Shown here: positions 1-64,000 of the stretch, piece by piece | Layout of the letters: every line of letters starts with the position of its first letter | Position numbering within the stretch: the stretch's first letter is position 1 | Source: Synechococcus sp. CBW1002 | Lineage (GTDB): Bacteria > Cyanobacteriota > Cyanobacteriia > PCC-6307 > Cyanobiaceae | Length of the DNA: 64,000 nt | Direction of reading: 5' to 3' | NCBI RefSeq assembly: GCF_015840915.1 | Contig: NZ_CP060398.1 | Coordinates: 3,658,001 to 3,722,000 of the forward strand | Translations under genes and position numbers: made by a program | Notes under the pieces: generated by a model | The model's database searches: none | Seen by the model: the letters and a program-made list of their open reading frames with translations, nothing else | Told to the model about the DNA's origin: nothing

Positions 1-1
1 C

Positions 2-487
2 CGTAACCAACTACCGGGGCTACTGGGCACTGCGGTGCTCGCCCTGCTGGTGCTGGCCGTGCCGCCGAACCCCTCCTTTGCGGATCTGGCGGGCCAGCGC
101 CCCCGCGACACCACCAGCGAGGAGGGCCTCAGCTTCGTGTTGCCCCCGGCCCAGCGCAGCCTCACCGACTGGGTCCGGCTGCTGCGCAGCCAGCCCGATC
201 CCCGCCTGTTCGTCGGTGATCCGGTGCGCATCAGCGGCTTCGTGCTGCCGATGGAGGGGGAACCTCCGCAGCTGGCCCGCCTGCTCGTGCGCTGTTGCCT
301 GGCCGATGCCACCCCCGTGGGAATGCCGGTCCGCTGGCCGACAACCTCGCCCCTGCCTCGGGCCGACCAGTGGCTTGCCCTCGAGGGGCGCATGGCCCTG
401 GAAAGCAAGCCCGGCGGCGAGCGTCTGGTGGTGGTGCCCACCCAGATTCGAGAGATCCCACGGCCGGCCCGGCCCCTGGAGCCATGA
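2..487 (+). CDS. TIGR03943/DUF1980-family protein, C-terminal part (5' end outside window)
   Basis: The reading frame is open from base 2 and enters the window already in progress, so this is a fragment of about 161 residues. It starts with a hydrophobic segment and continues into a soluble domain. The stretch RCCLADATPVGMPV resembles the C-terminal signature of the DUF1980/TIGR03943 family, which is normally encoded beside a predicted permease and is often linked to zinc-responsive regulation. The permease would be expected just upstream, outside the window. The stop overlaps the next start as ATGA, so the two genes are probably co-transcribed and translationally coupled. A role in metal export or import is inferred from family context and the nearby Zur-like gene; no catalytic residue identifies it. 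Confidence 0.7.
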   Translation, partial: RNQLPGLLGTAVLALLVLAVPPNPSFADLAGQRPRDTTSEEGLSFVLPPAQRSLTDWVRLLRSQPDPRLFVGDPVRISGFVLPMEGEPPQLARLLVRCCLADATPVGMPVRWPTTSPLPRADQWLALEGRMALESKPGGERLVVVPTQIREIPRPARPLEP

Positions 488-1830
488 GGCAGCTGCTGCT
501 CGCCCTCGGGGTCCCGGCAGTTTTGGCGTTGGTGCAGCAGCAATGGCTGTTGCGCCAGCCTCCAAGGCTGGAGGCCCTCGAACCGGCGCCCGCCAGCTCC
601 GGCCCTGCGGCCCTGCGCAGCCGCTTCAGCCGGCCGATGGACAGCGCCAGCATCGCCAGGTCCAGTCAGCTGCAGCCGCCCCTGGAGCACCGCTGGCTGG
701 GGGAGGGCGATGGTCTGATGCTGAGTCTTTCAGCGGGGCAACGTCTGAGCGAGCCCCTGCGCCTGGAGCTGGAGGGGCGCGATCGGCGCGGGCTGGCCCT
801 GCGGCCTGGCGCCTGGTGGTGGGATCCGCGGCCGCGGGTGCTGGCCGTGGTGCCGGTGCCGGGGGGCGAACAGCTGCAGCTGCGGGAGCGGGACGGTCGC
901 TGGCATCCCCTCTCGCCGGTGTGGCACCGGATCCTGCAGGTCCAGCCCACCGGCGGCGGCCGGTCGCTGGCTCTGGTGAGCCGTTCGCCGGAGGGGGAGC
1001 ACCGGGTCTGGCGCCTGCCCCTGCGGCAACGCAACCTCGCCCCATTGGCCCAGGGACTGGGCCCCGTCCAGGCGGGCCGCCTGGAACCTCTGCTGCCCGA
1101 AAGCCTCACGTTTGCCCACCTCAGCGGCAACCAGCGCGGCGATCTGCTGGTCCAGTCCACCATGGGCATGCCGGGAGAATCGGTGCTGCGCCTCTGGTCA
1201 GCTGGGGGCGACTCACGCCTGCTCGATCTGGAGGCCTCCGGGGGGGTGCAGCTGCTGCCGGAGGGGGGAGCGGCGGTGGTGCCCCTGCCTGAGGGACTGG
1301 CCCTGGTGGATCTGCCCCCCCGGGTTGCCCGGCGCCAGGTCCTGCCGGGCAGCCGGGATCTGAGCAGCTTCTGCCCCCAGGCCGGCAGGGCCCTGCTGGT
1401 GCGCCACTGGCCCGATTTCCGCCGATCGCTGGAGCTGGTGGAACCCGGCCAGGCACCGCGACAGCTCTGGGTGGGTTCGCAAGCCCTGATGGCCAGTGCC
1501 TGTGATCGGGGCGGCCAGCGGGTCTGGGTGCTGCTGCTGGACGCCACCGGGGCCCAACGCCTCACCTTGCTCTCCCTCGATCGGCAGGGCCGGCTGCTGC
1601 GCCGCCGCACCCTGACGGGCTGGGAACTGGAGCCCGGTACGGGGTTGCAGTACGACCCCAGCACCGACCGCCTGCTGGCGACGCTCCGGCCCGTCGCCGC
1701 GGCGGGCAGCACGACGGGTCCGAAGCAGACCGTGACGGCGGCGCGCGCCGTACTGATCGACGCCACTCGCCTGGAACTCGATCCTCTCGATCAGCCCGTG
1801 CTGCAGGCGCAATGGCTACCGGCGGGGTAG
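484..1830 (+). CDS. Exported Ig-like/beta-propeller-like hypothetical protein
   Basis: About 448 residues. I chose the ATG that overlaps the upstream stop (ATGA); the open frame extends further upstream but only over the preceding gene. Residues 1-20 form a signal or anchor helix (LLLALGVPAVLALV). The segment near residues 40-115 (SRPMDSASI and following) looks like a Big_5/SbsA-type Ig-like domain. The rest is a run of short beta-rich repeats with many GxxL and W/D positions, which suggests a propeller-like fold. I recognise no enzyme motif. Its place between a DUF1980 permease partner and a Zur-like gene suggests a periplasmic partner of that system, but this is inference. Confidence 0.7.
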   Translation: MRQLLLALGVPAVLALVQQQWLLRQPPRLEALEPAPASSGPAALRSRFSRPMDSASIARSSQLQPPLEHRWLGEGDGLMLSLSAGQRLSEPLRLELEGRDRRGLALRPGAWWWDPRPRVLAVVPVPGGEQLQLRERDGRWHPLSPVWHRILQVQPTGGGRSLALVSRSPEGEHRVWRLPLRQRNLAPLAQGLGPVQAGRLEPLLPESLTFAHLSGNQRGDLLVQSTMGMPGESVLRLWSAGGDSRLLDLEASGGVQLLPEGGAAVVPLPEGLALVDLPPRVARRQVLPGSRDLSSFCPQAGRALLVRHWPDFRRSLELVEPGQAPRQLWVGSQALMASACDRGGQRVWVLLLDATGAQRLTLLSLDRQGRLLRRRTLTGWELEPGTGLQYDPSTDRLLATLRPVAAAGSTTGPKQTVTAARAVLIDATRLELDPLDQPVLQAQWLPAG

Positions 1831-1864
1831 AACAAACCCCCCGTCGCCTGTCGCTTCGCGTTCC

Positions 1865-2317
1865 ATGGGTCCGCCCCCCACCACTGATCGACTTCCGCCT
1901 CGCCAGCAGGGTCTGCTGAAGGAGCTCGGCCGGGCCGATGCGGAACTCTCCGGCCAGGAGCTCCACGCCCGCCTGCGGGGAGGTCCCCAGGCCATGGGGC
2001 TGGCCACGGTCTACCGGCACCTGCGTCAGCTGCAGCAGCGGGGGCTGGTGCGCTGCCGGCATCTGCCCACGGGCGAAGCCCTGTTCGCCCCCACCGAGCG
2101 GGACGAACACCACCTGACCTGCGTCGACTGCGGCACCTCCCTGGTGCTGCACCACTGCCCCGTCCATGGCCTGGCCCTGCCGGACGGTGACCTGGCCGGC
2201 TTCCAGCCCCTGTTCCACACCCTCGAATTCTTCGGGCTGTGCCGCGACTGCCGGCAGCGGCAGGAGACCGAAGCGGATCAGAAGCTGAAGGAGGTCTTCA
2301 CCAGGCCGCCGAACTGA
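1865..2317 (+). CDS. zur: Fur-family regulator, probably Zur (zinc uptake regulator)
   Basis: A 150-residue Fur-superfamily repressor. The N-terminal winged helix carries the typical recognition segment GLATVYRHLRQL (about residues 43-54). The C-terminal dimerisation domain has two CxxC pairs (CVDC and CRDC) forming the structural zinc site, and HHLTC and HHCPVHG motifs for sensory metal. It is more divergent than the second Fur-family gene at 16.0-16.5 kb, and it neighbours a DUF1980 system and a porin with a Fur/Zur-type box. That favours Zur over Fur or PerR, but metal specificity cannot be proved from sequence. The gene converges on the porin gene and their 3' ends overlap by 40 bp. Confidence 0.8.
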   Translation: MGPPPTTDRLPPRQQGLLKELGRADAELSGQELHARLRGGPQAMGLATVYRHLRQLQQRGLVRCRHLPTGEALFAPTERDEHHLTCVDCGTSLVLHHCPVHGLALPDGDLAGFQPLFHTLEFFGLCRDCRQRQETEADQKLKEVFTRPPN

Positions 2318-3903
2318 TGAAAGCTGCGGCCGTCCGGGCTGTCCTGCCCGAGCGGGCGGCTGAGGTAGAAGAGCGCCGGCGTCACCGAAATGTTGTCGGT
2401 GAGCTGCATCTTGTACCACCACTCCCAGACGAAATTGCCGTCGCGGGGTGTGTCGCCACCCTCGAGGCTGGTGGCGAAGGTGGGCTGTCCCATAGCCATG
2501 CCGGCGGCATTGCCGCTGGCGAAGGCGTCGAGCCACTGCAGGCCCACGCTCCACGACTGGCTGGTGCGCACACTGCCCGCCGGGGCATCGTCGTAGCGGC
2601 TGCGATTGATGCCCCAGCCCGCGCTGATCGAGGGAATCCAGCCCGTCGTCTGCGGTTGCCAGTAGCCGCTCAGTCCGAAGGCATCGGTGCTGCCAGGCAA
2701 CAGGTAGCTGTCGAGGGTGAAGGGGGTGCCGTAGACCACGAGGTCGTTGCCGTTCTGGATGCGTGACCAGATCGCGGCCACGCCCCAGGTCTCCTGGCCG
2801 TAGCCGATCTGCACCGTGCCGGTGCCCCCGGCGCCATCGGTGGCGATGCCGCCCTGAGCCGGATTGCCCTCCTGGCCATGGGCCGCCACGTAGCTGGCGC
2901 TGAGGCTCAGACCCCCGTCGCTCTGCCACCAGAGGCCGGCGCCGGCGCCGAGATTCTTGTTGTAGGCCGCCGGTGCCCCGTTCAGGGTGAGCACGTCCAG
3001 CACCGCAGAATCGGGGTAGACACTGGGCCAGAGGGCCAGCATGTCCTCCTGGCCCACCCGGGCGCCGATGGTGGCCGTAAGGCCGGAGCCGAGCGGCACC
3101 TGATAGAAGAGCCGATCGATCCCCACGACATTGGGACCGCCCTCCTCCTGGAAGGCGGTCTCCAGCTGGGAGAGGTTGGTCGGACCGGCACCGCCGAAGC
3201 TGTTGCTGTCACCTTCGAAGTTGCCGGCGCGCAGGGTGGTGCGCAGCAGGTCCTTGCCGGTGAAGGAGGTGTCGAAATTGAGCTGGACGTCGTAATTGAA
3301 CGTGGTGGCACCGAAGCGGCGGCGGCTGTCCTCCACCAGCGCGGCGGCGCTGCCGCCAAAGGCATTGCCCCCCAGCACGAAGGTGGCCAGGCCGGAGAGT
3401 TTGGTGGTGGTGGAGAACTGGGTCGCCTCCAGCTCGCCCACCTTGGCTTCAAGGCCGTCGACGCGGCCGCGGAGGACGGCGAGCTCCTTCTCGAACTCCT
3501 TGATCAGGCGCTTGAGCTCGTCGGTCACCTCGGTGATCCGATCGAGGCAGGCGTTCAGCAGGGCCGCCGCTTCGTAGCGGCTCATGGCCTGGCCGCCCCT
3601 GTAGGTGCCGTTGGGATAGCCGGCGACGCACCCGTAGCGCTCGATCAGGTTGCTGAGAGCCTGGTAGGCCCAGTCCGTGGGGCGAACGTCGGAGAGCTGG
3701 TTGATGCTGGTGACCTGCTCCTGGCCCTCCAGGCCGGCGGCAGCGGCGTAACGGTTCATCCCCTCGAGATTCAGCTCCGTTGCCTCAGCGGCAAGGGGGC
3801 TGAGCAGCAGCGTTGCCGCCAGAGGGGCGAGGCAGGCACGGCGGCGAGCGGCGGCGGGGCTGACCATCGGATGCGTCACAAAGGCTGAAGGGGTTTGGGA
3901 CAT
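2278..3903 (-). CDS. SLH-domain OprB-type cyanobacterial outer-membrane porin
   Basis: About 541 residues. An ATG at 3903 is preferred over the TTG at 3924; an ATG at 3867 is also possible. After a signal peptide (LAPLAATLLLSPLAAEA) comes an SLH domain (VRPTDWAYQALSNLIERYGC, then YRGGQAMSRYEAAALLNACL) that anchors to periplasmic glycan. A short coiled coil follows (ITEVTDELKRLIKEFEKEL), then a long OprB-like beta-barrel ending in an aromatic residue (KTSFSF), as outer-membrane proteins require. This architecture is the standard cyanobacterial porin, used for small solutes and inorganic ions. A perfect 13-bp palindrome of Fur/Zur type lies about 50 bp upstream, so metal control is likely. The 3' end overlaps the Zur-like gene. 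Confidence 0.9.
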   Translation of the reverse strand: MSQTPSAFVTHPMVSPAAARRRACLAPLAATLLLSPLAAEATELNLEGMNRYAAAAGLEGQEQVTSINQLSDVRPTDWAYQALSNLIERYGCVAGYPNGTYRGGQAMSRYEAAALLNACLDRITEVTDELKRLIKEFEKELAVLRGRVDGLEAKVGELEATQFSTTTKLSGLATFVLGGNAFGGSAAALVEDSRRRFGATTFNYDVQLNFDTSFTGKDLLRTTLRAGNFEGDSNSFGGAGPTNLSQLETAFQEEGGPNVVGIDRLFYQVPLGSGLTATIGARVGQEDMLALWPSVYPDSAVLDVLTLNGAPAAYNKNLGAGAGLWWQSDGGLSLSASYVAAHGQEGNPAQGGIATDGAGGTGTVQIGYGQETWGVAAIWSRIQNGNDLVVYGTPFTLDSYLLPGSTDAFGLSGYWQPQTTGWIPSISAGWGINRSRYDDAPAGSVRTSQSWSVGLQWLDAFASGNAAGMAMGQPTFATSLEGGDTPRDGNFVWEWWYKMQLTDNISVTPALFYLSRPLGQDSPDGRSFHQFGGLVKTSFSF

Positions 3904-3949
3904 CGGTGGGATCAGGGGCGACAAAGCGGCGAGCGCCCTGCGCCAAGAG

Positions 3950-3964
3950 CGAGAATCATTCTCA
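3950..3964 (-). promoter_or_regulatory. Fur/Zur-type box upstream of porin
   Basis: On the minus strand this reads TGAGAATGATTCTCG. The core GAGAAT-G-ATTCTC is a perfect 6-1-6 palindrome with the layout of Fur-family operators (TGAnAATnATTnTCA). It lies 46 bp before the chosen porin start, where it could overlap the promoter. Given the convergent Zur-like gene, Zur is the first candidate; Fur is the alternative. Confidence 0.7.
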
Positions 3965-4059
3965 CCGTTGCAGCAGTTTGCTGGATCAACCGGATGCCTC
4001 AGTCGACGCTCCGCCCTGTTGGAGGAGTGTCCAAAGGGAGTCGCTCAGAGCGGCCTCTC

Positions 4060-4908
4060 TCAGAGGGCGGCCGTCCGTTGCCGCACCTCCTGAGCCGTGA
4101 GCACGGGGCGACTGGGCGGCACCGGATCGGGCCAGGCCGGCTTCAGGGCCGCGAAGGTGGACGCCAGCTTCCGCTCCAGGGCAGGGTCACTGGCTGCCAG
4201 TTGCGGCGCGATGCCGCTGAAGAGCTGCTCGGCGTAGAGAACAAATCCCCTGGAGTCCTGGTATTCCACCGTTTCAGCGATCCGGCCATCGGTGATGGCC
4301 GCCTCGTACTCGCTGGCGGCGGTGTTGAGCAACTCCCGAATCACCGTCGCCACAAAGGCCGGATCGCGGCGCTCCCAATCCGGCAGCACGGCGAGGGCCT
4401 GATCGATCGAGCGGCGGGCCTCTTCCACGGCTTGCGCGGTGGCCGGTGCCGTGGGAGCTGTACGGATCAGGTCTTGCAGCACCGTGAGCTTGCCTCGGAA
4501 GGGCACCGCACCCCGGCGGCTGAGTTCCGGCTCCAGGTCGCCGTAGAGCTCATCGGCGGGATGGGCCAGGTGGGGTTCAGCATCCGCAGCCCGGCCCCGC
4601 TGCATCAGCTCGCCGGCCACCAGCAGGTGCCCCTGCATCAGGCCCAGCACCGTGGCGTAGGTGAGCGGTGAGCCCGGATCCATGCGTTCGCCATGGCCAG
4701 TGTTGCCGTGCCCGGCTTCGCCCTCGCCTCCCTCGCCCCCCTCTCCACCTTCGTGGTGGCCTGCGCCAGGGGCAGGGGACGTGGCAGTGGCGCCGCCGCT
4801 CTCGGGCCCCGCCGCGCCGTCCTGATAGGGCAGACCGCAGCCCACAGCCAGACCCGCCGAAGCACCGAGGGCGAGAAACAGTTCAATGGCACGGCGCCCC
4901 TGACCCAT
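4060..4908 (-). CDS. His/Gly-rich predicted lipoprotein, putative periplasmic metal-handling protein
   Basis: About 282 residues from the ATG at 4908. The N-terminus is a lipoprotein-like signal ending LAVGC. Residues 35-70 form a low-complexity His/Gly/Glu tract (GHHEGGEGG, GHGNTGHGER) of the sort that binds divalent metals. The rest is a helical domain with motifs such as GHLLVAGEL, HLAHPADELY and DWERRDPAFVATVI; I do not recognise the family with certainty. It is encoded directly downstream of, and in the same orientation as, a multicopper oxidase. A periplasmic role with copper, iron or zinc is therefore plausible but inferred. Confidence 0.6.
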   Translation of the reverse strand: MGQGRRAIELFLALGASAGLAVGCGLPYQDGAAGPESGGATATSPAPGAGHHEGGEGGEGGEGEAGHGNTGHGERMDPGSPLTYATVLGLMQGHLLVAGELMQRGRAADAEPHLAHPADELYGDLEPELSRRGAVPFRGKLTVLQDLIRTAPTAPATAQAVEEARRSIDQALAVLPDWERRDPAFVATVIRELLNTAASEYEAAITDGRIAETVEYQDSRGFVLYAEQLFSGIAPQLAASDPALERKLASTFAALKPAWPDPVPPSRPVLTAQEVRQRTAAL

Positions 4909-5009
4909 GGAATCGGCAACAGCTGGATGGGGCGATCCTCCGCCGGCCTCGGCAAAGGGCAAAGCCTTCTGTCACGCTGAAGTGTGACGAACGTGACCTG
5001 GCCGCGTGA

Positions 5010-6080
5010 TCAACCGTTGATCGGGCGCGGCACAACGTTGAAATGCCCCATGCAGCCGCGCTCGGCGATCTGATCCTGGTGGGGATGAAACATGTATAGG
5101 CCAGGGTAGCGATAGCTGAACTCCAGAATATGGCGCTCCGCCATACCCATGGTGATCACATCACTCAGCTCATCCGGAGTGGAGGAAAGACCGGAGCGAT
5201 ACACCTTGAAGAGATTGGCATGGAGGTGGAAGGTGAGCGGCCCATCCCACTCGACCATGTTAAGAACATAAAGTCGAATCAGAGCATCCTGATAGAGATC
5301 GATCGGATGATCCCGGTAGTAATTCGGGATGCCATTAAAGGCATACAGATCATTGCGCCCCTGGCCCTTCAGGTCATAGCCCCCCATCACCAGCACCAGT
5401 TCGTCGGCGGGCGGTCGTGGCGTGACAGGATCCACGATCAACAGGCCATACAACCCTTTACTCACATGACGGGTCACCGGGGCCACATGGCAGTGGTAGG
5501 GATGGATGCCGTGAGGTTCGGCATCAAATTCATAGACGGTGTTGCGCCCGTGGCGCACGGGTCGGATCCCATCCATCGCGGCCGGATGGATGCCATGAAA
5601 ATGAAGGCTGTGGGAGGTGCTGTCCTGGTTGCGGAACACGATCCGCAAGCGATCGCCGGCATTGGCCCGCAGGGTCGGACCGGGCACCCGTCCATTCAGG
5701 GCCCAGGCCTTGAAGGTCACGGCCGGGTTGAGCGGCAGCAGGGTGGTGTCGGCCGTGAGATCAAATTCCCGCACAAGGCGGCCGTCTTCCCGGCGGACGG
5801 TACCGGTGTGGAACTCCCGCAGGACCGCCATCGGGTCGAAGGGAAGCGGCCTATCCCCTTCGCCGGCAGGGGACAGCGGTGGATGGCGTTGACCGGCGGG
5901 AGGCTGTCGCCCAACCCCGCCGGACCGCGGCAACAGCAGACCCCCCAGGCCCAGCCCCAGGGCTCCGGCCGCGAGGGGAAGGATCTGGCGCCGACTCCAT
6001 CGCGTCGGTTGACTGGAGGAGGGCTGATTGGCAGGCAGCTGACCTGAAGAGAGCTGGCCGGAATCGGGTGGGCCTTGCAT
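5010..6080 (-). CDS. Tat-exported two-domain multicopper oxidase
   Basis: About 356 residues from the ATG at 6080; a GTG at 6140 is also open. Residues 29-34 (SRRQIL), followed by an Ala/Leu/Gly-rich helix, form a twin-arginine signal. Copper-ligand motifs are HFHGIHP, PYHCHVAP, FHLHANLF and MFHPHQDQIAERGCMGHF. Two cupredoxin domains of this length match small two-domain laccase/nitrite-reductase-like oxidases rather than three-domain laccases. The YHCH motif followed by TRHVSKGL resembles the type 1 copper site of the NirK lineage. The substrate is unknown; ferroxidase or cuprous oxidase activity fits the surrounding metal genes. It lies upstream of the His-rich lipoprotein, 101 bp away, probably in one transcript. 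Confidence 0.85.
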   Translation of the reverse strand: MQGPPDSGQLSSGQLPANQPSSSQPTRWSRRQILPLAAGALGLGLGGLLLPRSGGVGRQPPAGQRHPPLSPAGEGDRPLPFDPMAVLREFHTGTVRREDGRLVREFDLTADTTLLPLNPAVTFKAWALNGRVPGPTLRANAGDRLRIVFRNQDSTSHSLHFHGIHPAAMDGIRPVRHGRNTVYEFDAEPHGIHPYHCHVAPVTRHVSKGLYGLLIVDPVTPRPPADELVLVMGGYDLKGQGRNDLYAFNGIPNYYRDHPIDLYQDALIRLYVLNMVEWDGPLTFHLHANLFKVYRSGLSSTPDELSDVITMGMAERHILEFSYRYPGLYMFHPHQDQIAERGCMGHFNVVPRPING

Positions 6081-6359
6081 GCAGGCGGACAAAGAGGTCA
6101 GGTGACGGGGGCCTGGGAGCTGATCCTCTGCAGTGCCCACGTGAACGCAAGGCGATCAAGCTAAGCCGCCGTTACCGGGGTTCCGATGGAAGGTCCGGCA
6201 GGTCCGCCGACAGGCTTCTCACCTCTTGCCGCACCGCAGGGTCGTGGCCCAAGCCTCTCCGGCTCGATTCGCTGCAGCGGTGGATGACGTGGAGGCCTGG
6301 ATCACGAAACATGTTTCCAGCGCCACAAGTCTATGGCCAGCGAGATGATTTGATGCATA

Positions 6360-7856
6360 ATGAGCAAATTGTTGGAACACTTCGGGGGGGGGTCAGCAAT
6401 AGGACCCTTTAGCATTGATATTCAATCCGTATCCAGCGGCTCCGCGGTTGATCAAGCCAGCCTTGATCCGCCGGGTCGATCCCGCCCGGAGCCCATGGAG
6501 CGTGCATCTGACAGCGAATCAACGATCACCGGAGTGATTCTGCGCCCGGAGGATTCCTCTGCCGGCCTCGAACCCTTTCTGCTGCTTCCCGGCGATGGTC
6601 TGCTGCTGATCAGGGGCCTTGACCCCCAAAGCCCTGGCATCGATAAGGCCTGCCTCACGATCCTCTACGCCGATCGCGAGGCCCATGCCTGTCTGGGAGA
6701 GGGTCTGAGCGCAGCGATCGGTGGCGCCCTCCTGCCGTTCTGGCCAGCCCTGGCCGAAGCGATCCAGCTGCACAGCCTGGTGATGACCCAGGAGGGTCCT
6801 CGTGATCTCTGGCTCCCCTGGCAGGAAACATCTCTGCTGGTGAGACTGTTTCGCACCGACGATGGCGTGGGGGTCGGACTGCTCGCCTTTGAGGAAGGCT
6901 TCGCTGGCCCCAGCCTGCTCCAGCCACAGCGTGGCTCCGAGGCCATCGCGCGCCAACGTGTGGAACTGTTTGAACGGTTGCTGCACGCGATCGGCGACGT
7001 GGTGCTGGTGACCACAGCTGAGCCCTTCGCAGCTCCTGGCCCCGTGATTCTTTATGCCAATGCCGCGCTGCTTTCCCAGACCGGATACTCCTACCAGGAA
7101 GTTCTGGGACGCAGTCCGCGGATGTTCCAGGGAGCCGGGACCAGTGCTCTGGTGCGGGCCGGCATGCGCACGGCCCTGGAAAACTGGCGGAGTTTCAACG
7201 CCGAAGTGCTCAATTACCGCAAGGACGGCAGCACCTACTGGGTGGACATAGCGATCTCCCCACTGCAGGACCCCAGCGGCTGGTTCACCCACTGGATTTC
7301 GGTTCAGCGGGACGTGACCTCACGCCATCACAACCTGCAGCATCTCAAGAACCAGGCCTACCAGGATCCGCTCACTGGCCTGCCCAATCGACGCTCCCTC
7401 GGCGACTACCTGCAGACCGCCCTTGATCGCCTGCACCGCCACGCCGGTCAGGCAGTGGTGATGTTCTGCGATCTCAACCGCTTCAAGGAAGTGAACGACA
7501 CCTACGGCCACACTGTGGGTGACCGCCTGCTCGTGGCCATCACCAAGCGTCTTCAGGCCGCACTGCGCCCCGACGACGTGTTGGTGCGCTTTGCTGGAGA
7601 CGAGTTCGTCGTTGTCCTGGAGCAATGCGGCAGTCGGCAGCAGGCGCTCGCCATGGCCCATCGGCTGAAGAAGCAGGTGGGCAACACCCTGCACGTTGAC
7701 ACCGCAGTGCTGCAACCACGCATCGGCATCGCCATGACCTCCGACCCTCTCACAGCTGCTGCTGACCTTCTGCATCAGGCGGATCTGGCCATGTATCGCG
7801 CCAAGCGACAGAAAGGGGACTCCGTGGAGATCTACGACCCAGTCCTGGATGATTGA
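6360..7856 (+). CDS. PAS-GGDEF diguanylate cyclase
   Basis: 498 residues. Residues 1-195 are an N-terminal region with no domain I recognise. A PAS domain covers about 200-315 (LYANAALLSQTGYSYQEVLG, then YWVDIAISPLQD) and the GGDEF domain about 325-495. The active-site loop is RFAGDEF, the common AGDEF variant compatible with cyclic-di-GMP synthesis. The substrate-site residues DLNRFKEVND and NDTYGHTVGD are intact. The PAS segment GRSPRMFQG resembles the LOV GRNCRFLQG motif but lacks the photoactive Cys, so it is not a classical LOV photosensor. No EAL domain is present. It is transcribed away from the multicopper oxidase gene. Confidence 0.9.
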   Translation: MSKLLEHFGGGSAIGPFSIDIQSVSSGSAVDQASLDPPGRSRPEPMERASDSESTITGVILRPEDSSAGLEPFLLLPGDGLLLIRGLDPQSPGIDKACLTILYADREAHACLGEGLSAAIGGALLPFWPALAEAIQLHSLVMTQEGPRDLWLPWQETSLLVRLFRTDDGVGVGLLAFEEGFAGPSLLQPQRGSEAIARQRVELFERLLHAIGDVVLVTTAEPFAAPGPVILYANAALLSQTGYSYQEVLGRSPRMFQGAGTSALVRAGMRTALENWRSFNAEVLNYRKDGSTYWVDIAISPLQDPSGWFTHWISVQRDVTSRHHNLQHLKNQAYQDPLTGLPNRRSLGDYLQTALDRLHRHAGQAVVMFCDLNRFKEVNDTYGHTVGDRLLVAITKRLQAALRPDDVLVRFAGDEFVVVLEQCGSRQQALAMAHRLKKQVGNTLHVDTAVLQPRIGIAMTSDPLTAAADLLHQADLAMYRAKRQKGDSVEIYDPVLDD

Positions 7857-7965
7857 AACCCTGAGAGCCGATCAACGTTGAGAAGTCAGTGGCGAAAACA
7901 ATGGCGAAAATCCTGTCCAGACTGAAGCGGCAGAGGCCCCGAGCCGACAGTTCCCAGCTGCATTG

Positions 7966-8409
7966 ATGACGTTCCCAATCGACTACGCCCTGCGACTGCG
8001 CAGCCTCTGGATCTGCTGGTTGCTGGCCATGCTCTTCCATGTCGAGCTGGGGCTGATGCCTCTGTTTCATGGCCAATCGCCGGAGATCGAGAGCCATGTG
8101 GATGCTGCCCAGCTGCCTCTGCTGTTCGGGGCGATGCTGGGATACTTCCTGTTGCCACTTCTAGCCGTGCTTCTGATCGCCTATGCGGCCAGTGATCCCC
8201 AGGGATCTCGGCGGTGGCGACCCTGGCGGCGCCTTCATTTCTGGTTCAGCATCGTCTACACCATCACCAACATTCCCCACCTGATCGCCGACATCGTCGT
8301 CCCGGATTCGCGCCTGGATCAAGTGGTGCTGATGGTCGTGTTGGTGCTGCTGGGGCTGGCGATCAACCTGGAGGGGTGGCGCTGGTGGCGGCAGGCCCTG
8401 CCGTCCTGA
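7966..8409 (+). CDS. Four-helix integral membrane protein of unknown function
   Basis: About 147 residues from the ATG at 7966; a TTG lies one codon earlier. Hydrophobic segments at about 14-32, 50-72, 90-112 and 118-138 predict four membrane helices. HVELGLMPLFHG and IPHLIADIV are the most distinctive stretches. I do not recognise the family. The gene lies between the diguanylate cyclase and the CobW-type GTPase, in the same direction, with gaps of about 70-110 bp on either side. Confidence 0.6.
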   Translation: MTFPIDYALRLRSLWICWLLAMLFHVELGLMPLFHGQSPEIESHVDAAQLPLLFGAMLGYFLLPLLAVLLIAYAASDPQGSRRWRPWRRLHFWFSIVYTITNIPHLIADIVVPDSRLDQVVLMVVLVLLGLAINLEGWRWWRQALPS

Positions 8410-8476
8410 TTCCAGCCGCAGCCACCAGCCTCCGCGCCCGCTTACCCTGAAGACAGGCTGTCCTCCCCCACCGCGC

Positions 8477-9664
8477 ATGTCTCCCGCCCCAGGCCGTGTC
8501 GCCGCCAGCGAAGCCACAGCGCCCCTGCAGGATCCGGCGACCGTGGCAACGACGGAGCCGCTGCCCTCAGGCCTGCCAGTCACGATCCTGACCGGCTTCC
8601 TCGGCGCCGGCAAAACCACCTTGTTGAATCACATCCTCTCCAATCAGCAGGGGGTGAAGACGGCCGTTCTGGTGAACGAGTTCGGTGAAATCGGCATCGA
8701 TAATGATCTCGTCGTCACCACCGGTGAAGACATGGTCGAGCTCAGCAACGGTTGCATCTGCTGCTCGATTAACGGTGAACTGCTCGAGGCCGTGTACCGC
8801 ATCCTCGATCGTCCTGACCCCGTCGATTACCTGGTGGTTGAAACCACAGGTCTGGCCGATCCTCTGCCGGTGGCGATGACCTTCCTCGGCAGCGATCTGC
8901 GCGAGCAGACCCGCCTCGATTCGATCATCACCCTGGTGGATGCGGAGAACTTCGGCGAAGAGATTCTGGCCGGAGAAGTGGGTCGCGCCCAGATCGTCTA
9001 CAGCGACATGCTGCTGCTGAACAAATGCGATCTGGTGGAGGAAGAGCGGCTCGCCGAGCTGGAACGGCAACTACGCACGATCAAGACCGATGCCCGGATT
9101 CTCAGATCGGTGAAGGGGGAAGTGCCACTGCCTCTGCTGCTCAGCGTGGGCCTGTTCGAAAGCGACAAAGTGGCGACCAGCCAGCAGGCGGAGCAGGAGC
9201 GGGCCGCCGCTGCGGCGGATCACGACGCCTGTGATCACGAACACGGCCATTGCGTGCACGATCACACCGAGCACGATCACAACCATCACAGTCATGCCGA
9301 TCACGGCCACGGCGGGCATCACCATGATCACGGCGCCCACCCCGATCATCTGGCGATCGAAGGGTTCACCTCCCTGTCCTTCGCTGCCGATGGTCCATTT
9401 GCCCTGCGCAAGTTCCAGAATTTTCTCGACAACCAGCTGCCTGGCAGTGTGTTTCGTGCCAAAGGGATCCTCTGGTTCAACGAAAGTGAGCGGCGCCACG
9501 TGTTCCACCTGGCCGGCAAGCGCTTTTCCATCGATGACAGCGACTGGCCCAGTGATGAGCGCAAGAATCAGATCGTGCTGATTGGCCGCGATCTCGACCA
9601 CACCCGCCTGCGTCAGCAACTCCAGGCCTGCGTGGCCAAACATGCCGGCAAGGGCTTCGCCTGA
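8477..9664 (+). CDS. COG0523/CobW-family metallochaperone GTPase with His-rich loop
   Basis: 395 residues. The G domain has the Walker A motif GFLGAGKTT (about 39-47), VNEFGEIGID, the metal-binding CICC signature (about 94-97), ETTGLADP and the NKCD base-specificity motif. A strongly His/Asp-rich loop (about residues 248-290, for example HEHGHCVHDHTEHDHNHH) separates it from the C-terminal CobW_C domain. Such loops are typical of zinc-trafficking COG0523 proteins; some relatives handle cobalt or nickel. HupE, a candidate nickel/cobalt permease, is encoded next, so nickel or cobalt delivery cannot be excluded. Confidence 0.9.
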   Translation: MSPAPGRVAASEATAPLQDPATVATTEPLPSGLPVTILTGFLGAGKTTLLNHILSNQQGVKTAVLVNEFGEIGIDNDLVVTTGEDMVELSNGCICCSINGELLEAVYRILDRPDPVDYLVVETTGLADPLPVAMTFLGSDLREQTRLDSIITLVDAENFGEEILAGEVGRAQIVYSDMLLLNKCDLVEEERLAELERQLRTIKTDARILRSVKGEVPLPLLLSVGLFESDKVATSQQAEQERAAAAADHDACDHEHGHCVHDHTEHDHNHHSHADHGHGGHHHDHGAHPDHLAIEGFTSLSFAADGPFALRKFQNFLDNQLPGSVFRAKGILWFNESERRHVFHLAGKRFSIDDSDWPSDERKNQIVLIGRDLDHTRLRQQLQACVAKHAGKGFA

Positions 9665-9952
9665 GATCGGCAGCCAGAGCGGCAGCGGCGGGGCTGACTC
9701 CCTGGCGCTCTCAGCACCACTGTCTCCATTGCTGCGATGCCCTGTGACAGCAGGCGAGATACTGGTTTCAGTCCTTTCTCTCGACGTGCTGTCCCTTGGC
9801 TGCCATCACCAGCCCTGATTTCTGCCGACACTGACCCTGCACTGACACATCTGCCGGCCCGATCCATGCAGGCCATGGATGCATGGATGGGACCAGCCTC
9901 CCTGAACACCACTCGCCCCTCCCCAACCGCGCTGGCGCGGACAGAGTCATCC

Positions 9953-10537
9953 ATGCTTCTGCCCCCCTCAATCCGCCGATCCCTGCTGCCGGCCGCGGCG
10001 GCAGGCCTTGGCCTCAGCCTTCTCTCGGCCCTGCCCGCTTCCGCCCACGGCGTCGCCGATGCAGGCTTCGGCAGTGGCTTCACCCATCCCCTGCTCGGCT
10101 TGGACCATCTCCTGCTGTTGCTGGGAGTTGGGGCCGCAGCCTCCTGCATCGGCTCCGGTCTCCTGGTGTTCGCCCTGGTCGGCGCGGCAATCGGTGCTGT
10201 GATCGGCACTGGCGGCGCCCAGGTCCCACTGGCCGAAACCCTGGCGGCTCTTGCCGTTTCCGGTGTGGGTGCCTTGATCCTGCAGGTTCAGCGTCGTTCC
10301 AGGCCGCCCGCCCTGGCGCTGGTCGGAGGTCCAGTGGCCGTGGCCATCCATGCTCTGCTGCATGGCCAGGAGGCCAGCGGTGCCCTGACCTGGTGGCTGG
10401 GGGTGGGACTGGCCTCCAGCGCTGTGGTGGCTGGCTCCTTCCTGGCGGTCCGCCGTCTTCCGAAAGGCTGGACGGCGCGACTGGCCCTGCTGCTCACCCT
10501 GGCGGGCGGCGTGCTGGCCCTGGCGCCCCTGAGCTGA
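9953..10537 (+). CDS. hupE: HupE/UreJ-family nickel or cobalt permease
   Basis: About 194 residues from the ATG at 9953; the open frame runs upstream, but the signal peptide begins here. A signal-like helix ends ALPASAHG. It is followed by the HupE/UreJ metal motif THPLLGLDHLLLLL (the HPxxGxDH signature) and six hydrophobic segments in total. The family imports Ni(II) or Co(II). Nickel is a plausible substrate because this window also encodes LarC, HypA/HypB and a nickel-type guanidine hydrolase. The 288 bp upstream hold no recognisable cobalamin or nickel riboswitch. Confidence 0.85.
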   Translation: MLLPPSIRRSLLPAAAAGLGLSLLSALPASAHGVADAGFGSGFTHPLLGLDHLLLLLGVGAAASCIGSGLLVFALVGAAIGAVIGTGGAQVPLAETLAALAVSGVGALILQVQRRSRPPALALVGGPVAVAIHALLHGQEASGALTWWLGVGLASSAVVAGSFLAVRRLPKGWTARLALLLTLAGGVLALAPLS

Positions 10538-10621
10538 GATCCCAAGGCAGGAAAACCGCCATGTCGGCTACACCCACCCTGTTCAGCGTGGCTACGCTGA
10601 GCCGAACACGCACCGGATGCC

Positions 10622-10765
10622 ATGGCTGAACTGCTTGTCTTCACCGGAGTGCTCGCACTGTTCGGTCTCGCCTTCTGGCTCACGGCAGACTCCGACGACG
10701 ACAGTGGTGGCGGCGGTCTGATGCAGCCGGTGCTGGTTCCCATCCCGGTGCGCCGTCAACGCTGA
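10622..10765 (+). CDS. 47-residue single-pass membrane micro-protein
   Basis: ATG at 10622, TGA at 10763-10765. The translation has one hydrophobic helix (FTGVLALFGLAFWL), then an acidic/Gly turn (DSDDDSGGGG), then a Pro/Arg-rich tail (QPVLVPIPVRRQR). The neat domain layout and the placement between hupE and futA argue that it is real. I recognise no family. A terminator-like hairpin follows at 10803-10832. Confidence 0.5.
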   Translation: MAELLVFTGVLALFGLAFWLTADSDDDSGGGGLMQPVLVPIPVRRQR

Positions 10766-10802
10766 ATCCCGGCACGAACCATCCGTTTCTGCAGATCCCT
10801 CC

Positions 10803-10832
10803 GGCCCGGCGTGACCAATGTCACGTCGGGCC
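10803..10832 (+). terminator. Hairpin between micro-protein gene and futA
   Basis: GGCCCGGCGTGAC, loop CAAT, GTCACGTCGGGCC: a 13-bp stem with one mismatch. It is followed only by GCTTCATTTGTGT, so the U-run is weak. Probably a terminator for the upstream genes; it could also act in the futA leader. Confidence 0.5.
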
Positions 10833-10917
10833 GCTTCATTTGTGTCGTGGTCTCTGCAGAACTGCTGCGTAGGGTCCGCCAACAACGTTCGGATCTTCAG
10901 CGCAGGTCCCTTTTTCC

Positions 10918-11979
10918 ATGTCTCGCAGCAATCAACCCCGCCGTCCGGTTTCCGTCCCTGTGATCGCTGGGCTTGTGGCCCTGCTGGCCGTGGCGGCGGG
11001 GGCCGCCGTGGTCGTCCGTCGGATGGGCCGCACTCCGGTGCAGGAACTCGGGGTCTACTCCGGCCGTCACTACAACACCGACAAGGAGCTCTACCGCCGC
11101 TTCACCGAGCAGACCGGCATCCGGGTGCGCCTGCTGGAAGGCAAGGACGATGCCCTGATCGAACGGGTTCGCACCGAAGGAGCCAACAGTCCGGCCGATG
11201 TGCTGGTGCTTGTGGATGCTGCCCGCCTTGACAAGGCCGCGGGCATGGATCTGTTCCAGCCGGTGAGCTCCAAGCAGCTGGATCGCGATGTGCCCGCCAA
11301 CCTCCGCGATCCGCAGGGCCGCTGGTTCGCACTCACCCGTCGAGTACGCATGGTCGTGGTGAATCCAGCCATGGTGGATCCAGCCACAATTCGCACCTAT
11401 GCCGATCTGGCCAAGCCCGCCCTCCAAGGCAAACTCTGCCTGCGCAACAACCGCAGCGTCTACAACCAATCCCTGGTGGCCGATCAGCTGATTCAACGGG
11501 GTGAACCGGCCACGGTCAGCTGGATCAAGGGCATGGTGGCCAATGTCAGCCAACCCTTCTACACCTCCGACACCCCCCTGGCCCGGGCGGTGGCCAAAGG
11601 AGAGTGTGGCGTGGCCTTGGTGAACAGCTACTACGTGGGTCGCATGCTCGCCGGTCTCAGCGGCGAAGCGGATCAGTCCCTGGCCAAGCAGCTCAAGGTC
11701 GTGTTCCCCGACCCGGCTCATGTGAACGTCAGCGGGGCCGGCGTGACCCGGAACTCAACCCAGGCGGAGGCCGCCACCCGTCTGATCGAGTTCCTGGCGT
11801 CCCCCAGCGGCGGTGAGGGCTATGCCGAGGCCAATTTTGAATATCCGCTCAAGGGTTACGGCAGCAGTGCAATCCTCAAGGACTTCGGACCATTCCGAGA
11901 TGATGGGGTCTCGGTGCAGCAGATGGGCGAGAAGAACCGAAAGGCCGTGGAGTTGATGCAGGCCAACGGCTGGTCATGA
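10918..11979 (+). CDS. futA: Ferric-iron ABC transporter substrate-binding protein (FutA/IdiA family)
   Basis: 353 residues. The N-terminus (residues 15-33) is a hydrophobic export or anchor helix without a clear lipobox. The mature part starts LGVYSGRHYNTDKELY, whose His and Tyr are conserved Fe(III) ligands in FutA. The pair in NSYYVGRM (about residues 236-239) supplies the further Tyr ligands. The protein captures ferric iron in the periplasm and delivers it to FutB, encoded 21 bp downstream. No FutC ATPase gene is present in the window, so the ATPase must be encoded elsewhere, as is common in cyanobacteria. I could not see a convincing Fur box directly upstream. Confidence 0.93.
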   Translation: MSRSNQPRRPVSVPVIAGLVALLAVAAGAAVVVRRMGRTPVQELGVYSGRHYNTDKELYRRFTEQTGIRVRLLEGKDDALIERVRTEGANSPADVLVLVDAARLDKAAGMDLFQPVSSKQLDRDVPANLRDPQGRWFALTRRVRMVVVNPAMVDPATIRTYADLAKPALQGKLCLRNNRSVYNQSLVADQLIQRGEPATVSWIKGMVANVSQPFYTSDTPLARAVAKGECGVALVNSYYVGRMLAGLSGEADQSLAKQLKVVFPDPAHVNVSGAGVTRNSTQAEAATRLIEFLASPSGGEGYAEANFEYPLKGYGSSAILKDFGPFRDDGVSVQQMGEKNRKAVELMQANGWS

Positions 11980-12000
11980 TGGCTGGCGACTGAAAATTGC

Positions 12001-13611
12001 GTGGATTCTTTCTTGCCTGCCGTTGCTTCAGGCTCGGTGGCCCCCGAGACCGAGCTAGGTCCAGGTCCGCCATCGCCCGTCGATCACCTTGAGAGCAGAC
12101 CACCGCGGCGATTGCTCCTCGGGCTGGCGGTCTGGCTGATCTGCCTCCTCGCCCTCGCCCCACTGATCGGCCTTGTCCAGTTCGCCTTCTCCGGCGCTGC
12201 CGCGCAGCCTCTGGATCTGGGGCCCGGCGGCCTGTTGCAGCTGGGTAACACCCTGACCCTGCTGCTGCTGGTCGGTGTGATCGGCGCCGTTCTCGGCACC
12301 ACCACCGGATGGCTCACGGCCAGTTGCAGCTTCCCAGGACGGCGCTGGCTTGCCATTGCCCAACTGTTGCCCCTGGCTACTCCGGCCTACCTGCTGGCCG
12401 CCACCCTGGTGGATCTGGGCAGCCGCAACGGTTTGCGCGTGCATGGCCTGGCCTGGTCTGTGCTGGTGCTCACCTTGAGCACATACAGCTACGTCTTCCT
12501 GCTCGGCAGCGAGAGTTTTGCCGTGAGTGGACGCCGCCAGATCGAGGCGGCCCGCAGCCTTGGCGTGGGCCCCTGGGGCAGCTTTCGCCGGGTGGCCCTG
12601 CCAATGGCCCTGCCATCGATCGGGGCAGGCATCGCCCTGAGCGGCATGGAGGTCGTCAATGAGCTGGGAGCCGTGGAACTGCTCGGCGTTCCCACCCTCT
12701 CGGTGGGGATCCTGCAACGCTGGCAGAACGATGGTGATCCGCAGGGCGCCGTGGGGCTGGCCCTTGCCGCTCTGGTGATCGTGAGTGTGCTGGTCGGAGC
12801 CGAGCGGCAGCTCCGCCACCGCAGCCGTCGCTGGGGGATGGGCTCGCCGGGAGACCGGCTGCAGCCCTGGCCCCTGAGCGGCTGGCGGGCCGCTCTGGCC
12901 CAGGTGATCACCCTGTCGCCCCCCCTGCTGGCACTGGGATTTCCCCTGCTCTGGGCCGTGTCGAGCTGGGATCAGATGCACGGCGAATCGATCCAAGACC
13001 TGATCGCCCTGACCCTGCGCAGCTTCGCTCTGGCCCTGCTGGCGGCGCTGCTCACGGTCGCAGCTGGCCTGGTGCTGGCCATCTCCAAACGCTGGATTCC
13101 CCAGGTGCTGCTGCGCCGGATCACCTTTCTGGCCGGCATGGGCTACGCCGTGCCGGGGGCCGTGCTGGCCCTGGCCCTGATGCTGCTGGGCGGGCCCTGG
13201 GCCTTGAGTCCCCTGTTGCTGCTGGTCTGGGGCTATGCCGATCGCTTTCTGGCGGTGGCCAAGGGTGGACTGGATGCGGGGCTTGAGCGCATTCCCCCCA
13301 GTGTCGATGAGGCTGCCACCGGCCTGGGATGCAGTTGGCTCAAGGTGCTGCAGCGGGTCCACCTGCCGCTGCTGCGTGGTCCACTGCTGGTGGGAGCTCT
13401 GCTGGTGTTTGTCGACACCGTGAAGGAACTGCCTCTCACCTTCGCGTTACGCCCCTTCGATTTCGACACCCTCTCGGTGCGGGTGTATCAGTACGCCAGC
13501 GATGAACGGGTGGGGGCAGCCCTGGTACCGGCCCTGCTGATCCTGCTGCTCGGGCTGGCGGCAGCCATGGCCCTGGTCCCCACCCTGGAACGGCAGCGGG
13601 GTCCGCACTAA
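12001..13611 (+). CDS. futB: Ferric-iron ABC transporter permease FutB
   Basis: 536 residues from a GTG start; no in-frame ATG occurs before the membrane domain. It has two tandem six-helix BPD_transp_1 modules. EAA-type loops are seen in EAARSLGVGPWGSFRRVALP (first half) and DEAATGLGCSWLKVLQRVHL (second half), which contact the ATPase. The fused two-module form is characteristic of FbpB/FutB iron permeases. It lies just downstream of futA. Its stop overlaps the stop of a convergent small Cys-rich gene by 2 bp. Confidence 0.93.
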   Translation: MDSFLPAVASGSVAPETELGPGPPSPVDHLESRPPRRLLLGLAVWLICLLALAPLIGLVQFAFSGAAAQPLDLGPGGLLQLGNTLTLLLLVGVIGAVLGTTTGWLTASCSFPGRRWLAIAQLLPLATPAYLLAATLVDLGSRNGLRVHGLAWSVLVLTLSTYSYVFLLGSESFAVSGRRQIEAARSLGVGPWGSFRRVALPMALPSIGAGIALSGMEVVNELGAVELLGVPTLSVGILQRWQNDGDPQGAVGLALAALVIVSVLVGAERQLRHRSRRWGMGSPGDRLQPWPLSGWRAALAQVITLSPPLLALGFPLLWAVSSWDQMHGESIQDLIALTLRSFALALLAALLTVAAGLVLAISKRWIPQVLLRRITFLAGMGYAVPGAVLALALMLLGGPWALSPLLLLVWGYADRFLAVAKGGLDAGLERIPPSVDEAATGLGCSWLKVLQRVHLPLLRGPLLVGALLVFVDTVKELPLTFALRPFDFDTLSVRVYQYASDERVGAALVPALLILLLGLAAAMALVPTLERQRGPH

Positions 13612-13763
13612 TCGCGGCCGCAGCGGCACTGACCGCCTTTCCATTTGGAGCATTTCGACTTCTTGCAGCCTTTCTTCTTGGCGACACGCAGAGTCTTGAC
13701 ACGCGCAACCGGCTCCTGAGCCTGCAGGCGTGGGTCGTCACTGGGGCCGAGAGGCTGGGACAT
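13608..13763 (-). CDS. 51-residue Lys/Cys-rich micro-protein
   Basis: ATG at 13763, TAG at 13608-13610. The N-terminal half is polar. The C-terminal half is basic with four Cys (KKKGCKKSKCSKWKGGQCRC), spaced CxxxxC...CxC, which suggests a small zinc-ribbon or metal-thiolate site. It converges on futB and its stop codon overlaps the futB stop. It is not a shadow of futB, because only the last few bases overlap. A role in metal or redox sensing is possible but purely inferred. Confidence 0.55.
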   Translation of the reverse strand: MSQPLGPSDDPRLQAQEPVARVKTLRVAKKKGCKKSKCSKWKGGQCRCGRD

Positions 13764-13844
13764 GGCAGGAAATGGTGGAAAGGAGAACGGGGAAAGGGCG
13801 GCAACCAGAACGTCTTGCAGGTCAGCTGGGTCAGGACAGCTTGA

Positions 13845-13914
13845 TCATGACAAGCGGGTCATGACAGGCGGGTCATGACAACCGTCTTCTGACAACTGTG
13901 CTCTGACAGCCGTG
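13845..13914 (+). repeat. Five tandem copies of a 14-bp unit upstream of ferritin
   Basis: Units begin at 13845, 13859, 13873, 13887 and 13901. The first three contain TCATGACA; the last two contain the related TCTGACA. Spacers are GC-rich (AGCGGG, GGCGGG, ACCGTC). The exact 14-bp spacing is not a multiple of three, which argues against coding. The array fills part of the 311-bp gap between the Cys-rich micro-protein start and the ferritin start; I see nothing else in that gap. Confidence 0.7.
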
Positions 13915-14074
13915 ACTCGACGACTGGATGTCTGATCGCCATCGTAGGAACGTTTCCGGAGCAATTCGCCGCCGGCCAGGCCTGGTCACCTCGCCACGTA
14001 ACCAATGGCACAGGGTGGGGCATGGCCGGTCTTTGCCTGATCTGGGTACGCTGAGCTCCACTGCCAGCCAATGC

Positions 14075-14674
14075 ATGGGACCAGCTGAGACCAGCCTCAC
14101 CACCGCCGCTGAGGCGACCCTGCCAGCCATCGGCATCGGAGCCTTCCGCAGACCCGTGGCCCAGGCCATGGAACCCTCCTTGCTGGAAGCTCTGCAGGAG
14201 CATCTGATGCTGGAACTGCAGGCCAGCCTCTCCTACTGGGCCCTGGCGATCTGGTTCGGGGAGCGGGATCTGCGCGGCTTTTCCAACTACTTCAAGCTGG
14301 AATCCGAGAGTGAGCGCCAGCACGCGGCGCAGTTTGCCGATTATCTCGTCGCCCGCGGCCAGGCGGTCCCCCTGCGCGACATCCCAGCCCCCCGACAGGG
14401 ATGGATCGGCCTCGAGGAGATCCTCACGGCCGTCTTCCAGATGGAAGCCGATCTCACCACATCGCTGCAACAGATCTATGCGATGGCTGAACGATCCGGC
14501 GATACGCGTACCACTGTCTTTCTCGACCCCCTGATTCAGGGCCAGATCACCTCCGAAAATGAGGTGGCCCATCTGCTGGGTCGGGTGCGGCTCAGCCAGA
14601 ACCAACCGGCTGCCGTTCTACTGATCGATGGAGAACTGGCAGCGGGCCAGCACAGCCCAGCGCAGCTAGCCTGA
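14075..14674 (+). CDS. ftn: Bacterial-type ferritin
   Basis: About 199 residues from the ATG at 14075. After a 30-residue leader comes a four-helix ferritin domain. Ferroxidase-site residues are visible in EHLMLELQASLSYWAL (Glu) and ESESERQHAAQFADYL (ExxH). Further acidic and Gln positions occur around EEILTAVFQMEADL and QGQITSENE. It stores iron as ferric mineral after oxidising Fe(II). The leader before the helix bundle is longer than usual, so an internal start (ATG at 14168, before EPSLLEAL) cannot be ruled out. Neighbouring Crp- and Fur-family genes make an iron-responsive group. Confidence 0.9.
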   Translation: MGPAETSLTTAAEATLPAIGIGAFRRPVAQAMEPSLLEALQEHLMLELQASLSYWALAIWFGERDLRGFSNYFKLESESERQHAAQFADYLVARGQAVPLRDIPAPRQGWIGLEEILTAVFQMEADLTTSLQQIYAMAERSGDTRTTVFLDPLIQGQITSENEVAHLLGRVRLSQNQPAAVLLIDGELAAGQHSPAQLA

Positions 14675-14703
14675 TCGGAGACCGCCTGAACAGATGGCGC
14701 CGA

Positions 14704-14727
14704 ACCGGATCCAAGCTGGGGTCCGGT
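14704..14727. terminator. Hairpin between convergent ferritin and crp-operon genes
   Basis: ACCGGATCC, loop AAGCTG, GGGTCCGGT: a 9-bp stem with one mismatch. It lies 30 bp after the ferritin stop and 2 bp after the stop of the convergent small gene. It could end transcription in both directions, though neither side has a good T-run. Confidence 0.4.
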
Positions 14728-14728
14728 C

Positions 14729-15040
14729 TCAGGTACAGAGTGGACGACTGCAAAGTTCCAGCAGCAGAGCCAGGCTGATCGACTGCCTCAGGCCCTGGCG
14801 ACGGAGCACCAGACCAGTGGTGCGCAGATCCTGCAGTCGTTGCAGCAGCAACGTTCGCTCCCGCTCCAGACGGAGGATCAGCCGCTGCTCCTGCGTGGAG
14901 CCGAGCGCTGCGATCACCTGACGGCAGCGCTGGCGCACGCCATCGGCTTCGCGGCAGAGGCTTGTGATCAGGCTGTCGCTGGTCCGGTCGCTTGCGGCTG
15001 TCCCCAGCTTGGTTGGGTTAGCTGATCTGGGTGACGTCAT
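14729..15040 (-). CDS. Small helical protein co-transcribed with Crp-family regulator
   Basis: 103 residues. The start ATG lies 2 bp after the stop of the Crp-family gene, so the pair is almost certainly one transcript. The sequence is predicted all-helical with charged heptad-like segments (QEQRLILRLERERTLLLQRLQDL) and no membrane span or enzyme motif. I do not recognise the family. The order ferritin, small protein, Crp regulator suggests an iron-related role; that is inference from position. Confidence 0.65.
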   Translation of the reverse strand: MTSPRSANPTKLGTAASDRTSDSLITSLCREADGVRQRCRQVIAALGSTQEQRLILRLERERTLLLQRLQDLRTTGLVLRRQGLRQSISLALLLELCSRPLCT

Positions 15041-15042
15041 GA

Positions 15043-15636
15043 TCAGGCAGCCGCCAGAGGTGCCGATTCCACCAGTTCTGGTGCCAGGCGCAGCACCGAG
15101 GCGCCACTGGGCACCTCAATCAACCTGGCCTGGCGGATGCGGGAGATCAGGCGCGTCGTGGTGACGCGGGTAGTGCCGATCAGTTCGCCAATGCGCTCGT
15201 GGGTGAGGCGGAAGGGCAGATCACACCAGTTGCCACAGCGCCGTCCGAGGCGCCGAACCAGCAGTGACAACAGAGCGTGCAGCCGCTGCTCGGCACTACT
15301 GAGATGGCGAATGCGCAGGAGTTGCAGGGTCCACTCATTCACCGGATCGAAACCGCTGCCGGCGGCCTCGGTGTCGGTGCGGAACACCAGGGGGGTGAGA
15401 GCTTCGACGCAGACCCCTTCGCTGCAGAGACGATCCGTGCAGAGCTGGTCGCCGGGCTGGAGGAAGGCGAGGGTCATGCCTTCGGTTTCCTCGCAGGGGC
15501 AGTAGACGCGGGCAATCCCCTCGAGCACCTCGATGCAGCTGCCTTCAGCGCGCAGACCGGGATCCAGCAGCACGGTCTGACCGATGGGGACCCTCACGCT
15601 GGAGGCCGGAGCGTCGGGCAGGAAACGAAAGCTCAT
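15043..15636 (-). CDS. Crp/Fnr-family transcriptional regulator
   Basis: About 197 residues from the ATG at 15636. A short cyclic-nucleotide-binding-like beta-roll (about 12-95) lacks the full set of cAMP-contact residues, so the ligand is unknown. The C-terminal helix-turn-helix (RLTHERIGELIGTTRVTTTRLISRI) is typical Crp/NtcA type. Several Cys (VYCPCEE, CTDRLC) could sense redox or metal. Two Fur-like boxes lie 45-100 bp upstream. The linkage to ferritin supports a role in the iron response. It is shorter than canonical NtcA and is not NtcA by its recognition helix. Confidence 0.85.
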   Translation of the reverse strand: MSFRFLPDAPASSVRVPIGQTVLLDPGLRAEGSCIEVLEGIARVYCPCEETEGMTLAFLQPGDQLCTDRLCSEGVCVEALTPLVFRTDTEAAGSGFDPVNEWTLQLLRIRHLSSAEQRLHALLSLLVRRLGRRCGNWCDLPFRLTHERIGELIGTTRVTTTRLISRIRQARLIEVPSGASVLRLAPELVESAPLAAA

Positions 15637-15681
15637 GGATGGGCGTGGCCACAGGGGGCTCAGAACCGCCTGCGGGCTTAA

Positions 15682-15696
15682 TGCGAATGACTCGCA
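15682..15696 (-). promoter_or_regulatory. Fur-like box upstream of crp-family gene
   Basis: Minus strand TGCGAGTCATTCGCA matches TGAGAATCATTCTCA at 12 of 15 positions and is itself nearly palindromic. It lies about 46 bp before the crp start codon. Confidence 0.5.
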
Positions 15697-15720
15697 ACCT
15701 AAACAACAACGCCCCCTTTT

Positions 15721-15735
15721 GCAAGCGATTCTCAA
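15721..15735 (-). promoter_or_regulatory. Second, weaker Fur-like box upstream of crp-family gene
   Basis: Minus strand TTGAGAATCGCTTGC keeps the TGAGAATC half-site exactly, but the second half is degenerate. It is separated from the first box by 24 bp, compatible with cooperative Fur binding. Confidence 0.4.
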
Positions 15736-16037
15736 TAACAACTGCTAGTTGCAAGGGCGTCGGGTCATCGGGTCCGTGCGTGAGATGCGCTCAACCGTGC
15801 CATCGGTTGCCCGACGCCGTCACATCCGTACCGCCTGAGCCGCACGGTCCTTCCAACCTGAAGACGACCGACGCACCGCACCGATGTTTCGTCTTCGTGG
15901 CGACCGGGCCAGCCTGCTGGCCGCCCTCACGGCCGAGTGGGCCGATCAGCAGTTGCAGCTTCCCGGGACCTCTCCTCTCTCAGAGGCGTGGCTCTCCACC
16001 CCAGGTTCCCCGAACGGTGCAACCAGCAGGGCCGCCT

Positions 16038-16526
16038 TCAGGTCGACTCGGCGGCGCAGCTCGGACAGAGGGCGCGCACGTTGAGCACGCACTCCAACAT
16101 CCGAAAACCCTGCACCTTGGCTGCCGCTTCGCCGGCCGCCAGCACGGCACCGTTCTCGAACTCCTCGGTGCGGCCACAGCGGATGCAGACCAGATGGTGA
16201 TGATCCCGATGGGTGTCGCCGGTCAGCTCGAAGCGGCGTCCCCCTTCCGGCAGCTCCAGCTCCTGAAGCAGCCCCATGGAACTGAGCAGCCGCAGGGTTC
16301 GGTAGACGGTGGCCAGGGAGACACGCTCCCTGGCCCGGAGCAGGCTCTGGTGGACGTCTTCGGCGCTGAGGTGGGTCCCTTCGCCGATCCGCTCGAACAG
16401 GGAGAGCACCCGCTGACGCTGGGGGGTGAGGCGCTGGCCTCGGTCATGCAGGCTGCTGCGCAGGCCCGCCGCGCTGGGATCGAGGCCGGAGGGGCTGCCA
16501 AGGCCGGTGGCGGGACGGGTGGACAC
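16038..16526 (-). CDS. fur: Fur-family regulator (ferric uptake regulator or PerR type)
   Basis: 162 residues from a GTG start. The winged helix contains RLTPQRQRVLSLF and the recognition segment VSLATVYRTLRLL. The metal-binding region HRDHHHLVCIRCGRTEEFE and the second CxxC pair (CPSC) give the structural zinc site and the HHH sensory cluster typical of Fur/PerR. It is the canonical-looking copy, compared with the Zur-like protein at 1.9-2.3 kb. A 9-bp inverted repeat just upstream is probably its own operator. Iron (Fur) versus peroxide (PerR) sensing cannot be decided from sequence. Confidence 0.88.
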   Translation of the reverse strand: MSTRPATGLGSPSGLDPSAAGLRSSLHDRGQRLTPQRQRVLSLFERIGEGTHLSAEDVHQSLLRARERVSLATVYRTLRLLSSMGLLQELELPEGGRRFELTGDTHRDHHHLVCIRCGRTEEFENGAVLAAGEAAAKVQGFRMLECVLNVRALCPSCAAEST

Positions 16527-16542
16527 CGAGGCTCGACAGATC

Positions 16543-16568
16543 TTCTCAACAATAGGTCCTGTTGAGAA
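16543..16568 (-). promoter_or_regulatory. Inverted repeat upstream of fur
   Basis: TTCTCAACA, 8-bp spacer, TGTTGAGAA: a perfect 9-bp dyad ending 17 bp before the GTG start. The TTGAGAA half-sites resemble Fur half-sites, so autoregulation is likely. Confidence 0.5.
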
Positions 16569-16599
16569 CAGTGGGTCCTCTTGAAACCTCGCGAGTCGA

Positions 16600-16877
16600 T
16601 CAGGAGCGGCTGACGCGGCCGTAGCGCGTCACCAGGCCGAGGGCGCTGAGGCCATGGGCCGCGATGCTGAGCAGCACGGTGGACGCGGCTATCGAGGCGA
16701 TCGTGCTGCCGTGGACGAGCGGACTGTCGAGCACCAGCAGGCCGAAGACGATGCTGGCCAGGCCGCGCGGACCGAACCAACCCACGAACAGGGTGGTCCA
16801 AAGTCCGATTCGCAGTCCAAAGGTCGCCAAAGCCACCGGCACCATCCGCACCAGCGTCAGGCTGAACAGGCCATATA
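16600..16877 (-). pseudogene. 3' fragment of CPA1 Na+/H+ antiporter, cut by insertion sequence
   Basis: The minus-strand frame LYGLFSLTLVRMVPVALATFGL, continuing to the stop at 16600, is the C-terminal end of the antiporter whose 5' part lies at 18645-19581. Joining the two at the duplicated target restores a continuous frame (LLYG then LFSL). The fragment keeps the last membrane helices but has no start of its own. Confidence 0.85.
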
Positions 16878-18644
16878 GGGACTCCTGAAAAAGATTCTCG
16901 GCCCATCGGCGCCGGATTCGTCCGTTTGCTTCGCGTTAATCAGGCTGGCAAGCGCGGTGACATCAAGTCGGCCAGATCTCAAAAGCATGGCTTGCAGATG
17001 CCCTCAGGCGCTCTGATCGCTGACCAGGCCATAAAAAAGCTGTAGATCCACCCAAAAAGAAGGACAAAAAAGAGGCGCAGCAGCCTCAAGACCTTTTCCG
17101 CGCACATCACGACAAAGGCCATCGAGATGGAGGATTCGGCACCAGCTGGTAGACGAGCCATGATCAGATCCAGGGAATACTTGCGCTTTCCAGAGCCAAA
17201 GACGCCTTCCACTTCATTGCGTCGAGCTTGATCAGATCGGAGCTGGTGCTTGTGTGCAGTGGTGACATCAGGATCCTTGGGCGGGCGACCCAATCGCTTG
17301 CCGGAGAGGCGAATACCGTTCCTCGTGCAGAAATGCCTATTCTTGGCCGTGATATAAATCCGGTCGGCGCAGATTCGCTCTGGGTAAGATCCTGTATCCA
17401 GCTTGTATTTTTCCGCCTGAGCGATAAGGTCTTCTCCTTCGTTGTAGGGGTTCCAGCTTATGCGGTGCAAGAACGGAAAGCCGTTTTGAACCGAAACACT
17501 GATTTTGGCTCCAAACTCCACCGCAGCACGTGCTTTGCCTCGCACCATTGGGCGGATATGGGTCTGCACAAGATTCACCAGGCGGTCTGGAATGCTGTTG
17601 GTCTGAGAGGCGAGCAGAAGGCCCTGTTGCCGCTCCAACTCGCTGCAGGCCAACAACTTCTGCCACCAATGCCTCTTAAGCTCGGAAAGCCTTGCCCCGC
17701 AGCCGATCAGAGCATCAATGGCCTTGAGATTCTGCCGCACATAGCCAAGCTGATGTTTAATGGCAGCCTTCACTTTGCGGCGACGTGGTCGTTTTTGCTT
17801 CGCCACTCTCAGGAAATGAGCACGAGCAAGGCCACGGTCGTAGCGAGGTCGATGTCTCCTGAATCCCGATGACTGACTGCACAGATCATCAATGACTCGC
17901 TCGGTCGTTGTGCGAGCCTCGTTGAGGAGCTTGAGGTCTCTGGGATAGGTGATGTCGGCTGGAGTGCAACTGGCATCAATCGTGAGAGTGCCCCAATTCT
18001 TTCCTTCTGGCCAGTCAGCAGGCTTGATCAACGCATCAAGTTCTAGCTGAGCGCCTCCTCCACTGGAATCACGATCATCATGGTCGTCATCGTCTGCTGC
18101 CTGAGCAAGTGCTTCCAGAAGGATCTCTTTGCCGCGCTGCACCACCAGCTCGTTGATACGGCGCAGATCCTCGTCAGAAAAACGCTTGCGAAAGTGCACC
18201 ATCATCGAGGCATCAAACGGTGCCTTAGCTGTGTAGCCCGCAAAGCCGAGAAAGAACTGAATATAGGCGTTCTCTCTGATCTGATGGACTGTCTCTTCGT
18301 CGGTGAGCCCTAACTTCTGTTTGATGTAGAGAGCACCAAAGGCCATTCTCACTGATTTGGCTGGAGCGCCAATTGTGGCGCTGAATTGAGGGGCATAGGT
18401 TTCTTCCAGCTCATCCCATGGGATCAGCCCCTCCAGTTGAACCCAGCGATTCTCGGGATCAAGTGTGCCGCCAAATGGCAGGTGGAACTCCTTGATTGAG
18501 ATCTGACCGTTATTGTGCCTCCGGTACATATGGAACGATCAGGAGTAAAGGCAATCACGGATTGCCTGATTCACGGCCACTTTAGCGGTTTCTCATGCTT
18601 GAGACCAGCTGCGGCGCAATGGATCTGGATTGTTCAGGAGTCCC
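16878..18644 (-). mobile_element. Insertion sequence with DDE transposase, 1.77 kb
   Basis: The ends are perfect 12-bp inverted repeats: GGGACTCCTGAA at 16878-16889 and TTCAGGAGTCCC at 18633-18644. The flanking hexamer CATATA is duplicated at 16872-16877 and 18645-18650; an 8-bp duplication CCATATAG is an equally valid reading with 10-11 bp repeats. The element splits a CPA1 antiporter gene. Its transposase frame is intact and its base composition is visibly less GC-rich than the flanks. That fits a recent arrival and a possibly active copy. Confidence 0.92.
16979..18529 (-). CDS. IS5-superfamily-like DDE transposase
   Basis: 516 residues. The N-terminal region (LGLTDEETVHQIRENAYIQF) resembles the DUF772-type N-terminal domain of IS5/IS1182-like transposases. 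Candidate catalytic acids are in LTIDASCTPADITYP, ERICADRIYITAKN and RNEVEGVFGSGKRKY. An acidic/Ser insert (DDDDHDDRDSSGGG) lies near residue 150. A hydrophobic C-terminal tail (LLRLFFVLLFGWIYSFFMAW) is typical of this subgroup. No frameshift or internal stop is seen. I assign the superfamily by motif; the exact ISfinder group is uncertain. Confidence 0.85.
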   Translation of the reverse strand: MYRRHNNGQISIKEFHLPFGGTLDPENRWVQLEGLIPWDELEETYAPQFSATIGAPAKSVRMAFGALYIKQKLGLTDEETVHQIRENAYIQFFLGFAGYTAKAPFDASMMVHFRKRFSDEDLRRINELVVQRGKEILLEALAQAADDDDHDDRDSSGGGAQLELDALIKPADWPEGKNWGTLTIDASCTPADITYPRDLKLLNEARTTTERVIDDLCSQSSGFRRHRPRYDRGLARAHFLRVAKQKRPRRRKVKAAIKHQLGYVRQNLKAIDALIGCGARLSELKRHWWQKLLACSELERQQGLLLASQTNSIPDRLVNLVQTHIRPMVRGKARAAVEFGAKISVSVQNGFPFLHRISWNPYNEGEDLIAQAEKYKLDTGSYPERICADRIYITAKNRHFCTRNGIRLSGKRLGRPPKDPDVTTAHKHQLRSDQARRNEVEGVFGSGKRKYSLDLIMARLPAGAESSISMAFVVMCAEKVLRLLRLFFVLLFGWIYSFFMAWSAIRAPEGICKPCF

Positions 18645-19581
18645 CATATAGCAGGGTAGTGGCGGAAAGCTGAGGGAAGCTCAGGGCCACGACGGCCGAA
18701 CCGAAGGCCACCCAGGTCAGGAGGGAGAGCACATCGGCGGTGGCTTCGGCGGCCACCAGTTCCTCCTGCTTGCGCTCCTGCGGCGTCAGGCCCCCGAAGG
18801 TGAGGCCACCACAGAAGCAGGCGATGAAACCGCTGCCTCCCAGCTGCTGGGCCAGGGCGAAACAACAGACCGGCAGGGCGATCGCAAGCACCGGCTGCCA
18901 GTCGCTGGTGATCCAGCGACGCCTGAGGCAGAGATCGCGGCACCGAGCGGCGAGAAAGGCCAGGCCGCAGCCCAGCACCAGCCCCAGTCCCACCTGCTCC
19001 AGAAACAGCCAACCCAACAGCAGCACCCCATCGCCGGCGCCACTGCCCTTCTGCGCCATGGCCAGAAGGGAAAGCAGCAACGGCACGCAGATCCCGTCGT
19101 TGAGACCGCTCTCGGCACTGAGGTCTTCCCGCACGGCAACGGGCACCGCCGGATTGGTCACCACCGGTTGGCCGAGGGCGGCATCGGTGGGGGCGAGAAC
19201 GACCGACAGGATCGCCGCCTCAACCGGACTGAGCGCAGGCAGCAGCAGCTGAGCCACGCCCATGCCCAGCAGAATGGTCAGGGGCAGGCCAAGCGCCAGC
19301 AGACGGATCGGCAGGCGCCGGCTGTCGCGCAGCACCGGCAGATTGGCGGTCGCGGCATCGGTGAACAGGATCAACGCCAGCGTGAGTTCGGCGATGGTCC
19401 GCAGGTTCTCCGAGGTCACATTGATGCCCAGCCAGCCAAGGCCAGCCGGCCCCAGGATCAGACCGGTGAGCAGAAACACCACCGCTCCGGAGAGGGGGGT
19501 CTGTTTCAGCCGCCCAGCCACCAGGCCGTAGGCGAACACCAGGACGGCAAGGATCGCCCAGTCGAGATACGACGTGATCAT
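18645..19581 (-). pseudogene. 5' part of CPA1-type Na+/H+ antiporter, disrupted by insertion sequence
   Basis: The frame starts at the ATG at 19581 and gives about 310 native residues. It has roughly ten membrane helices and the CPA1 motifs LAPTDAALGQPVV and SAESGLNDG (the ion-binding Asp region). It then runs into the insertion sequence, where the frame adds only GDS before a stop at 18634. The last helices are separated at 16600-16877. The truncated product may be made but is unlikely to transport. An intact but different CPA1 antiporter at 50.4-51.7 kb may compensate. Confidence 0.88.
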
Positions 19582-19650
19582 CGCTACCGGATCAATCCAG
19601 GCAACCCGTGGGAGCCCCAGGAGCGACAGTCGCAGACCTGCGATGGTGGT

Positions 19651-20139
19651 TCAGTTGCATCCCTGCACAGAGATGCGATAACTGAAGCCGAGAGCGCCTG
19701 GATCATTACTGGCGCCTACCTTGAAATTCATCTGGCTGGCCTGCTTGCCAGGAACCGCTTGGAAGGGGCCGAACATGCGACCGGTACCGATTGGCGGGCT
19801 CATGGATTCATTGATTACCTGCAGGGAGGTGCCATCGCTGAACTTCATGAATCCTTCCACCGGATACTGTGCTTTCGGATCGGAGGAATTAGCCGTGAAG
19901 AAGAACTTGTAGCTGCTGAAGGGCTGATCCACGATGAAATCGGTGTTCCAGTTCGGCCGGGTGAACGGCATCACCTTGCCGCGGCCCACAGACTTGGACA
20001 CGATCGGCGATGATCCGTCTCCACCGATCGGCTGCAGAAAGGTGCAGCGTTCCTGGGCCTCAGCACCGCCCATCAGACTCAGACCACCCAGGGCCAGGCC
20101 AACGGAGGACAACAACAGGGAACGGAGAACGCGTGCCAT
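19651..20139 (-). CDS. Secreted protein of unknown function
   Basis: About 162 residues from the ATG at 20139. A clear signal peptide (LLLSSVGLALGGLSLMGGAEA) precedes a beta-rich domain with two Cys (ERCTFLQP near the N-terminus and VQGCN at the C-terminus) that could form a disulphide. The stretches FIVDQPFSSYKFFFT and SLQVINESM look like surface strands. I do not recognise the family. It is the last of three exported-protein genes in the same direction. Confidence 0.65.
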   Translation of the reverse strand: MARVLRSLLLSSVGLALGGLSLMGGAEAQERCTFLQPIGGDGSSPIVSKSVGRGKVMPFTRPNWNTDFIVDQPFSSYKFFFTANSSDPKAQYPVEGFMKFSDGTSLQVINESMSPPIGTGRMFGPFQAVPGKQASQMNFKVGASNDPGALGFSYRISVQGCN

Positions 20140-20162
20140 GGGCCTGGAGTAAAGGATCAAGA

Positions 20163-20184
20163 GCCAACGGCGAAATCGCCGTTG
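20163..20184. repeat. Perfect palindrome/hairpin in the gap between two secreted-protein genes
   Basis: CCAACGGCGA-AA-TCGCCGTTGG is a perfect 10-bp dyad, 23 bp upstream of the 20139 start. On the minus strand it is followed by CTCTTG, so it could be a weak terminator for the upstream gene or a structured leader. Confidence 0.5.
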
Positions 20185-20335
20185 GTCAAGATTACCGGGG
20201 CCGGTGTTGCTGGCCCCGGATCTCTTGGCTCCCCGCCTGCCCTCCGATGACCAGCCAGCTGGATGACCATCTGACAAGACGGACAGCATCAGGACATCAG
20301 CTCAGACCAAGAAGCAGCTCAGGCCACGAAGCAGC

Positions 20336-21337
20336 TCAGACCGAACCGAAGGCCACCTGACAGGCCGCATTGATCAGCTCAGCCTCTTCGGCGCTGTTGG
20401 GGTTGCGTCCGTCCAGGGTGCCGCGATTGCAATCGGCAGTGAGCTGATAGGTCGCGTCATCGGCCGTGACCGCAAAGGTCACCGCAGAACTGCCGCTCGG
20501 CTGGACTGATCCATAGAGCAGCTGGTAATCGGTGTTGGGTACAACAATGTACGTGACATTGTTGCTCACTGCATTGTCCACAGCATTGTTAATGATTGAC
20601 GCCGTGGCCAGGGCGCCGATCCCCCAGAGGGCCGCATTGGCACCCCACCAACCCCAGGACGACGTCCGGGAGACGCTATACCAACCTGTGTTCCAGGGTC
20701 TGGCATAGCCCCAGCCGGGACGAGCCCAGCCGGCGTGGATGTTCACATCGCGCACATTCACCCTGCGGTTCCAGTTGACATCGCGATGAACGTTGCGGTT
20801 GACGTTGCGGTTGACGTTGCGGTTCACATCCCGATTGACGTTCCGATTGAGATCCCGGCTCACATTGCGGTTCAGGTCCCGGTCCCGGTTGCCGCTCCGG
20901 TTGAGATCTCGGTTAACGCTGCGAGTATCAATGCTGCGGCTGCCAGTGCCGCGATTCCCAGTGCTGCTGCGGTTACCAATGTTGCTGGGGCGATTGAGGC
21001 TGGGGGAGCTCGGCGAGCTGGCCCGTTGACTCCAGCCACCGGAAGGCCTGCTGGAGCCTCGGTTGAGAGTGGTGCCGGAACCGCTGAAGCCCGTGCGGCG
21101 GGTTCCACCACCGCCGCCGCGAGATCCACTGCCGCCGCGAGAGCCACCACCGCCGCCGCGAGATCCACCGCCACCGCGGGAACCCCCGCCGCCGCCGCGG
21201 GCGATCAGCGCATCTGGGGACATTGTGGGCGATGCCGCCGTGGATGCGTGATCCAGGGGTTGGATAGCCAGCGCTGGGGCCAGGGGAGCGGCCATCCAGC
21301 CGGCCAGAAGCAGGGACAGGCCTGCAAGACGTGTCAT
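20336..21337 (-). CDS. Secreted low-complexity protein with RGG and NR-repeat regions
   Basis: 333 residues. A signal peptide (LSLLLAGWMAAPLAPALA) is followed by an Arg/Gly tract (about 47-80, repeated SRGGGGG) and a Ser/Pro/Arg segment. Residues about 140-195 form an Asn-Arg repeat region (NRDLNR, NRNVNR, NRDVNR). A Trp/Tyr-rich spacer, a hydrophobic helix (AALWGIGALATASIINNAV) and a small C-terminal domain with two Cys follow. The repeat units also show at DNA level, so replication slippage probably expanded them. The start overlaps the upstream stop by 4 bp (ATGA). Function unknown; cell-surface or nucleic-acid-binding roles are possible for RGG/NR tracts. Confidence 0.75.
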   Translation of the reverse strand: MTRLAGLSLLLAGWMAAPLAPALAIQPLDHASTAASPTMSPDALIARGGGGGSRGGGGSRGGGGGSRGGSGSRGGGGGTRRTGFSGSGTTLNRGSSRPSGGWSQRASSPSSPSLNRPSNIGNRSSTGNRGTGSRSIDTRSVNRDLNRSGNRDRDLNRNVSRDLNRNVNRDVNRNVNRNVNRNVHRDVNWNRRVNVRDVNIHAGWARPGWGYARPWNTGWYSVSRTSSWGWWGANAALWGIGALATASIINNAVDNAVSNNVTYIVVPNTDYQLLYGSVQPSGSSAVTFAVTADDATYQLTADCNRGTLDGRNPNSAEEAELINAACQVAFGSV

Positions 21338-21882
21338 TTCTTGTCCACCTCATGCTTGACCACATCGCAGCCATCGTCGTAGCAGGACACATTCACCCGG
21401 CCGGCCTGATTGAAGTGCACAATCACCAGATCACGGCCATCCATGGAGTCTGGATTGTCCTCCCGAACACTGTTGAGATAGTTCGGATTCACCACGCACA
21501 GATCCCGGTTGTTGAAGCAGATCGTGTTGGTGGAGAAGCGTGCACCGGCATTCACCAGGGTCATCCAGCCACCACCAGGCTTCTGCAAGGCCATGGTCAC
21601 CGGTTGATCGGTGACGCGGATGGTTGCCACGGTCTTGCCGATCGTGTGCCGATAGAGGGTGGCGTCGCCTTCGTCGATCGCCTCAACCGTGCAGGGCTGG
21701 GGAGCGCCGCCCTTGACGGAGCACATCGTATCGAGTTTGTAGAGAACTTCGGCGCGAACAGGCGTCGGGGACAGCAACAGAGCGGCCATGCCGGAGGCGA
21801 TCAGGCCACCGGCCACGAGCCAGGAGTGTCGAGTGGGCATGAATGGAGCGAGCCTCAGCAAATTGCGGGGAATCGCTTTCAT
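21334..21882 (-). CDS. Exported protein of unknown function, coupled to RGG/NR-repeat protein
   Basis: About 182 residues from the ATG at 21882; an ATG at 21840 would also keep the signal peptide. The signal region is AGGLIASGMAALLLSPTPVRA. The mature part has six Cys (for example TMCSVKGGAPQPC, TICFNNRDLC, SCYDDGC), which suggests disulphides. The ATGA overlap with the downstream gene shows translational coupling. I recognise no family. Its periplasmic location matches its partner. Confidence 0.65.
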   Translation of the reverse strand: MKAIPRNLLRLAPFMPTRHSWLVAGGLIASGMAALLLSPTPVRAEVLYKLDTMCSVKGGAPQPCTVEAIDEGDATLYRHTIGKTVATIRVTDQPVTMALQKPGGGWMTLVNAGARFSTNTICFNNRDLCVVNPNYLNSVREDNPDSMDGRDLVIVHFNQAGRVNVSCYDDGCDVVKHEVDKK

Positions 21883-21979
21883 CGTGGCAACGGGGGACAG
21901 ATCGTCCACAACAAACGACCGAACCTGCCGGATTTGTGATCCCATCGATGGAGCAGAGCTGACTATCCCCCTGGCCAGC

Positions 21980-23110
21980 TCAGCGGGAGGTCCCGGTCAT
22001 GCCGGCCAGAGGCTCTGGCCGGTCGGCCCGGGCGGTCGCGGCCCCGAGCAGATCGGCGGCCGTGGTCACCGCGCGGTAACTCAGGGCCACCGCCAGCAGC
22101 GGCGCCTCCGGCAGCAAGCCACCGAGGCGCAACAACAGCACCGCCTCAAACACCCCCAGACCACCCGGGGCGCCGGGCACCACCAGGCCCACCGTCCAGG
22201 CGAGGGCAAAGCCAGCCAGCCAGCCACTCCACTCCAGGGCGTTCTGCTGATCGAAGGCCAGCACGCAGCAGGCAAATCCGCCGAAGCGCAGCAGCACAAA
22301 CAAGAGCATGGCCCCAAAGGGGAGCCAGGGCACATGGGACGGCGGAGCTACGCCCAGGTCGGCTGATTCAGAGGCGTTCTGGAGAGAGGGATCGGCAAGG
22401 GCCAGTTGACGGGCCCGTTGCTGTTCGAGCCGCAGCAGCAGGGGCTTCAGCCAGCGGGGAACCAGCAGGAGCAGGGGTAGCAGCCAGGGCAGGCCACTCC
22501 ACCAGCGACCCTGGAGCAGGGCTTCCGGCGCCACCAGGGCCAGGGCCGCGATGGCCCCCAGCAGGGGGTCCAGCAGCACTGCCAGCAGCGCCTGGCCAAG
22601 ACTTGCCGGAGTCGCCAGCAACGGGGTGTCCCCACGGCGCAGGACCTGCACGCGACCGGCCAGATGCCAGATCCCTCCTGGCAGGTACTTGCGCAGGTTG
22701 GTACTCAGATACACGACCGTCGTTGCGGCCCAGCGGGGCCGCAGCCCCAGCCAGCGCAGGATCACATTCCAGGCCAGGCCATTCACCACCAGGCTGAGCA
22801 GGCTCACGCCCACCCCGAGGGTCAGCCACCACCAGCCCTGGCGATCGAGGCCGTAGCGCAGCAGCTGGCGGCCATGCCCCTGCAAGGCCGCCAACAGAAA
22901 GCCGAAGCTGAGCAGCGTCACCCAGAGCCGGGTTCCGCCGGGCAAAGGCGGCAGGGCCGGCAGCCTCCGGCTCCAGGCCTTCACAAGGGCAGCCAGAGAC
23001 GCGAACCACTGCCGCGATCTGGGCAACAGGTTCGCAAGGGCGGGGGGCAACGACACGAGGAAGGGAGAAGGGGGAGCAAAGAAGCGGGCGCCATCGCGCC
23101 TGGTGCTCAA
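21980..23110 (-). CDS. LPG-synthase-TM (UPF0104/YbhN-like) integral membrane protein
   Basis: 376 residues from a TTG that overlaps the LarC stop as TTGA; no upstream ATG exists without entering larC. About eight membrane helices are visible. Motifs of the PF03706 family are NLRKYLPGGIWHLAGR and VPGAPGGLGVFEAVLLLRL. Members include flippase-like domains of lysylphosphatidylglycerol synthases, but the soluble aminoacyl-transferase domain is absent. Substrate translocation is therefore the more likely role. The non-ATG start is justified by the overlap geometry but remains the weakest part of the call. Confidence 0.8.
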   Translation of the reverse strand: MSTRRDGARFFAPPSPFLVSLPPALANLLPRSRQWFASLAALVKAWSRRLPALPPLPGGTRLWVTLLSFGFLLAALQGHGRQLLRYGLDRQGWWWLTLGVGVSLLSLVVNGLAWNVILRWLGLRPRWAATTVVYLSTNLRKYLPGGIWHLAGRVQVLRRGDTPLLATPASLGQALLAVLLDPLLGAIAALALVAPEALLQGRWWSGLPWLLPLLLLVPRWLKPLLLRLEQQRARQLALADPSLQNASESADLGVAPPSHVPWLPFGAMLLFVLLRFGGFACCVLAFDQQNALEWSGWLAGFALAWTVGLVVPGAPGGLGVFEAVLLLRLGGLLPEAPLLAVALSYRAVTTAADLLGAATARADRPEPLAGMTGTSR

Positions 23111-24351
23111 CGTTGCGCTTCGGGTCCACTCTGGTCCAGACAGCGATCCACAACGGCGCGCACAACGGCCAGGGGAAGCCCGTGCTGCCGAGCCAGCCCT
23201 GCCAGGTCGTCGTATTCAGCCTTGCACCGCGCCAGGCCATCGGGCCGCAGGTGACGCTTGAACCGCACCGGACCGAGGGACGTGGAGAGCTCCTCGATGC
23301 CTCGGGGAAGCACCCAGCGCTGCTGCATCTGTTCCCGCAGGCCCAGGCTGGTGCTGTGCCGCCACCACACCTGCCGCAGGGCGGCCCGCTGTGGCTCGCT
23401 GACCAGCGCGGTGATCAGGCTGCCCTGCCGCCCCTTCTTCATGCCGATCGGCTGGCTGAACACCTCAAGGGCACCGGCCTGCCGCAGCTCCTCGGCCAGG
23501 AACGCCAGATCTTCGGCGGTGGCATCGTCAATCTGGGCCTGCTGCTGAACGATCGTCTCCAAGCGGGGCTGAGCTCCAGGCGCCTCAGGCTCCGGAGACG
23601 AATCGCCGGTGGGCGGTTCCACCGCACGGGCCAGGCAGAGGCGCAAGAGGTTGGGGCGATCCAGGCTGCGGCTGCCCAGCCCCACGCCGATCCGCAGGGG
23701 CACGTGGCTCGGCGCCTGCCCGAAGCCATCGCTCCAGCAGGCCGCCAGAGCCAGCCCCGTGGGGGTGGTGAGCTCACCGGCCGGGAAACCCTCACTCGTG
23801 CCGAGCGGACAGCCACAGCGGCGTGCGATCTCCAGGACGGCCGGCGCCGGCAGCGGCAGCACACCATGGGCCGTCTGGACCGTGCCATGGCCCGCCGGCG
23901 GCACCGTGCACCGCAGCGACGTCACACCGAAATGGAGCAGCCCGGCGCAGACACCCACCACATCCACCAGGGCATCGAGGGCGCCCACCTCGTGGAAATG
24001 CACCTGCTCGGGGACATGGCCGTGCACGGTGGCCTCCGCGTCCGCCAGCAGGGTGAACACCGCCAGCACCCGCTGCCGCAGGGCCGGATCGAGAGGGCTG
24101 CTGCTGAGCTGCTGGCGCAGGCTGCCCCAGTGGCGATGAGGGGGCTGGGACTCGAGAGTCTCCACCTCCAGATGCAGACCCCGCAGACCGCCGCTGCGCC
24201 GCTCCTCAATCCGCAACCGATAGCGATCCGCCAGGCCGAGCTGCGCCAGGGGTGCATGGATAGCGGCCTCCGGCAGGCCCAGGTCCAGCAGCGCAGCCAG
24301 CAACATGTTGCCCGCCAGGCCGGTGGGGCAATCCAGCAGTGCCAGGGTCAT
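23107..24351 (-). CDS. larC: LarC-type nickel-inserting protein (DUF111)
   Basis: 414 residues, full-length fused form. It begins MTLALLDCPTGLAGNM and carries the family motifs HFHEVGALDALVDVVG, TPTGLALA and QPIGMKKGRQGSLITAL. LarC inserts nickel into the pyridinium-dithiocarboxylate cofactor (nickel-pincer nucleotide) of lactate racemase-type enzymes, using CTP. LarB, LarE and LarA are not in the window. The start shares one base with the stop of the upstream protease-like gene (TGATG) and the end overlaps the downstream membrane protein start, making a three-gene operon. Many cyanobacteria carry larC without an obvious client. Confidence 0.9.
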   Translation of the reverse strand: MTLALLDCPTGLAGNMLLAALLDLGLPEAAIHAPLAQLGLADRYRLRIEERRSGGLRGLHLEVETLESQPPHRHWGSLRQQLSSSPLDPALRQRVLAVFTLLADAEATVHGHVPEQVHFHEVGALDALVDVVGVCAGLLHFGVTSLRCTVPPAGHGTVQTAHGVLPLPAPAVLEIARRCGCPLGTSEGFPAGELTTPTGLALAACWSDGFGQAPSHVPLRIGVGLGSRSLDRPNLLRLCLARAVEPPTGDSSPEPEAPGAQPRLETIVQQQAQIDDATAEDLAFLAEELRQAGALEVFSQPIGMKKGRQGSLITALVSEPQRAALRQVWWRHSTSLGLREQMQQRWVLPRGIEELSTSLGPVRFKRHLRPDGLARCKAEYDDLAGLARQHGLPLAVVRAVVDRCLDQSGPEAQR

Positions 24352-24995
24352 CAGGTCGGGGCGTTAGCGGTGCGACCCAGGCGCGGCGCCGCTTCCAGCA
24401 GGCGCTCAGCCGTTGCCTCCAGAGAGTCGCGCTGCTGACGCAGCGCCAGATCCACCTCCCGGCGGGCCCGCCTCAGCTCCCGCTGGGCCGTGTCCACATC
24501 GAAGCCGGAGATGCCCCAGAGGCGTCCGAGCAGGGCGCGGTCATCAGCGCCGCCACGCTCCTCGCCGTAAAGAAGAGCCTCAGCGGCCATGCCAGCCTGC
24601 AGCACCCGACTCCAGCGCCGCAGCTCCTCCGCCGGCAATTTGGCGTGCTCAGGGGGAGCGAACTCGGTACAGCCGGCGCTCTGCAGCCCTGCCTGCAGGC
24701 AGGCCAGACTACCCACCAGGACACGTTTGACCGGCATGGCCTCGGCTTCCGCCACCAGCAGGTGGCCGGCTTCATGGACGGCGATGCGCCGCAGGCGCGC
24801 CTGACCACCAGGCAGGGCCTCAGCCAGCAGGTGGCCGCCCCGGCCGCCATAGCGGGCGGCATCGAGGCTGAGGCTGCCCAGCCCCAAGGCCGCCAGAAGG
24901 GTGATCCACCAGGGTGAGACACTCAGAGCCGGCCCGACCAGGGCCAGCACACTCATCAGCAGCACCGCCAGTCCGGCCATGAGCGGCTGGGTCAT
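24351..24995 (-). CDS. FtsH/M41-like membrane protease lacking the AAA domain
   Basis: 214 residues. Two N-terminal hydrophobic helices (GLAVLLMSVLALVGPAL, WITLLAALGLGSLSL) precede a soluble domain. The zinc-protease motif HEAGH occurs near residue 74 in VHEAGHLLVAEA. Later helices (LQAGMAAEALLYGEERGGADDRALLG) match the M41 peptidase fold. The AAA+ module of FtsH is missing. The arrangement resembles the ATPase-less FtsH relative VIR3 of chloroplasts. Proteolytic activity is plausible; the third zinc ligand would be in the DDRALLG region. It is the first gene of the LarC operon. Confidence 0.8.
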   Translation of the reverse strand: MTQPLMAGLAVLLMSVLALVGPALSVSPWWITLLAALGLGSLSLDAARYGGRGGHLLAEALPGGQARLRRIAVHEAGHLLVAEAEAMPVKRVLVGSLACLQAGLQSAGCTEFAPPEHAKLPAEELRRWSRVLQAGMAAEALLYGEERGGADDRALLGRLWGISGFDVDTAQRELRRARREVDLALRQQRDSLEATAERLLEAAPRLGRTANAPT

Positions 24996-25000
24996 GGTCG

Positions 25001-25774
25001 TCAGCGGCTGGGACGGCTGATGGCGGCGCGGTGCAGGCCACCGGAGCTGCTCTCTCCAGGCGTTGGTACGACCGGGAGCATTGGGCCGCCGCGGCCTGTC
25101 TCGTTGCGTGCGGGCTCCTTGCGGACAGCATCCTTACGGCCTCGCTCACCGCTGCCAGCTCCGCCACCACGACGCCCCTTGCCACCGCGGTTGCCACGCT
25201 GGTTCACCGGCCCGATCACCTCGATCTGCTCCACATGCAACTCCTGGCCACGCCGGCGCCCATCCAGGGCCACGAAGTGCCGCAGATGCTGCAGGGGGAC
25301 ATCACCCTTGAGCTGGACCTTGAACGGGGTAGGGCGGCTGCCGTCCGGCTTGGGCAACACCCGAACCTTGACCACCAGATCGTTGGATTCGGGCTTGGTG
25401 AAGATCAGTTCACCGCGGATCGAGAAGTAGTCATCCCCCTCCGGCAGGCTGTCGGACAGAGGCTCATCAGCGGAGTGGGCCTCGCTGTCCAGGGTGCTCG
25501 GCTCCCACACCCCCACCAGTTGCAGGTGCAGGGTGCCTTCATCACGGGTACGCGGGTAAACCACCCAGAGGTGGGGTTCGGCCAGATCGAGGTGGCGCCG
25601 CATCAGCGTCAGCAGCCGTCCGAGTACCACGGCCTCGAGTTCGCCACCATCATCGGTGAGCAGCCGGCCGCGGGTGAGCTGTTCAGGATCTTCCGGTTGG
25701 TAGACGCCCCGCACCACACCGATGGCCCGGTACTGCAACGGCTCGGTGACCGGGGAAATGGGGTGTTGGCGCAT
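25001..25774 (-). CDS. Hypothetical protein with RG-rich disordered tail
   Basis: 257 residues. The first 190 residues form an ordered domain with many beta strands (RAIGVVRGVYQPED, LHLQLVGVWEP, VKVRVLPKPDG). The last 65 are Arg/Gly-rich and disordered (GNRGGKGRRGGG). Basic RG tails often bind RNA. I do not recognise the family, although the layout is typical of cyanobacterial hypothetical proteins. The gap to the protease-like gene downstream is 5 bp, so it may head the same operon. Confidence 0.65.
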   Translation of the reverse strand: MRQHPISPVTEPLQYRAIGVVRGVYQPEDPEQLTRGRLLTDDGGELEAVVLGRLLTLMRRHLDLAEPHLWVVYPRTRDEGTLHLQLVGVWEPSTLDSEAHSADEPLSDSLPEGDDYFSIRGELIFTKPESNDLVVKVRVLPKPDGSRPTPFKVQLKGDVPLQHLRHFVALDGRRRGQELHVEQIEVIGPVNQRGNRGGKGRRGGGAGSGERGRKDAVRKEPARNETGRGGPMLPVVPTPGESSSGGLHRAAISRPSR

Positions 25775-25895
25775 CAGGGTTCGGGTGGGGGCCGGCCCGT
25801 GAGGGCCACCCGGTGCGGGTCAATGTAGCCAGCCAGTCCTGGCCCAGCCCGTTCCGGGCCAGGGCAGACTCGGAGTCGCTGCCACCAACGCGACG

Positions 25896-26729
25896 ATGTC
25901 AAGCCGCAGCCAGGTTCTGCGCCCAAAAGGCCTGCTGGTGCTGCTGCTGGCCGTTCTGGCCGTGGCCGGAGGCTGGAGCATGGGGACGTGGCAGGCCAGG
26001 CGGCAGGGTGACGATCAGCCCCGCGATGCCTTGCTGCAGCAACTCAGCACCCTGGAGAATCGCCATGCCAAGGGGCAGTCCAGCGAAGCGGACCAGCAGC
26101 GGCTGCTGGAGCTGCTGGTCGCTCTGGATCGCTGGCCCGAGGCAATCGCCCTGCTCGAACCCATGGCCGATCGCCAGCCGGAGCGCTGGAGCCTGAGGCT
26201 GCTGCTGGCGGAACTGCGCCGCAACCAGAACGATCGGCCCGGCGCCGAGCGGGAGGTGCGCCAACTGCTGAACCTCAAGCCTGATCGAATCGAAGCCCTG
26301 CAGCTGATGACCCTGCTGCAGCTTGAGCAGGGTCGGGGCGATCAGGCCCAGGCCCAGCTGCAGGCCACCCTCGAACGCCTCAGCAAGCCCCAGGTGCGCC
26401 CCGAGGCGATGGGGGTGGGGCTGCTGCTGGCCGATCTGCTGCAGAAGCGAGGGCAGCCAGGCCAGGCCAGGGCCATCTATCTGCGGCTTGGAGCTGCCTT
26501 CCCCAGGGATGTGAGGCCCCTGCTGGCCCAGGCCCTGCTGCTGCAGGAAAAGGGTGAGACCAAGGGGGCCCAGGAGCTGCTCGCCCAGGCCCGACAGCTG
26601 CAGCCAGAGACGGTGGACCGGCGCCTCGACAAGGTTGCAGCCGCCTGGGGCCTGGCGCCCCTCAGGGGCTCGTCACCATCTGGCTCGCCCCAGAAGTCGG
26701 CGGACGCTGCTGAGCGTCAAAGTCCCTGA
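25896..26729 (+). CDS. Membrane-anchored TPR-like protein
   Basis: 277 residues. One N-terminal membrane helix (GLLVLLLAVLAVAGGWSMG) is followed by helical repeats with TPR spacing from about residue 60 to 245 (WPEAIALLEPMADRQPE, GAEREVRQLLNLKPDRIEAL, GQARAIYLRLGAAFP). The C-terminal 25 residues are Ser/Pro-rich. Such proteins act as scaffolds for envelope complexes, in this case on the periplasmic side if the anchor is N-in. It converges on, and overlaps by 68 bp, the small secreted-protein gene on the other strand. Confidence 0.75.
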   Translation: MSSRSQVLRPKGLLVLLLAVLAVAGGWSMGTWQARRQGDDQPRDALLQQLSTLENRHAKGQSSEADQQRLLELLVALDRWPEAIALLEPMADRQPERWSLRLLLAELRRNQNDRPGAEREVRQLLNLKPDRIEALQLMTLLQLEQGRGDQAQAQLQATLERLSKPQVRPEAMGVGLLLADLLQKRGQPGQARAIYLRLGAAFPRDVRPLLAQALLLQEKGETKGAQELLAQARQLQPETVDRRLDKVAAAWGLAPLRGSSPSGSPQKSADAAERQSP

Positions 26730-27114
26730 GGGCCTGATCCACCGCGTCTCCGGGCGGTGTGGCGTTGTCCATGGCCGTGCCCTTGCGGATCTTGTTCATC
26801 AGATCCAATGGGTTCGTGGTGTCGAGGATCGAATCGCCCCGGCCGCTGCCCGGGCCGTAATCGAGCAGATCCTTCTCCTGTCTGCTCATGCCGTAGGGCT
26901 GGTTCCAGCTCTGCTGCTGAGACTGGGCCAGGGCCGGGATGGACGGCGCCAGACTGAACAGCAGAGTGAGCAGGGCCAACCCGTTGCGGCAGACCGGAAG
27001 CCCAAGCCGGTTCAGGGAGGCCGACGCAGCCGTGGTCCGATCTGGGAACGACCCGGCGACCCGTCGTGGGATCAGTTGAGTGCACATCGCCACGCTCCTC
27101 TCATGGCAGTTCAT
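26662..27114 (-). CDS. Small exported protein of unknown function
   Basis: 150 residues from the ATG at 27114; an ATG at 27087 is also possible. A hydrophobic segment (GLALLTLLFSLAPSIPALA) with a predicted cut after ALAQS precedes a short Pro/Asp-rich mature part (LLDYGPGSGRGDSILDTTNP). No family is recognised. The 3' end overlaps the convergent TPR gene by 68 bp, which lowers confidence, but the signal-plus-mature architecture supports it. Confidence 0.5.
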   Translation of the reverse strand: MNCHERSVAMCTQLIPRRVAGSFPDRTTAASASLNRLGLPVCRNGLALLTLLFSLAPSIPALAQSQQQSWNQPYGMSRQEKDLLDYGPGSGRGDSILDTTNPLDLMNKIRKGTAMDNATPPGDAVDQALRDFDAQQRPPTSGASQMVTSP

Positions 27115-27163
27115 GTTAACGGCGATCTGCTAGTCCTCCGGTGGTCTTCGCTGTCGGCTCCCG

Positions 27164-27997
27164 ATGCGCATCGCCACCTGGAACGTCAATTCGGTGCGCA
27201 CCCGGCTGGACCAGGTGCTGGCCTGGCTGGAACAGGAGCGGCCTGAGGTGTTGTGCCTGCAGGAAACCAAGGTGGCCGACGATCTCTTCCCGCTGGCGGC
27301 CTTCGAAGAGCTTGGCTATGCCGTGGCGATCAGCGGGCAGAAGGCCTACAACGGCGTCGCCATCCTCAGCACCCTGCCGATCGAGGACGTTCAGGTGGGC
27401 TTCACCGCCCTGCTCCCCGACGATCCCGAAGCACGGGCCCTGAGTGAGCAGAAGCGGATGATCAGCGCCTGGATCGATGGCGTGCGGATCCTCAACCTCT
27501 ACGTCCCCAACGGCTCTGCGCTCAAGTCGGAGAAGTACCCCTACAAACTCGCCTGGCTCAGCTGCCTGCAGCGGTATCTGGACGTGCTGGCGCAGCAGGG
27601 GGAGCCCCTCTGCATTGTGGGCGACTTCAACATCGGACTGGAAGACCGCGACCTCCACGATCCGGGTCGCCTCACGGGCGGCATCATGGCCAGTGAGCCG
27701 GAACGCCAGGCCCTGAGCCGGGTGCTTGCCGAGAGGTTGGTGGATGCCTTTCGGCTGTTCGAACACGAGGCCGGCCACTGGAGCTGGTGGGACTACCGCA
27801 GCGGCGGCTGGGAGCGGGACCGGGGCTGGCGCATCGACCACATCTACCTGGACGAAGAGCTGCAAGCCCGCGCCACCGGTTGCGTGATCCACAAACAGCT
27901 TCGCGGGAACGTGCAACCCAGCGACCATGCACCCGTGGTGGTGAACCTCGCCTGGCCACCAGATGAGCAAGGGGATGACGACTCAGCTGCGGAATGA
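27164..27997 (+). CDS. xthA: Exodeoxyribonuclease III / AP endonuclease
   Basis: 277 residues, the usual length for the ExoIII family. Catalytic motifs are in order: ATWNVNSVRTR (Asn), CLQETK (Glu), GVAILS, VPNGS, GDFNIGLEDRDLHDP (Asp/Asn) and the C-terminal SDHAPVV with the catalytic His. WRIDHIYLD gives the Asp/His relay. The enzyme incises DNA at abasic sites and removes 3'-blocking groups in base-excision repair. It is divergent from the small exported-protein gene and ends 10 bp before the stop of the convergent acyltransferase gene. Confidence 0.95.
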   Translation: MRIATWNVNSVRTRLDQVLAWLEQERPEVLCLQETKVADDLFPLAAFEELGYAVAISGQKAYNGVAILSTLPIEDVQVGFTALLPDDPEARALSEQKRMISAWIDGVRILNLYVPNGSALKSEKYPYKLAWLSCLQRYLDVLAQQGEPLCIVGDFNIGLEDRDLHDPGRLTGGIMASEPERQALSRVLAERLVDAFRLFEHEAGHWSWWDYRSGGWERDRGWRIDHIYLDEELQARATGCVIHKQLRGNVQPSDHAPVVVNLAWPPDEQGDDDSAAE

Positions 27998-28006
27998 CGG
28001 CTGATC

Positions 28007-29392
28007 TCAAGACCCTGCACTGCCGATCAGACCCTGAAGGGCTTGCTGCACGGCAGCCGTGAGTTCCTGCACGGCCTGGCGCCGGTCGCGGTGGTAGCTC
28101 TCCAGCCGCCCATCCAGGGACAAGGCGTCTCCCACCCTGACGATCACACGCCGGGGCCCGAAGGAAGGCCGTCGAGGCAGAGGCTGGTCCTCAATCCATG
28201 CGATCGCGTCCTCGAGGATCGTGACGACCTCCGCGAAGCGATCGAAGCAGGGCCGCTCCGCCACGTAGGCGCCACTGACACTGGCGAAGTACTCCACCAG
28301 GCGCATGTGCCCCATGCGGAGATCCGCTTCACGGGCTTCCCAGTCCGCCAGGCTGCGCTCCACCGGCAGGAGAGCGGTGAGATCGTCGCGGTAGATCCGC
28401 TCCCAGCCGGCCTGCTCGATCCGGCGACACCGTTCCTGCAGGGTGCCTCGAGGTGGCAGGCCGAACAGTGATTCGGCCACCGCCAGGGCCCGCTGACGCA
28501 GGGCCTCGATCCTCTCGGCCAGATGATCGGCCGGGGAGGAGGCGGGATCGCTGCCTTGCAACGATGCCGGCGGGACTGCCGGCAGATCATGGCGGCGGGC
28601 GTAGAGGCCTTCAAGCACCGCCAGCAACCGTTCCCCCAACCTCTGCAGGCGGTCGTAGCGAACCTCCGCATCCCCACTGCCGGACCCATCCGGCTCCAGC
28701 CCCAGATGCTGCATCAGCCGAGCCAGGCGCCGATCCAGAGACTCCCAGTTGGCCTCGACCCAGTGGTAGGCAATGGCCACGGGCACGATCTGCACCGCTT
28801 CGGACCGATGCCTGGCCGCCAGATCTCCAGCACACCAGAAGGCCAGCTGGGCCAGACCCGATTCCAGGGGCGCCATCTGGCCGGAGAGGTTGTTGTTGGC
28901 CCCCTCGGGAGCGACGGCGAGCGGGTGCGGCCCATCCAGCAGCACCGCCCTGGCTGCAGCCAGGGCAGGGCGATCGACCCGCCCCCGCCGGATCGGGATT
29001 CCTCCCAGAAGAGACAACAGCCAGCCCACCCCGGCACCCGCCCATAGCGGAATGCCGCGGTCGTAGAGGAACTGGCTGTGCACAGGGGCCTGCAGCGACA
29101 GCCCCAGTCGCCGGGCGGCTGCCGGAACCGCCTGCCACAGCAGGTGGGCCATCACCAGGGGATCGGTGGTGCTGGGATGGCGAAAACCGATCAACAGGCG
29201 ACAGCGACCGTTCTGCTGGGCCTCGATCAGGTGTGCCAGCGCCTCCACACCCTCGATGCGGCAATGCTGCAGACCACGACCGCGCAGCAGCAGCGGTAGC
29301 AGCAGCCCCAGGGCACGACGCAAGCGGGGGCTCTGACGCGGCGGCAGAAACCGAAGGGGCGGCTGAGCCGCCCGGATCGAGGAGCGGGGCAT
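28007..29392 (-). CDS. PlsC-like 1-acylglycerol-3-phosphate acyltransferase family protein
   Basis: About 461 residues from the ATG at 29392; ATGs at 29458 and 29470 are alternatives. The acyltransferase block has FRHPSTTDP (the HxxxxD catalytic motif) and APEGANNNLSG (substrate-binding EG motif), spaced as in PlsC. The C-terminal 200 residues are a helical extension not found in minimal PlsC (LQERCRRIEQAGWERIYRDD). That makes this a larger membrane-associated relative, probably using phospholipid or other lipid acceptors. It is transcribed divergently from the kaiC-like gene, so the first bases are shared regulatory sequence. Confidence 0.8.
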   Translation of the reverse strand: MPRSSIRAAQPPLRFLPPRQSPRLRRALGLLLPLLLRGRGLQHCRIEGVEALAHLIEAQQNGRCRLLIGFRHPSTTDPLVMAHLLWQAVPAAARRLGLSLQAPVHSQFLYDRGIPLWAGAGVGWLLSLLGGIPIRRGRVDRPALAAARAVLLDGPHPLAVAPEGANNNLSGQMAPLESGLAQLAFWCAGDLAARHRSEAVQIVPVAIAYHWVEANWESLDRRLARLMQHLGLEPDGSGSGDAEVRYDRLQRLGERLLAVLEGLYARRHDLPAVPPASLQGSDPASSPADHLAERIEALRQRALAVAESLFGLPPRGTLQERCRRIEQAGWERIYRDDLTALLPVERSLADWEAREADLRMGHMRLVEYFASVSGAYVAERPCFDRFAEVVTILEDAIAWIEDQPLPRRPSFGPRRVIVRVGDALSLDGRLESYHRDRRQAVQELTAAVQQALQGLIGSAGS

Positions 29393-29456
29393 GGCGGAGA
29401 CCGCGGCTGAACGCCAGCCTCGGGCAGGATTGGGTCCCGCACCGTGCTGGTGGCTC

Positions 29457-31208
29457 ATGGATCCAGCCATAAGGTGCAGAGCACTTCAGCCACCTCCTCT
29501 GATTTCCCCCTTCCCCCTCTCCGAAAACGCGACGGCGCCAAGGCTCCACAAGGCCCCCACCGGGATCGACGGTGTTGATGCCATCACCCGGGGCGGCCTG
29601 CCGCGGGGTCGTCCCACCCTGGTGACCGGAGGGGCCGGATCCGGCAAGACCCTCTTCGCCATGGAGTTCCTGGTGAAGGGTGCACGCGACTACGGCGAAG
29701 CAGGCGTGATGCTCAGCTTTGAGGAATCGCGTCAGAACATCCTCGAGAACATGGCCTCGCTGGGATTCGGCCTGCCTGCTCTGATTGAGGCCGGCCAGAT
29801 CCTGATCGAACCCTGCCTGATCCAGCCCTCGGAGATGGTGCAAGCCGGGAGCTTCGATCTCGACGGCCTCTTCCTGAGGCTGGAGCGGGCCGTGGAGCGG
29901 ATCGGGGCTCAGCGGGTAGCGATTGACACGATCGAACTGCTGCTGGGGGCGTTCGGCGATGATTTCACCGTGCGCAGTGAGCTCGACCGATTGTTCAGTT
30001 GGCTCAAGGAGCGTCAGCTCACCACGGTGCTCACCGGGGAGCGGGGCCGGGGCGATTCCCTGACCCGCTTTGGCCTGGAAGAGTATGTGTCCGATTGCGT
30101 GGTGGTGCTGGATCACCGTGTCGCGAATCAGATCTCCACCCGCCGTTTGCGCGTAATGAAATATCGGGGCTCGGAACATGGCACGAACGAATACCCATTC
30201 CTGATCACGGAACGTGGCTTTCTTGTGCTGCCGATCACCTCCCTGGGACTGGAATATGAGGCCAGCAATGAACTGGTTTCCAGCGGTGTAGCGCGCCTCG
30301 ATCACATGCTGGGCGGAGGTATTTACCGTGGCAGCACCGTGCTGATCAGCGGCAGTGCCGGCACCGGCAAGACCACCCTGGCGAATTATTTCCTGGATGC
30401 CGCCTGCCGGCGTGGCGAGCGGGCGCTGTTGATGTCGTTTGAGGAATCCCCTGCACAGCTGATCCGCAACATGCGCTCAGTCGGGGTCGATCTGCAGCCG
30501 TGGATCACCGCGGGCCTGCTCAGAATTGCCTGCCATCGTCCCACCAGTTTCGGCCTTGAAGAGCATCTCGGTCGATTGGAGCAGCAACTGGTGGATCACC
30601 AGCCCACTGTGGCCGTGATCGATGCCATGGCCAGTGTTGCCCATGTGGGCGCCAACGATGAGGTGGCCGCCATGGTGACCCGGGAGATCGACCTGCTCAA
30701 GAGCCGCCAGATCACCTTCATGTTCACCACCCTGATCCAACCCGGTATGGAGGCCTCGAGTGCCATCGGGGTCTCCTCCCTTACCGATACCTGGCTGGAA
30801 CTGCGCAACGTGGAGCACGATGGCGAACGCAACCGGCTGCTCTATGTGATCAAGAGCCGGGGCATGGCCCACTCCAATCAGGTGCGGGAGTTCCTGCTCA
30901 CCGATCAGGGCCCGGAGCTGCTGGATGTGGAGGTGGGACCCCTGGGGGTGATCACCGGCTCAGGCCGCCAGATTGAGCAGGCGCGCCGCGCCGCAACCAT
31001 CGCCAGCCGCGACGCTGATATCGAGCGACGCCGACGAACCCTGTCCAGCCGTCGGGCAGCGGTGGAGGCCCAGATCCTCGCCCTGCAGACAGAGATTGAA
31101 TCGGAGACAGCTGATTTTGAAGCCGAACTGCGAGATGAGCAGCAACGGGAGAGTGCGTTGCAAGCCAACAATGCTTCGGTGGTGCAGAAGCGGGAGGAGA
31201 GGGCATGA
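29457..31208 (+). CDS. KaiC2-like double-domain RecA/KaiC ATPase with coiled-coil tail
   Basis: About 583 residues from the ATG at 29457; the frame extends to 29391. It has two KaiC domains. The CI Walker A is GGAGSGKT (about 59-66) and CII has GSAGTGKT (about 298-305). Both have the paired catalytic Glu in SFEES. The phosphorylation region aligned with canonical ISTITD reads VSSLTD, giving a Ser-Ser pair instead of Ser-Thr, as in KaiC2-type paralogues. The C-terminal KaiA-binding tail is replaced by a coiled coil (about 505-583). The next gene encodes a KaiB homologue and overlaps it by 4 bp. Likely a stress- or signalling-type Kai module rather than the main clock. Confidence 0.88.
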   Translation: MDPAIRCRALQPPPLISPFPLSENATAPRLHKAPTGIDGVDAITRGGLPRGRPTLVTGGAGSGKTLFAMEFLVKGARDYGEAGVMLSFEESRQNILENMASLGFGLPALIEAGQILIEPCLIQPSEMVQAGSFDLDGLFLRLERAVERIGAQRVAIDTIELLLGAFGDDFTVRSELDRLFSWLKERQLTTVLTGERGRGDSLTRFGLEEYVSDCVVVLDHRVANQISTRRLRVMKYRGSEHGTNEYPFLITERGFLVLPITSLGLEYEASNELVSSGVARLDHMLGGGIYRGSTVLISGSAGTGKTTLANYFLDAACRRGERALLMSFEESPAQLIRNMRSVGVDLQPWITAGLLRIACHRPTSFGLEEHLGRLEQQLVDHQPTVAVIDAMASVAHVGANDEVAAMVTREIDLLKSRQITFMFTTLIQPGMEASSAIGVSSLTDTWLELRNVEHDGERNRLLYVIKSRGMAHSNQVREFLLTDQGPELLDVEVGPLGVITGSGRQIEQARRAATIASRDADIERRRRTLSSRRAAVEAQILALQTEIESETADFEAELRDEQQRESALQANNASVVQKREERA

Positions 31209-31543
31209 CAGAGACAGTGCAACGTCATTGGCAACTGACCCTGTATGTGAAGCGAGGTTCACTCCGCTCGAGCCAGGCGATCACCACGATCCGACGCATC
31301 TGCACAACAGACCTCGCCGGCCGCGTAGAGCTCAGGGTCGTGGATATCGAGCTTCACCCAGAAGCACTCGAGCAGGATCACATCCTGGCGATTCCCACCC
31401 TCGTGAAACGCCTGCCAAAGCCACTGCGCCGGATCGTCGGTGATCTCACCAAGGAAGATGTGGTGCGGGCCGCACTCGACATCACACCCATCGAGAACTT
31501 GCTGAGCGAAGAAGACGACTTCCTGAACCAGGCGATCGAATGA
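31205..31543 (+). CDS. KaiB-like protein
   Basis: 112 residues. The core WQLTLYVKRG...ILAIPTLVKRLPKPLRRIVGDL is clearly KaiB: the thioredoxin-like beta-alpha-beta start and the APTL.K..P.P.RRI.GDL signature. The acidic C-terminal extension (LLSEEDDFLNQAIE) is longer than in clock KaiB. The ATGA overlap with the kaiC2-like gene indicates translational coupling and a stoichiometric complex, presumably ring-on-ring binding to the CI domain. No kaiA gene is nearby. Confidence 0.88.
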   Translation: MTETVQRHWQLTLYVKRGSLRSSQAITTIRRICTTDLAGRVELRVVDIELHPEALEQDHILAIPTLVKRLPKPLRRIVGDLTKEDVVRAALDITPIENLLSEEDDFLNQAIE

Positions 31544-31551
31544 GTTCAGGC

Positions 31552-32016
31552 TCAGATCAGTTCCGGATGCAGCGGATCCCCCTTGAAGGGTCCGATCAGA
31601 TCCGGTGTGATCCAGCCGCCATAGAAGCCGCCGGGCTGGGGTTGCACGAGCTGACCCTCCACCCAGCACCCATCCATGAGAGCGGGATAGAGGGCGAACC
31701 AGCCAGCCAAGGCAGCAAACGCTGCCGTGGGGTTGGCGTAGCACCAGACTGCCCGCTCGAGCCGCGCATCAGAAGCCACCAGATCGAAATAGCGAGCCAC
31801 CCCCTTCCATTCACAGAAGCTGGAGCCAGGGGCAGGCTGCAGCATCGCGTGATTGACGGCCTCGGGAGGCAGGTAATAGGTGGGTGGATGGAAGGTCTCA
31901 AGCACCCGCAGGCTGAGGTGCGTCTCAGCCAGCACCATGCCCAGAGCCTCCACGCGGATGTGCCGCTGACATGGCTCTAGCCGAGGTGGACGAGGGTAGG
32001 CGTCAACCCGCTCCAT
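31552..32016 (-). CDS. DUF427 family protein
   Basis: 154 residues. DUF427 features are VEALGMVLAETHLSLRVLET, HPPTYYLPPE, CEWKGVARYFDL and VWCYANP. The domain is a small beta-rich fold of unknown biochemical role, widespread in bacteria. It follows the small membrane-protein gene by 10 bp on the same strand. The gene converges on the kaiB-like gene, with stops 8 bp apart. Confidence 0.88.
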   Translation of the reverse strand: MERVDAYPRPPRLEPCQRHIRVEALGMVLAETHLSLRVLETFHPPTYYLPPEAVNHAMLQPAPGSSFCEWKGVARYFDLVASDARLERAVWCYANPTAAFAALAGWFALYPALMDGCWVEGQLVQPQPGGFYGGWITPDLIGPFKGDPLHPELI

Positions 32017-32026
32017 CCAGGCTCAC

Positions 32027-32188
32027 TCAGGTCACGATCAGGGCGATGCCGAGCACGGAAACCATCACGGCAATGGCTCCGACTGCCCAATAGGCATGCA
32101 TCTGGGCATCGGCGCCGGTTTCGCCGGCCACCATGGCCACCTCATCGGCGTAGAGGTTGTCATGGTTTTCCATGTCATGGGTGTGCAT
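32027..32188 (-). CDS. 53-residue single-pass membrane micro-protein
   Basis: ATG at 32188, TGA at 32027-32029. The first 30 residues are polar and acidic with three His and several Met (MHTHDMENHD), followed by one membrane helix (WAVGAIAVMVSVLGIALIV). It lies 10 bp upstream of the DUF427 gene on the same strand, so the two probably form one transcript. The layout is typical of small thylakoid or envelope subunits; I recognise no family. Confidence 0.55.
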   Translation of the reverse strand: MHTHDMENHDNLYADEVAMVAGETGADAQMHAYWAVGAIAVMVSVLGIALIVT

Positions 32189-32338
32189 GGCGTTCCCCGT
32201 GCGGATATCTGGAACCTAATCAGCCGATTCCGGGTTGTCCACGGACCGCCACATCCCCAGCCAGTACCCGGAAAAGGCGCGCTGTTGGATCCAGGCCAGG
32301 TTGCATCCGAGAGAGAAAGAAAAACCACAACGCGTTGG

Positions 32339-32444
32339 TTTTCCACAAAACGCAGCAGCTTTCCCCAGAAAACGGACTGTTTTCCACAGTTCAGACCAAA
32401 CATGGGTTGGCTGATCGACTGGCTAGCGCAGGGCCTGTGGAAAA
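32339..32444. other. Cluster of three TTTTCCACA (DnaA-box-like) words
   Basis: Exact TTTTCCACA occurs at 32339-32347 and 32380-32388 on the plus strand and at 32436-32444 on the minus strand. Related words TTTCCCCAG (about 32360) and TTGTCCACG (32235-32243) are nearby. The last two exact copies extend to an 11-bp inverted repeat (GTTTTCCACAG and CTGTGGAAAAC). The cluster fills the gap upstream of the 53-residue gene. TTTTCCACA fits the bacterial DnaA-box pattern TTWTNCACA. No replication gene is adjacent, so I call sites, not an origin. Confidence 0.6.
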
Positions 32445-32486
32445 CATGAGCCACCGCAACAGCGCACAGAGCAACACCCCCGACCC

Positions 32487-33155
32487 TCAGCTGTCGGCCA
32501 TCACTCCGATCGCCTGGCGCAGCGAAACGAGACCGAACGCCAGAAACAGGCCCCCGCTGAGCCGATAGAGCAGTCGCTCCTGAATGCGCTGGCCGATCCA
32601 CTTGCCGGCCAGGATCGCCAGGGCCGTGACAAGGGCATGGCCCAGCAGAGTGCCGGCCACCAGGCCCACCAAGGTGAAGGCCGGAGCGGCGGCCAGCAGG
32701 ATGGTGGCAATCTGGGTCCGATCTCCGAGTTCGGCCAGAAACACCAGGCTGAAGGCTTCCCAGATCACACCTCCGGGCTTATCGGCCTCCCCTCGCCCCT
32801 CCGCCTGCTGCACGAGAGCGGCCGCTTCCTCCTCCTCGTCCGATCCGTCATCTGCCGGCAGGCGTTGCGCATCCAGCAGGAGCTTGGCGCCGAAGCCCAG
32901 AAAGAGCAGGGCAGCCAACCAGGGCATCAACGCAGCCGGCAGCAGTTCGCGCAAGCCGTAGCCCACTCCTAGCGACAGAAGCGTCACAGCACTGAGCGCG
33001 GCAAAAGCACCGAGGAACACAGTGCGACCGCTGTGACGCGCCGCCAGCAGCAGGGCGACAAAAAAGGTCTTATCCCCGACTTCTGCCAGGGTGATCGCCG
33101 TCAACCCCGATCCAAAAGCCGCCAGGCCGGGATCGCTGAAGAAAGGGGTGCTCAT
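32487..33155 (-). CDS. UPF0016/GDT1-family Mn2+/Ca2+ cation exchanger
   Basis: About 222 residues from the ATG at 33155. Two repeats, each of three membrane helices, carry the ExGD signatures: ITLAEVGDKTFFVALL and VFLAELGDRTQIATIL. An acidic loop (DDGSDEEEEAAA) separates the halves. Cyanobacterial and chloroplast relatives (Mnx, PAM71) move Mn2+ from the cytoplasm to the thylakoid lumen or out of the cell. The ion is inferred from the family. The gene is divergent from a small plus-strand gene at 33195, sharing a 40-bp control region. Confidence 0.9.
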   Translation of the reverse strand: MSTPFFSDPGLAAFGSGLTAITLAEVGDKTFFVALLLAARHSGRTVFLGAFAALSAVTLLSLGVGYGLRELLPAALMPWLAALLFLGFGAKLLLDAQRLPADDGSDEEEEAAALVQQAEGRGEADKPGGVIWEAFSLVFLAELGDRTQIATILLAAAPAFTLVGLVAGTLLGHALVTALAILAGKWIGQRIQERLLYRLSGGLFLAFGLVSLRQAIGVMADS

Positions 33156-33194
33156 GGCGCCATCTTCCCCCATGGCAATCGATAGGATCGGCTC

Positions 33195-33377
33195 ATGCAA
33201 ACCCCCGATTCCCCTTCCATCCCGGAGCCTCGTCGTCAGTCCCTGGTGGATTCGTTGCGGCAGCGTTATCAGGCGGCCCTGCAGCATGGCGATGACGCCA
33301 CCCGGCAGGATCTGTTCCGCGAAGCGGCCTATCTTGGAATTCTGCCGGAACACTTCCAGGATCCCAGCCCTTCCTAG
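33195..33377 (+). CDS. 60-residue helical protein of unknown function
   Basis: ATG at 33195, TAG at 33375. The product is predicted helical and soluble (RRQSLVDSLRQRYQAALQHG, then DDATRQDLFREAAYLGILPE). The amino-acid pattern is that of a real compact protein rather than an antisense shadow. It is divergent from the UPF0016 gene and convergent with the end of the guanidine operon, 54 bp away. No family recognised. Confidence 0.6.
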   Translation: MQTPDSPSIPEPRRQSLVDSLRQRYQAALQHGDDATRQDLFREAAYLGILPEHFQDPSPS

Positions 33378-33431
33378 GATTTATCTGGTCGAACACGTCG
33401 CTGACCTGCTGCCTCCAGACTGCGATGGAAC

Positions 33432-34217
33432 TCACGTCGCAGACACCGCTGCGGACGCTGCGGCGTCCAGTTGTCGCAGGCTGCGAGCCAGCTCTTCGCG
33501 CAGCTCCAGGAAGCGCGGCGTGACGCGCAGATGGGCGAGATCCCTGCGGTCCAGATCAGCCTCCACCGTCTGAACAAGCCGTCCGGGTCGGGGCGCCATG
33601 ATGTGAACCCGCTGGGCCAGCAGCAGGGCCTCTTCCAGATCGTGAGTGATCAGGAGAGCCGTCAGGCCGGTGCGCCGCCAGAGATCGTGCAGGAACTCCT
33701 GCATCGACTCACGAATCTGCAGGTCCAGGGCACCGAACGGTTCATCCAGCAAGAGCACCTTGGGGTCTGCCGCCAGGGCCCTGGCAATAGCAACACGCTG
33801 CTGCATGCCCCCCGAAAGTTCGCGCGGCAGCCTGCGGGCCGCATCGGCCAGTCCCACCACCTCCAGAAAATATGCGGTGCGCTCCTTGACTTCCGAGGCC
33901 GGCAGCCCCTGTAACCGCATGCCGAAAGCCACATTGGCAGCGGCACTCATCCAGGGATAGAGGCTGTACTTCTGGAACACCATGCCGCGGTCGTGACCGG
34001 GCCCCCGCACCGGCTGCCCATCCACAAGAATCCTGCCGGTGCTGGCAGGCTCGAGACCTGCCACCAGCCGCATCATGGTGGATTTTCCTGAGCCTGAGCT
34101 GCCCACCAGGGCCACGAATTCACCGGAATGAAGATCAAAAGAGATGTTGTCCAGCACAAGCTTGGCGGCTGATCCGTGACCGAACCACTTGCTGACGCCG
34201 CAGACCGAGAGATGCAT
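33432..34217 (-). CDS. ABC importer ATPase of guanidine operon (SsuB/TauB family)
   Basis: 261 residues. Walker A GSSGSGKST (about 39-47), Q-loop VFQKYSLYPW, signature LSGGMQQR, Walker B LLLDEPF, D-loop and switch LLITHDLEE are all intact. It pairs with the permease and binding lipoprotein encoded upstream. The family covers nitrate, sulfonate and taurine importers. The operon context points to guanidine, as for the equivalent transporter beside the Synechocystis guanidine hydrolase gene. It is the last gene of the riboswitch-controlled operon; I see no strong terminator after it. Confidence 0.9.
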   Translation of the reverse strand: MHLSVCGVSKWFGHGSAAKLVLDNISFDLHSGEFVALVGSSGSGKSTMMRLVAGLEPASTGRILVDGQPVRGPGHDRGMVFQKYSLYPWMSAAANVAFGMRLQGLPASEVKERTAYFLEVVGLADAARRLPRELSGGMQQRVAIARALAADPKVLLLDEPFGALDLQIRESMQEFLHDLWRRTGLTALLITHDLEEALLLAQRVHIMAPRPGRLVQTVEADLDRRDLAHLRVTPRFLELREELARSLRQLDAAASAAVSAT

Positions 34218-34244
34218 GGGGAAAGAGACGATGCAGCGAAAGGT

Positions 34245-35024
34245 TCAGTTCGCCCAGGCACAGGAGCGTTTCATGACAAAGCGAAAGCCGAGATCGATTG
34301 CAAGACCGATCAGGCCGATGACAATGAGACCAACGAAGATCTCATCCGTTCGCAGAAAGCGCTGGGCCAGGCTAATGCGTTTTCCAAGGCCTTCGTTCGC
34401 CGCAACCAATTCGGCCACGATCACGAGGTTCCAGGCTGCCGCCATATTGATGCGATAAGAATCGAGAACCTGAGGTGCAATGCAGGGCGTCACCACCTTC
34501 AGAAGGATCTGACTGGATCTTCCCCCCAGGGTGCGCGCCGTTTCAATTAGCTCGATTGGAACGAACTTCACAGCATCCATGATCATCAGGGTATTGAAGA
34601 ACAGGGTGCCAATAAAGATCAACAGGATTTTGGGTAACTCACCCAGGCCGAAGTAGATAATCAGCAACGGAATGAAGGCCGGCGCCGGCATGTATCGGAT
34701 CAGTCCCAGCAATGGCTCCAGCAACTGGCAGATCACCCGGCTGCTGCCCATGGCGATCCCCAGGGGCAGGGCCACGATTGCCGAAAGTGCAAATCCGCCG
34801 ATCACCCGCCCAATACTGGCCATGGCATCGTTGAACAGGATGCCCTCGCGAGCCTGAGCGGAACCGGCCGCCCACACCGCAGCAGGGCTTGGCAGAAACA
34901 AGGGATCCACCACGCCGCTGGAAGCGATCAGATACCAAGCCAGCAGAACCACCAGGAGACCGGAGACTCCGAGAAGCCAGGGTTGATCAAGGGCCCGTTG
35001 GATGCGGCGCAGTGGGGTGCTCAT
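34245..35024 (-). CDS. ABC importer permease of guanidine operon
   Basis: 259 residues with six predicted membrane helices. It begins with an N-terminal helix (WLLGVSGLLVVLLAWYLIAS) and has a SsuC/TauC-type EAA loop (ELIETARTLGGRSSQILLKV). It lies 27 bp upstream of the ATPase start and 29 bp downstream of the binding protein stop. One permease gene implies a homodimeric channel. Substrate is inferred to be guanidine or a related guanidinium compound from the operon. Confidence 0.9.
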   Translation of the reverse strand: MSTPLRRIQRALDQPWLLGVSGLLVVLLAWYLIASSGVVDPLFLPSPAAVWAAGSAQAREGILFNDAMASIGRVIGGFALSAIVALPLGIAMGSSRVICQLLEPLLGLIRYMPAPAFIPLLIIYFGLGELPKILLIFIGTLFFNTLMIMDAVKFVPIELIETARTLGGRSSQILLKVVTPCIAPQVLDSYRINMAAAWNLVIVAELVAANEGLGKRISLAQRFLRTDEIFVGLIVIGLIGLAIDLGFRFVMKRSCAWAN

Positions 35025-35053
35025 CGCGTCAGCGGCGGTTGGGGGAGAGGACG

Positions 35054-36097
35054 TCAGGGAGTGGCGTCGACAAACCTGGAGTCGAGCAGTCCGTCGAGCT
35101 TGGGAGGCGTCTTGGCCAAGCCCACCTCCTGGAGGAAGAGGCTGATCTGGTCTGCCGCGAAGGGAAGAGAGGCCATCGTGTTGCCGGGCTTGAAGGCCTC
35201 CCGGTTCTGCTCCAGGGTGAGAATCGTGGTTCCGGCGTCGTAGGCCTTGTACTCCTCTTCGCTCACACCGGCACGCTTGGCCAGAATCGCCAGCGTGGGT
35301 CCGGGTTCCGCCTTCATCGTGGCAAGCGTGGCAAACCAGGCATCGACGATTTTCTGGACCTTCTCAGGATTTTTTGCCACGAACTCCGTGCGGCAGACCA
35401 GATGGTCGCTGATGGCGCCAGGGAAGTCCTTGGAGGAGAACAGGGTGGTGCTGCCCTCACGCTTGAGGGCCTGGGTCGTGAAAGGAGCAAAGACACCGAC
35501 CGCGTCCACCTGGCCGGCGACAAAGGCTGCGGCGGCGGCACCGGTTTCCAGAGGAACAAAGGTGATGTCGCTGGAGGAAAGGCCCGCCTTCTTGAGGCCG
35601 AGAAGCAGCAGATAGTGATCGACGGTGCCCTCCTCCGCGGCTACCTTCCTGCCCTTGAGATCGGCCACGCTGGTGATGCCTGGAGCCACGATGATCTGAT
35701 CGTTGCCCGTTGAGTTGTCGTTGGTGAGCACCACCTGCAGATCGGCGCCACCAGCGATCGAACTGATCGTGTCACCGAGCGTCTGGCTGTTGCAATCGAG
35801 CTGGCCGGCATTCAGCGCGTTGATCGAGTCGAGATACCCGTCGAACCACTGCAGCGTCACGGGCACACCGGCGGCGGTGAACAACCCCTTCTCATCCGTC
35901 ACCTGCCAGGGAATCCAACCCGGCCAAGCGCTGAAGCCGATCCGAACAGGCACCTCGGTACCGGTGGGCTTCTGGCAAGCCGCCAGCAGGCCGCTGCCAA
36001 GCGCAGCCATCAGGATCAAGGACAGACTAAGGAGGCGCCCCCTGCGGGCACCGCGACCAGCAGAGCTGTGGGGGCGAAGTGGGAAACGAAGACGCAT
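35054..36097 (-). CDS. ABC importer substrate-binding lipoprotein of guanidine operon
   Basis: 347 residues. The signal ends in the lipobox LLAAC near residue 41, so the protein is membrane-anchored in the periplasm. The NMT1/TauA-like fold is seen in VRIGFSAWPGWIPWQVTDEKGLF and in GRKVAAEEGTVDHYLL. Acidic and aromatic residues lining such a pocket would suit a guanidinium cation, but I cannot model them. A 143-bp gap separates it from the GS-like gene upstream, so it could also have its own promoter. Confidence 0.9.
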   Translation of the reverse strand: MRLRFPLRPHSSAGRGARRGRLLSLSLILMAALGSGLLAACQKPTGTEVPVRIGFSAWPGWIPWQVTDEKGLFTAAGVPVTLQWFDGYLDSINALNAGQLDCNSQTLGDTISSIAGGADLQVVLTNDNSTGNDQIIVAPGITSVADLKGRKVAAEEGTVDHYLLLLGLKKAGLSSSDITFVPLETGAAAAAFVAGQVDAVGVFAPFTTQALKREGSTTLFSSKDFPGAISDHLVCRTEFVAKNPEKVQKIVDAWFATLATMKAEPGPTLAILAKRAGVSEEEYKAYDAGTTILTLEQNREAFKPGNTMASLPFAADQISLFLQEVGLAKTPPKLDGLLDSRFVDATP

Positions 36098-36240
36098 GGG
36101 GGATCAAATAATCAGGGAACAGGTGACCAGGAGTGGGGTGACGTCAGGAGCTGGCCGGCTCGATCGTCTGGAGATTGACAGGGACGGTGATGTCACAAGT
36201 CATTGGGTTCAGCCGGTGTGATGGAAACGTGGAGGAGTGC

Positions 36241-37629
36241 TCAGAAGAACTCGAGATAGCGCTGCCGTTCCCACTCGGAAATGGAACCGTGATAATCGGC
36301 CCATTCCTGACGTTTGTAGGTCACAAAGGCGTCGAACATGGCATCACCGAATACAGAGCGGCATAATGGATCGGCTGCAAAAGAATCAATCGCTTCCTCC
36401 AAGGTCCTTGGCAGCAGGGTCAGGCCTCGACGCTGCCGTTCTTCTGGGCTGAGGGTGTAGGCGTTGTCGAGGTTGGGTGGGCCAGGATCGAGCTGCTTTC
36501 GGATTCCCTCCAGCCCTGCCGCCAGCATCAGTGCCGATCCCAGATAGGGATTGCAGGAGATATCTGCAGCGCGGCATTCCAGCCGCGATCCCGCCGATGG
36601 AATCCGCAGCATATTGGTGCGATTGTTGTTGCCATAGCTGATGAACACCGGCGCCCAGGTGAAGCCCGACATGCTCCCCTGCATCACCAACCGCTTGTAG
36701 CTGTTCACAGTGGGGGCGATCACCGCACAGATCGCAGGCGCATGGCGCAGTACGCCGGCGATGAACTGACGGGCCAGCTGGCTGATGCCACCATCCTCAC
36801 CAGCCTCCGGCGCGAACAGATTGCTGCCGCTGTTCAGATCCGCCAGCGACATATTGTAGTGGGCGCCGCTACCGGTTCGGTTCGCGAACGGCTTCGGCAT
36901 GAAGCTGGCGATCAGGCCATGGCGCTGGGCGATCTCCTTGGCCATCAGGCGAAAGAAGATCAGCCGATCCGCCATGGTGAGCACATCGGCATAGGCGAAA
37001 TCCACCTCGAACTGGCCATTGCCATCTTCGTGATCGAAGGAGTACACGCCCCAGCCGAGGCTGTTCATGGCCTGCACCAGCTCATCGAGCCAGTCGAGGT
37101 TGTCGAGCAGGCCGATCAGGTCGTAGCAGGGTTTATCGAGGGTGTCTCGGTGGCTGGCAGGTTCCAGGGTGCCGTCCGCACTGCGGCGCAGCACAAAGAA
37201 CTCCGTTTCAATGCCCAGCTGAAAGCGAAACCCCATCGCCGCAGCCTGCTGACGCACGCGGCCCAGGATCGAACGGCTGCAGGCCTCGAAGGGTTGGCCA
37301 TGCAGATGCAGATCACTGGCCAGCCAGGCCACATCAGGCCGCCAGGGCAACACCGTGGTGCTGGCAGGATCAGGAATGGCAGCCACTTCATCGTCGCTGA
37401 CGTCCTGAGGCACACCATCCAGGGCGGCTCCGGTGAACAGCTCCGATCCCGCCAGCATGTCGGGGAGATGGTCGATCGGCACCGCCTTGGCCTTGCCGAT
37501 CCCGTGCAGATCCACGAAGCTCGCCAGGGCGTAGCGAACCCCACGCCGCTGCAGGTGGTCCCGCAGGGCGGCAGGATCGCTGGGAAGCGAGCCAGGGGTG
37601 GCCTGGGGCTGGGTCAATGACGACACCAT
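36241..37629 (-). CDS. Glutamine-synthetase-like enzyme (GlnT/GMAS-like) inside guanidine operon
   Basis: 462 residues from the ATG that shares one base with the hypB stop (TGATG). GS-fold motifs are LASFVDLHGIGKAKAVP (beta-grasp domain), GIETEFFVLRR (metal-binding Glu), DHEDGNGQFEVDF, GSGAHYNMSL (ATP/His) and NNNRTNMLRIP (Arg for glutamate/phosphate). The NGQFE variant is seen in GlnT/gamma-glutamylmethylamide synthetase-like proteins rather than classical GlnA. It may condense glutamate with ammonia from guanidine, or with guanidine or another amine. The tight coupling between hypB and the transporter shows a functional link. A paralogue lies at 44.9-46.1 kb. Confidence 0.85.
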   Translation of the reverse strand: MVSSLTQPQATPGSLPSDPAALRDHLQRRGVRYALASFVDLHGIGKAKAVPIDHLPDMLAGSELFTGAALDGVPQDVSDDEVAAIPDPASTTVLPWRPDVAWLASDLHLHGQPFEACSRSILGRVRQQAAAMGFRFQLGIETEFFVLRRSADGTLEPASHRDTLDKPCYDLIGLLDNLDWLDELVQAMNSLGWGVYSFDHEDGNGQFEVDFAYADVLTMADRLIFFRLMAKEIAQRHGLIASFMPKPFANRTGSGAHYNMSLADLNSGSNLFAPEAGEDGGISQLARQFIAGVLRHAPAICAVIAPTVNSYKRLVMQGSMSGFTWAPVFISYGNNNRTNMLRIPSAGSRLECRAADISCNPYLGSALMLAAGLEGIRKQLDPGPPNLDNAYTLSPEERQRRGLTLLPRTLEEAIDSFAADPLCRSVFGDAMFDAFVTYKRQEWADYHGSISEWERQRYLEFF

Positions 37630-38372
37630 CAAGCCCCCACGAGTGCGGCGGCACTGGCCTGATCGGACCGCACCCTGGGAGAGAGGGTTGTGGATGAGGT
37701 TGTGGCATCGCGTTGCCGTTGCAGCCAGTCGTGCCAGGCAGCGAAGCCGATGCCACTGATGGCCGAGAGCTGGAAGACGTCCGCGCGGGGATTGACCTGA
37801 TGGATATGGGCTTCGATCCGCTCCACGTCCACAGGCAGATAGGGCAACAGATCCACCTTGGTGATCAACACACAATCCGCTTCGCGGAACATCACCGGAT
37901 ACTTGAGCGGTTTGTCATCGCCTTCGGTGACACTGAGCAGGGCCACCTTGCGGTGCTCGCCCACCTCGAATTCAGCCGGGCAGACCAGATTGCCCACGTT
38001 CTCCACCCAGAGCAGATCCAGATCAGCCGGGTCAAGGCGCTGACGCAGCAGCGTTAAACCTCCACTCACCATCGCCGCATCCAGATGGCAGGCGCGGCCG
38101 GTGGTGATCGGCACCACAGGCACACCCACCGCCTCCAGTCGCTCAGCGTCGAGCTGGGTGGTCATGTCACCCTCCAGCACGGCCATCTGCCAGCGGCTGG
38201 CCAGATCGGCGAGGCTGCGCTCCAGCAAGGCGGTCTTGCCGGCACCGGGGCTGCTCATCACGTTGAGGCACAGCAGATTCCAGGCGTCAAAATGGGCGCG
38301 GTTGTGCTCCGCCTGGTGCTGATTGGCAGCCAACAGGTTGAGTCCAAGGCTGTCCTCAAGGGGCATGTGCAT
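37629..38372 (-). CDS. hypB: HypB-like nickel-chaperone GTPase of guanidine operon
   Basis: About 247 residues from the ATG at 38372; a second ATG is at 38366. Walker A reads [12 protein letters not shown], then [13 protein letters not shown], the metal-site motif [16 protein letters not shown] and the base motif TKVD in place of NKxD. The N-terminal Cys/His-rich nickel-storage extension of classical HypB is absent. It is a dedicated paralogue next to the guanidine hydrolase, matching the Synechocystis arrangement where HypA/HypB paralogues are needed for nickel loading. A 159-bp gap follows hypA; no structure in it is convincing. Confidence 0.9.
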
Positions 38373-38531
38373 GGGGGTCAGCAAGAATGAAGAACGGGAT
38401 CGATCAGTGGTCGCCCTGGAAACCGGGAGTTCAGGTTCACCGGGGAGTGCTCACCGGGGAGAGTGCTCCGAGCCGAGCGACAAAAGGCTGGAGCGGAGGA
38501 TTTCTGCAGACGGCGGGCTCGGACTGAGGCT

Positions 38532-38999
38532 TCAGGCCACAGGGCAGGGCTCCGGCACGATCGCTTCGGCCTGTTGCCGAGGGCTTGACCGCAGGCTTGG
38601 GCTGGCCGTGCCGTCAGGAGCTGATTGGGCTGGATCAGCCGCATCAGGGAAGCCGTAATCGATGGAGCGGATCTTCAGTTCCCGACCACTGAGGATCTCC
38701 TCCATCGGGTGGTTGCAGCAGGGGGACTGGTAGGCCTGCTGCGGATTCGGGCTGTAGGTGGCCTGGCAGACCACACAGCGTGCCTGCAGGGGAATGCGCT
38801 CGATCCGTAACTCTGAGCCCGCCAACCACGTCGTCTGCACCACCGCGGCATAGGTGAACCTCAGGGCATCCGGCTCGACGCAGGTGAAATCACCCACCTG
38901 AAGATGCACCACCTCAACCACAGGAACGCGGGGAGCGTGCTGAAGCTTCCACTCCTGCAGCGAGAGCAACAGGCACTTGGTCATATCGACTTCATGCAT
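38532..38999 (-). CDS. hypA: HypA-like nickel-delivery protein of guanidine operon
   Basis: 155 residues. The N-terminus MHEVDMTK keeps the MHE nickel site of HypA (His2, Glu3). The zinc motif is CVVC followed 17 residues later by CC in SPCCNHP. The C-terminal 40 residues (about 115-155, Ala/Pro/Ser-rich) are an extension beyond ordinary HypA, which ends near 115 residues. The start is 3 bp downstream of the guanidine hydrolase stop, so the two are coupled. It should deliver Ni2+ to the hydrolase with HypB. Confidence 0.9.
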   Translation of the reverse strand: MHEVDMTKCLLLSLQEWKLQHAPRVPVVEVVHLQVGDFTCVEPDALRFTYAAVVQTTWLAGSELRIERIPLQARCVVCQATYSPNPQQAYQSPCCNHPMEEILSGRELKIRSIDYGFPDAADPAQSAPDGTASPSLRSSPRQQAEAIVPEPCPVA

Positions 39000-39002
39000 G
39001 GC

Positions 39003-40211
39003 TCACCTCCAGGCCTGATCCACATGCATGTTGCAGTCCGGGGAGATCCAGGTTGGCTTCTCGCGGCGTGGCAACTGACCACTCACCACCAGGTGAGCCA
39101 TGGTGTCGCAGATCACCCGGGTGGCCATCAGGGAGGTCATGTCGCTGATGTCATAGGGAGGGGAGACTTCAACGATTTCAAGGCCGCAGACCGGCACATT
39201 GCGCACGATCAGTTCGAGCAGTTTCAGGGCCTCGCGAGGCAGCAAGCCACCGGGCTCCGGCCAGCCTGTGCCGGGCACGAAGCCGGCATCGATGCAATCA
39301 ATGTCGAAGGAGATGTAGACACAGTCCGTGCCGTCAGTGGCCCGCTCGATCGCAAACTTGGCCGCCGCCTCGAGCCCCATCTCGGTGATGTCGGTGACGG
39401 TGAGCACATTGGTGCCGCGCTCACGGCAGACCTTCACGCCTTCCCGAGGCACCTGCCAGCCACCGATACCGAGCTGCACCAGGTTCTTGGCCGGGGCATT
39501 GGCCATGTTGGTGGCATGAAACCAGGGGCAGGTATGCATCCGCTCATCCAGATCGATCTCCTGCGTATCGACATGGCGATCGAAATGGATGATGCCCACT
39601 TTCTTGTCGCCCAGATGGCGGCAGACACCACGCACGGTCGGGAAGCCGATTGAATGATCGCCACCGAGGATGATCGGGAAGGCGCCACTGGCAAAGACGT
39701 GGGCAACGCCCTTGGAGATCTGATCGAAGCTTTTCTCGTTGTTGGCGGGAATGGTGAAGATGTCACCCACGTCGCAGAGCTTGATCGACTCGCGCAGATC
39801 CACCCCCATTTCGTAGTTGTAGGGGGTGTAGAGGGCCGAAATGCGGCGGATGCCCTGCGGACCGAAGCGGGTTCCGGGGCGGTAGGTGGTGCCCGAGTCG
39901 TGCGGCACTCCCACGATCGCCACATCGAACTCACCTACCCGGTGGACGTCCTCCAGGTAAGGAGCCTTCATGAAGGTATTGATGCCCGCAAAATGGGGCA
40001 GCTCACCGCGCGAGAAGGTGGAGATGCGCCGATCGACGATGCTCTCGGCCGCCTCAAGACCCCAGGCGTGGGCCTGATCCACTTCCATCTGCCAGCCCGT
40101 CAGCGGCAGGGCCGCTTCCTTCTCTAGAGCCTGGCGCCCTTGCATGCCCAAAGATGGATTGCCGCCGGAGCGCCGGTCAAAGGCAGCGCTGGCGCCACTG
40201 GAATCAGTCAT
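39003..40211 (-). CDS. gdmH: Ni-dependent guanidine hydrolase (GdmH-type ureohydrolase)
   Basis: 402 residues from the ATG at 40211. It is a ureohydrolase (arginase/agmatinase) fold: GGDHSIGFP (about 181-189), HFDRHVDTQ, with Arg where most family members have Ala, and SFDIDCIDAGFVPGTGWPEPGG in two overlapping motifs carrying the last metal ligands. An N-terminal extension of about 90 residues is as in Synechocystis Sll1077, the Ni2+-dependent guanidine hydrolase that gives urea and ammonia. Three facts support guanidine over agmatine: the GWPEPGG variant, adjacent hypA/hypB, and a guanidine-I riboswitch directly upstream. Activity itself is inferred. Confidence 0.92.
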   Translation of the reverse strand: MTDSSGASAAFDRRSGGNPSLGMQGRQALEKEAALPLTGWQMEVDQAHAWGLEAAESIVDRRISTFSRGELPHFAGINTFMKAPYLEDVHRVGEFDVAIVGVPHDSGTTYRPGTRFGPQGIRRISALYTPYNYEMGVDLRESIKLCDVGDIFTIPANNEKSFDQISKGVAHVFASGAFPIILGGDHSIGFPTVRGVCRHLGDKKVGIIHFDRHVDTQEIDLDERMHTCPWFHATNMANAPAKNLVQLGIGGWQVPREGVKVCRERGTNVLTVTDITEMGLEAAAKFAIERATDGTDCVYISFDIDCIDAGFVPGTGWPEPGGLLPREALKLLELIVRNVPVCGLEIVEVSPPYDISDMTSLMATRVICDTMAHLVVSGQLPRREKPTWISPDCNMHVDQAWR

Positions 40212-40225
40212 GGCACGGGAGTGAT

Positions 40226-40362
40226 TGGGCGTTGCGGTCTCCCGGGCTTTTCTCCCTCCGTGCCGCCGCCGGTGGCGTTCTCCCAGGGGACAACAGCACC
40301 AGCGGTGAACCCCTCTCGGACCAGTCATCCCTGAAAAGGGATCGGAACCCTAGGGGCATCTT
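40226..40362 (-). promoter_or_regulatory. Guanidine-I (ykkC) riboswitch
   Basis: Reading the minus strand from 40362, the ykkC consensus blocks appear in order: CTAGGGTTCCG, a short hairpin (ATCCC-TTTTCA-GGGAT), ACTGGTCCGAGAGG, a variable GC-rich arm, GGAGAAAAGCCCGGGAGA. These are the hallmark conserved segments of the guanidine-I aptamer. The last block ends about 27 nt before the gdmH ATG. There is no U-rich terminator after it, so control is more likely translational or through processing. Ligand binding should turn on the downstream operon. Confidence 0.93.
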
Positions 40363-40775
40363 CCGCAGATTCATCGTGACCGAGGTCGTCGACCGGCAAG
40401 GTTCGTTTCGCTACCGAGTGGTGTCGATCGTCAAGGATCACGAAGGCTGTGAAATCGGGGTTTTCCCCTGTTCTGGGCAGTTTTCCCCCATTTTCCGGGG
40501 TTTTTCCACAGGTTTCCGCGTGAGACGCAGCCATTGATGGCCGATCCGTAGGCGACTTGGGGGAAAGGCCCCACCCCTTGACCGCTGGCCCCTCGGAGCT
40601 CCCCATTCGCAGGTCTGGCCAACCGGTGAGGGGCCAGGCGGAAGGTCCCTCTCCATACCGGAGTGCAACGGATGCAAAAAACCCCCAGGACCGGATGGAG
40701 GGCCCTGGGGTTGTTGGTCGGAGTCACCGGCTGAAGCGGTGGATCCATCCTGTCATCAGCGGCAACGCTGCGGAA
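40363..40775. other. Intergenic region with TTTTCCACA/TTTTCCCC repeats and a terminator
   Basis: 413 bp. Between about 40455 and 40515 several T4C-type words recur (GTTTTCCCC, GTTTTCCCCC, TTTTCCGGGG) and one exact TTTTCCACA (40502-40510). The promoter for the guanidine operon should be near 40363-40450. A terminator for the DUF4912 gene lies at 40676-40712. I see no gene here. Confidence 0.5.
40676..40712 (-). terminator. Rho-independent terminator of DUF4912 gene
   Basis: On the minus strand: CCCCAGGG, loop of 13 nt, CCTGGGGG followed by TTTTTT. Stem of 8 bp or more with a clean T-run. It lies 64 bp beyond the DUF4912 stop codon. Confidence 0.85.
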
Positions 40776-41915
40776 TCAGAACCACTCCATAGCAGCCATG
40801 TCCTTGGGATTGGTGTGCTCCTCGGGGGTGTTGCGCTCGAACTGCAGGGTGATGTGGCGGCGCTGCTCGCCATCGGCTGCCACGGCTTCGATCGCGTACA
40901 GCTGCTGGCCATCGCGGAAGGGAACCTGGAGGCGGAAGGTGCCATCTGCCGAGAGGGGCACCGTTTCGCCTCCAATGCTGAGCGTCGCGGCCGGGTCGGT
41001 GGCGCCATAGACGATCAGTTCGGCGTCAGCCACCAGCCAGAAGCTGCGCTGACGCGCCATCACCCCACCCACGCCAGAGGCCTGCCGGCCGCTAGCCCAG
41101 GGTCCGGCACCGGAATCGGTTAGGCCAGCGCGACCAGCCCCATGGAGATCATCGGTGCTGTCCTGAAAGATTTCCGATCCCACACGACGCACCTGGCGCA
41201 TGGACTGCTGATAGAACCGCTCATGCTGGCCCGTTGGTGCTGCCGGCATGGTCGGCTCAACACTCGCATCGGCCATGGGCAGAACCCCGAGCTCGAAGGG
41301 GACAAAAGCATCGGCCACCTCCATGCTGGGTTCCGCGGCAGGCATCCGTGCCACTGAGGAGAAGGCCAACGAGAGCCAGCCACCAGCGGAGAGACGGGCG
41401 CCAAGCTCGACGCGGTAATCACGATCCGGCATCGGCACCGGCAGGAACCACTCGCTGCTCCTGGACTCGACCACCACTTCCTGAAGGGCATGGGGATGGG
41501 CGGTGCCGCCGGAGAGACCTGTCACATCAGCCACGCGCAGGCAGAGACTGGTGGCGCCTGAGGCGGCCATCCGTTCGCGATCCTCCTGGGAGATGGTCCA
41601 GAAGCAATAGGCCCAGGAGGGATCGCGTGGCAAGAACACCACCTGCGTCTGCATCGCCTCCACAGACACCGGAACCACCGGTTCAGGACTGACGCCATCG
41701 GTGGGTTCAGAGATGGAGACAGGCATCGGGGCGGCAGACCCAGCCTCTGGACTGCTTTCGCCGTAGGGAATCTGGGTTCGCTTACCAATCGCCTGAACCA
41801 AGCCCTCTTTGGTGGCAAGGCTGTAGCGGGGCAACCCCAGGCTGCTGGCGAGTTGACGAAGCTGTCGAATCGTGAGGTTGGAGAGATTGGCTACGGCTTT
41901 ACCCAGGGACTCCAT
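40776..41915 (-). CDS. DUF4912 protein with N-terminal Rho_N/SAP-like domain
   Basis: 379 residues. The N-terminal 45 residues form a SAP/Rho_N-like helix pair (TIRQLRQLASSLGLPRYSLATKEGLVQAI) that may bind nucleic acid. A Pro/Ser linker follows, then a DUF4912 domain (about 85-205; FLPRDPSWAYCFWTISQEDRE, MPDRDYRVELGARL). A second beta-sandwich near the C-terminus (about 290-365; LIVYGATDPAATLSIGGETV, DGTFRLQVPFRDG) has Ig-like character. Function unknown; DUF4912 proteins are common in cyanobacteria. A strong terminator follows the gene. Confidence 0.85.
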   Translation of the reverse strand: MESLGKAVANLSNLTIRQLRQLASSLGLPRYSLATKEGLVQAIGKRTQIPYGESSPEAGSAAPMPVSISEPTDGVSPEPVVPVSVEAMQTQVVFLPRDPSWAYCFWTISQEDRERMAASGATSLCLRVADVTGLSGGTAHPHALQEVVVESRSSEWFLPVPMPDRDYRVELGARLSAGGWLSLAFSSVARMPAAEPSMEVADAFVPFELGVLPMADASVEPTMPAAPTGQHERFYQQSMRQVRRVGSEIFQDSTDDLHGAGRAGLTDSGAGPWASGRQASGVGGVMARQRSFWLVADAELIVYGATDPAATLSIGGETVPLSADGTFRLQVPFRDGQQLYAIEAVAADGEQRRHITLQFERNTPEEHTNPKDMAAMEWF

Positions 41916-42044
41916 CGGCTTCGTTCAGATTTGTGACATCCATCGTCGGGGAATCCCGCCGTTTTCGGATCGCGTTGTCAGCAGATCGCCACCGGATCCG
42001 GGATCGCGATCCCAGCACGAGCCACCGCACGACCGGCGCTCGCC

Positions 42045-42617
42045 TCAATCCCGGTGCACCGCCAGGGCAGCCAGCACGCCTCCGGCAAATCCCGAGGCGT
42101 GACCGATCCAGCTGACTCCAGGCGGGGTCAGAAAGGGCAGGAGGGTCGGGATCAGGCCCCCGTAGCCCACCAAGGCAACCAACGTGATCAGGATCGAGAG
42201 CGGGCGCCGCTCCAGCACACCAATCAGGAGAAGATAACCGAGCAAGCCATACACAACTCCAGACAATCCGTGGCTGCCGATCGGCCAGAACAGCCACACC
42301 GGGATGGCGGTGAGGTAGACGCCGATCCATACCGCGAGATAATCACGATGACTTTTGGCCAGCACCAGCCAGGACAGCGGCAGGAACCACACGGAGTTGC
42401 TGATCAGGTGAGCGAAACCGCTGTGGCTGAAGGGGGCGGTGAGCACCCCGAGAAATGATCCACCGCGCACCATCGGCAGATTCCAGGTTCCGCCGAAGAA
42501 GATCTGATCGATCAGTTCCTGGGTCCAGGGAATCGCCAGAATCAACAGGGGCAGCACTGCCGTCGTTCCAGCCCGGGCCAAGGCCCGATCCAGGCGTTGA
42601 GAGAGGCTGTCGGCCAT
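42045..42617 (-). CDS. Rhomboid-family intramembrane serine protease
   Basis: About 190 residues from the ATG at 42617; the open frame continues upstream but only antisense to the desaturase gene. Six membrane helices are predicted. The catalytic Ser is in HGLSGVVYG, the catalytic His in WIGHASGFAGG, and the conserved HLISNSVWF replaces the usual HxxxN loop. It cleaves membrane-protein substrates within the bilayer. The gene is divergent from the desaturase gene, about 190 bp away. Confidence 0.88.
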   Translation of the reverse strand: MADSLSQRLDRALARAGTTAVLPLLILAIPWTQELIDQIFFGGTWNLPMVRGGSFLGVLTAPFSHSGFAHLISNSVWFLPLSWLVLAKSHRDYLAVWIGVYLTAIPVWLFWPIGSHGLSGVVYGLLGYLLLIGVLERRPLSILITLVALVGYGGLIPTLLPFLTPPGVSWIGHASGFAGGVLAALAVHRD

Positions 42618-42806
42618 GCACAGAAGGATGGGAGGTTCAGTCTGAACCCGCCAGCCGTTCTCCTGTCGACACGATGATGGGCTCAGCCTGCCTGTTCGAG
42701 CGTGCCCACCCGCGCCGGCCAACCGTTCCCGAGCGAATCTCCGACCCTTGGCAGCACGCCGGGGATGGCTCCATCGGCCCTGCCCCCCGACCCCCCCGCT
42801 GGTGAG

Positions 42807-43754
42807 ATGGCCGCCGAGCCTGGCGATCAGCCGTTGCTGCTGAGCAGTGAGCAGCTCGCCGTCTTCAATCGCCGCCGCAATGACGAGGGCTGGGCTCAGC
42901 TGATCGGCCATCTCACCCTGCTGGGGCTGGGCGCGGCGCTGTGGATCACACCAACCGCCCTGATCCCCGCTGCTTCGCCACCGCTGCTTCTGGTGGTGAA
43001 GCTGGTAGGGGTGCTGCTGCTGGGCTGGGCCCTGGCCTTCGGCTTCTGCGCCATGCATGAATGCGGCCATCGCACCGCCTTCGCCAGCCGTTCGATCAAC
43101 GATACGGTGGCCTGGTGGATGGGCGTTCTGAGCTTCTACAACGCTGATTTCTACCGCCGCTATCACCAGTGGCACCACCGCTTCACCCACCAGATCGGGC
43201 TGGATCCGGAGCTGGAGGACGCACCACCGAGCACCCTGCCGGCCTACCTGCTGGAGCTGAGCGGACTGCCCTGGTGGCTCGGCAAGATTCAGGGCCATTG
43301 GCGCGCGCTCCGGGGCGACTTCGCAGGCGCCCCCTACATCCCCCCGGAGGCCACCGCCGCGGTCGCCCGTTCGGTGCGCCTCCAATTTGCGGTCTACGCC
43401 GCTGTTCTGTTGGTCTCGATTCCGCTGGGTAGGCCGCTGCTGCTGTTCGACTGGCTCCTGCCTCTGGCGGTGGGCCAGCCGCTGCTGCGGTTTGTGCTCC
43501 TCGCCGAACACGGGGGCTGCAGCACCAGCGCCGATGGGTTGCGCAATACCCGCACCACCCTCACCCTGGCGCCGCTGCGCTGGCTGATGTGGAACATGCC
43601 GTTCCATACGGAACACCATCTCTACCCTTCCCTTCCTTTCCACGCCCTGCCCCAGGCCCACGACCAGCTGGCCCCCCAACTGGTCCATTGCTCCCCGGGT
43701 TATCTGGCGGTGCATCGCGGCTTCCTGGGCAACCTGGCGGCTCTGGCCCTGTGA
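42807..43754 (+). CDS. Membrane fatty-acid desaturase / carotenoid hydroxylase-like di-iron enzyme
   Basis: About 315 residues from the ATG at 42807; ATG 42765 or an earlier start would add residues. Three His boxes are intact: HECGHR, HQWHHRFTH and HTEHHLYP, with membrane helices between. This matches the FA_desaturase superfamily, which includes acyl-lipid desaturases, ketolases and hydroxylases. The substrate cannot be decided. The stop overlaps the next gene's GTG start by two bases (GTGA), so the pair is co-transcribed. That partner is an alpha/beta hydrolase, perhaps acting on the same lipid or ester. Confidence 0.88.
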   Translation: MAAEPGDQPLLLSSEQLAVFNRRRNDEGWAQLIGHLTLLGLGAALWITPTALIPAASPPLLLVVKLVGVLLLGWALAFGFCAMHECGHRTAFASRSINDTVAWWMGVLSFYNADFYRRYHQWHHRFTHQIGLDPELEDAPPSTLPAYLLELSGLPWWLGKIQGHWRALRGDFAGAPYIPPEATAAVARSVRLQFAVYAAVLLVSIPLGRPLLLFDWLLPLAVGQPLLRFVLLAEHGGCSTSADGLRNTRTTLTLAPLRWLMWNMPFHTEHHLYPSLPFHALPQAHDQLAPQLVHCSPGYLAVHRGFLGNLAALAL

Positions 43755-44791
43755 GCAGCGGCGACCCGGGCAGCAACCTCGATCAAACCTTCGAGCTCGG
43801 TGATGTTTCGCTGGCCTGCGGCCGCATCCTTCCCCAGGCCCAGCTGCGCTACCGGGTCTACGGAACCCTGGCCGCTGATCGCTCCAATCTGGTGCTCTAT
43901 CCCAGTTCCTACGGAGCCCGGCCAGACGACATCGACTGGGTGGTGGGACCGATCCTCGACCCCGAGCACTGGTGCATCGTGCTGGTGAACCAGTTCGGCA
44001 ACGGCGTGTCGAGCAGTCCCAGCAACAGCGACCTCGGCTTGCCGGAGAACGGCTGGTTGCTGGATCACCGCGACAACCTGCGGGCCCAGGTGCGGTTGCT
44101 GGAAGAGGTGTTCAAGGTGGAGCGACCGGCCCTGGTCTACGGCTGGTCGATGGGGGCCCAGCAGGCCTATCACTGGGGAGTGCTGGAACCGCAGCGGGCT
44201 CAGCGCCTCTGCTGTCTCTGTGGCACAGCCCGCACCACCCCCCACAATCGTCTCTTCCTGCTCAGCCTGCGCCAGGCTCTCACCGCTGATCCCTGCTGGA
44301 ACGGCACGGGCTTTGAGGGGGTTCCAGAGGCGGGGCTGCGCACCTTTGCACTGATCTATGCCAGCTGGGCCGCCAGCCAGCCCTTCTACCGGGCGGAGCC
44401 CTACCGGCGGCAGGGCTACGCCAGCGTGGAGGAGTACGTGGAGCAGGCCTGGTTGCCGGCCTACCGGCGCCACGATCCCCACGACCTGCTCACCATGCTG
44501 GATGTGTGGCTGGCCAACGACGTGGCCGCCGCGGCAGGTTGCGGCGATGATCTCGCGGCAGCCCTGGGCCGGATCACGGCCGACACCCTGGTGATGGCCG
44601 GCAGTCACGACCTCTATTTCACGCCGGACGACTGTGCCGCCGAGGCCCGCCTGATCCCCGGGGCGCAGTTCCGCCGGATCGAGTCGGTGCTGGGCCACCG
44701 GGCCGGAAACCCGCGCGATGCTCCGGAGGTGCAGGCCGTGATCCGAGCGGCACTGGACACGCTGCTCGCCGACGCGCTGACGAACGACTGA
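43751..44791 (+). CDS. Alpha/beta hydrolase, homoserine-O-acetyltransferase-like
   Basis: 346 residues from a GTG that overlaps the desaturase stop. Nucleophile elbow GWSMGAQQAYHW (Ser), oxyanion region VNQFGNGVSSSPSN, acid SHDLYF (Asp) and C-terminal GHRAGNP (His) form a triad. The fold is closest to MetX-type acyltransferases, but the family includes many esterases, so the acceptor is uncertain. MetX proper would usually keep a homoserine-binding pattern I cannot confirm. Co-transcription with the desaturase is likely. Confidence 0.8.
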   Translation: MSSGDPGSNLDQTFELGDVSLACGRILPQAQLRYRVYGTLAADRSNLVLYPSSYGARPDDIDWVVGPILDPEHWCIVLVNQFGNGVSSSPSNSDLGLPENGWLLDHRDNLRAQVRLLEEVFKVERPALVYGWSMGAQQAYHWGVLEPQRAQRLCCLCGTARTTPHNRLFLLSLRQALTADPCWNGTGFEGVPEAGLRTFALIYASWAASQPFYRAEPYRRQGYASVEEYVEQAWLPAYRRHDPHDLLTMLDVWLANDVAAAAGCGDDLAAALGRITADTLVMAGSHDLYFTPDDCAAEARLIPGAQFRRIESVLGHRAGNPRDAPEVQAVIRAALDTLLADALTND

Positions 44792-44854
44792 TCCCCGTTC
44801 GCATTTCTCCACTCACCCCGACTTCGACCCACCTCTTCACCGTTGAGCCCCCGC

Positions 44855-46096
44855 ATGACCGACCTGGCTCGCTACGCCGCCGACCACAACCTGCGTCATG
44901 TCCTGTTCTCCTTCTGCGATCTGTTCGGGGTGCAACGGGCCAAGCTGGTGCCGGCCACGGCGGCGGCGGCGATGGCCGACAGCGGTGCCGGCTTCGCGGG
45001 CTTTGCTGCCTGGCTGCACATGAGCCCGGCCGATCCGGATGTGCTGGCCATCCCGGATCCCGCCAGCTTGATGGTGCTGCCCTGGCAGCCGACTGTGGCC
45101 TGGGTCGCCACCGATCTGGTGGTGGAGGGAATCCCGCTGGAGCAATCGCCACGGCGGGTGCTGCAGCGCCAGCTGGAACGGGCGGCGGCCCAGGGTCTGC
45201 ATTTCCGCACCGGCGTGGAACCTGAGTTCTTCCTGCTCGACCCGGAACGGGGAGTGATCGCCGATCGCCACGATCAGCAGAGCAAACCCTGCTACGACCA
45301 ACTTGCCCTGATGCGCAACTATCCGCTGATCAGTGAACTGCTCGATGGCATGGAAACCCTGGGCTGGGGCCCGTACCAGGCCGACCACGAAGATGCCAAC
45401 GGTCAGTTCGAGATCAACTGGACCTTCGCCGATGCCCTGATCACGGCGGACCGCCACGCCTTCTTCCGAGTGATGGCCCAGGCGGTGGCGGAGCGCTACG
45501 GCCGCTGGGTGAGCTTCGCCCCCAAGCCGGTCGCCGAGCTCACCGGCAACGGTGCCCATCTCCATTGCTCCCTCTGGGACGATCAGGGTCGCAACCTGTT
45601 CCACGATGGTGCGGGGCCCCTGGGCCTGTCGAAGCTGGCGTATCACTTTCTGGGCGGGTTGCTGGCCCATGCGCCCGCCCTCTGCGCCCTCACCAATCCC
45701 ATCTCTGCCAGCTATCGGCGGCTGGCCCGCACCAACACCGCCTCCGGCTCCAACTGGTCGCCGGGCTGGATCAGCTACGGCGGCAACAACCGCACCCACA
45801 TGGTGCGGATTCCAGACGATCAACGGCTGGAGCTGCGCCTGCCCGATGGTGCCGCCAATCCATATCTGCTGCAGGCCGGGGCGCTGGCCGCCGGCCTGGA
45901 TGGCATCGCGCGCCAGCTCGATCCCGGCCCGCGCAGCGATGCCGACACCGATGCCACCCCACCGTCCGCCGATCAGGCGGCACGCCTGCCATCCAGCCTG
46001 GCCGAAGCCCGTGATGCCTTCCGGCAGGACAGGATCCTGCGTGAGGCGCTCGGTGAAGCGTTCTGCACGGCGTACGAGGCCCTGCAACCGGCCTGA
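44855..46096 (+). CDS. Glutamine-synthetase-like enzyme, paralogue of the guanidine-operon copy
   Basis: About 413 residues from the ATG at 44855; a TTG at 44843 is also open. Motifs are FSFCDLFGVQRAKLVP, VEPEFFLLD, DHEDANGQFEINW, GNGAHLHCSL and NNRTHMVRIPDDQRLELRLP. It aligns throughout with the GS-like protein at 36.2-37.6 kb (for example AIPDPAS..VLPW.P.VAW.A.DL), so the two are paralogues. Its neighbours are a hydrolase and a secreted protein, not the guanidine genes, and no riboswitch is seen. A glutamate-amine ligase activity such as gamma-glutamylamide synthesis is possible; true ammonia assimilation is less likely. Confidence 0.85.
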   Translation: MTDLARYAADHNLRHVLFSFCDLFGVQRAKLVPATAAAAMADSGAGFAGFAAWLHMSPADPDVLAIPDPASLMVLPWQPTVAWVATDLVVEGIPLEQSPRRVLQRQLERAAAQGLHFRTGVEPEFFLLDPERGVIADRHDQQSKPCYDQLALMRNYPLISELLDGMETLGWGPYQADHEDANGQFEINWTFADALITADRHAFFRVMAQAVAERYGRWVSFAPKPVAELTGNGAHLHCSLWDDQGRNLFHDGAGPLGLSKLAYHFLGGLLAHAPALCALTNPISASYRRLARTNTASGSNWSPGWISYGGNNRTHMVRIPDDQRLELRLPDGAANPYLLQAGALAAGLDGIARQLDPGPRSDADTDATPPSADQAARLPSSLAEARDAFRQDRILREALGEAFCTAYEALQPA

Positions 46097-46166
46097 TCCG
46101 TTCCGGTTGGCAAGCAGGGCCGCCATGCTTCAGGCTTGAGACCAAGGCAATGCAGGCCTGAGGCCC

Positions 46167-46913
46167 ATGGCGACGACGACCCCACACACAGCCACTCCCT
46201 CCGGAGCTGATCCCGCACCACCCCGCCTTCAGGCCTGGCGTCTGGGGGCTGTTCCGCTGCTGGCGCTGCTGCTGCCCCTGGAACTGGCTCTGCAGCCGGG
46301 AGGCGTTGCAGCGGTGGAGGCCCAACCGGGTGGTGGTGCCGCTGCGCCGGCTCCCGCCGCCACTGAACCAGCCCCCGCCTCAGACAACGGCGAGGCACCT
46401 GGAGCCCGCGAAAAGGCATTGCTGGAGAAAATCCGCAGTCTCAAGGCACCCCGCTGGCGTGTCTTTGGCGCCTGCCGCTACGACTGGGCCGGCTGGCGGC
46501 TGGCCGAGGGCAATGTGCGCACTACGGGCGTTTCGTGCGGCGACCCGCCTGTGACCGGCAGCGTGGCCGTTCATTGTGACACCCTCAAACTTACCCGCCG
46601 GGTGGGTGAGAGCCCCTGGGAGACCTGGCGGCTGCCCTTCTCCCGCGGCGAATCCACCACCCTGGGCGGTGAGGACGAAATGATGGCCAACCTCTGCGCC
46701 AACGTCACCCCGGCCTCAACCCCAGCCACCCCGCCCCCGGCTGGCCAGTCAGCCGGGACGGACAATGCGGCCCCCAGGTCAGCAGCACCGAAGACGACGA
46801 CCCCGAAGCCTGCGGTGCCGAAGACTGCTGCCCCGAAAACCTCCACACCGCAGCCAGCAGCACCGAAAGCGGCGCCCCCCAAAACCTCAGCACCAAAACC
46901 AGCGGCACCCTGA
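46167..46913 (+). CDS. Exported protein with Pro/Lys/Ala repeat tail
   Basis: 248 residues. A hydrophobic segment (VPLLALLLPLELAL) near residues 29-42 suggests export or anchoring. The central domain (about 88-180) has three or four Cys (GACRYDW, GVSCGDPP, VHCDTL, NLCANV) and likely disulphides. The C-terminal 60 residues are a Pro/Ala/Lys repeat (AAPKTTTPKPA, AAPKTSTPQPA), probably a cell-wall spacer. It converges on polA. No family recognised. Confidence 0.7.
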   Translation: MATTTPHTATPSGADPAPPRLQAWRLGAVPLLALLLPLELALQPGGVAAVEAQPGGGAAAPAPAATEPAPASDNGEAPGAREKALLEKIRSLKAPRWRVFGACRYDWAGWRLAEGNVRTTGVSCGDPPVTGSVAVHCDTLKLTRRVGESPWETWRLPFSRGESTTLGGEDEMMANLCANVTPASTPATPPPAGQSAGTDNAAPRSAAPKTTTPKPAVPKTAAPKTSTPQPAAPKAAPPKTSAPKPAAP

Positions 46914-46962
46914 GCAACGCTCACGTCAACCCAGACATGCGAGCGAAGCACGGGCATTGGCC

Positions 46963-49900
46963 CTACTTCGCCTCCATCCAGTTGGGTCCCACACCGGTCT
47001 CCACCCTCAGCGGAACCGAGAGCCTCACGGCCCCTTCCATTGTGCGACGGGTCAGTGCCAGCACCTCCTCCACCGCCTCCGGGGCACTTTCGAGCACCAG
47101 TTCATCGTGAACCTGCAGCAGAAGCCGAGCCGCCAGGGAGCGGCTCTGCAGCTCTCTCTGCAACTGAATCATCGCCAGCTTGATGATGTCTGCCGAAGAG
47201 CCCTGAATCGGTGCGTTGGCAGCCGCCCGCAACTGCTGGGCTTCCAGACCGCCACGATGGGCCACCGCGAGGTCGATCGAAAGCGGATCCTTGCCGAGCA
47301 AGCGCCCCAGCCCATGGGGATCAAAGGCGAAGGGCCGTCGGCGGCCCAGGATCGTTTCCACATAGCCACGGGAGAGAGCCAGCCGTTCCTGCAACTCCAG
47401 GAAGGCGAACACCTTCGGGTAGCGCTGCTTGTACTTGCTCAGGAACTCCTTGGCGACGGCCTGGCTGACGCCGGTCTCGCGCGCGAAGCGCTGGGCACCC
47501 ATGCCGTAGATCACCCCGAAGTTGATCGTCTTGCCGAGGCGGCGCTCTTCAGGAGTGACCTCCTCCTTCTCGAGCAGCAACCTGGCGGTGAGGGCATGCA
47601 CATCGTCGCCACTGCGGTAGGCCTGCAGCAGCACCTCCTCGCCCGAGAGGTGGGTGAGGATGCGCAGCTCGATCTGGGAGTAATCGGCGCTGATCAGCTG
47701 CCAGCCCTCCTGGGGCAGAAACGCCTTGCGAATCCGGCGACTGAACTCGGTGCGGATCGGGATGTTCTGCAGGTTGGGATTGCTGCTCGAGAGCCGCCCG
47801 GTGGCGGTCACGGCCTGGTTGAAATCCGTATGTACCCGACCGGTTTCAGGCTCAACCAGGGCCGGGAGCGCATCCACGTAGGTGCTCTTGAGCTTGCTGA
47901 GGGTGCGGTGCTCCAGCACAAGCGGTACGACCGGATGGGCATCTTCCAGCTTTTCCAGAACGGCTGCGTCGGTGCTCCAGCCGGTTTTGGTCCTCCGCGA
48001 TTTCTTGCGGTCAAGACCCAGGGTGTCGAACAGCAGCTCACCCAGCTGTTTGGGTGACGCGAGGTTGAACTCAACGCCTGCGGCTTGCTTCGCTCGCTGC
48101 TCCAGGCTGGCCAGAGCGTCGGCGAGCTCCTGACTCAGGCTGCTCAGATAGGTGCTGTCAATGCGGATGCCTGTGGCTTCCATCAGCGCCAGCACAGGTT
48201 CGAGCGGGAGCTCCACCTGTTCCAACAGCGTGGGCAGAGCCTCCCCGAGCTCGCTCAGCTGCTGCTTCAGCAGCCCGGTGAGCCTCCAGGTCAAGTGCAC
48301 ATCCATGCCGCAGTAGGAGGCAGCTGCCTCGATCGGCACCGCGGCGAAAGTGGCACCTTTCGGCACCAGCGCCGAAAATCCGATTGGGTTGAAGCCGAAG
48401 TTGCGCTGGGCCAGGGCCTCGAGACCGTGTTTGGCATTGGCATCGCGGAGATAATCCGCCAGGAGCGTGTCCATCACCACCCCGGCCAGAGGCAGGCCGT
48501 GCCGCAGCAACACCAGCCGGTCGTATTTGGCGTTCTGCAGGGTCTTGGGATGCTGGGCACTGGCAAGCCAGGGAGCCAGCGCCCTGAGCACCTGATCCAG
48601 TGGCAGCTGGGTCATGGGGAGCGGTGAAGCCTCCTGCAGCGCCGCAGGATCCGGAGGCTCGTGGCCGATCGGGATGTAAGCGACATCCTCCAGGCCATTC
48701 CCCCAGCAGAACCCGATCCCCACCAGTTCAGCCTGGAAGGGATTGAGGCTGGTGGTTTCGGTATCAAGGGCGATGGGGGCCGAAGAATCCGTGGCAGCCA
48801 TCAGCCGGACGATCAGCCTCTCCAGCTGCTCGTTGCTGTGAATCAGCTCGGGCTTGAGAGCTGGCGGGGCGGATGTTTCCTCCCCAGCACCCGAAGTCAC
48901 CCCAGCCCCAGTGGTCGCGGCCGGGGATGAACTGACCTCGGCCGCGGGGGTGACCGCTGCAACGGCAGCCATTGCCCCGGAGGCCGTTGTCGCGGCCGTG
49001 GCTTCCACCGCCACCGAAGCAGGGTTCGGTGCATCGGCCGAGAAAACGAGGCTGAAGCTGGGGGCCTGGCGCATCAGGCTGAACAGCTCCAACTCCTCAA
49101 GGGCACCGGCCAAAGCCTCCCCATTCACCTGACCCAGCCGCAGGCGCGGCTCCCTGGGCAAGGGAATGTCCACAAGGATCTCCGCCAACATGCGGGAGCG
49201 ATAGGCGTTCTCCTTGTCGGCGCTGAGCTTGCCCTTCAAAGCCCCCTTGATCGCGCCCTTGCTGGCTTTGGCGCCCTCAAGCGCTTCAAGGGCTGCATAG
49301 ACGCCATCGAGATCACCGTTCTCGCGGAGCAGGGTGATCGCCGTCTTGGGACCCACGCCCTTCACGCCGGGAATGTTGTCGGAGCTGTCGCCGGTGAGAG
49401 CCTTGAGATCCACTACCTCCTCCGGCGGCACACCGAGCTTGGCGATCACACCCTCGCGGCGGATCTCCACAGGACCCGAATTCTTCACGTAAGGACCGCC
49501 GCCCATGTACAGCACGGCGATATCCCGCTGGTCATCCACCAGTTGGAACAGATCGCGATCGCCCGAAAGGATGCGCACACGCCAGCCGGCATCCGCCCCG
49601 CGATTGGCCAGGGTGCCGAGCACGTCATCGGCCTCGAACCCCGGGGCCATGCAGATGGGGAGGTCGAGCGGGCCCGCGAGGATGTCCTGCAGGTTGGCCA
49701 GGTCTTCGAAAAAGTGCTCCGGGGCTTCATCCCGGTGGGCCTTGTAGGCCTCATCCGCCTCATGACGAAAGGTGGGGCCGGCCGTGTCAAAGGCAATCAC
49801 CACCCCTTGGGGCGACAGACCACGGGCGTTGTCAAGAAGAGCCTTGAGAAAGCCGTAGGTCACGCTGGTGGGCACGCCGGCCTTGGTCGCCAGGCCGCCG

Positions 49901-50058
49901 TCACCTCCCTTGGCGAAGGCATAGAAACTGCGGAAAGCGAGGGAATGGCCATCCACCAACAGCAGAAGTGGCCTCTTGCTACCGGGAGGGGAGACAACCT
50001 CGTCGGTCGCGCACGGCTGCGATGCAGCGGGATGGCCCTTCTCGATCAACGATGCCAT
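46963..50058 (-). CDS. polA: DNA polymerase I
   Basis: 1031 residues. The 5'-3' exonuclease domain (about 30-320) has LLLVDGHSLAFRSFYAF, GDRDLFQLV and TGDSSDNIPGVKGVGPKTA. The 3'-5' exonuclease domain (about 430-620) retains the metal motif ALDTETTS. The polymerase domain (about 640-1031) has motif A SADYSQIELRILTHLS, motif B LGKTINFGVIYGMGAQRFA and motif C VHDELVLE. A linker of about 90 Ala/Ser/Thr residues (around 345-430) between the first two domains is unusually long. The enzyme serves Okazaki-fragment maturation and repair. Confidence 0.97.
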   Translation of the reverse strand: MASLIEKGHPAASQPCATDEVVSPPGSKRPLLLLVDGHSLAFRSFYAFAKGGDGGLATKAGVPTSVTYGFLKALLDNARGLSPQGVVIAFDTAGPTFRHEADEAYKAHRDEAPEHFFEDLANLQDILAGPLDLPICMAPGFEADDVLGTLANRGADAGWRVRILSGDRDLFQLVDDQRDIAVLYMGGGPYVKNSGPVEIRREGVIAKLGVPPEEVVDLKALTGDSSDNIPGVKGVGPKTAITLLRENGDLDGVYAALEALEGAKASKGAIKGALKGKLSADKENAYRSRMLAEILVDIPLPREPRLRLGQVNGEALAGALEELELFSLMRQAPSFSLVFSADAPNPASVAVEATAATTASGAMAAVAAVTPAAEVSSSPAATTGAGVTSGAGEETSAPPALKPELIHSNEQLERLIVRLMAATDSSAPIALDTETTSLNPFQAELVGIGFCWGNGLEDVAYIPIGHEPPDPAALQEASPLPMTQLPLDQVLRALAPWLASAQHPKTLQNAKYDRLVLLRHGLPLAGVVMDTLLADYLRDANAKHGLEALAQRNFGFNPIGFSALVPKGATFAAVPIEAAASYCGMDVHLTWRLTGLLKQQLSELGEALPTLLEQVELPLEPVLALMEATGIRIDSTYLSSLSQELADALASLEQRAKQAAGVEFNLASPKQLGELLFDTLGLDRKKSRRTKTGWSTDAAVLEKLEDAHPVVPLVLEHRTLSKLKSTYVDALPALVEPETGRVHTDFNQAVTATGRLSSSNPNLQNIPIRTEFSRRIRKAFLPQEGWQLISADYSQIELRILTHLSGEEVLLQAYRSGDDVHALTARLLLEKEEVTPEERRLGKTINFGVIYGMGAQRFARETGVSQAVAKEFLSKYKQRYPKVFAFLELQERLALSRGYVETILGRRRPFAFDPHGLGRLLGKDPLSIDLAVAHRGGLEAQQLRAAANAPIQGSSADIIKLAMIQLQRELQSRSLAARLLLQVHDELVLESAPEAVEEVLALTRRTMEGAVRLSVPLRVETGVGPNWMEAK

Positions 50059-50169
50059 GCCGCCATGCCGGTCGGACCCTGCAGATCACTCCAGCCTGCC
50101 AGAGGAGGGCAAGCCCTTCCCGGTCCTTTGCGGCATCCTGGGTCCGAACCGCAGCTGCGACTCGCCGCC

Positions 50170-50412
50170 ATGGCCCGCACCGCCCGCCGCTATGACATTC
50201 ATCTGTTACTTGTCGGCGGCCAACGCGAAGTCATCCACTTCGCCACGCTGGAGGCCTTTCAGCAATGGTACGGCGAAGTTCTCACCGCATCCGCACCGGA
50301 AGCCTTTGTGAATGTGCCGATCAGGGATCTGGAGGGTGAATACCTGGTGGTGCGCCCGAGTGCTGTGATCGGCATCCGGGTCGAGCCCCAGTTCGGATCG
50401 GTGGATGACTGA
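50170..50412 (+). CDS. 80-residue conserved-type hypothetical protein
   Basis: ATG at 50170, stop at 50410. The compact soluble sequence (YDIHLLLVGGQREVIHFATL, then EYLVVRPSAVIGIRVEPQFG) predicts an alpha-beta fold. No catalytic motif is seen. It lies between divergent polA and the CPA1 antiporter gene, 21 bp before the latter, and may be co-transcribed with it. Confidence 0.65.
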   Translation: MARTARRYDIHLLLVGGQREVIHFATLEAFQQWYGEVLTASAPEAFVNVPIRDLEGEYLVVRPSAVIGIRVEPQFGSVDD

Positions 50413-50433
50413 GCTCCACCGGAGGCTTCCCGC

Positions 50434-51714
50434 ATGACTCCGGAGAAGCTGACTTTGCTGTGGGGCATCACGGTGTTCTCCGGAGCCGTGGCCCAGACCC
50501 TCGCCCTGCTCACCGGTCTGCCGGGGGTTGTGTTGCTGCTCTCTGCAGGCCTGCTGATCGGCCGCTCGGGGCTGGGATTGGTCGAACCGCTCGATCTGGG
50601 AATCGGCCTCGAGACCGTGGTGGGCCTGCTGGTGAGCCTGGTGCTCTTCGACGGCGGCATCAACCTGCGTCTGCCCGGTGATGCCCTCAAGTGGCTCGTG
50701 GTGCGCATCGTGCTGGTGCGTCTGGTGCTGGCCCTGGTGGGCGGCCTGCTGGCGGCCCATTGGCTGGCTGGTCTGAGCTGGCAACTGGCCAGTGTGTTCA
50801 GCGCCATCGTTCTGGCCACCGGGCCCACGGTGGTTACGCCGCTGGTGCGGCAGATCGGCCTGATGCCTCCCCTGGGGGAGGTGCTGGAGGGTGAAGGGCT
50901 GGTGCTCGAACCGATCGGTGCGGTGCTGGCGCTGCTGCTGCTTGAGCTGGTGCTGGGCGATCTGCAGGGCTGGCGATCCGTGGCCACCGGTCTGCTGCTG
51001 CGCCTCGGCGTGGGACTGGTGGTGGGCCTGATCTGCGGAGCCCTGCTGGCTGAAGCCCTGAGGCGCCTGCCCTCCAGCTCCCGGGCCGGCCTGCGGCTGC
51101 AGCTCACCCTGGGGGTGCTGTTCCTGATGTATTCCTCCTGCGAACACTGGTTGCCTGAATCGGGCCTGCCGGCTGCTGTAGCGGCTGGAGTGGTGGTGGG
51201 GCGCCGCCCCGATACCAATGCGGAGGAACTCGACGGGCTGATTCGTCAGCTGGCCCAGTTGGCGATCACGATGCTGTTTCCGCTGCTGGCGGCCGATGTC
51301 AGCTGGGCGGAGCTGAGCCCGCTCGGCTGGGGCGGGGTGGCCTGCGTGCTGGCCCTGATGGTGGTGGTGCGTCCGGTGGCGATTGGCCTGGCCACCTGGG
51401 GCATGGGGTACACCCTGCCCCAGCGCACCCTGCTCAGCTGGCTGGCACCACGAGGGATCGTCACCGCAGCCGTGGCCAGCCTGTTCGCCATTCGTCTCGA
51501 GGAGGCGGGTGTGGTTGGGGCAGGCCGGCTGCAGGGGTTGGTCTTCCTCACGATCCTGATGACCGTCGGGCTGCAGGGACTCAGTGCCCGGCTGCTGGCC
51601 CAACGGCTGCAGCTGATCAGTCCCGTCGATCCCGAGGCCGACTGCCCTGAGGCCGGCGACCCCCGGAGCGGCAACGCAGACGCCGGCAAAGCCACCGCAG
51701 AAGCCTCAGCCTGA
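50434..51714 (+). CDS. CPA1-family Na+(K+)/H+ antiporter
   Basis: 426 residues with 11-13 membrane helices. Motifs are LVSLVLFDGGINL, VLATGPTVVTPLVRQ (in place of the usual TDP), LEGEGLVLEPIGAVLALLLLE and WLAPRGIVTAAVASLFA. The replacement of the usual Asp/Asn ion-site pairs (here TGPTVV and LEGEGL, where many relatives have TDPV and ESLLND) places it in a divergent NhaP/KefB-like branch. It is intact, unlike the insertion-disrupted CPA1 gene at 16.6-19.6 kb, but the two are not close copies. Confidence 0.88.
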   Translation: MTPEKLTLLWGITVFSGAVAQTLALLTGLPGVVLLLSAGLLIGRSGLGLVEPLDLGIGLETVVGLLVSLVLFDGGINLRLPGDALKWLVVRIVLVRLVLALVGGLLAAHWLAGLSWQLASVFSAIVLATGPTVVTPLVRQIGLMPPLGEVLEGEGLVLEPIGAVLALLLLELVLGDLQGWRSVATGLLLRLGVGLVVGLICGALLAEALRRLPSSSRAGLRLQLTLGVLFLMYSSCEHWLPESGLPAAVAAGVVVGRRPDTNAEELDGLIRQLAQLAITMLFPLLAADVSWAELSPLGWGGVACVLALMVVVRPVAIGLATWGMGYTLPQRTLLSWLAPRGIVTAAVASLFAIRLEEAGVVGAGRLQGLVFLTILMTVGLQGLSARLLAQRLQLISPVDPEADCPEAGDPRSGNADAGKATAEASA

Positions 51715-51805
51715 GGCCAGGCGATGCAACCCCTGCTCAGGGGGTGAAGAAGGTTCCATCAGGTGGCCAGCTAGCTGATCGGGGCTCAGCGGATGGCCGT
51801 GGGCC

Positions 51806-53323
51806 TCACAGGCAGCGCTCGATGCGCTGAAGATCCTCGCCGTCATGGTGCAGCAGCAACCAGGTGCTGAGCAGGTCTGGGCCCTGGAGGCTGCCCAAGA
51901 GGGCAGCCCGCAGACTTTTCATCAGGACTCCCTTCTTGACATCGGCCGCCTTGCAGGCAGCGCCCAGCAGCTGCTGGGCCTGCTCCGCCTCCATCGGGGC
52001 CTCGACACCATGGCCGCGCAGCGACTCCAGCAGGGCAGCCAAGGCTGCCTGGGCTGGGGCGGAGCCGATCTGGTCGCGCGCAGCTGGATCCAGCTCCGGC
52101 CGCTCGAAGAAGGGTTTGGCTTGGTCCACACCATCGGCGAGCAAGGTGAGGGAGGGGCCGATCAACTCGCAAAGCGCCTGTTGCCAGGATTGACTCTGTG
52201 ACGCTGCAATCTGTGCTGGCTTGATTGGATCTGACTCGATCGGGTCTGACGACTGGATCGGATCAGCCTCGATCTGGGCAGATGGAATCCAGCCTTGCTC
52301 GGCCCAGAGCGGCAGGAGCTGCTCTCTCAGTTCGCTGGGAGGCAGGGCATGCAGGATCTGGCCGTTCAGCCAGTTCAGCTTGTCCCAGTCAAAGCGGGCG
52401 CCAGCTTTGTTGACGCGCTCGAAATCGAACACGGCGGCAGCTTCGCTGAGGGTGAACCGTTCCCCCATGCCTTCCGGCGGCGACCAGCCCAGCAGGGTCA
52501 TGTAATTGGCGAGGGCGACAGCGTCATACCCCATGCCGCGGAAGTCGCTGATCGAGGTGACACCATCGCGCTTGGAGAGCTTGCGGCCCTCCTTGTTGAG
52601 GATCAGCGGCGTGTGGGCGAAGACCGGCTGGGGCAACCCCAGGGCGTCGTAAAGCAGCAGCTGCTTGGCCGTGTTGGCGATGTGGTCTTCGCCGCGGATC
52701 ACGTGGGTGATCGCCATGGCGGCATCGTCTACCACCACCACCAGGTTGTAGAGCGGGTCCCCGATCCGATCGGCCGGGGCCCTGCGGGCGACCACCATGT
52801 CTCCGCCGAGGTCACTGCCGGCCCAGCGCATCGGACCGCGCACCAGATCCGTCCAGCTGATCGTGGCATCGTCATCGATGCGGAAGCGGATCACCGCCTC
52901 CCGGCCTTCGGCAATGAAGGCCGCCTCCTGTTCGGGGCTGAGATCGCGGTGGCGATTGTCGTAGCGGGGGGCCTTGCTGGCCGCCGCCTGCTGCTCCCGC
53001 ATCGCCGTCAGCTCGGCCTCGGTGGCGTAGCAGCGATAGGCATGGCCGCTGGCCAGCAACTGCTCGATCGCCATCCGATGCTCCGCCAGACGGGTGCTCT
53101 GAATCACCGGCTCCCCGTCCCAGTCCAGACCCAGCCAGGCCAGGCCCTCCAGGATGTTGTCGGTGTACTCCTGCCGGCTGCGCTCCTTGTCAGTGTCCTC
53201 GATGCGCAGCAGAAACTGGCCACCTTGGCGCCGGGCGAAGAGCCAGTTGAACACGGCTGTCCGCGCAGTGCCGATGTGCAGCGTGCCGGTAGGACTGGGA
53301 GCCAGACGAACCCGTACCGTCAC
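51806..53323 (-). CDS. gltX: Glutamyl-tRNA synthetase
   Basis: 505 residues from a GTG start. Class I signatures are [13 protein letters not shown] (HIGH box) and [10 protein letters not shown] (KMSKS box). The anticodon-binding domain contains a short Ser/Asp/Pro/Ile repeat insertion near residue 360-375 ([16 protein letters not shown]). That insertion derives from tandem GATC-rich DNA around 52220-52280. The enzyme charges tRNA-Glu (and, in cyanobacteria, usually tRNA-Gln via transamidation), and so also feeds tetrapyrrole synthesis. A tRNA-Asp gene lies upstream on the same strand. Confidence 0.97.
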
Positions 53324-53350
53324 CTTCGGCGATCTCCGGATGAATCAAAA

Positions 53351-53424
53351 CGGGACTGACGGGGCTCGAACCCGCAACTTCCGCCGTGACAGGGCGGTGC
53401 TCTAACCGATTGAACTACAGTCCC
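53351..53424 (-). tRNA. tRNA-Asp (GUC)
   Basis: A cloverleaf is read on the minus strand: acceptor GGGACTG paired with CAGTCCC, discriminator G, D arm with AATCGGTTAGAG, anticodon arm CCGCC-CTGTCAC-GGCGG with GTC, and T arm with GGTTCGAGCC. 74 nt; CCA is not encoded. Confidence 0.97.
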
Positions 53425-53929
53425 AGCCGGGCCAGAAGCACGACCAGTGGCAACCTACAACAGCAACAATCTTCGAAGAGATCCGCTGGATCAAAGTCCT
53501 TTGGATTGAAACCCGAAGATCAAACCTGAACGCGGTGGCCGTGGCGGCGGACGTTACCGCCCTCCGACCCAATGAGTATCGGCGTTCACCCGTCCATTCG
53601 TCAACCGATTGCAGCGCCGCAGGCCGGCAGCCAAACCGGCCGCGGATCAGGCCTGGCGGCACCCGTGCGGAGACCTGGAAAGGGAAAGATCGGGCGTGGT
53701 CCACGGCCATCCAACCAGCACCACAAAACCGCCAAAAGACCGAGTCCGTGAGGAATCGGCCATGGCGGCATGGCTGAGGAAGGATGACAACCTCAGCAGC
53801 AGAAATCCTGAAGACGAGAAGCAGATGAAGTTTGAAAGTGATGATCAGAAAGAATCAAGGCGAATGCCGTGAAGACTCACAACTTTCAACCAAGCTACCT
53901 CTCTACACCACCATCAAGGCTTGGCTCGG
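53425..53929. other. Intergenic region, no supported gene
   Basis: 505 bp between tRNA-Asp and the small SH3-like gene. The segment 53800-53920 is clearly richer in A than its surroundings. A 36-codon plus-strand frame from 53762 encodes a hydrophilic peptide but has no other support. No RNA structure was recognised. Confidence 0.5.
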
Positions 53930-54118
53930 TCAGGGCCTGAAACCGGCCGGCTCAATCAGGCGCACCTGATTACCACGGGCTGTGAATTCACGACCTTGAT
54001 CACTCTGGACAACCACACGGCCACCCGACTTGACACGGATCACACGAGCACGAACCCAGCCGAGGGCAGCTGACTCAAGCACCTTCACCACATCGCCGGG
54101 CTGTAGATCCAACTCCAT
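53930..54118 (-). CDS. 62-residue SH3-like small protein
   Basis: ATG at 54118; the open frame upstream crosses the tRNA-Trp gene and is not used. The product (LQPGDVVKVLESAALGWVRARVIRVKSGGRVVVQSD in outline) is almost entirely beta-strand with a PGD turn, as in small SH3-like or PsaE/NdhS-like barrels. No cofactor or enzyme motif. Its exact role is unknown. It lies downstream of tRNA-Trp on the same strand. Confidence 0.65.
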   Translation of the reverse strand: MELDLQPGDVVKVLESAALGWVRARVIRVKSGGRVVVQSDQGREFTARGNQVRLIEPAGFRP

Positions 54119-54156
54119 GTTCTGGATGACGAAACGGCATGGGGGGGGACATCGAA

Positions 54157-54229
54157 CGCGCCGTGGAGGACTTGAACCCCCGACATCAGGTTTTGGAGAC
54201 CTGCGTTCTACCAACTGAACTAACGGCGC
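54157..54229 (-). tRNA. tRNA-Trp (CCA)
   Basis: Minus strand: acceptor GCGCCGT paired with ACGGCGC, discriminator G, D arm AGTTGGTAGAA, anticodon arm CAGGT-CTCCAAA-ACCTG with CCA, T arm GGGGGTTCAAGTCC. 73 nt; 3' CCA not encoded. It lies between rplS and the SH3-like gene, all on one strand. Confidence 0.97.
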
Positions 54230-54263
54230 AAGGCGATGTCCCCGTTGAAACGAGGGCTGAACC

Positions 54264-54737
54264 TCAGCGATCGAAGCGCTGCTTCACACGGGTGGCCTTG
54301 CCCACCCGGTCTCGCAGATAGAACAGCTTCGCACGACGAACCTTACCGCGGCGCTCCACCTTGATGGAGGCGACCTGGGGGCTGTGGAGCATAAAGACCC
54401 GCTCCACACCGACGCCCTGGAAGATCCGGCGCACGGTGATCGTGGAGTTGAGGCCACCGTGGCGCTTCGCGATCACAACCCCCTCGTAGGGCTGGACACG
54501 CTCCTTGTTGCCCTCGCGGATGCGGACGCCCACCTTGACAGTGTCGCCCACATAGATGTCGGGGAGATCGCTCTTGAGCTGCTCAGCCTCAAAGGCGCGG
54601 ATCAGATCCTGGGGGCTGAGCCGGCCGGTGGAGGCGCCAGCCGCGGCAGCGGGGGTGGCCACGGCGCTGGTTTCCGCCACGTCGGCTGTCGCTTCAGCCT
54701 GGTTCTCTGCGGTCTCTGTCACTGCGGTCTCAGTCAC
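54264..54737 (-). CDS. rplS: 50S ribosomal protein L19
   Basis: 157 residues from a GTG start. Core L19 motifs are [35 protein letters not shown] and [20 protein letters not shown]. The N-terminal 38 residues are an Ala/Thr/Glu-rich extension absent from E. coli L19. The protein sits at the 30S-50S interface. tRNA-Trp follows on the same strand. Confidence 0.96.
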
Positions 54738-54950
54738 GGGCTGGTCGGTGTTCGGGGGTGGTCCGGAGGTTGGGGGATGGCGGAAGGTCCGTGGGGCACT
54801 CTCGCAGCCTGAAACCGCGAGTCCTCTGAATGGCAGTCCGGAGCCTGCGATTCAAAGGGTGCCGTAGCGGGAGCCATCCAGCTCCGCGACACCTGGCCAA
54901 ACAAGGAGATTACCTTCTCACGTGTCGGCCTCGGGCCTCCCCCCCTGGCA

Positions 54951-55304
54951 TCAGCCCTGAGCAACGCCCTGACGCAGCTTCTGCCATTGGCGCCGCAGGC
55001 GCTGGAAGGCCATGGCCGAACCACTGAGCAGCATCGAGACCAGCCCCAGGCCATTCAGCACCACGTAAACGGTTTCACCATGGGGACCGAACCACTGGCG
55101 CAGCCATTCGCCCTCGTGCAGCACCATCAGCAGGTGAGCCCGATCCCGATCCCAGCCGGCCCAGTCGCGCAGGACGCGGTAGGCCACCCCACTGGCCACC
55201 GTGAGCAGCAGTGGCGCCAGCACGACCGGGGCCAGGCTGCCGTGCCACTGGCGCAGACGCACCACCAGGGAGGGGCGTGGGGCCGCCGGGTTCCTTCCCG
55301 CCAT
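54951..55304 (-). CDS. PepSY-like membrane protein
   Basis: About 117 residues from the ATG at 55304. Hydrophobic helices ([19 protein letters not shown] and [19 protein letters not shown]) flank a periplasmic loop with [15 protein letters not shown]. The [12 protein letters not shown] start and the helix spacing resemble PepSY-associated transmembrane (iron-regulated membrane) proteins, though shorter. It is divergent from the methionine aminopeptidase gene. Confidence 0.6.
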
Positions 55305-55369
55305 CGTTACTCCACGGCAGTGACATCCCCGCCATTGATAACTTGCAACCACGCCTCGTGCATGGCCCG

Positions 55370-56224
55370 ATGAATCTGTTCGCCGATCTGCTGGCCAGCA
55401 CCACGGCCGCCACCACCAATGGGGTCACCCAGACCGGGCCTCGGATTCAGAAGAGTCGCCGCGGGGTTGAGATCAAATCGGCGCGCGAGGTGGAGACCAT
55501 GCGCAAGGCCAGCCGCATCGTGGCCACGGTGCTGCGCGAGATCATCGAGCTGGTGGAGCCGGGTATGACCACCACCGATCTCGACCGCCATGCCGAGACC
55601 CGCATCCGTGCCATGGGGGCGGTGCCCAGCTTCAAGGGCTACCACGGCTTTCCAGCCAGCATCTGCGCCAGCATCAACAACGAGGTGGTGCATGGCATCC
55701 CCAGCCCCAAGCGGGTGATCAAGCCCGGCGACCTGGTCAAGGTGGACACCGGTGCCTACTTCGACGGCTACCACGGCGACAGCTGCGTCACCATCTGCGT
55801 CGGTGAGGGAGTCAGCGAAGCAGCCGAGCGCCTGTCCCGCGTTGCGCAGGAATCGTTGATGCAGGGGCTGGCGCGCATCAAGGCCGGCAACACCCTGCTG
55901 GACATCGCCGGTGCCGTGCAGGATCACGTCGAAGCGCATGGCTATGCGGTGGTGGAGGACTACACCGGCCATGGCGTCGGGCGCAACCTGCACGAGGAGC
56001 CCTCGGTGTTCAACTACCGCACCCGCGATCTGCCCAACATGAAGCTGCGGGCGGGCATGACCCTGGCGGTGGAGCCGATCCTCAATGCCGGCAGCAAGGA
56101 TTGCCGCACCCTGCGCGACCGCTGGACGGTGGTGACCGTCGACGGGAGCCTCTCAGCCCAGTGGGAGCACACCATCGTGGTGACCAGCGACGGCTGTGAG
56201 ATCCTCACCGACCGCGACTTCTGA
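55370..56224 (+). CDS. map: Type I methionine aminopeptidase
   Basis: 284 residues from the ATG at 55370. Metal ligands occur in order: [15 protein letters not shown] (two Asp), [14 protein letters not shown] (His), LAVEPIL (Glu) and WEHTIVV (Glu). Residues 1-30 form an extension before the pita-bread fold ([11 protein letters not shown]). The enzyme removes initiator Met from nascent proteins. It converges on the SDR gene, 16 bp between stops. Confidence 0.95.
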
Positions 56225-56240
56225 AGCAGGCCGTTCAGGG

Positions 56241-57014
56241 CTACGCTGGGGCCCCTGAGCGACCACTGAACAACCTGAAGTACAGCCAGCGGCTCAAGGT
56301 CGTCAACGGCATCAGGACATAGGTCAGAGGATTGGGCGTCACAATGATCAGCCCCAGATCCCAGTCCGCCTGGCGCAGGATCTCCCGGGCGACAAAGCCG
56401 CTGCTCATCAGCCCGATCGGATTGAGGGCCGAGCGGAACGGCCCGAGAACCAGGCGGCGGAGCCGCAGACCTGAGCCTGGCTTGCCGGCCAGATCCAGGG
56501 CCCGCAGGCTGAGCACCTGCCCGAGAAGGCGCTTGCTGATCTCGTAGAGAGGGCTGAGGGCCGGCTGGATCTCCGCTTCCGAGGTGTTGAGCCACACCTC
56601 GGGGCGGTGTCGCCCCTGCCGTTCAACCGCGCTGCGCCGCTCGGCAACCTGGGCAAACAGCTCCAGCAGACGCCAGCTGCTCAGGGCATTGACCTCCAGA
56701 GAGGTGGCGACTGCGGCACTGTCACGGGCACCGTAGAGATTCACACCATGATTGAGCACGAGCACATCCACGCTCTCCAGCACTGGACTCAGTTCCTCCT
56801 CCTGCCCCACCTGCCAGGTGACCTGACGTAAGGGAATCGCCTCGCCGGCCTCGTCCTGGAGCTTCAGCATCGTGGTGCCGTGGGTCAGGGCCACCAGTTC
56901 GGCGCCGCGGCAGTGCCAGGCCTTCAGCAGGGCCTTCCCGAGGGCGCCGCTGGCGCCTGTGATGGCCACCGTGGGGCGGCTGCGGAGCGGAAGGTCGGCA
57001 GACGGGCCACTCAT
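56241..57014 (-). CDS. Short-chain dehydrogenase/reductase
   Basis: About 257 residues from the ATG at 57014. The nucleotide motif TGASGALGKALL and the NHGV motif at the end of strand 4 are present. The active-site Tyr-Lys is in PLYEISKRLLG (YxxxK) with a Ser in NTSEAE. A C-terminal hydrophobic stretch (PLTTLSRWLYFRLF) suggests membrane association. Substrate unknown. The gene is divergent from the next plus-strand gene. Confidence 0.85.
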   Translation of the reverse strand: MSGPSADLPLRSRPTVAITGASGALGKALLKAWHCRGAELVALTHGTTMLKLQDEAGEAIPLRQVTWQVGQEEELSPVLESVDVLVLNHGVNLYGARDSAAVATSLEVNALSSWRLLELFAQVAERRSAVERQGRHRPEVWLNTSEAEIQPALSPLYEISKRLLGQVLSLRALDLAGKPGSGLRLRRLVLGPFRSALNPIGLMSSGFVAREILRQADWDLGLIIVTPNPLTYVLMPLTTLSRWLYFRLFSGRSGAPA

Positions 57015-57081
57015 GGTCTGGCGCGGGGCAGGGATTTCGCGCCAGCATGGATCGCAGCACGATCGGATCCCTTCAAGGCTG

Positions 57082-57462
57082 ATGCCCACCCCCCTGCTGG
57101 ACGCAGCACTTCTGCCGTTGTTCGCCCCCTACTGCGGCGGACTCGGGCGTCAGTCACTGATCGAGGAGGCACTGCGACAGCTGGCTCTGGGGCAATTTCA
57201 AGGCAAGCGGCCTCTGCGCGGCGGCGGCACCCATCCCTTCGTGCTCCGCTGGCAGGCGGAGCCGGCCCCTCTGGAACCGGCCCGCTGCACACTCACATTC
57301 ACTGAGCAATTCAGTCCCGATGGGCAGCCGATCACCTACTCCTTCAACATCCCCACCCATCAGCTGCTGTCGTTGCTGATGGAACGGGAGGGTGAGGTGC
57401 TGCCGGCCAATTTCTGGCGCTGGCTGCTGATCGGGCAGGGCACTCCGTCAGGAACCGCCTGA
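57082..57462 (+). CDS. 126-residue conserved-type hypothetical protein
   Basis: ATG at 57082. The sequence (FAPYCGGLGRQSLIEEALRQL, then TFTEQFSPDGQPITYSFNIP and FWRWLLIGQGTPSG) looks like a compact alpha-beta protein. No motif recognised. It precedes the DRTGG-domain gene by 50 bp on the same strand and may be in its operon. Confidence 0.65.
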   Translation: MPTPLLDAALLPLFAPYCGGLGRQSLIEEALRQLALGQFQGKRPLRGGGTHPFVLRWQAEPAPLEPARCTLTFTEQFSPDGQPITYSFNIPTHQLLSLLMEREGEVLPANFWRWLLIGQGTPSGTA

Positions 57463-57512
57463 AGCACGATGACTAAATTGACCACCAATCCTCTGGTCAG
57501 CGAGGCCATTTC

Positions 57513-58589
57513 ATGCCCACCCCCCTGCTGATCGGCTCCTGTGAACCCTTCAGCGGCAAATCGGCCGTGGTTCTGGGGCTGGCCAGGCAGCTGCTGCACC
57601 TGGGGGCGGTCATCCGCTTCGGCAAGCCCCTGGCCACCACCCCCGAACCGGGAGCCACGGGGATCGATGCCGACGTCCGCTTCATTGCCCAAACCCTGCA
57701 CCTCGACGACGACCATCTGCTGCCATCGCTGGCTGTCCTCGATCCGGACAATGCCCGCGACCGGCTGATGCGCGGCGATCTCTCCAGTGATCCGGCCCTG
57801 GAGCAGCTGCACCAGACCCTGATCGGATTCGGAGACGGCCTGGCCCTTCTGGAAGCCGCCGGCAGCCTGAGCGAAGGGATGCTGTATGGCCTGAGCCTGC
57901 CCCAGCTTGCGGAAGGGCTTGATGCTTCCGTGGTGCTTGTGCATCTCTGGGCCGACAGCAGCAGCGTCGATCCGCTGCTGCAGGCCAGGGAGCTTCTCGG
58001 CGAGCGCTTGGCCGGCGTTGTGCTGAACGCCGTGTCCCTGGAGGCGGTGGCGCGGGTCCGCGAAGACGTGCAACCGGCCCTGGAGCGTCTGGGCATGCCG
58101 GTCTACGGGGTGATGCCGCGCAGTCCGCTGCTGCGCAGCGTCACCGTGGAGGAGCTGGGCCGGCGCCTGGAAGCCGACGTGCTCTGCTGCCGCGATCGCC
58201 TCGACCTGCTGGTGGAAACACTCTCGATCGGAGCGATGAACGTGAATTCCGCCATGGAATTCTTTCGGCGTCGCCGCAATATGGCCGTGGTGACAGGGGC
58301 AGACCGCACCGACATCCAGCTGGCGGCGCTGGAGGCCAGCACCCAGTGCCTCATCTTGACCGGGGCCGGAGATCCCCTGCCGCAGCTGATCAACCGTGCC
58401 GAGGAACTGGAGGTGCCTCTGCTCAAGGTAGAGCATGACACCCTCACCACCGTGGAAGTGATCGAGCGAGCATTCGGACATGTGCGGTTGCATGAGTCCG
58501 TCAAGGCCACCTATGCCGTGCGCCTCGTGGAAGAGCACTGCGATTTCAGCCAGCTGTTCGAGCGACTGCAATTGCCAGCGGCGTTGTAG
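57513..58589 (+). CDS. P-loop/DRTGG-domain protein (Pta N-terminal-like)
   Basis: 358 residues. The N-terminal AAA_26/dethiobiotin-synthetase-like domain has CEPFSGKSAVVLGLAR (P-loop, about 9-24). The DRTGG domain (about 215-330) shows VVTGADRTDIQLAALEAS and CLILTGAGDPLPQL. This is the regulatory half of long-form phosphotransacetylases without the catalytic PTA domain. Stand-alone versions are common in cyanobacteria; function not established. A nucleotide-sensing role is a reasonable inference. Confidence 0.85.
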   Translation: MPTPLLIGSCEPFSGKSAVVLGLARQLLHLGAVIRFGKPLATTPEPGATGIDADVRFIAQTLHLDDDHLLPSLAVLDPDNARDRLMRGDLSSDPALEQLHQTLIGFGDGLALLEAAGSLSEGMLYGLSLPQLAEGLDASVVLVHLWADSSSVDPLLQARELLGERLAGVVLNAVSLEAVARVREDVQPALERLGMPVYGVMPRSPLLRSVTVEELGRRLEADVLCCRDRLDLLVETLSIGAMNVNSAMEFFRRRRNMAVVTGADRTDIQLAALEASTQCLILTGAGDPLPQLINRAEELEVPLLKVEHDTLTTVEVIERAFGHVRLHESVKATYAVRLVEEHCDFSQLFERLQLPAAL

Positions 58590-58681
58590 CCGGATCCCGG
58601 AACCCTCCGGAACGCTGCTAGTTTCACCCCAACCACTGCGGCGATTAGCACCTGGTGACCCGGTCCCTTGATCTGCCGGCC

Positions 58682-59167
58682 ATGGACCGGATCGACACGC
58701 TGGCCCAGGAGCTGGCCATGCTCCAGGACCGCAGCAAGCGGCGTATCGCCATCCTCGGCAGCCGCCATGTGCCTGTGGTCTCGGTGCACCTGGTGGAGGT
58801 GGTAGCCCGCTCCCTGGCCCAGGAGGGTCACAACCTGATCACCTCTGGAGCCCAGGGTGTCAACGCCGCCGTGATCCGCAGCGTGCTGGAGGTGGATGCT
58901 TCCCGCCTCACGGTGCTGCTGCCCCAGAGTCTCGATCGCCAGCCCGTCGAATCACGCGAGCAACTGGATCGGGTGCTGCACTTGGTCGAGAAGCCCGAGC
59001 ACGATGAGCTGCCCCTGCCGATGGCGAGCAGTCTCTGCAACCAGGACATCATCACCCGCTGCGATCAGCTGATCTGCTACGCCTTCCACGACAGCGAAAC
59101 CCTGCTGGCCAGCTGCCGGGTCGCCGAGGACATGGGCAAGGTGGTGAGCCTGTTGTTCTTCGACTGA
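58682..59167 (+). CDS. Rossmann-fold SLOG-like protein
   Basis: About 161 residues from the ATG at 58682; a GTG at 58655 would add nine. The motif RIAILGSRHVPVVSVH, followed by NLITSGAQGVNAAVI, matches the DprA/LOG (SLOG) nucleotide-binding pattern of a Gly-rich loop and a [ST]GxxxG turn. Late acidic and aromatic residues (CNQDIITRCDQLICYAFHD) complete the Rossmann fold. Ligand unknown. It follows the DRTGG gene in the same direction. Confidence 0.7.
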   Translation: MDRIDTLAQELAMLQDRSKRRIAILGSRHVPVVSVHLVEVVARSLAQEGHNLITSGAQGVNAAVIRSVLEVDASRLTVLLPQSLDRQPVESREQLDRVLHLVEKPEHDELPLPMASSLCNQDIITRCDQLICYAFHDSETLLASCRVAEDMGKVVSLLFFD

Positions 59168-59180
59168 GGAGCCTTCCGGT

Positions 59181-59600
59181 TCAGCGCGGCAGGATCTGCA
59201 GCCGATTGCCCTCGCGGCCCATCACGGTCACCTGTTGGCCCGCCTCAAGGAGCCGCTCCGGCTCGAGGCTCTCAGCTGCCCAGCTCTGACCGTTCCAGCG
59301 CACCCGCCCCTGGCCCTGCCGGTCAAAGCCAGTGATCACCTCGGCAGTCTCCTGCCCCGCCTGTTGTGGCAGGGCCCGCCTACGCCGCTGGTGCGACCAC
59401 CGCCACAGCAGGGTGTATCCAGCTCCGGCCAGAATCGCAGCCAGCAGGCCCTGCAAGGCAGGAGCCAGGGGCACCAGGGCGGTGATGATCGAGAGGAGCA
59501 GGGCCACCACGGCCCCCACCAGCCAACCGTCGAATTCGGCGCCGACCAGCTCCAGCAGCAGCAGGCCGCCGGCAATGGCAAGCCAGATCAGAGAGGCCAA
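59181..59600 (-). CDS. NfeD-family membrane protein
   Basis: About 139 residues from a TTG at 59600, chosen because no in-frame ATG occurs between it and the stomatin gene; an ATG at 59687 would overlap that gene. Four hydrophobic helices (LIWLAIAGGLLLLELVG, GWLVGAVVALLLSIIT and on) precede a C-terminal OB-fold (GFDRQGQGRVRWNGQSWAAES, QVTVMGREGNRLQILP). NfeD proteins partner with stomatins in lipid-domain organisation. Here the two genes are divergent rather than in one operon. Confidence 0.85.
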   Translation of the reverse strand: MASLIWLAIAGGLLLLELVGAEFDGWLVGAVVALLLSIITALVPLAPALQGLLAAILAGAGYTLLWRWSHQRRRRALPQQAGQETAEVITGFDRQGQGRVRWNGQSWAAESLEPERLLEAGQQVTVMGREGNRLQILPR

Positions 59601-59658
59601 GGGCGGGTTGTCGCTGCTCTCATCCTGCCTAGGTTGGAGCCACTGCGGCAGCGACCCG

Positions 59659-60573
59659 ATGGAAGCCTTGCTCTCCCTTCCCGCCATGGCCCTGCTGGCG
59701 GTCCTCGGCATCAGCAGCGTCAAGATCACCAGCGGCGGCCGCTCGATGCTGGTGGAACGCCTGGGCAAGTACGACCGCCAGCTCACGCCGGGCCTCTCCT
59801 TCGTGATGCCGATGGTGGAGAAGGTGGTGAGCCACGAATCGCTCAAGGAGCGGGTGCTGGACATCCCGCCGCAGCAGTGCATCACCCGCGACAACGTCTC
59901 GATCGAGGTGGATGCGGTGGTGTATTGGCAACTGCTGGAGCATGCCCGCGCCTACTACGGCGTCGACAACCTCCAGGCGGCCATGGTCAACCTGGTGCTG
60001 ACCCAGATCCGCGCTGAGATGGGCAAGCTCGACCTCGACCAGACCTTCACCACCCGCCAGGAGGTGAACGAGGCGCTGCTCAAGGAACTCGATACCGCCA
60101 CCGATCCCTGGGGCGTCAAGGTGACCCGGGTCGAGATGCGCGACATCGTGCCCTCCCAGGGGGTGCAGCAGGCGATGGAGAAACAGATGACCGCCGAGCG
60201 GGAAAAGCGGGCGGCGATCCTGCGCTCCGAGGGGGAGCGAGAAGCCCAGCTCAACGGCGCCAAGGGCCGCGCCGATGCCCTCGTGCTCGACGCCGAAGCG
60301 AAGAAGACGGCGCTGGTGATGGAGGCCGAAGCCCAGGCGAATCAGCAGAAAGTGTTGGCTGCGGCCCGGGCCGCAGCAGCCATGGAACTGGCCCGGGTGA
60401 TCGAGACCCATCCCGCCGCAGCCGAAAGCCTGCGGCTGCTGCTGGCCAAGGATTGGATGGCCATGGGGCAGGAAATGGCCCGGGCCGAAGGCGGCTCGGT
60501 GTTGATGGTGGATCCCCAGAGCCCCGCCTCCCTGCTCGCCGCCCTCAAGGGCCTGCAAGATCACAAGAGCTGA
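59659..60573 (+). CDS. Stomatin/prohibitin-family (SPFH) membrane protein
   Basis: About 304 residues from the ATG at 59659. A single N-terminal hydrophobic helix (LLSLPAMALLAVLGISSV) is followed by the SPFH domain (LVERLGKYDRQLTPGLSFVMP, SIEVDAVVYWQLLE, WGVKVTRVEMRDI) and a long Ala/Glu coiled coil (about 190-265). The family forms large membrane-associated oligomers. It is divergent from the NfeD partner with only 58 bp between starts. Confidence 0.92.
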   Translation: MEALLSLPAMALLAVLGISSVKITSGGRSMLVERLGKYDRQLTPGLSFVMPMVEKVVSHESLKERVLDIPPQQCITRDNVSIEVDAVVYWQLLEHARAYYGVDNLQAAMVNLVLTQIRAEMGKLDLDQTFTTRQEVNEALLKELDTATDPWGVKVTRVEMRDIVPSQGVQQAMEKQMTAEREKRAAILRSEGEREAQLNGAKGRADALVLDAEAKKTALVMEAEAQANQQKVLAAARAAAAMELARVIETHPAAAESLRLLLAKDWMAMGQEMARAEGGSVLMVDPQSPASLLAALKGLQDHKS

Positions 60574-60600
60574 TCACCCATGGGGCGGACTCCCGCCCGA

Positions 60601-61074
60601 TCAGCCGGCCAGCACCCCCTGGAGGCCGGCCAGATACAGCAGCGCGGTGCAGAGCAGGCCGCTGATCCAGCAGAGGCTGCGCAGGGGCGGCAGATCGGCG
60701 AGGTAGGCGCCGATGTAGAGCAAGCGCGCAGCCGGATGCAGCCAGGCCGCCAGGGCGATCCAGGGGACGGCCGCCTGTATCGACGGGGCGTGGATCAGGC
60801 AGAGCAGGCAGGCCGGCGCATGCAGGCCGAAGGCCTCAAAGCTGTTCTGATGGGCCCACTGGGCCCGCTTCCCCCAGGCCGGCAACCGCTCGAACATCGC
60901 CCGCGGCGCCGAGAGATCCGCCAGGCTGAAATCGGCCTGGCTGCGGCCGGCAGCGAGGGGAATCAGGCTGGCGATCACCACGGCACCCGCCAGCACCAGC
61001 GACCAGGCGAAGGCGGCGCCCGGCGCAGCAGCCGAAAGCGGAGGGAGTAGCAGGGCAAGCGCGAAGGGCGGCAT
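60601..61074 (-). CDS. MAPEG-family membrane protein
   Basis: 157 residues with four predicted membrane helices. The family motif WAHQNSFEAFGLHAPA (NxxEnfp-like) is characteristic of MAPEG proteins, as are RLLYIGAYLADLPPLRSL segments. Eukaryotic members are glutathione- or leukotriene-metabolising enzymes; bacterial ones mostly lack known substrates. Gap to the AraC-type gene upstream is 82 bp, same strand. Confidence 0.82.
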   Translation of the reverse strand: MPPFALALLLPPLSAAAPGAAFAWSLVLAGAVVIASLIPLAAGRSQADFSLADLSAPRAMFERLPAWGKRAQWAHQNSFEAFGLHAPACLLCLIHAPSIQAAVPWIALAAWLHPAARLLYIGAYLADLPPLRSLCWISGLLCTALLYLAGLQGVLAG

Positions 61075-61156
61075 CAGCTGAGGGCCTGAGAAACGAAAGC
61101 CGTTCTAAGCCTCGACTCCTTCCACCTTCCCAAGGCAGGGCAGACGCCCAGGAGCT

Positions 61157-62221
61157 TCAGCGCGACTCCGGCGGGCGGGTGGCCCGGGCCTCCCGCATCA
61201 ACTGCGAGGGCTTGACATGGAACCGCTGCTGAAAATCGACGCTGAACAGGCTGAGCGAGCGATAGCCGCACTGGGTGGCGATCTGAGCCACCGAATCACC
61301 AGGCGCAGGATTCTGCAGACAACGGCGCGCCTGATCCAACCGCTGGTTGCGGATCCACTGGGTTGCCGTACATCCCAACCGCTCCTTGAAGGCATATTGC
61401 AGAGCGCGCCTGGAGTAATGGCTATACGACTCCAGCATCGTGAGATTGAGCGGCTGGGCAAGGTTGAACTTGATATAGTCGAGCAACTCATCAAACGTAT
61501 CGCGGCCCTGCCGATCCTTCTGGTTGAGCCGATCCAGAGGGCTGTCCAGAAGCAAGTCCGGCAGCATCATCGCCGCCATCAGCCGGTAGATCCGTTCATC
61601 CACCTGCAGGCGTTCAATCAACACCGGACTGGCATCAACCAGCTGATTGACCAGGCTGATCTCCTGGCGAACCAGGGCCTGAAGCGGTGGCCCGTCGCTG
61701 TCGGCGGAGAGCTTCCTGCACTGACTCTGCTGCATCAAGTCCTTCCAGGCCGCTGGACAATGCTGGAGCCCTCCCATGACCATGGCCGTCCTCAGGAGTC
61801 GTTCCGGCCGCAGGTGACACAGCAGGGCGCTGACCGCTGTGGTGTCGCAGCAATAGGCGGCGCCATTGAGAATCAGGCAGTCATCCGCCTGACAGGACCA
61901 CTCGTGGGACTCCTGGCGGACCCGTTGCTCCCCTCCATAGCCCAGCACAACGGTGAGTCCATCGTGCTCCTGCGTTTGCAGATGACAGGGGGGAAGGATG
62001 CCAGCCACCAGCGCAACGCCACCGAACGACGACTCGAATCCGTAGTGCCACCACGGCACGGAAGCGGAGGCGGCTTCGAGCTGCTGCAGTGGCACCACCG
62101 TGCTGATCAACTCGGCACTGCGGGCGATGTCCTCAATCCGCAGCAACCTGGCCTGAAAGGGATTGGTAAGACCGGCGGCCTGGGGGTGCGGCTCGAATGG
62201 GTGCGGGATCGAGGTGGCCAC
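61157..62221 (-). CDS. AraC-family transcriptional regulator
   Basis: About 354 residues from the GTG at 62221; a TTG at 62242 is also open. The C-terminal AraC DNA-binding domain (two helix-turn-helix units) has LNLTMLESYSHYSRRALQYAFK and DSVAQIATQCGYRSLSLFSVDFQQRF. The N-terminal 240 residues form a cupin-like sensor region with no recognised ligand. It is divergent from the CheB-CheR gene. The MAPEG gene downstream could be its target. Confidence 0.88.
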   Translation of the reverse strand: MATSIPHPFEPHPQAAGLTNPFQARLLRIEDIARSAELISTVVPLQQLEAASASVPWWHYGFESSFGGVALVAGILPPCHLQTQEHDGLTVVLGYGGEQRVRQESHEWSCQADDCLILNGAAYCCDTTAVSALLCHLRPERLLRTAMVMGGLQHCPAAWKDLMQQSQCRKLSADSDGPPLQALVRQEISLVNQLVDASPVLIERLQVDERIYRLMAAMMLPDLLLDSPLDRLNQKDRQGRDTFDELLDYIKFNLAQPLNLTMLESYSHYSRRALQYAFKERLGCTATQWIRNQRLDQARRCLQNPAPGDSVAQIATQCGYRSLSLFSVDFQQRFHVKPSQLMREARATRPPESR

Positions 62222-62242
62222 GCTAAGGGCTGACCAGCGCAA

Positions 62243-62546
62243 TTCCGCAGGCTGATCGGATGGCAGATCGGCTGATCGCGAGTTGGTTCATCGATGCCAC
62301 CGCCGTTTTCGACAGTCAGAAAACGCTAATGGATCGAAGCCAAAGGACCGACCGTCCGCTGAACAGCAACTTGCACATCACCAACGATTTTGCATGGTTC
62401 TGATAAAAACTGGTGGCAGTGCCGCTGGCCCCTGGATCCTGGCCTCTTTCGCCAGCCGATGCATCACCGATCCAGAGATCTAGGCTGAAGTTGATCAGCG
62501 GCTCTCCTTTGCCCATGGCGTGCTCCTCCAGCGCGGTGCGCCAAGA
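62243..62546. other. Intergenic region with short inverted repeat
   Basis: About 300 bp between divergent AraC and CheB-CheR genes. CGTTTTC (62304-62310) and GAAAACG (62319-62325) form a 7-bp dyad that may be a regulator site. Frames on both strands here lack support. Confidence 0.4.
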
Positions 62547-64000
62547 ATGAGAACCTTCCAGGGCATGACGATCACCCGGGTGGTAGGCATCGGAACCTCG
62601 GCCGGGGGCCTGGCGGCCTTGACGGATCTGGTCAGCCAGCTGACGGCCGGCGGACGACAGGCCTATGTGGTGGCTCAGCACCTTGATCCCGACCACCACA
62701 GCCACCTGCTCGAGCTGCTGGCCCGGACCAGCCGTTTGCCCGTGGTCCTGGCTCGCGATGGGGCACCGCTGCAGCCCGATGTGATCGCCATCGTTCCGCC
62801 CAACCACGACGTCACGGTCGTGGCGAACCGCCTCAGTCTTCAGGCGCCGGCTCCTCGCTACGGTCCAGCCCCCAGCATCGACCTGCTGTTGGCCTCAATC
62901 GCCAGGGAGTGGGGTGCCAACGGAGTGGCCGTGGTGCTGTCCGGCACCGGCAGCGATGGCGCCTTCGGGCTGCGCTCGGTCAAGGAAGCGGGCGGACTCA
63001 CCCTGGCCCAGAGCCCGGCAGAGGCGAAGTTCGGCGCCATGCCGCGGGCAGCCATCACCCTCGGCGGCGCTGTGCTGGTGCTGGAGGCGGGCGCGATCGG
63101 GCAGCATCTGGCCGGACTGAACAGCCTCACCCCAGCGGCAGCCGAGGAGGCCCCAGCGCCTGGCTCCGGCCTGCCGGCCACCCCGATCGGCTTGTCCGCG
63201 CTGATCGAGCCCTTGCAGCGCGCCACCGGTCTGGATGCGTCCCATTACACCGAGGCGTCGCTGCGCCGCCAGGTGGAACGACGCATGGCGACCCACCAGC
63301 TCAGCGACCTGGAGGCCTACATGCCCCTGCTGGAGGGTGACCCTGAAGAGGCCCAGGCACTGGCCCAGACCCTGCTGGCGTCAGGCACCTCCTTCTTTCG
63401 CGATCCCCAGGCCTTTTCGGCCCTGAGACGGCTCCTGCTCGATGGCCTCTCCAGGCGCCCGGCACCGCATTTCCTGCGCGTCTGGGTGCCGGGCTGCGCC
63501 AGCGGCGAAGAGGCCTATTCGATCGCCATGTTGATCAGTGAGCTGCTCGGCCATCCCCACGATCTGGCTGCCCAGCTGAAGATCTTCGCCACGGATCTCA
63601 GTGAGCAGAGCCTGTCGATCGCCCGCCTCGGAGTGTATCCAGATGCCGCAGTGGCTGGGATTCCAGCGGAATTACGCCAGCGCTTCCTGATGGATCGGGG
63701 AGCCGAACACGTGATCTGTGAATCATTGCGGACCTGCATGGTCTTCGCCCGCCACGACATGGGCAAGGACCCACCATTTCCGCGGCTCGATCTGATCGCC
63801 TGCCGCAACACGCTGATCGATTTCACCGCACCCGTTCAGGAACGGGTGCTGGCCCTGTTCAGTTTTGCCCTGGTGCCCGGAGGACTGTTGTTCCTCGGCC
63901 ATGCGGACGCCCTCGGAAGCCGCATCAGCGGTTTCCATTTGGCTGATGGGGAACAGAACCTGTACCACCGTTCCGGCGACACGCTCACGCGCCAGCCCCT
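62547..64000 (+). CDS. CheB-CheR fusion protein (3' end outside window)
   Basis: Open from the ATG at 62547 to the window end, 484 residues so far. The CheB methylesterase domain (about 8-185) has GIGTSAGGLAAL (Ser), AQHLDPDH (His) and SGTGSDGAFGL (Asp), the full triad. No receiver domain precedes it. The CheR methyltransferase follows: N-terminal helices (SLRRQVERRMATHQ), then the SAM-binding core (VPGCASGEEAYSIAMLI, then FATDLSEQSLSIARLGVYP, then DLIACRN). Such fusions usually continue into PAS and histidine-kinase domains. Likely a sensor linked to protein carboxyl-methylation, not core chemotaxis. Confidence 0.92.
   Translation, partial: MRTFQGMTITRVVGIGTSAGGLAALTDLVSQLTAGGRQAYVVAQHLDPDHHSHLLELLARTSRLPVVLARDGAPLQPDVIAIVPPNHDVTVVANRLSLQAPAPRYGPAPSIDLLLASIAREWGANGVAVVLSGTGSDGAFGLRSVKEAGGLTLAQSPAEAKFGAMPRAAITLGGAVLVLEAGAIGQHLAGLNSLTPAAAEEAPAPGSGLPATPIGLSALIEPLQRATGLDASHYTEASLRRQVERRMATHQLSDLEAYMPLLEGDPEEAQALAQTLLASGTSFFRDPQAFSALRRLLLDGLSRRPAPHFLRVWVPGCASGEEAYSIAMLISELLGHPHDLAAQLKIFATDLSEQSLSIARLGVYPDAAVAGIPAELRQRFLMDRGAEHVICESLRTCMVFARHDMGKDPPFPRLDLIACRNTLIDFTAPVQERVLALFSFALVPGGLLFLGHADALGSRISGFHLADGEQNLYHRSGDTLTRQP

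Follow-up and report, generated by a model that had tools for sequence, protein, structure and literature searches.

The window analysed here, a stretch of 64,000 nucleotides from Synechococcus sp. CBW1002 (contig NZ_CP060398.1, positions 3,658,001 to 3,722,000), carries a run of genes for guanidine metabolism, all on the minus strand. A guanidine-I (ykkC) riboswitch aptamer comes first (40237..40364; Rfam RF00442, 84.5 bits for a gathering score of 63); it is the single match to this model in the 3.85-Mb one-contig genome (E 0.001). About 25 nt downstream starts a gdmH-like gene of the arginase family (39003..40211, 402 aa; PF00491, 265 bits), whose naming as a guanidine hydrolase rests on the operon, the riboswitch and the literature on sll1077. 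It is followed by genes for a hypA-like nickel chaperone (GhaA; 38532..38999; PF01155, 88 bits; TIGR00100, 82.3 bits, slightly below the cut-off of 88.1) and a hypB-like nickel chaperone GTPase (GhaB; 37629..38372; TIGR00073, 278 bits, cut-off 121). Next stands the gene of interest, coding for P0001, a glutamine synthetase (GS)-like protein of 462 aa (36241..37629). The series closes with an ABC transporter (three genes, 33432-36097), made of a substrate-binding protein of the SsuA/NMT1 family (35054..36097; TIGR01728, 221 bits, and PF09084), a permease (34245..35024; PF00528) and an ATPase (33432..34217; PF00005), which is likely a guanidine importer. The P0001 frame is intact, from its ATG at 37629 to its stop at 36241, with zero internal stops. 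The TGA of hypB and the ATG of P0001 have one A in common, exactly the one-base overlap given in a preliminary description of this DNA, which had placed the gene between hypB and the transporter. The gene belongs to the guanidine-riboswitch operon, with a joint transcript predicted from spacing and strand. A simple pattern scan returned 2 promoter-like sites (1.5 in shuffled sequences), both on the opposite strand, and 3 terminator-like sites (4.5 in shuffles), two of them within coding sequence (the ATPase gene and hypB) and one upstream of the riboswitch; the gaps between genes contain none. The genome also encodes a urease, so that guanidine could give three ammonia molecules.

This layout recalls the Synechocystis cluster sll1077-1082, which codes for a guanidinase, two nickel proteins and an ABC transporter (GdmH, GhaA, GhaB and the importer). 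Riboswitch, gdmH, hypA, hypB and transporter are common to both. By contrast, the excerpted descriptions of sll1077-1082 list no GS-like gene, in agreement with the preliminary description. Marine Synechococcus and Prochlorococcus have a guanidinase cluster named eCAG, with gdmH (speB2), hypA, hypB, ABC genes and a riboswitch; it differs by an extra Rieske gene, and the word 'glutamine' is absent from the main text of that work (PMC10119275). More generally, a GS-like gene in guanidine operons is not mentioned in the excerpts of PMC12186494, PMC11410670, PMC8390497, PMC8400943, PMC10119275, PMC10094980, PMC12930504, PMC8632094, PMC11018352, PMC11399263 or PMC11271267, an earlier mention elsewhere being possible.

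To which kind of enzyme does P0001 belong? It passes the NCBIfam model TIGR03105, 'type III glutamate--ammonia ligase' (579.9 bits, cut-off 469.6), a model that also captures the GS2/GlnT type. It fails the GlnA model TIGR00653 (331 bits, cut-off 429). It also fails the model of the gamma-glutamylputrescine synthetase PuuA, NF045547 (277 bits where 650 are needed), and PuuA was rejected on this score. The nearest entry in the Protein Data Bank, by sequence and by fold, is 9qur, MmGmaS from Methylovorus mays; together with RhGmaS from Rhodovulum (7cql) it is 41-42% identical to P0001. An AlphaFold model of P0001 (mean pLDDT 81.8, pTM 0.87) matched 9qur in Foldseek with a TM score of 0.89 and 42% identity, confirming the GmaS fold; this model gives no pocket geometry, since it contains a single chain, while the site is shared between subunits, and since the flap at 315-323 has a pLDDT below 50. 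Among the four picocyanobacterial orthologs compared, dN ranges from 0.15 to 0.21 for a dS of 0.79 to 0.95, a mark of purifying selection.

The available portion of the structural work on GmaS (PMC7948447) states that the GS ammonium residue Asp50' is replaced there (Ala48'), as is the Glu-flap glutamate (Trp300). Catalysis relies on Asp177, Glu186 and Arg312, and the amine pocket comprises Tyr147, Gln175, Asp177, Glu179, Glu186, Asn188 and Lys30'. In alignment, both ammonium positions are changed in P0001 as well, Asp50' to Thr66 and the Glu-flap glutamate to Trp325. The GmaS catalytic set is retained (Arg312 = R337, Asp177 = D199, Glu186 = E208, Lys30' = K48), as are the pocket residues Tyr147 and Glu179 (Tyr169 and Glu201). 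The missing ammonium residues and the GlnA score rule out an ordinary housekeeping GS, so that the expectation of a GmaS-like relative, not a GlnA, holds. Since both ammonium residues are lost, ammonia would be a poor candidate substrate; capture of ammonia, suggested earlier as a possible role, appears disfavoured on these residues, and the NCBIfam name is probably wrong for the proteins grouped with P0001. The earlier assignment to a GlnT/gamma-glutamylamide branch, made from the motif NGQFE, is to be split. The motif is present (residues 204-208) and the relative is GmaS-like; however, NGQFE is common to GmaS and GlnT and hence not diagnostic, and the branch label is too coarse, as the protein falls in a clade of its own beside GmaS/GlnT.

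In a tree of 82 proteins, 44 of the P0001 type form one clade (SH-aLRT 100) on a stem of 1.02 changes per site. It stands apart both from the group of MmGmaS and proteobacterial GlnT and from that of RhGmaS and cyanobacterial GS2. This was a quick IQ-TREE run with SH-aLRT as sole support, no bootstrap; it included 14 of the 38 proteins of the window's group (defined below), with PuuA, IpuC and AtdA1 sequences left out (one row, L192, belongs to context A, also below). IQ-TREE issued a long-branch warning, which makes the deeper branching order unsure. The phylogeny against GmaS and GlnT thus places P0001 beside them, with full support for its own clade, not inside the characterised GmaS clades. 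Proteobacterial GlnT (glnT-glxBCD-amt) is similar in being of TIGR03105 type and about 42-45% identical; it differs in its place in the tree, where both sampled proteins join MmGmaS in a clade of four rows (support 99), and in the Gln/Asn pocket of these two. Pocket residues and tree together rule out GmaS proper. What remains is a new clade of GS-fold gamma-glutamyl ligases, with an activity predicted from sequence.

The signature of this clade lies in the amine pocket. Two methylamine-pocket residues of GmaS are altered in P0001, Gln175 to Ser197 and Asn188 to Asp210. This pair occurs in 68 of 68 clade members (38 of the window's group; from a second order, 8 and 11 in the two contexts with a riboswitch and 10 in a third one; 1 other) and in none of 36 GmaS/GlnT-like proteins, which always have Gln and Asn. 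Phe211, Phe323 and Thr66 are likewise invariant across the 68 members, together with Asp199, Glu208, Lys48 and Tyr169; Arg337, Glu351 and His257 are invariant in the 56 clade proteins tabulated. Ser197 and Asp210 are therefore a simple marker for re-annotating the clade. They would make the pocket roomier and more acidic than the methylamine pocket, and after the swap a bulkier cation than methylammonium may fit, for instance guanidinium or an alkylguanidinium. The residues are nevertheless not specific for guanidine, since paralogs of the third context, which have no riboswitch, have them too; these paralogs differ from the riboswitch-linked proteins by D170A and seven other positions. In sum, the likeness to GmaS (9qur, 7cql) covers the fold, the loss of both ammonium residues and the retained Lys30', Tyr147, Asp177, Glu186 and Arg312. 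The difference lies in Ser197/Asp210, in a clade with a long stem and in the genetic setting, an operon under a guanidine riboswitch where GmaS has a methylamine context.

How steady is the link with guanidine? We used the best 80 of 449 matches to GdmH (82-99% identity), a choice that makes the set lean to close kin. Among these loci the GS-like gene is near full length in 39 (match of at least 380 aa, between hypB and the binding protein) and absent in 35; two more have fragments, and four contigs end too early, one of which (L016) shows the gene start. The nearest relative (L007), counted among the 39, has an in-frame stop in its GS-like copy. The window's group of 38 proteins is P0001 with 37 orthologs, L007 (stop) and L036 (396 aa, contig end) having been dropped. 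Placed on the GdmH tree, presence and absence need a minimum of 9 changes, and well-supported branches force at least 4. The guanidine-I riboswitch lies upstream in 7 of the 7 GS-bearing picocyanobacterial loci scanned. One operon with the GS-like gene is that of Synechococcus sp. WH 5701 (L009). Some operons are visibly decaying: a deletion fuses hypB into the permease in L034 (around 12100-12300), and C-terminal GS-like remnants are seen in L014 and L070.

Whole genomes tell a similar story. In 151 genomes of the family, the GS-like gene (at least 75% identity) is found in 31 and gdmH in 53. The gene lies 1072-1446 bases from gdmH in all 31, and the 98 genomes in which gdmH is not matched are all devoid of it (Fisher 3e-18); the anticipated co-conservation with gdmH in picocyanobacteria is thereby observed, in the sense that the GS-like gene never occurs without gdmH. 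The converse does not hold: gdmH lacks this companion in 22 of 53 genomes, which makes the GS-like gene accessory. Co-occurrence alone is a weak argument, confounded by genome type, because the separately located paralog GS2 (P0002, 44843-46096) also tracks gdmH (38 of 44). Physical linkage, not co-occurrence, carries the argument. Relatives of gdmH also appear in 11 plasmid records, and the neighbourhoods of four were inspected: no GS gene lies beside gdmH in the three that are annotated (Rhodobacteraceae SC52, Limimaricola, Rubrobacter), the fourth, from S. fredii, being devoid of annotation.

Further evidence comes from a second cyanobacterial order. Among 386 genomes drawn from across the phylum, clade members (at least 66% identity) turned up in 6 from the window's family, CBW1002 being one of them, and in a single genome from another family. 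This last genome belongs to the second order, of whose 63 genomes 32 have clade members and 48 have gdmH. No gdmH was matched in G502, G513 and G525, three of the 32; the contig of G502 stops within the operon, and G513 displays the third context. The contexts described here cover 24 of the 32 genomes, with G514, G521, G522, G523, G525, G529, G539 and G554 outside. In context A (8 loci) the order is riboswitch, gdmH, hypA, GS, hypB, substrate-binding protein, permease, ATPase; one locus (L239) ends before gdmH, another (L213) has two genes inserted after gdmH, and the riboswitch was found in 7 of 7 scanned. In context B, seen in one genus, the GS-like gene comes first: riboswitch, GS, substrate-binding protein, permease, ATPase, Rieske oxygenase. 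It has its own guanidine-I riboswitch at 8 of 8 loci scanned, and gdmH is located elsewhere in all 8 genomes. Seven gdmH loci of this genus (L225-L230 and L234), six of them from context B genomes, read gdmH-hypA-hypB with no transporter in the stretch. All 5 that were scanned (the set without L228 and L234) have a riboswitch; among those from context B genomes, where it is a second riboswitch, the figure is 4 of 4. In five of these loci (L225, L226, L227, L229, L230) the opposite strand carries the nitrogen-stress RNA NsiR1, some 1 kb upstream of the gdmH riboswitch. Context C (9 loci and one cut-off contig, L240, placed by similarity) is of another kind: a GATase-GS pair beside a divergent GS2 and an Fe-alcohol dehydrogenase, with an aldehyde dehydrogenase where the stretch reaches, and no riboswitch in the 10 scanned. 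Its nine loci (L206, L208, L209, L211, L212, L214, L216, L223, L238) resemble a gamma-glutamyl route for an amino alcohol or a similar amine. One locus, L218, reads Rieske-GS-permease with no riboswitch at gathering score, and in some genomes of the order a copy in context C is accompanied by another in A or B.

The position of the gene thus differs by order, between hypB and the binding protein in the window's family, between hypA and hypB in the second order; the gene has stayed with the guanidine genes despite rearrangement and is found again behind a second riboswitch, which rules out chance embedding. The gene has riboswitch control of its own, is regularly accompanied by the transporter in A and B, and has changed place inside the operon, all of which indicates that the enzyme belongs to guanidine physiology. 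We conclude that the link between the GS-like gene and guanidine is functional, in spite of frequent losses of the gene.

We propose that P0001 is an ATP-dependent gamma-glutamyl ligase of GS fold, dedicated to the guanidine regulon and acting on guanidine or an alkylguanidine, and we give this reading a probability of about 0.45. ATP and Mg would serve to phosphorylate the gamma-carboxyl of glutamate, with E141, E143, E201, E208, H257, E351, R337 and R353 as the predicted residues for metal and phosphate. The second substrate would be a small cationic nitrogen compound entering with the guanidine regulon, guanidine as first candidate, an N-alkylguanidine as second. Y169 and D199 would hold this cation together with S197 and D210, the two residues specific to the clade; deprotonated by D199, it would attack the acyl phosphate, yielding a gamma-glutamyl conjugate. 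Gamma-glutamylguanidine as product is compatible with the residues found, and the preliminary description had also thought of it; a full-text literature search returned no mention of this compound or its name variants. Compared with guanidinium, the conjugate would have a lower basicity and toxicity; it would be retained in the cell and could be open to hydrolysis, giving glutamate or glutamine plus urea. Guanidinium, with a pKa of about 13.6, is a poor nucleophile. Against this ligase reading stand the pocket residues shared with context C, the lack of co-variation in GdmH and the dispensability of the gene, which 35 of the 80 loci lack.

An extension of this scheme, rather improbable in our opinion, is that the ligase makes gamma-L-glutamylguanidine and that GdmH, a ureohydrolase, cleaves it to L-glutamine and urea, so that guanidine nitrogen would enter glutamine without free ammonia. 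The balance would be Glu + ATP + guanidine + H2O -> Gln + urea + ADP + Pi, at the ATP cost of glutamine synthetase. If true, it would bypass the stability of guanidinium and the weak kinetics of GdmH on free guanidine: the accessible part of PMC8390497 gives, for His-tagged Synechocystis GdmH, a Km of 5.3 mM and a kcat of 0.04 per s, the tag costing about 2.5-fold. No GdmH position separates GS-bearing from GS-less operons at a frequency difference of 0.6 (39 versus 19 loci, 16 GS-less Prochlorococcus loci, L071-L086, being left out), which speaks against a specialised GdmH.

Less likely than guanidine ligation, yet ahead of its other competitors, is a GmaS-like gamma-glutamylalkylamide synthetase for methylamine, ethylamine or another amine, guanidine being the inducer only. 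The nearest structures are indeed GmaS proteins, whose catalytic residues are all kept, and the amine could be imported or come from alkylguanidines: the part of PMC11399263 at hand describes GdmH relatives of other bacteria that hydrolyse dimethylguanidine, so that amines may arise in this way. On the other hand, the two methylamine-pocket residues that are invariant in the 36 GmaS/GlnT-like proteins are always changed in this clade, and family-profile matches in the operon include no N-methylglutamate genes. Moreover, a comammox guanidinase gave no detectable urea from methylguanidine, a result called consistent with cyanobacterial work in the excerpted PMC11410670.

Unlikely, and slightly more so, is a divergent glutamine synthetase, induced by guanidine, whose task would be to take up the ammonia that GdmH and urease set free. 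The three NH3 per guanidine from these two enzymes and the NCBIfam name would suit it, as would the presence of urease in 52 of 53 gdmH genomes (also in 55 of 98 without gdmH). Canonical GlnA is absent from 12 of the 31 GS-bearing genomes and low-scoring in 2, versus absent from 3 of the 22 gdmH genomes without the GS-like gene (Fisher p 0.019 counting the two low-scoring genomes, 0.065 without them), a pattern that mildly favours this role. Yet GlnA keeps its full score in 17 of the 31 and its pattern clusters by genus; both ammonium residues are missing, as in GmaS; an eLife paper, in the part available, has none of the organic-amine members compared reported to convert ammonium. The CBW1002 genome, besides, encodes a protein (L005) that we take to be GlnN-like, at variance with a need for P0001 in this function. 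The sole GlnA-type match (TIGR00653) in that genome (G000:C1:3149883-3151232; L001 1489-2898, minus strand) reaches 505 bits, where full-length relatives have about 620-670; a genome of the same genus, G023, has one of 501 bits. Canonical GlnA proteins carry the metal-ligand motifs HHHAV, PQPEFF and GLPVHQ, which by eye are lacking in the CBW1002 match. With its low score and missing motifs this GlnA looks dead, and the GlnN-like protein, which reaches no family cut-off, may be the working GS of the genome. Finally, it is very improbable that the operon carries P0001 as a passenger or as a regulator without catalytic activity: repeated losses, remnants and the in-frame stop would fit, but the catalytic residues are invariant, dN is well below dS, and the second order places the gene under separate riboswitch control.

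Several neighbours deserve mention. A Rieske oxygenase follows the guanidine transporter in 29 of 33 loci with the GS-like gene and in 22 of 30 without it, among the best 80 of 449 GdmH loci and after dropping those with less than 2500 bases past the transporter; no clear link appears, and a Rieske partner required by the ligase was discarded. The loci with this Rieske gene include L207, L210, L219-L222, L235, L236 and many of L008-L086, and it was noted in guanidine clusters of marine strains in PMC10119275. That it is an alkylguanidine demethylase is a guess. The GoaS group (NpaA1/AtdA1), involved in gamma-glutamylation of arylamines, resembles our case in having a GS-like ligase before a dioxygenase, with no ammonium use reported in the excerpts available. 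P0001 differs by its place in the guanidine regulon. Furthermore, 8wwu, which we take to be NpaA1, is a far weaker match than 9qur (E 4e-45 versus 5e-121). The partner genes of GoaS, for a Rieske oxygenase and a GATase, have no match in the window (tblastn, E 1e-6), at odds with membership in that group; at the same threshold, no GATase was matched in the best 80 of 449 gdm loci.

The plus strand of the window holds, at 42702-46096, a cluster of genes for a desaturase-like protein, an alpha/beta-hydrolase and a second GS-like protein, P0002, of the RhGmaS branch. Of the best 80 of 449 loci, 17 have the hydrolase and GS2 genes as a pair no more than 10 kb away from the gdm operon; in 16 of them the pair is found downstream, on the strand of the operon, and in L007 it is upstream and divergent, as in the window. 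The pair recurs on a Leptolyngbya plasmid, with a desaturase, and on a Nostoc plasmid. The window desaturase matches the guanitoxin enzyme GntB weakly (45.8 bits, cut-off 380).

A review of 2025, as excerpted, gives two routes of guanidine breakdown, by a carboxylase and by the guanidinase. A further type of guanidine-responsive enzyme, present in two orders under two riboswitch arrangements, indicates that hydrolysis is not the sole task of the guanidine regulon. Should guanidine be the compound that the ligase conjugates, the reaction is a new one; should it be an alkylguanidine or an amine, the ligase would reveal the real cargo of these importers.
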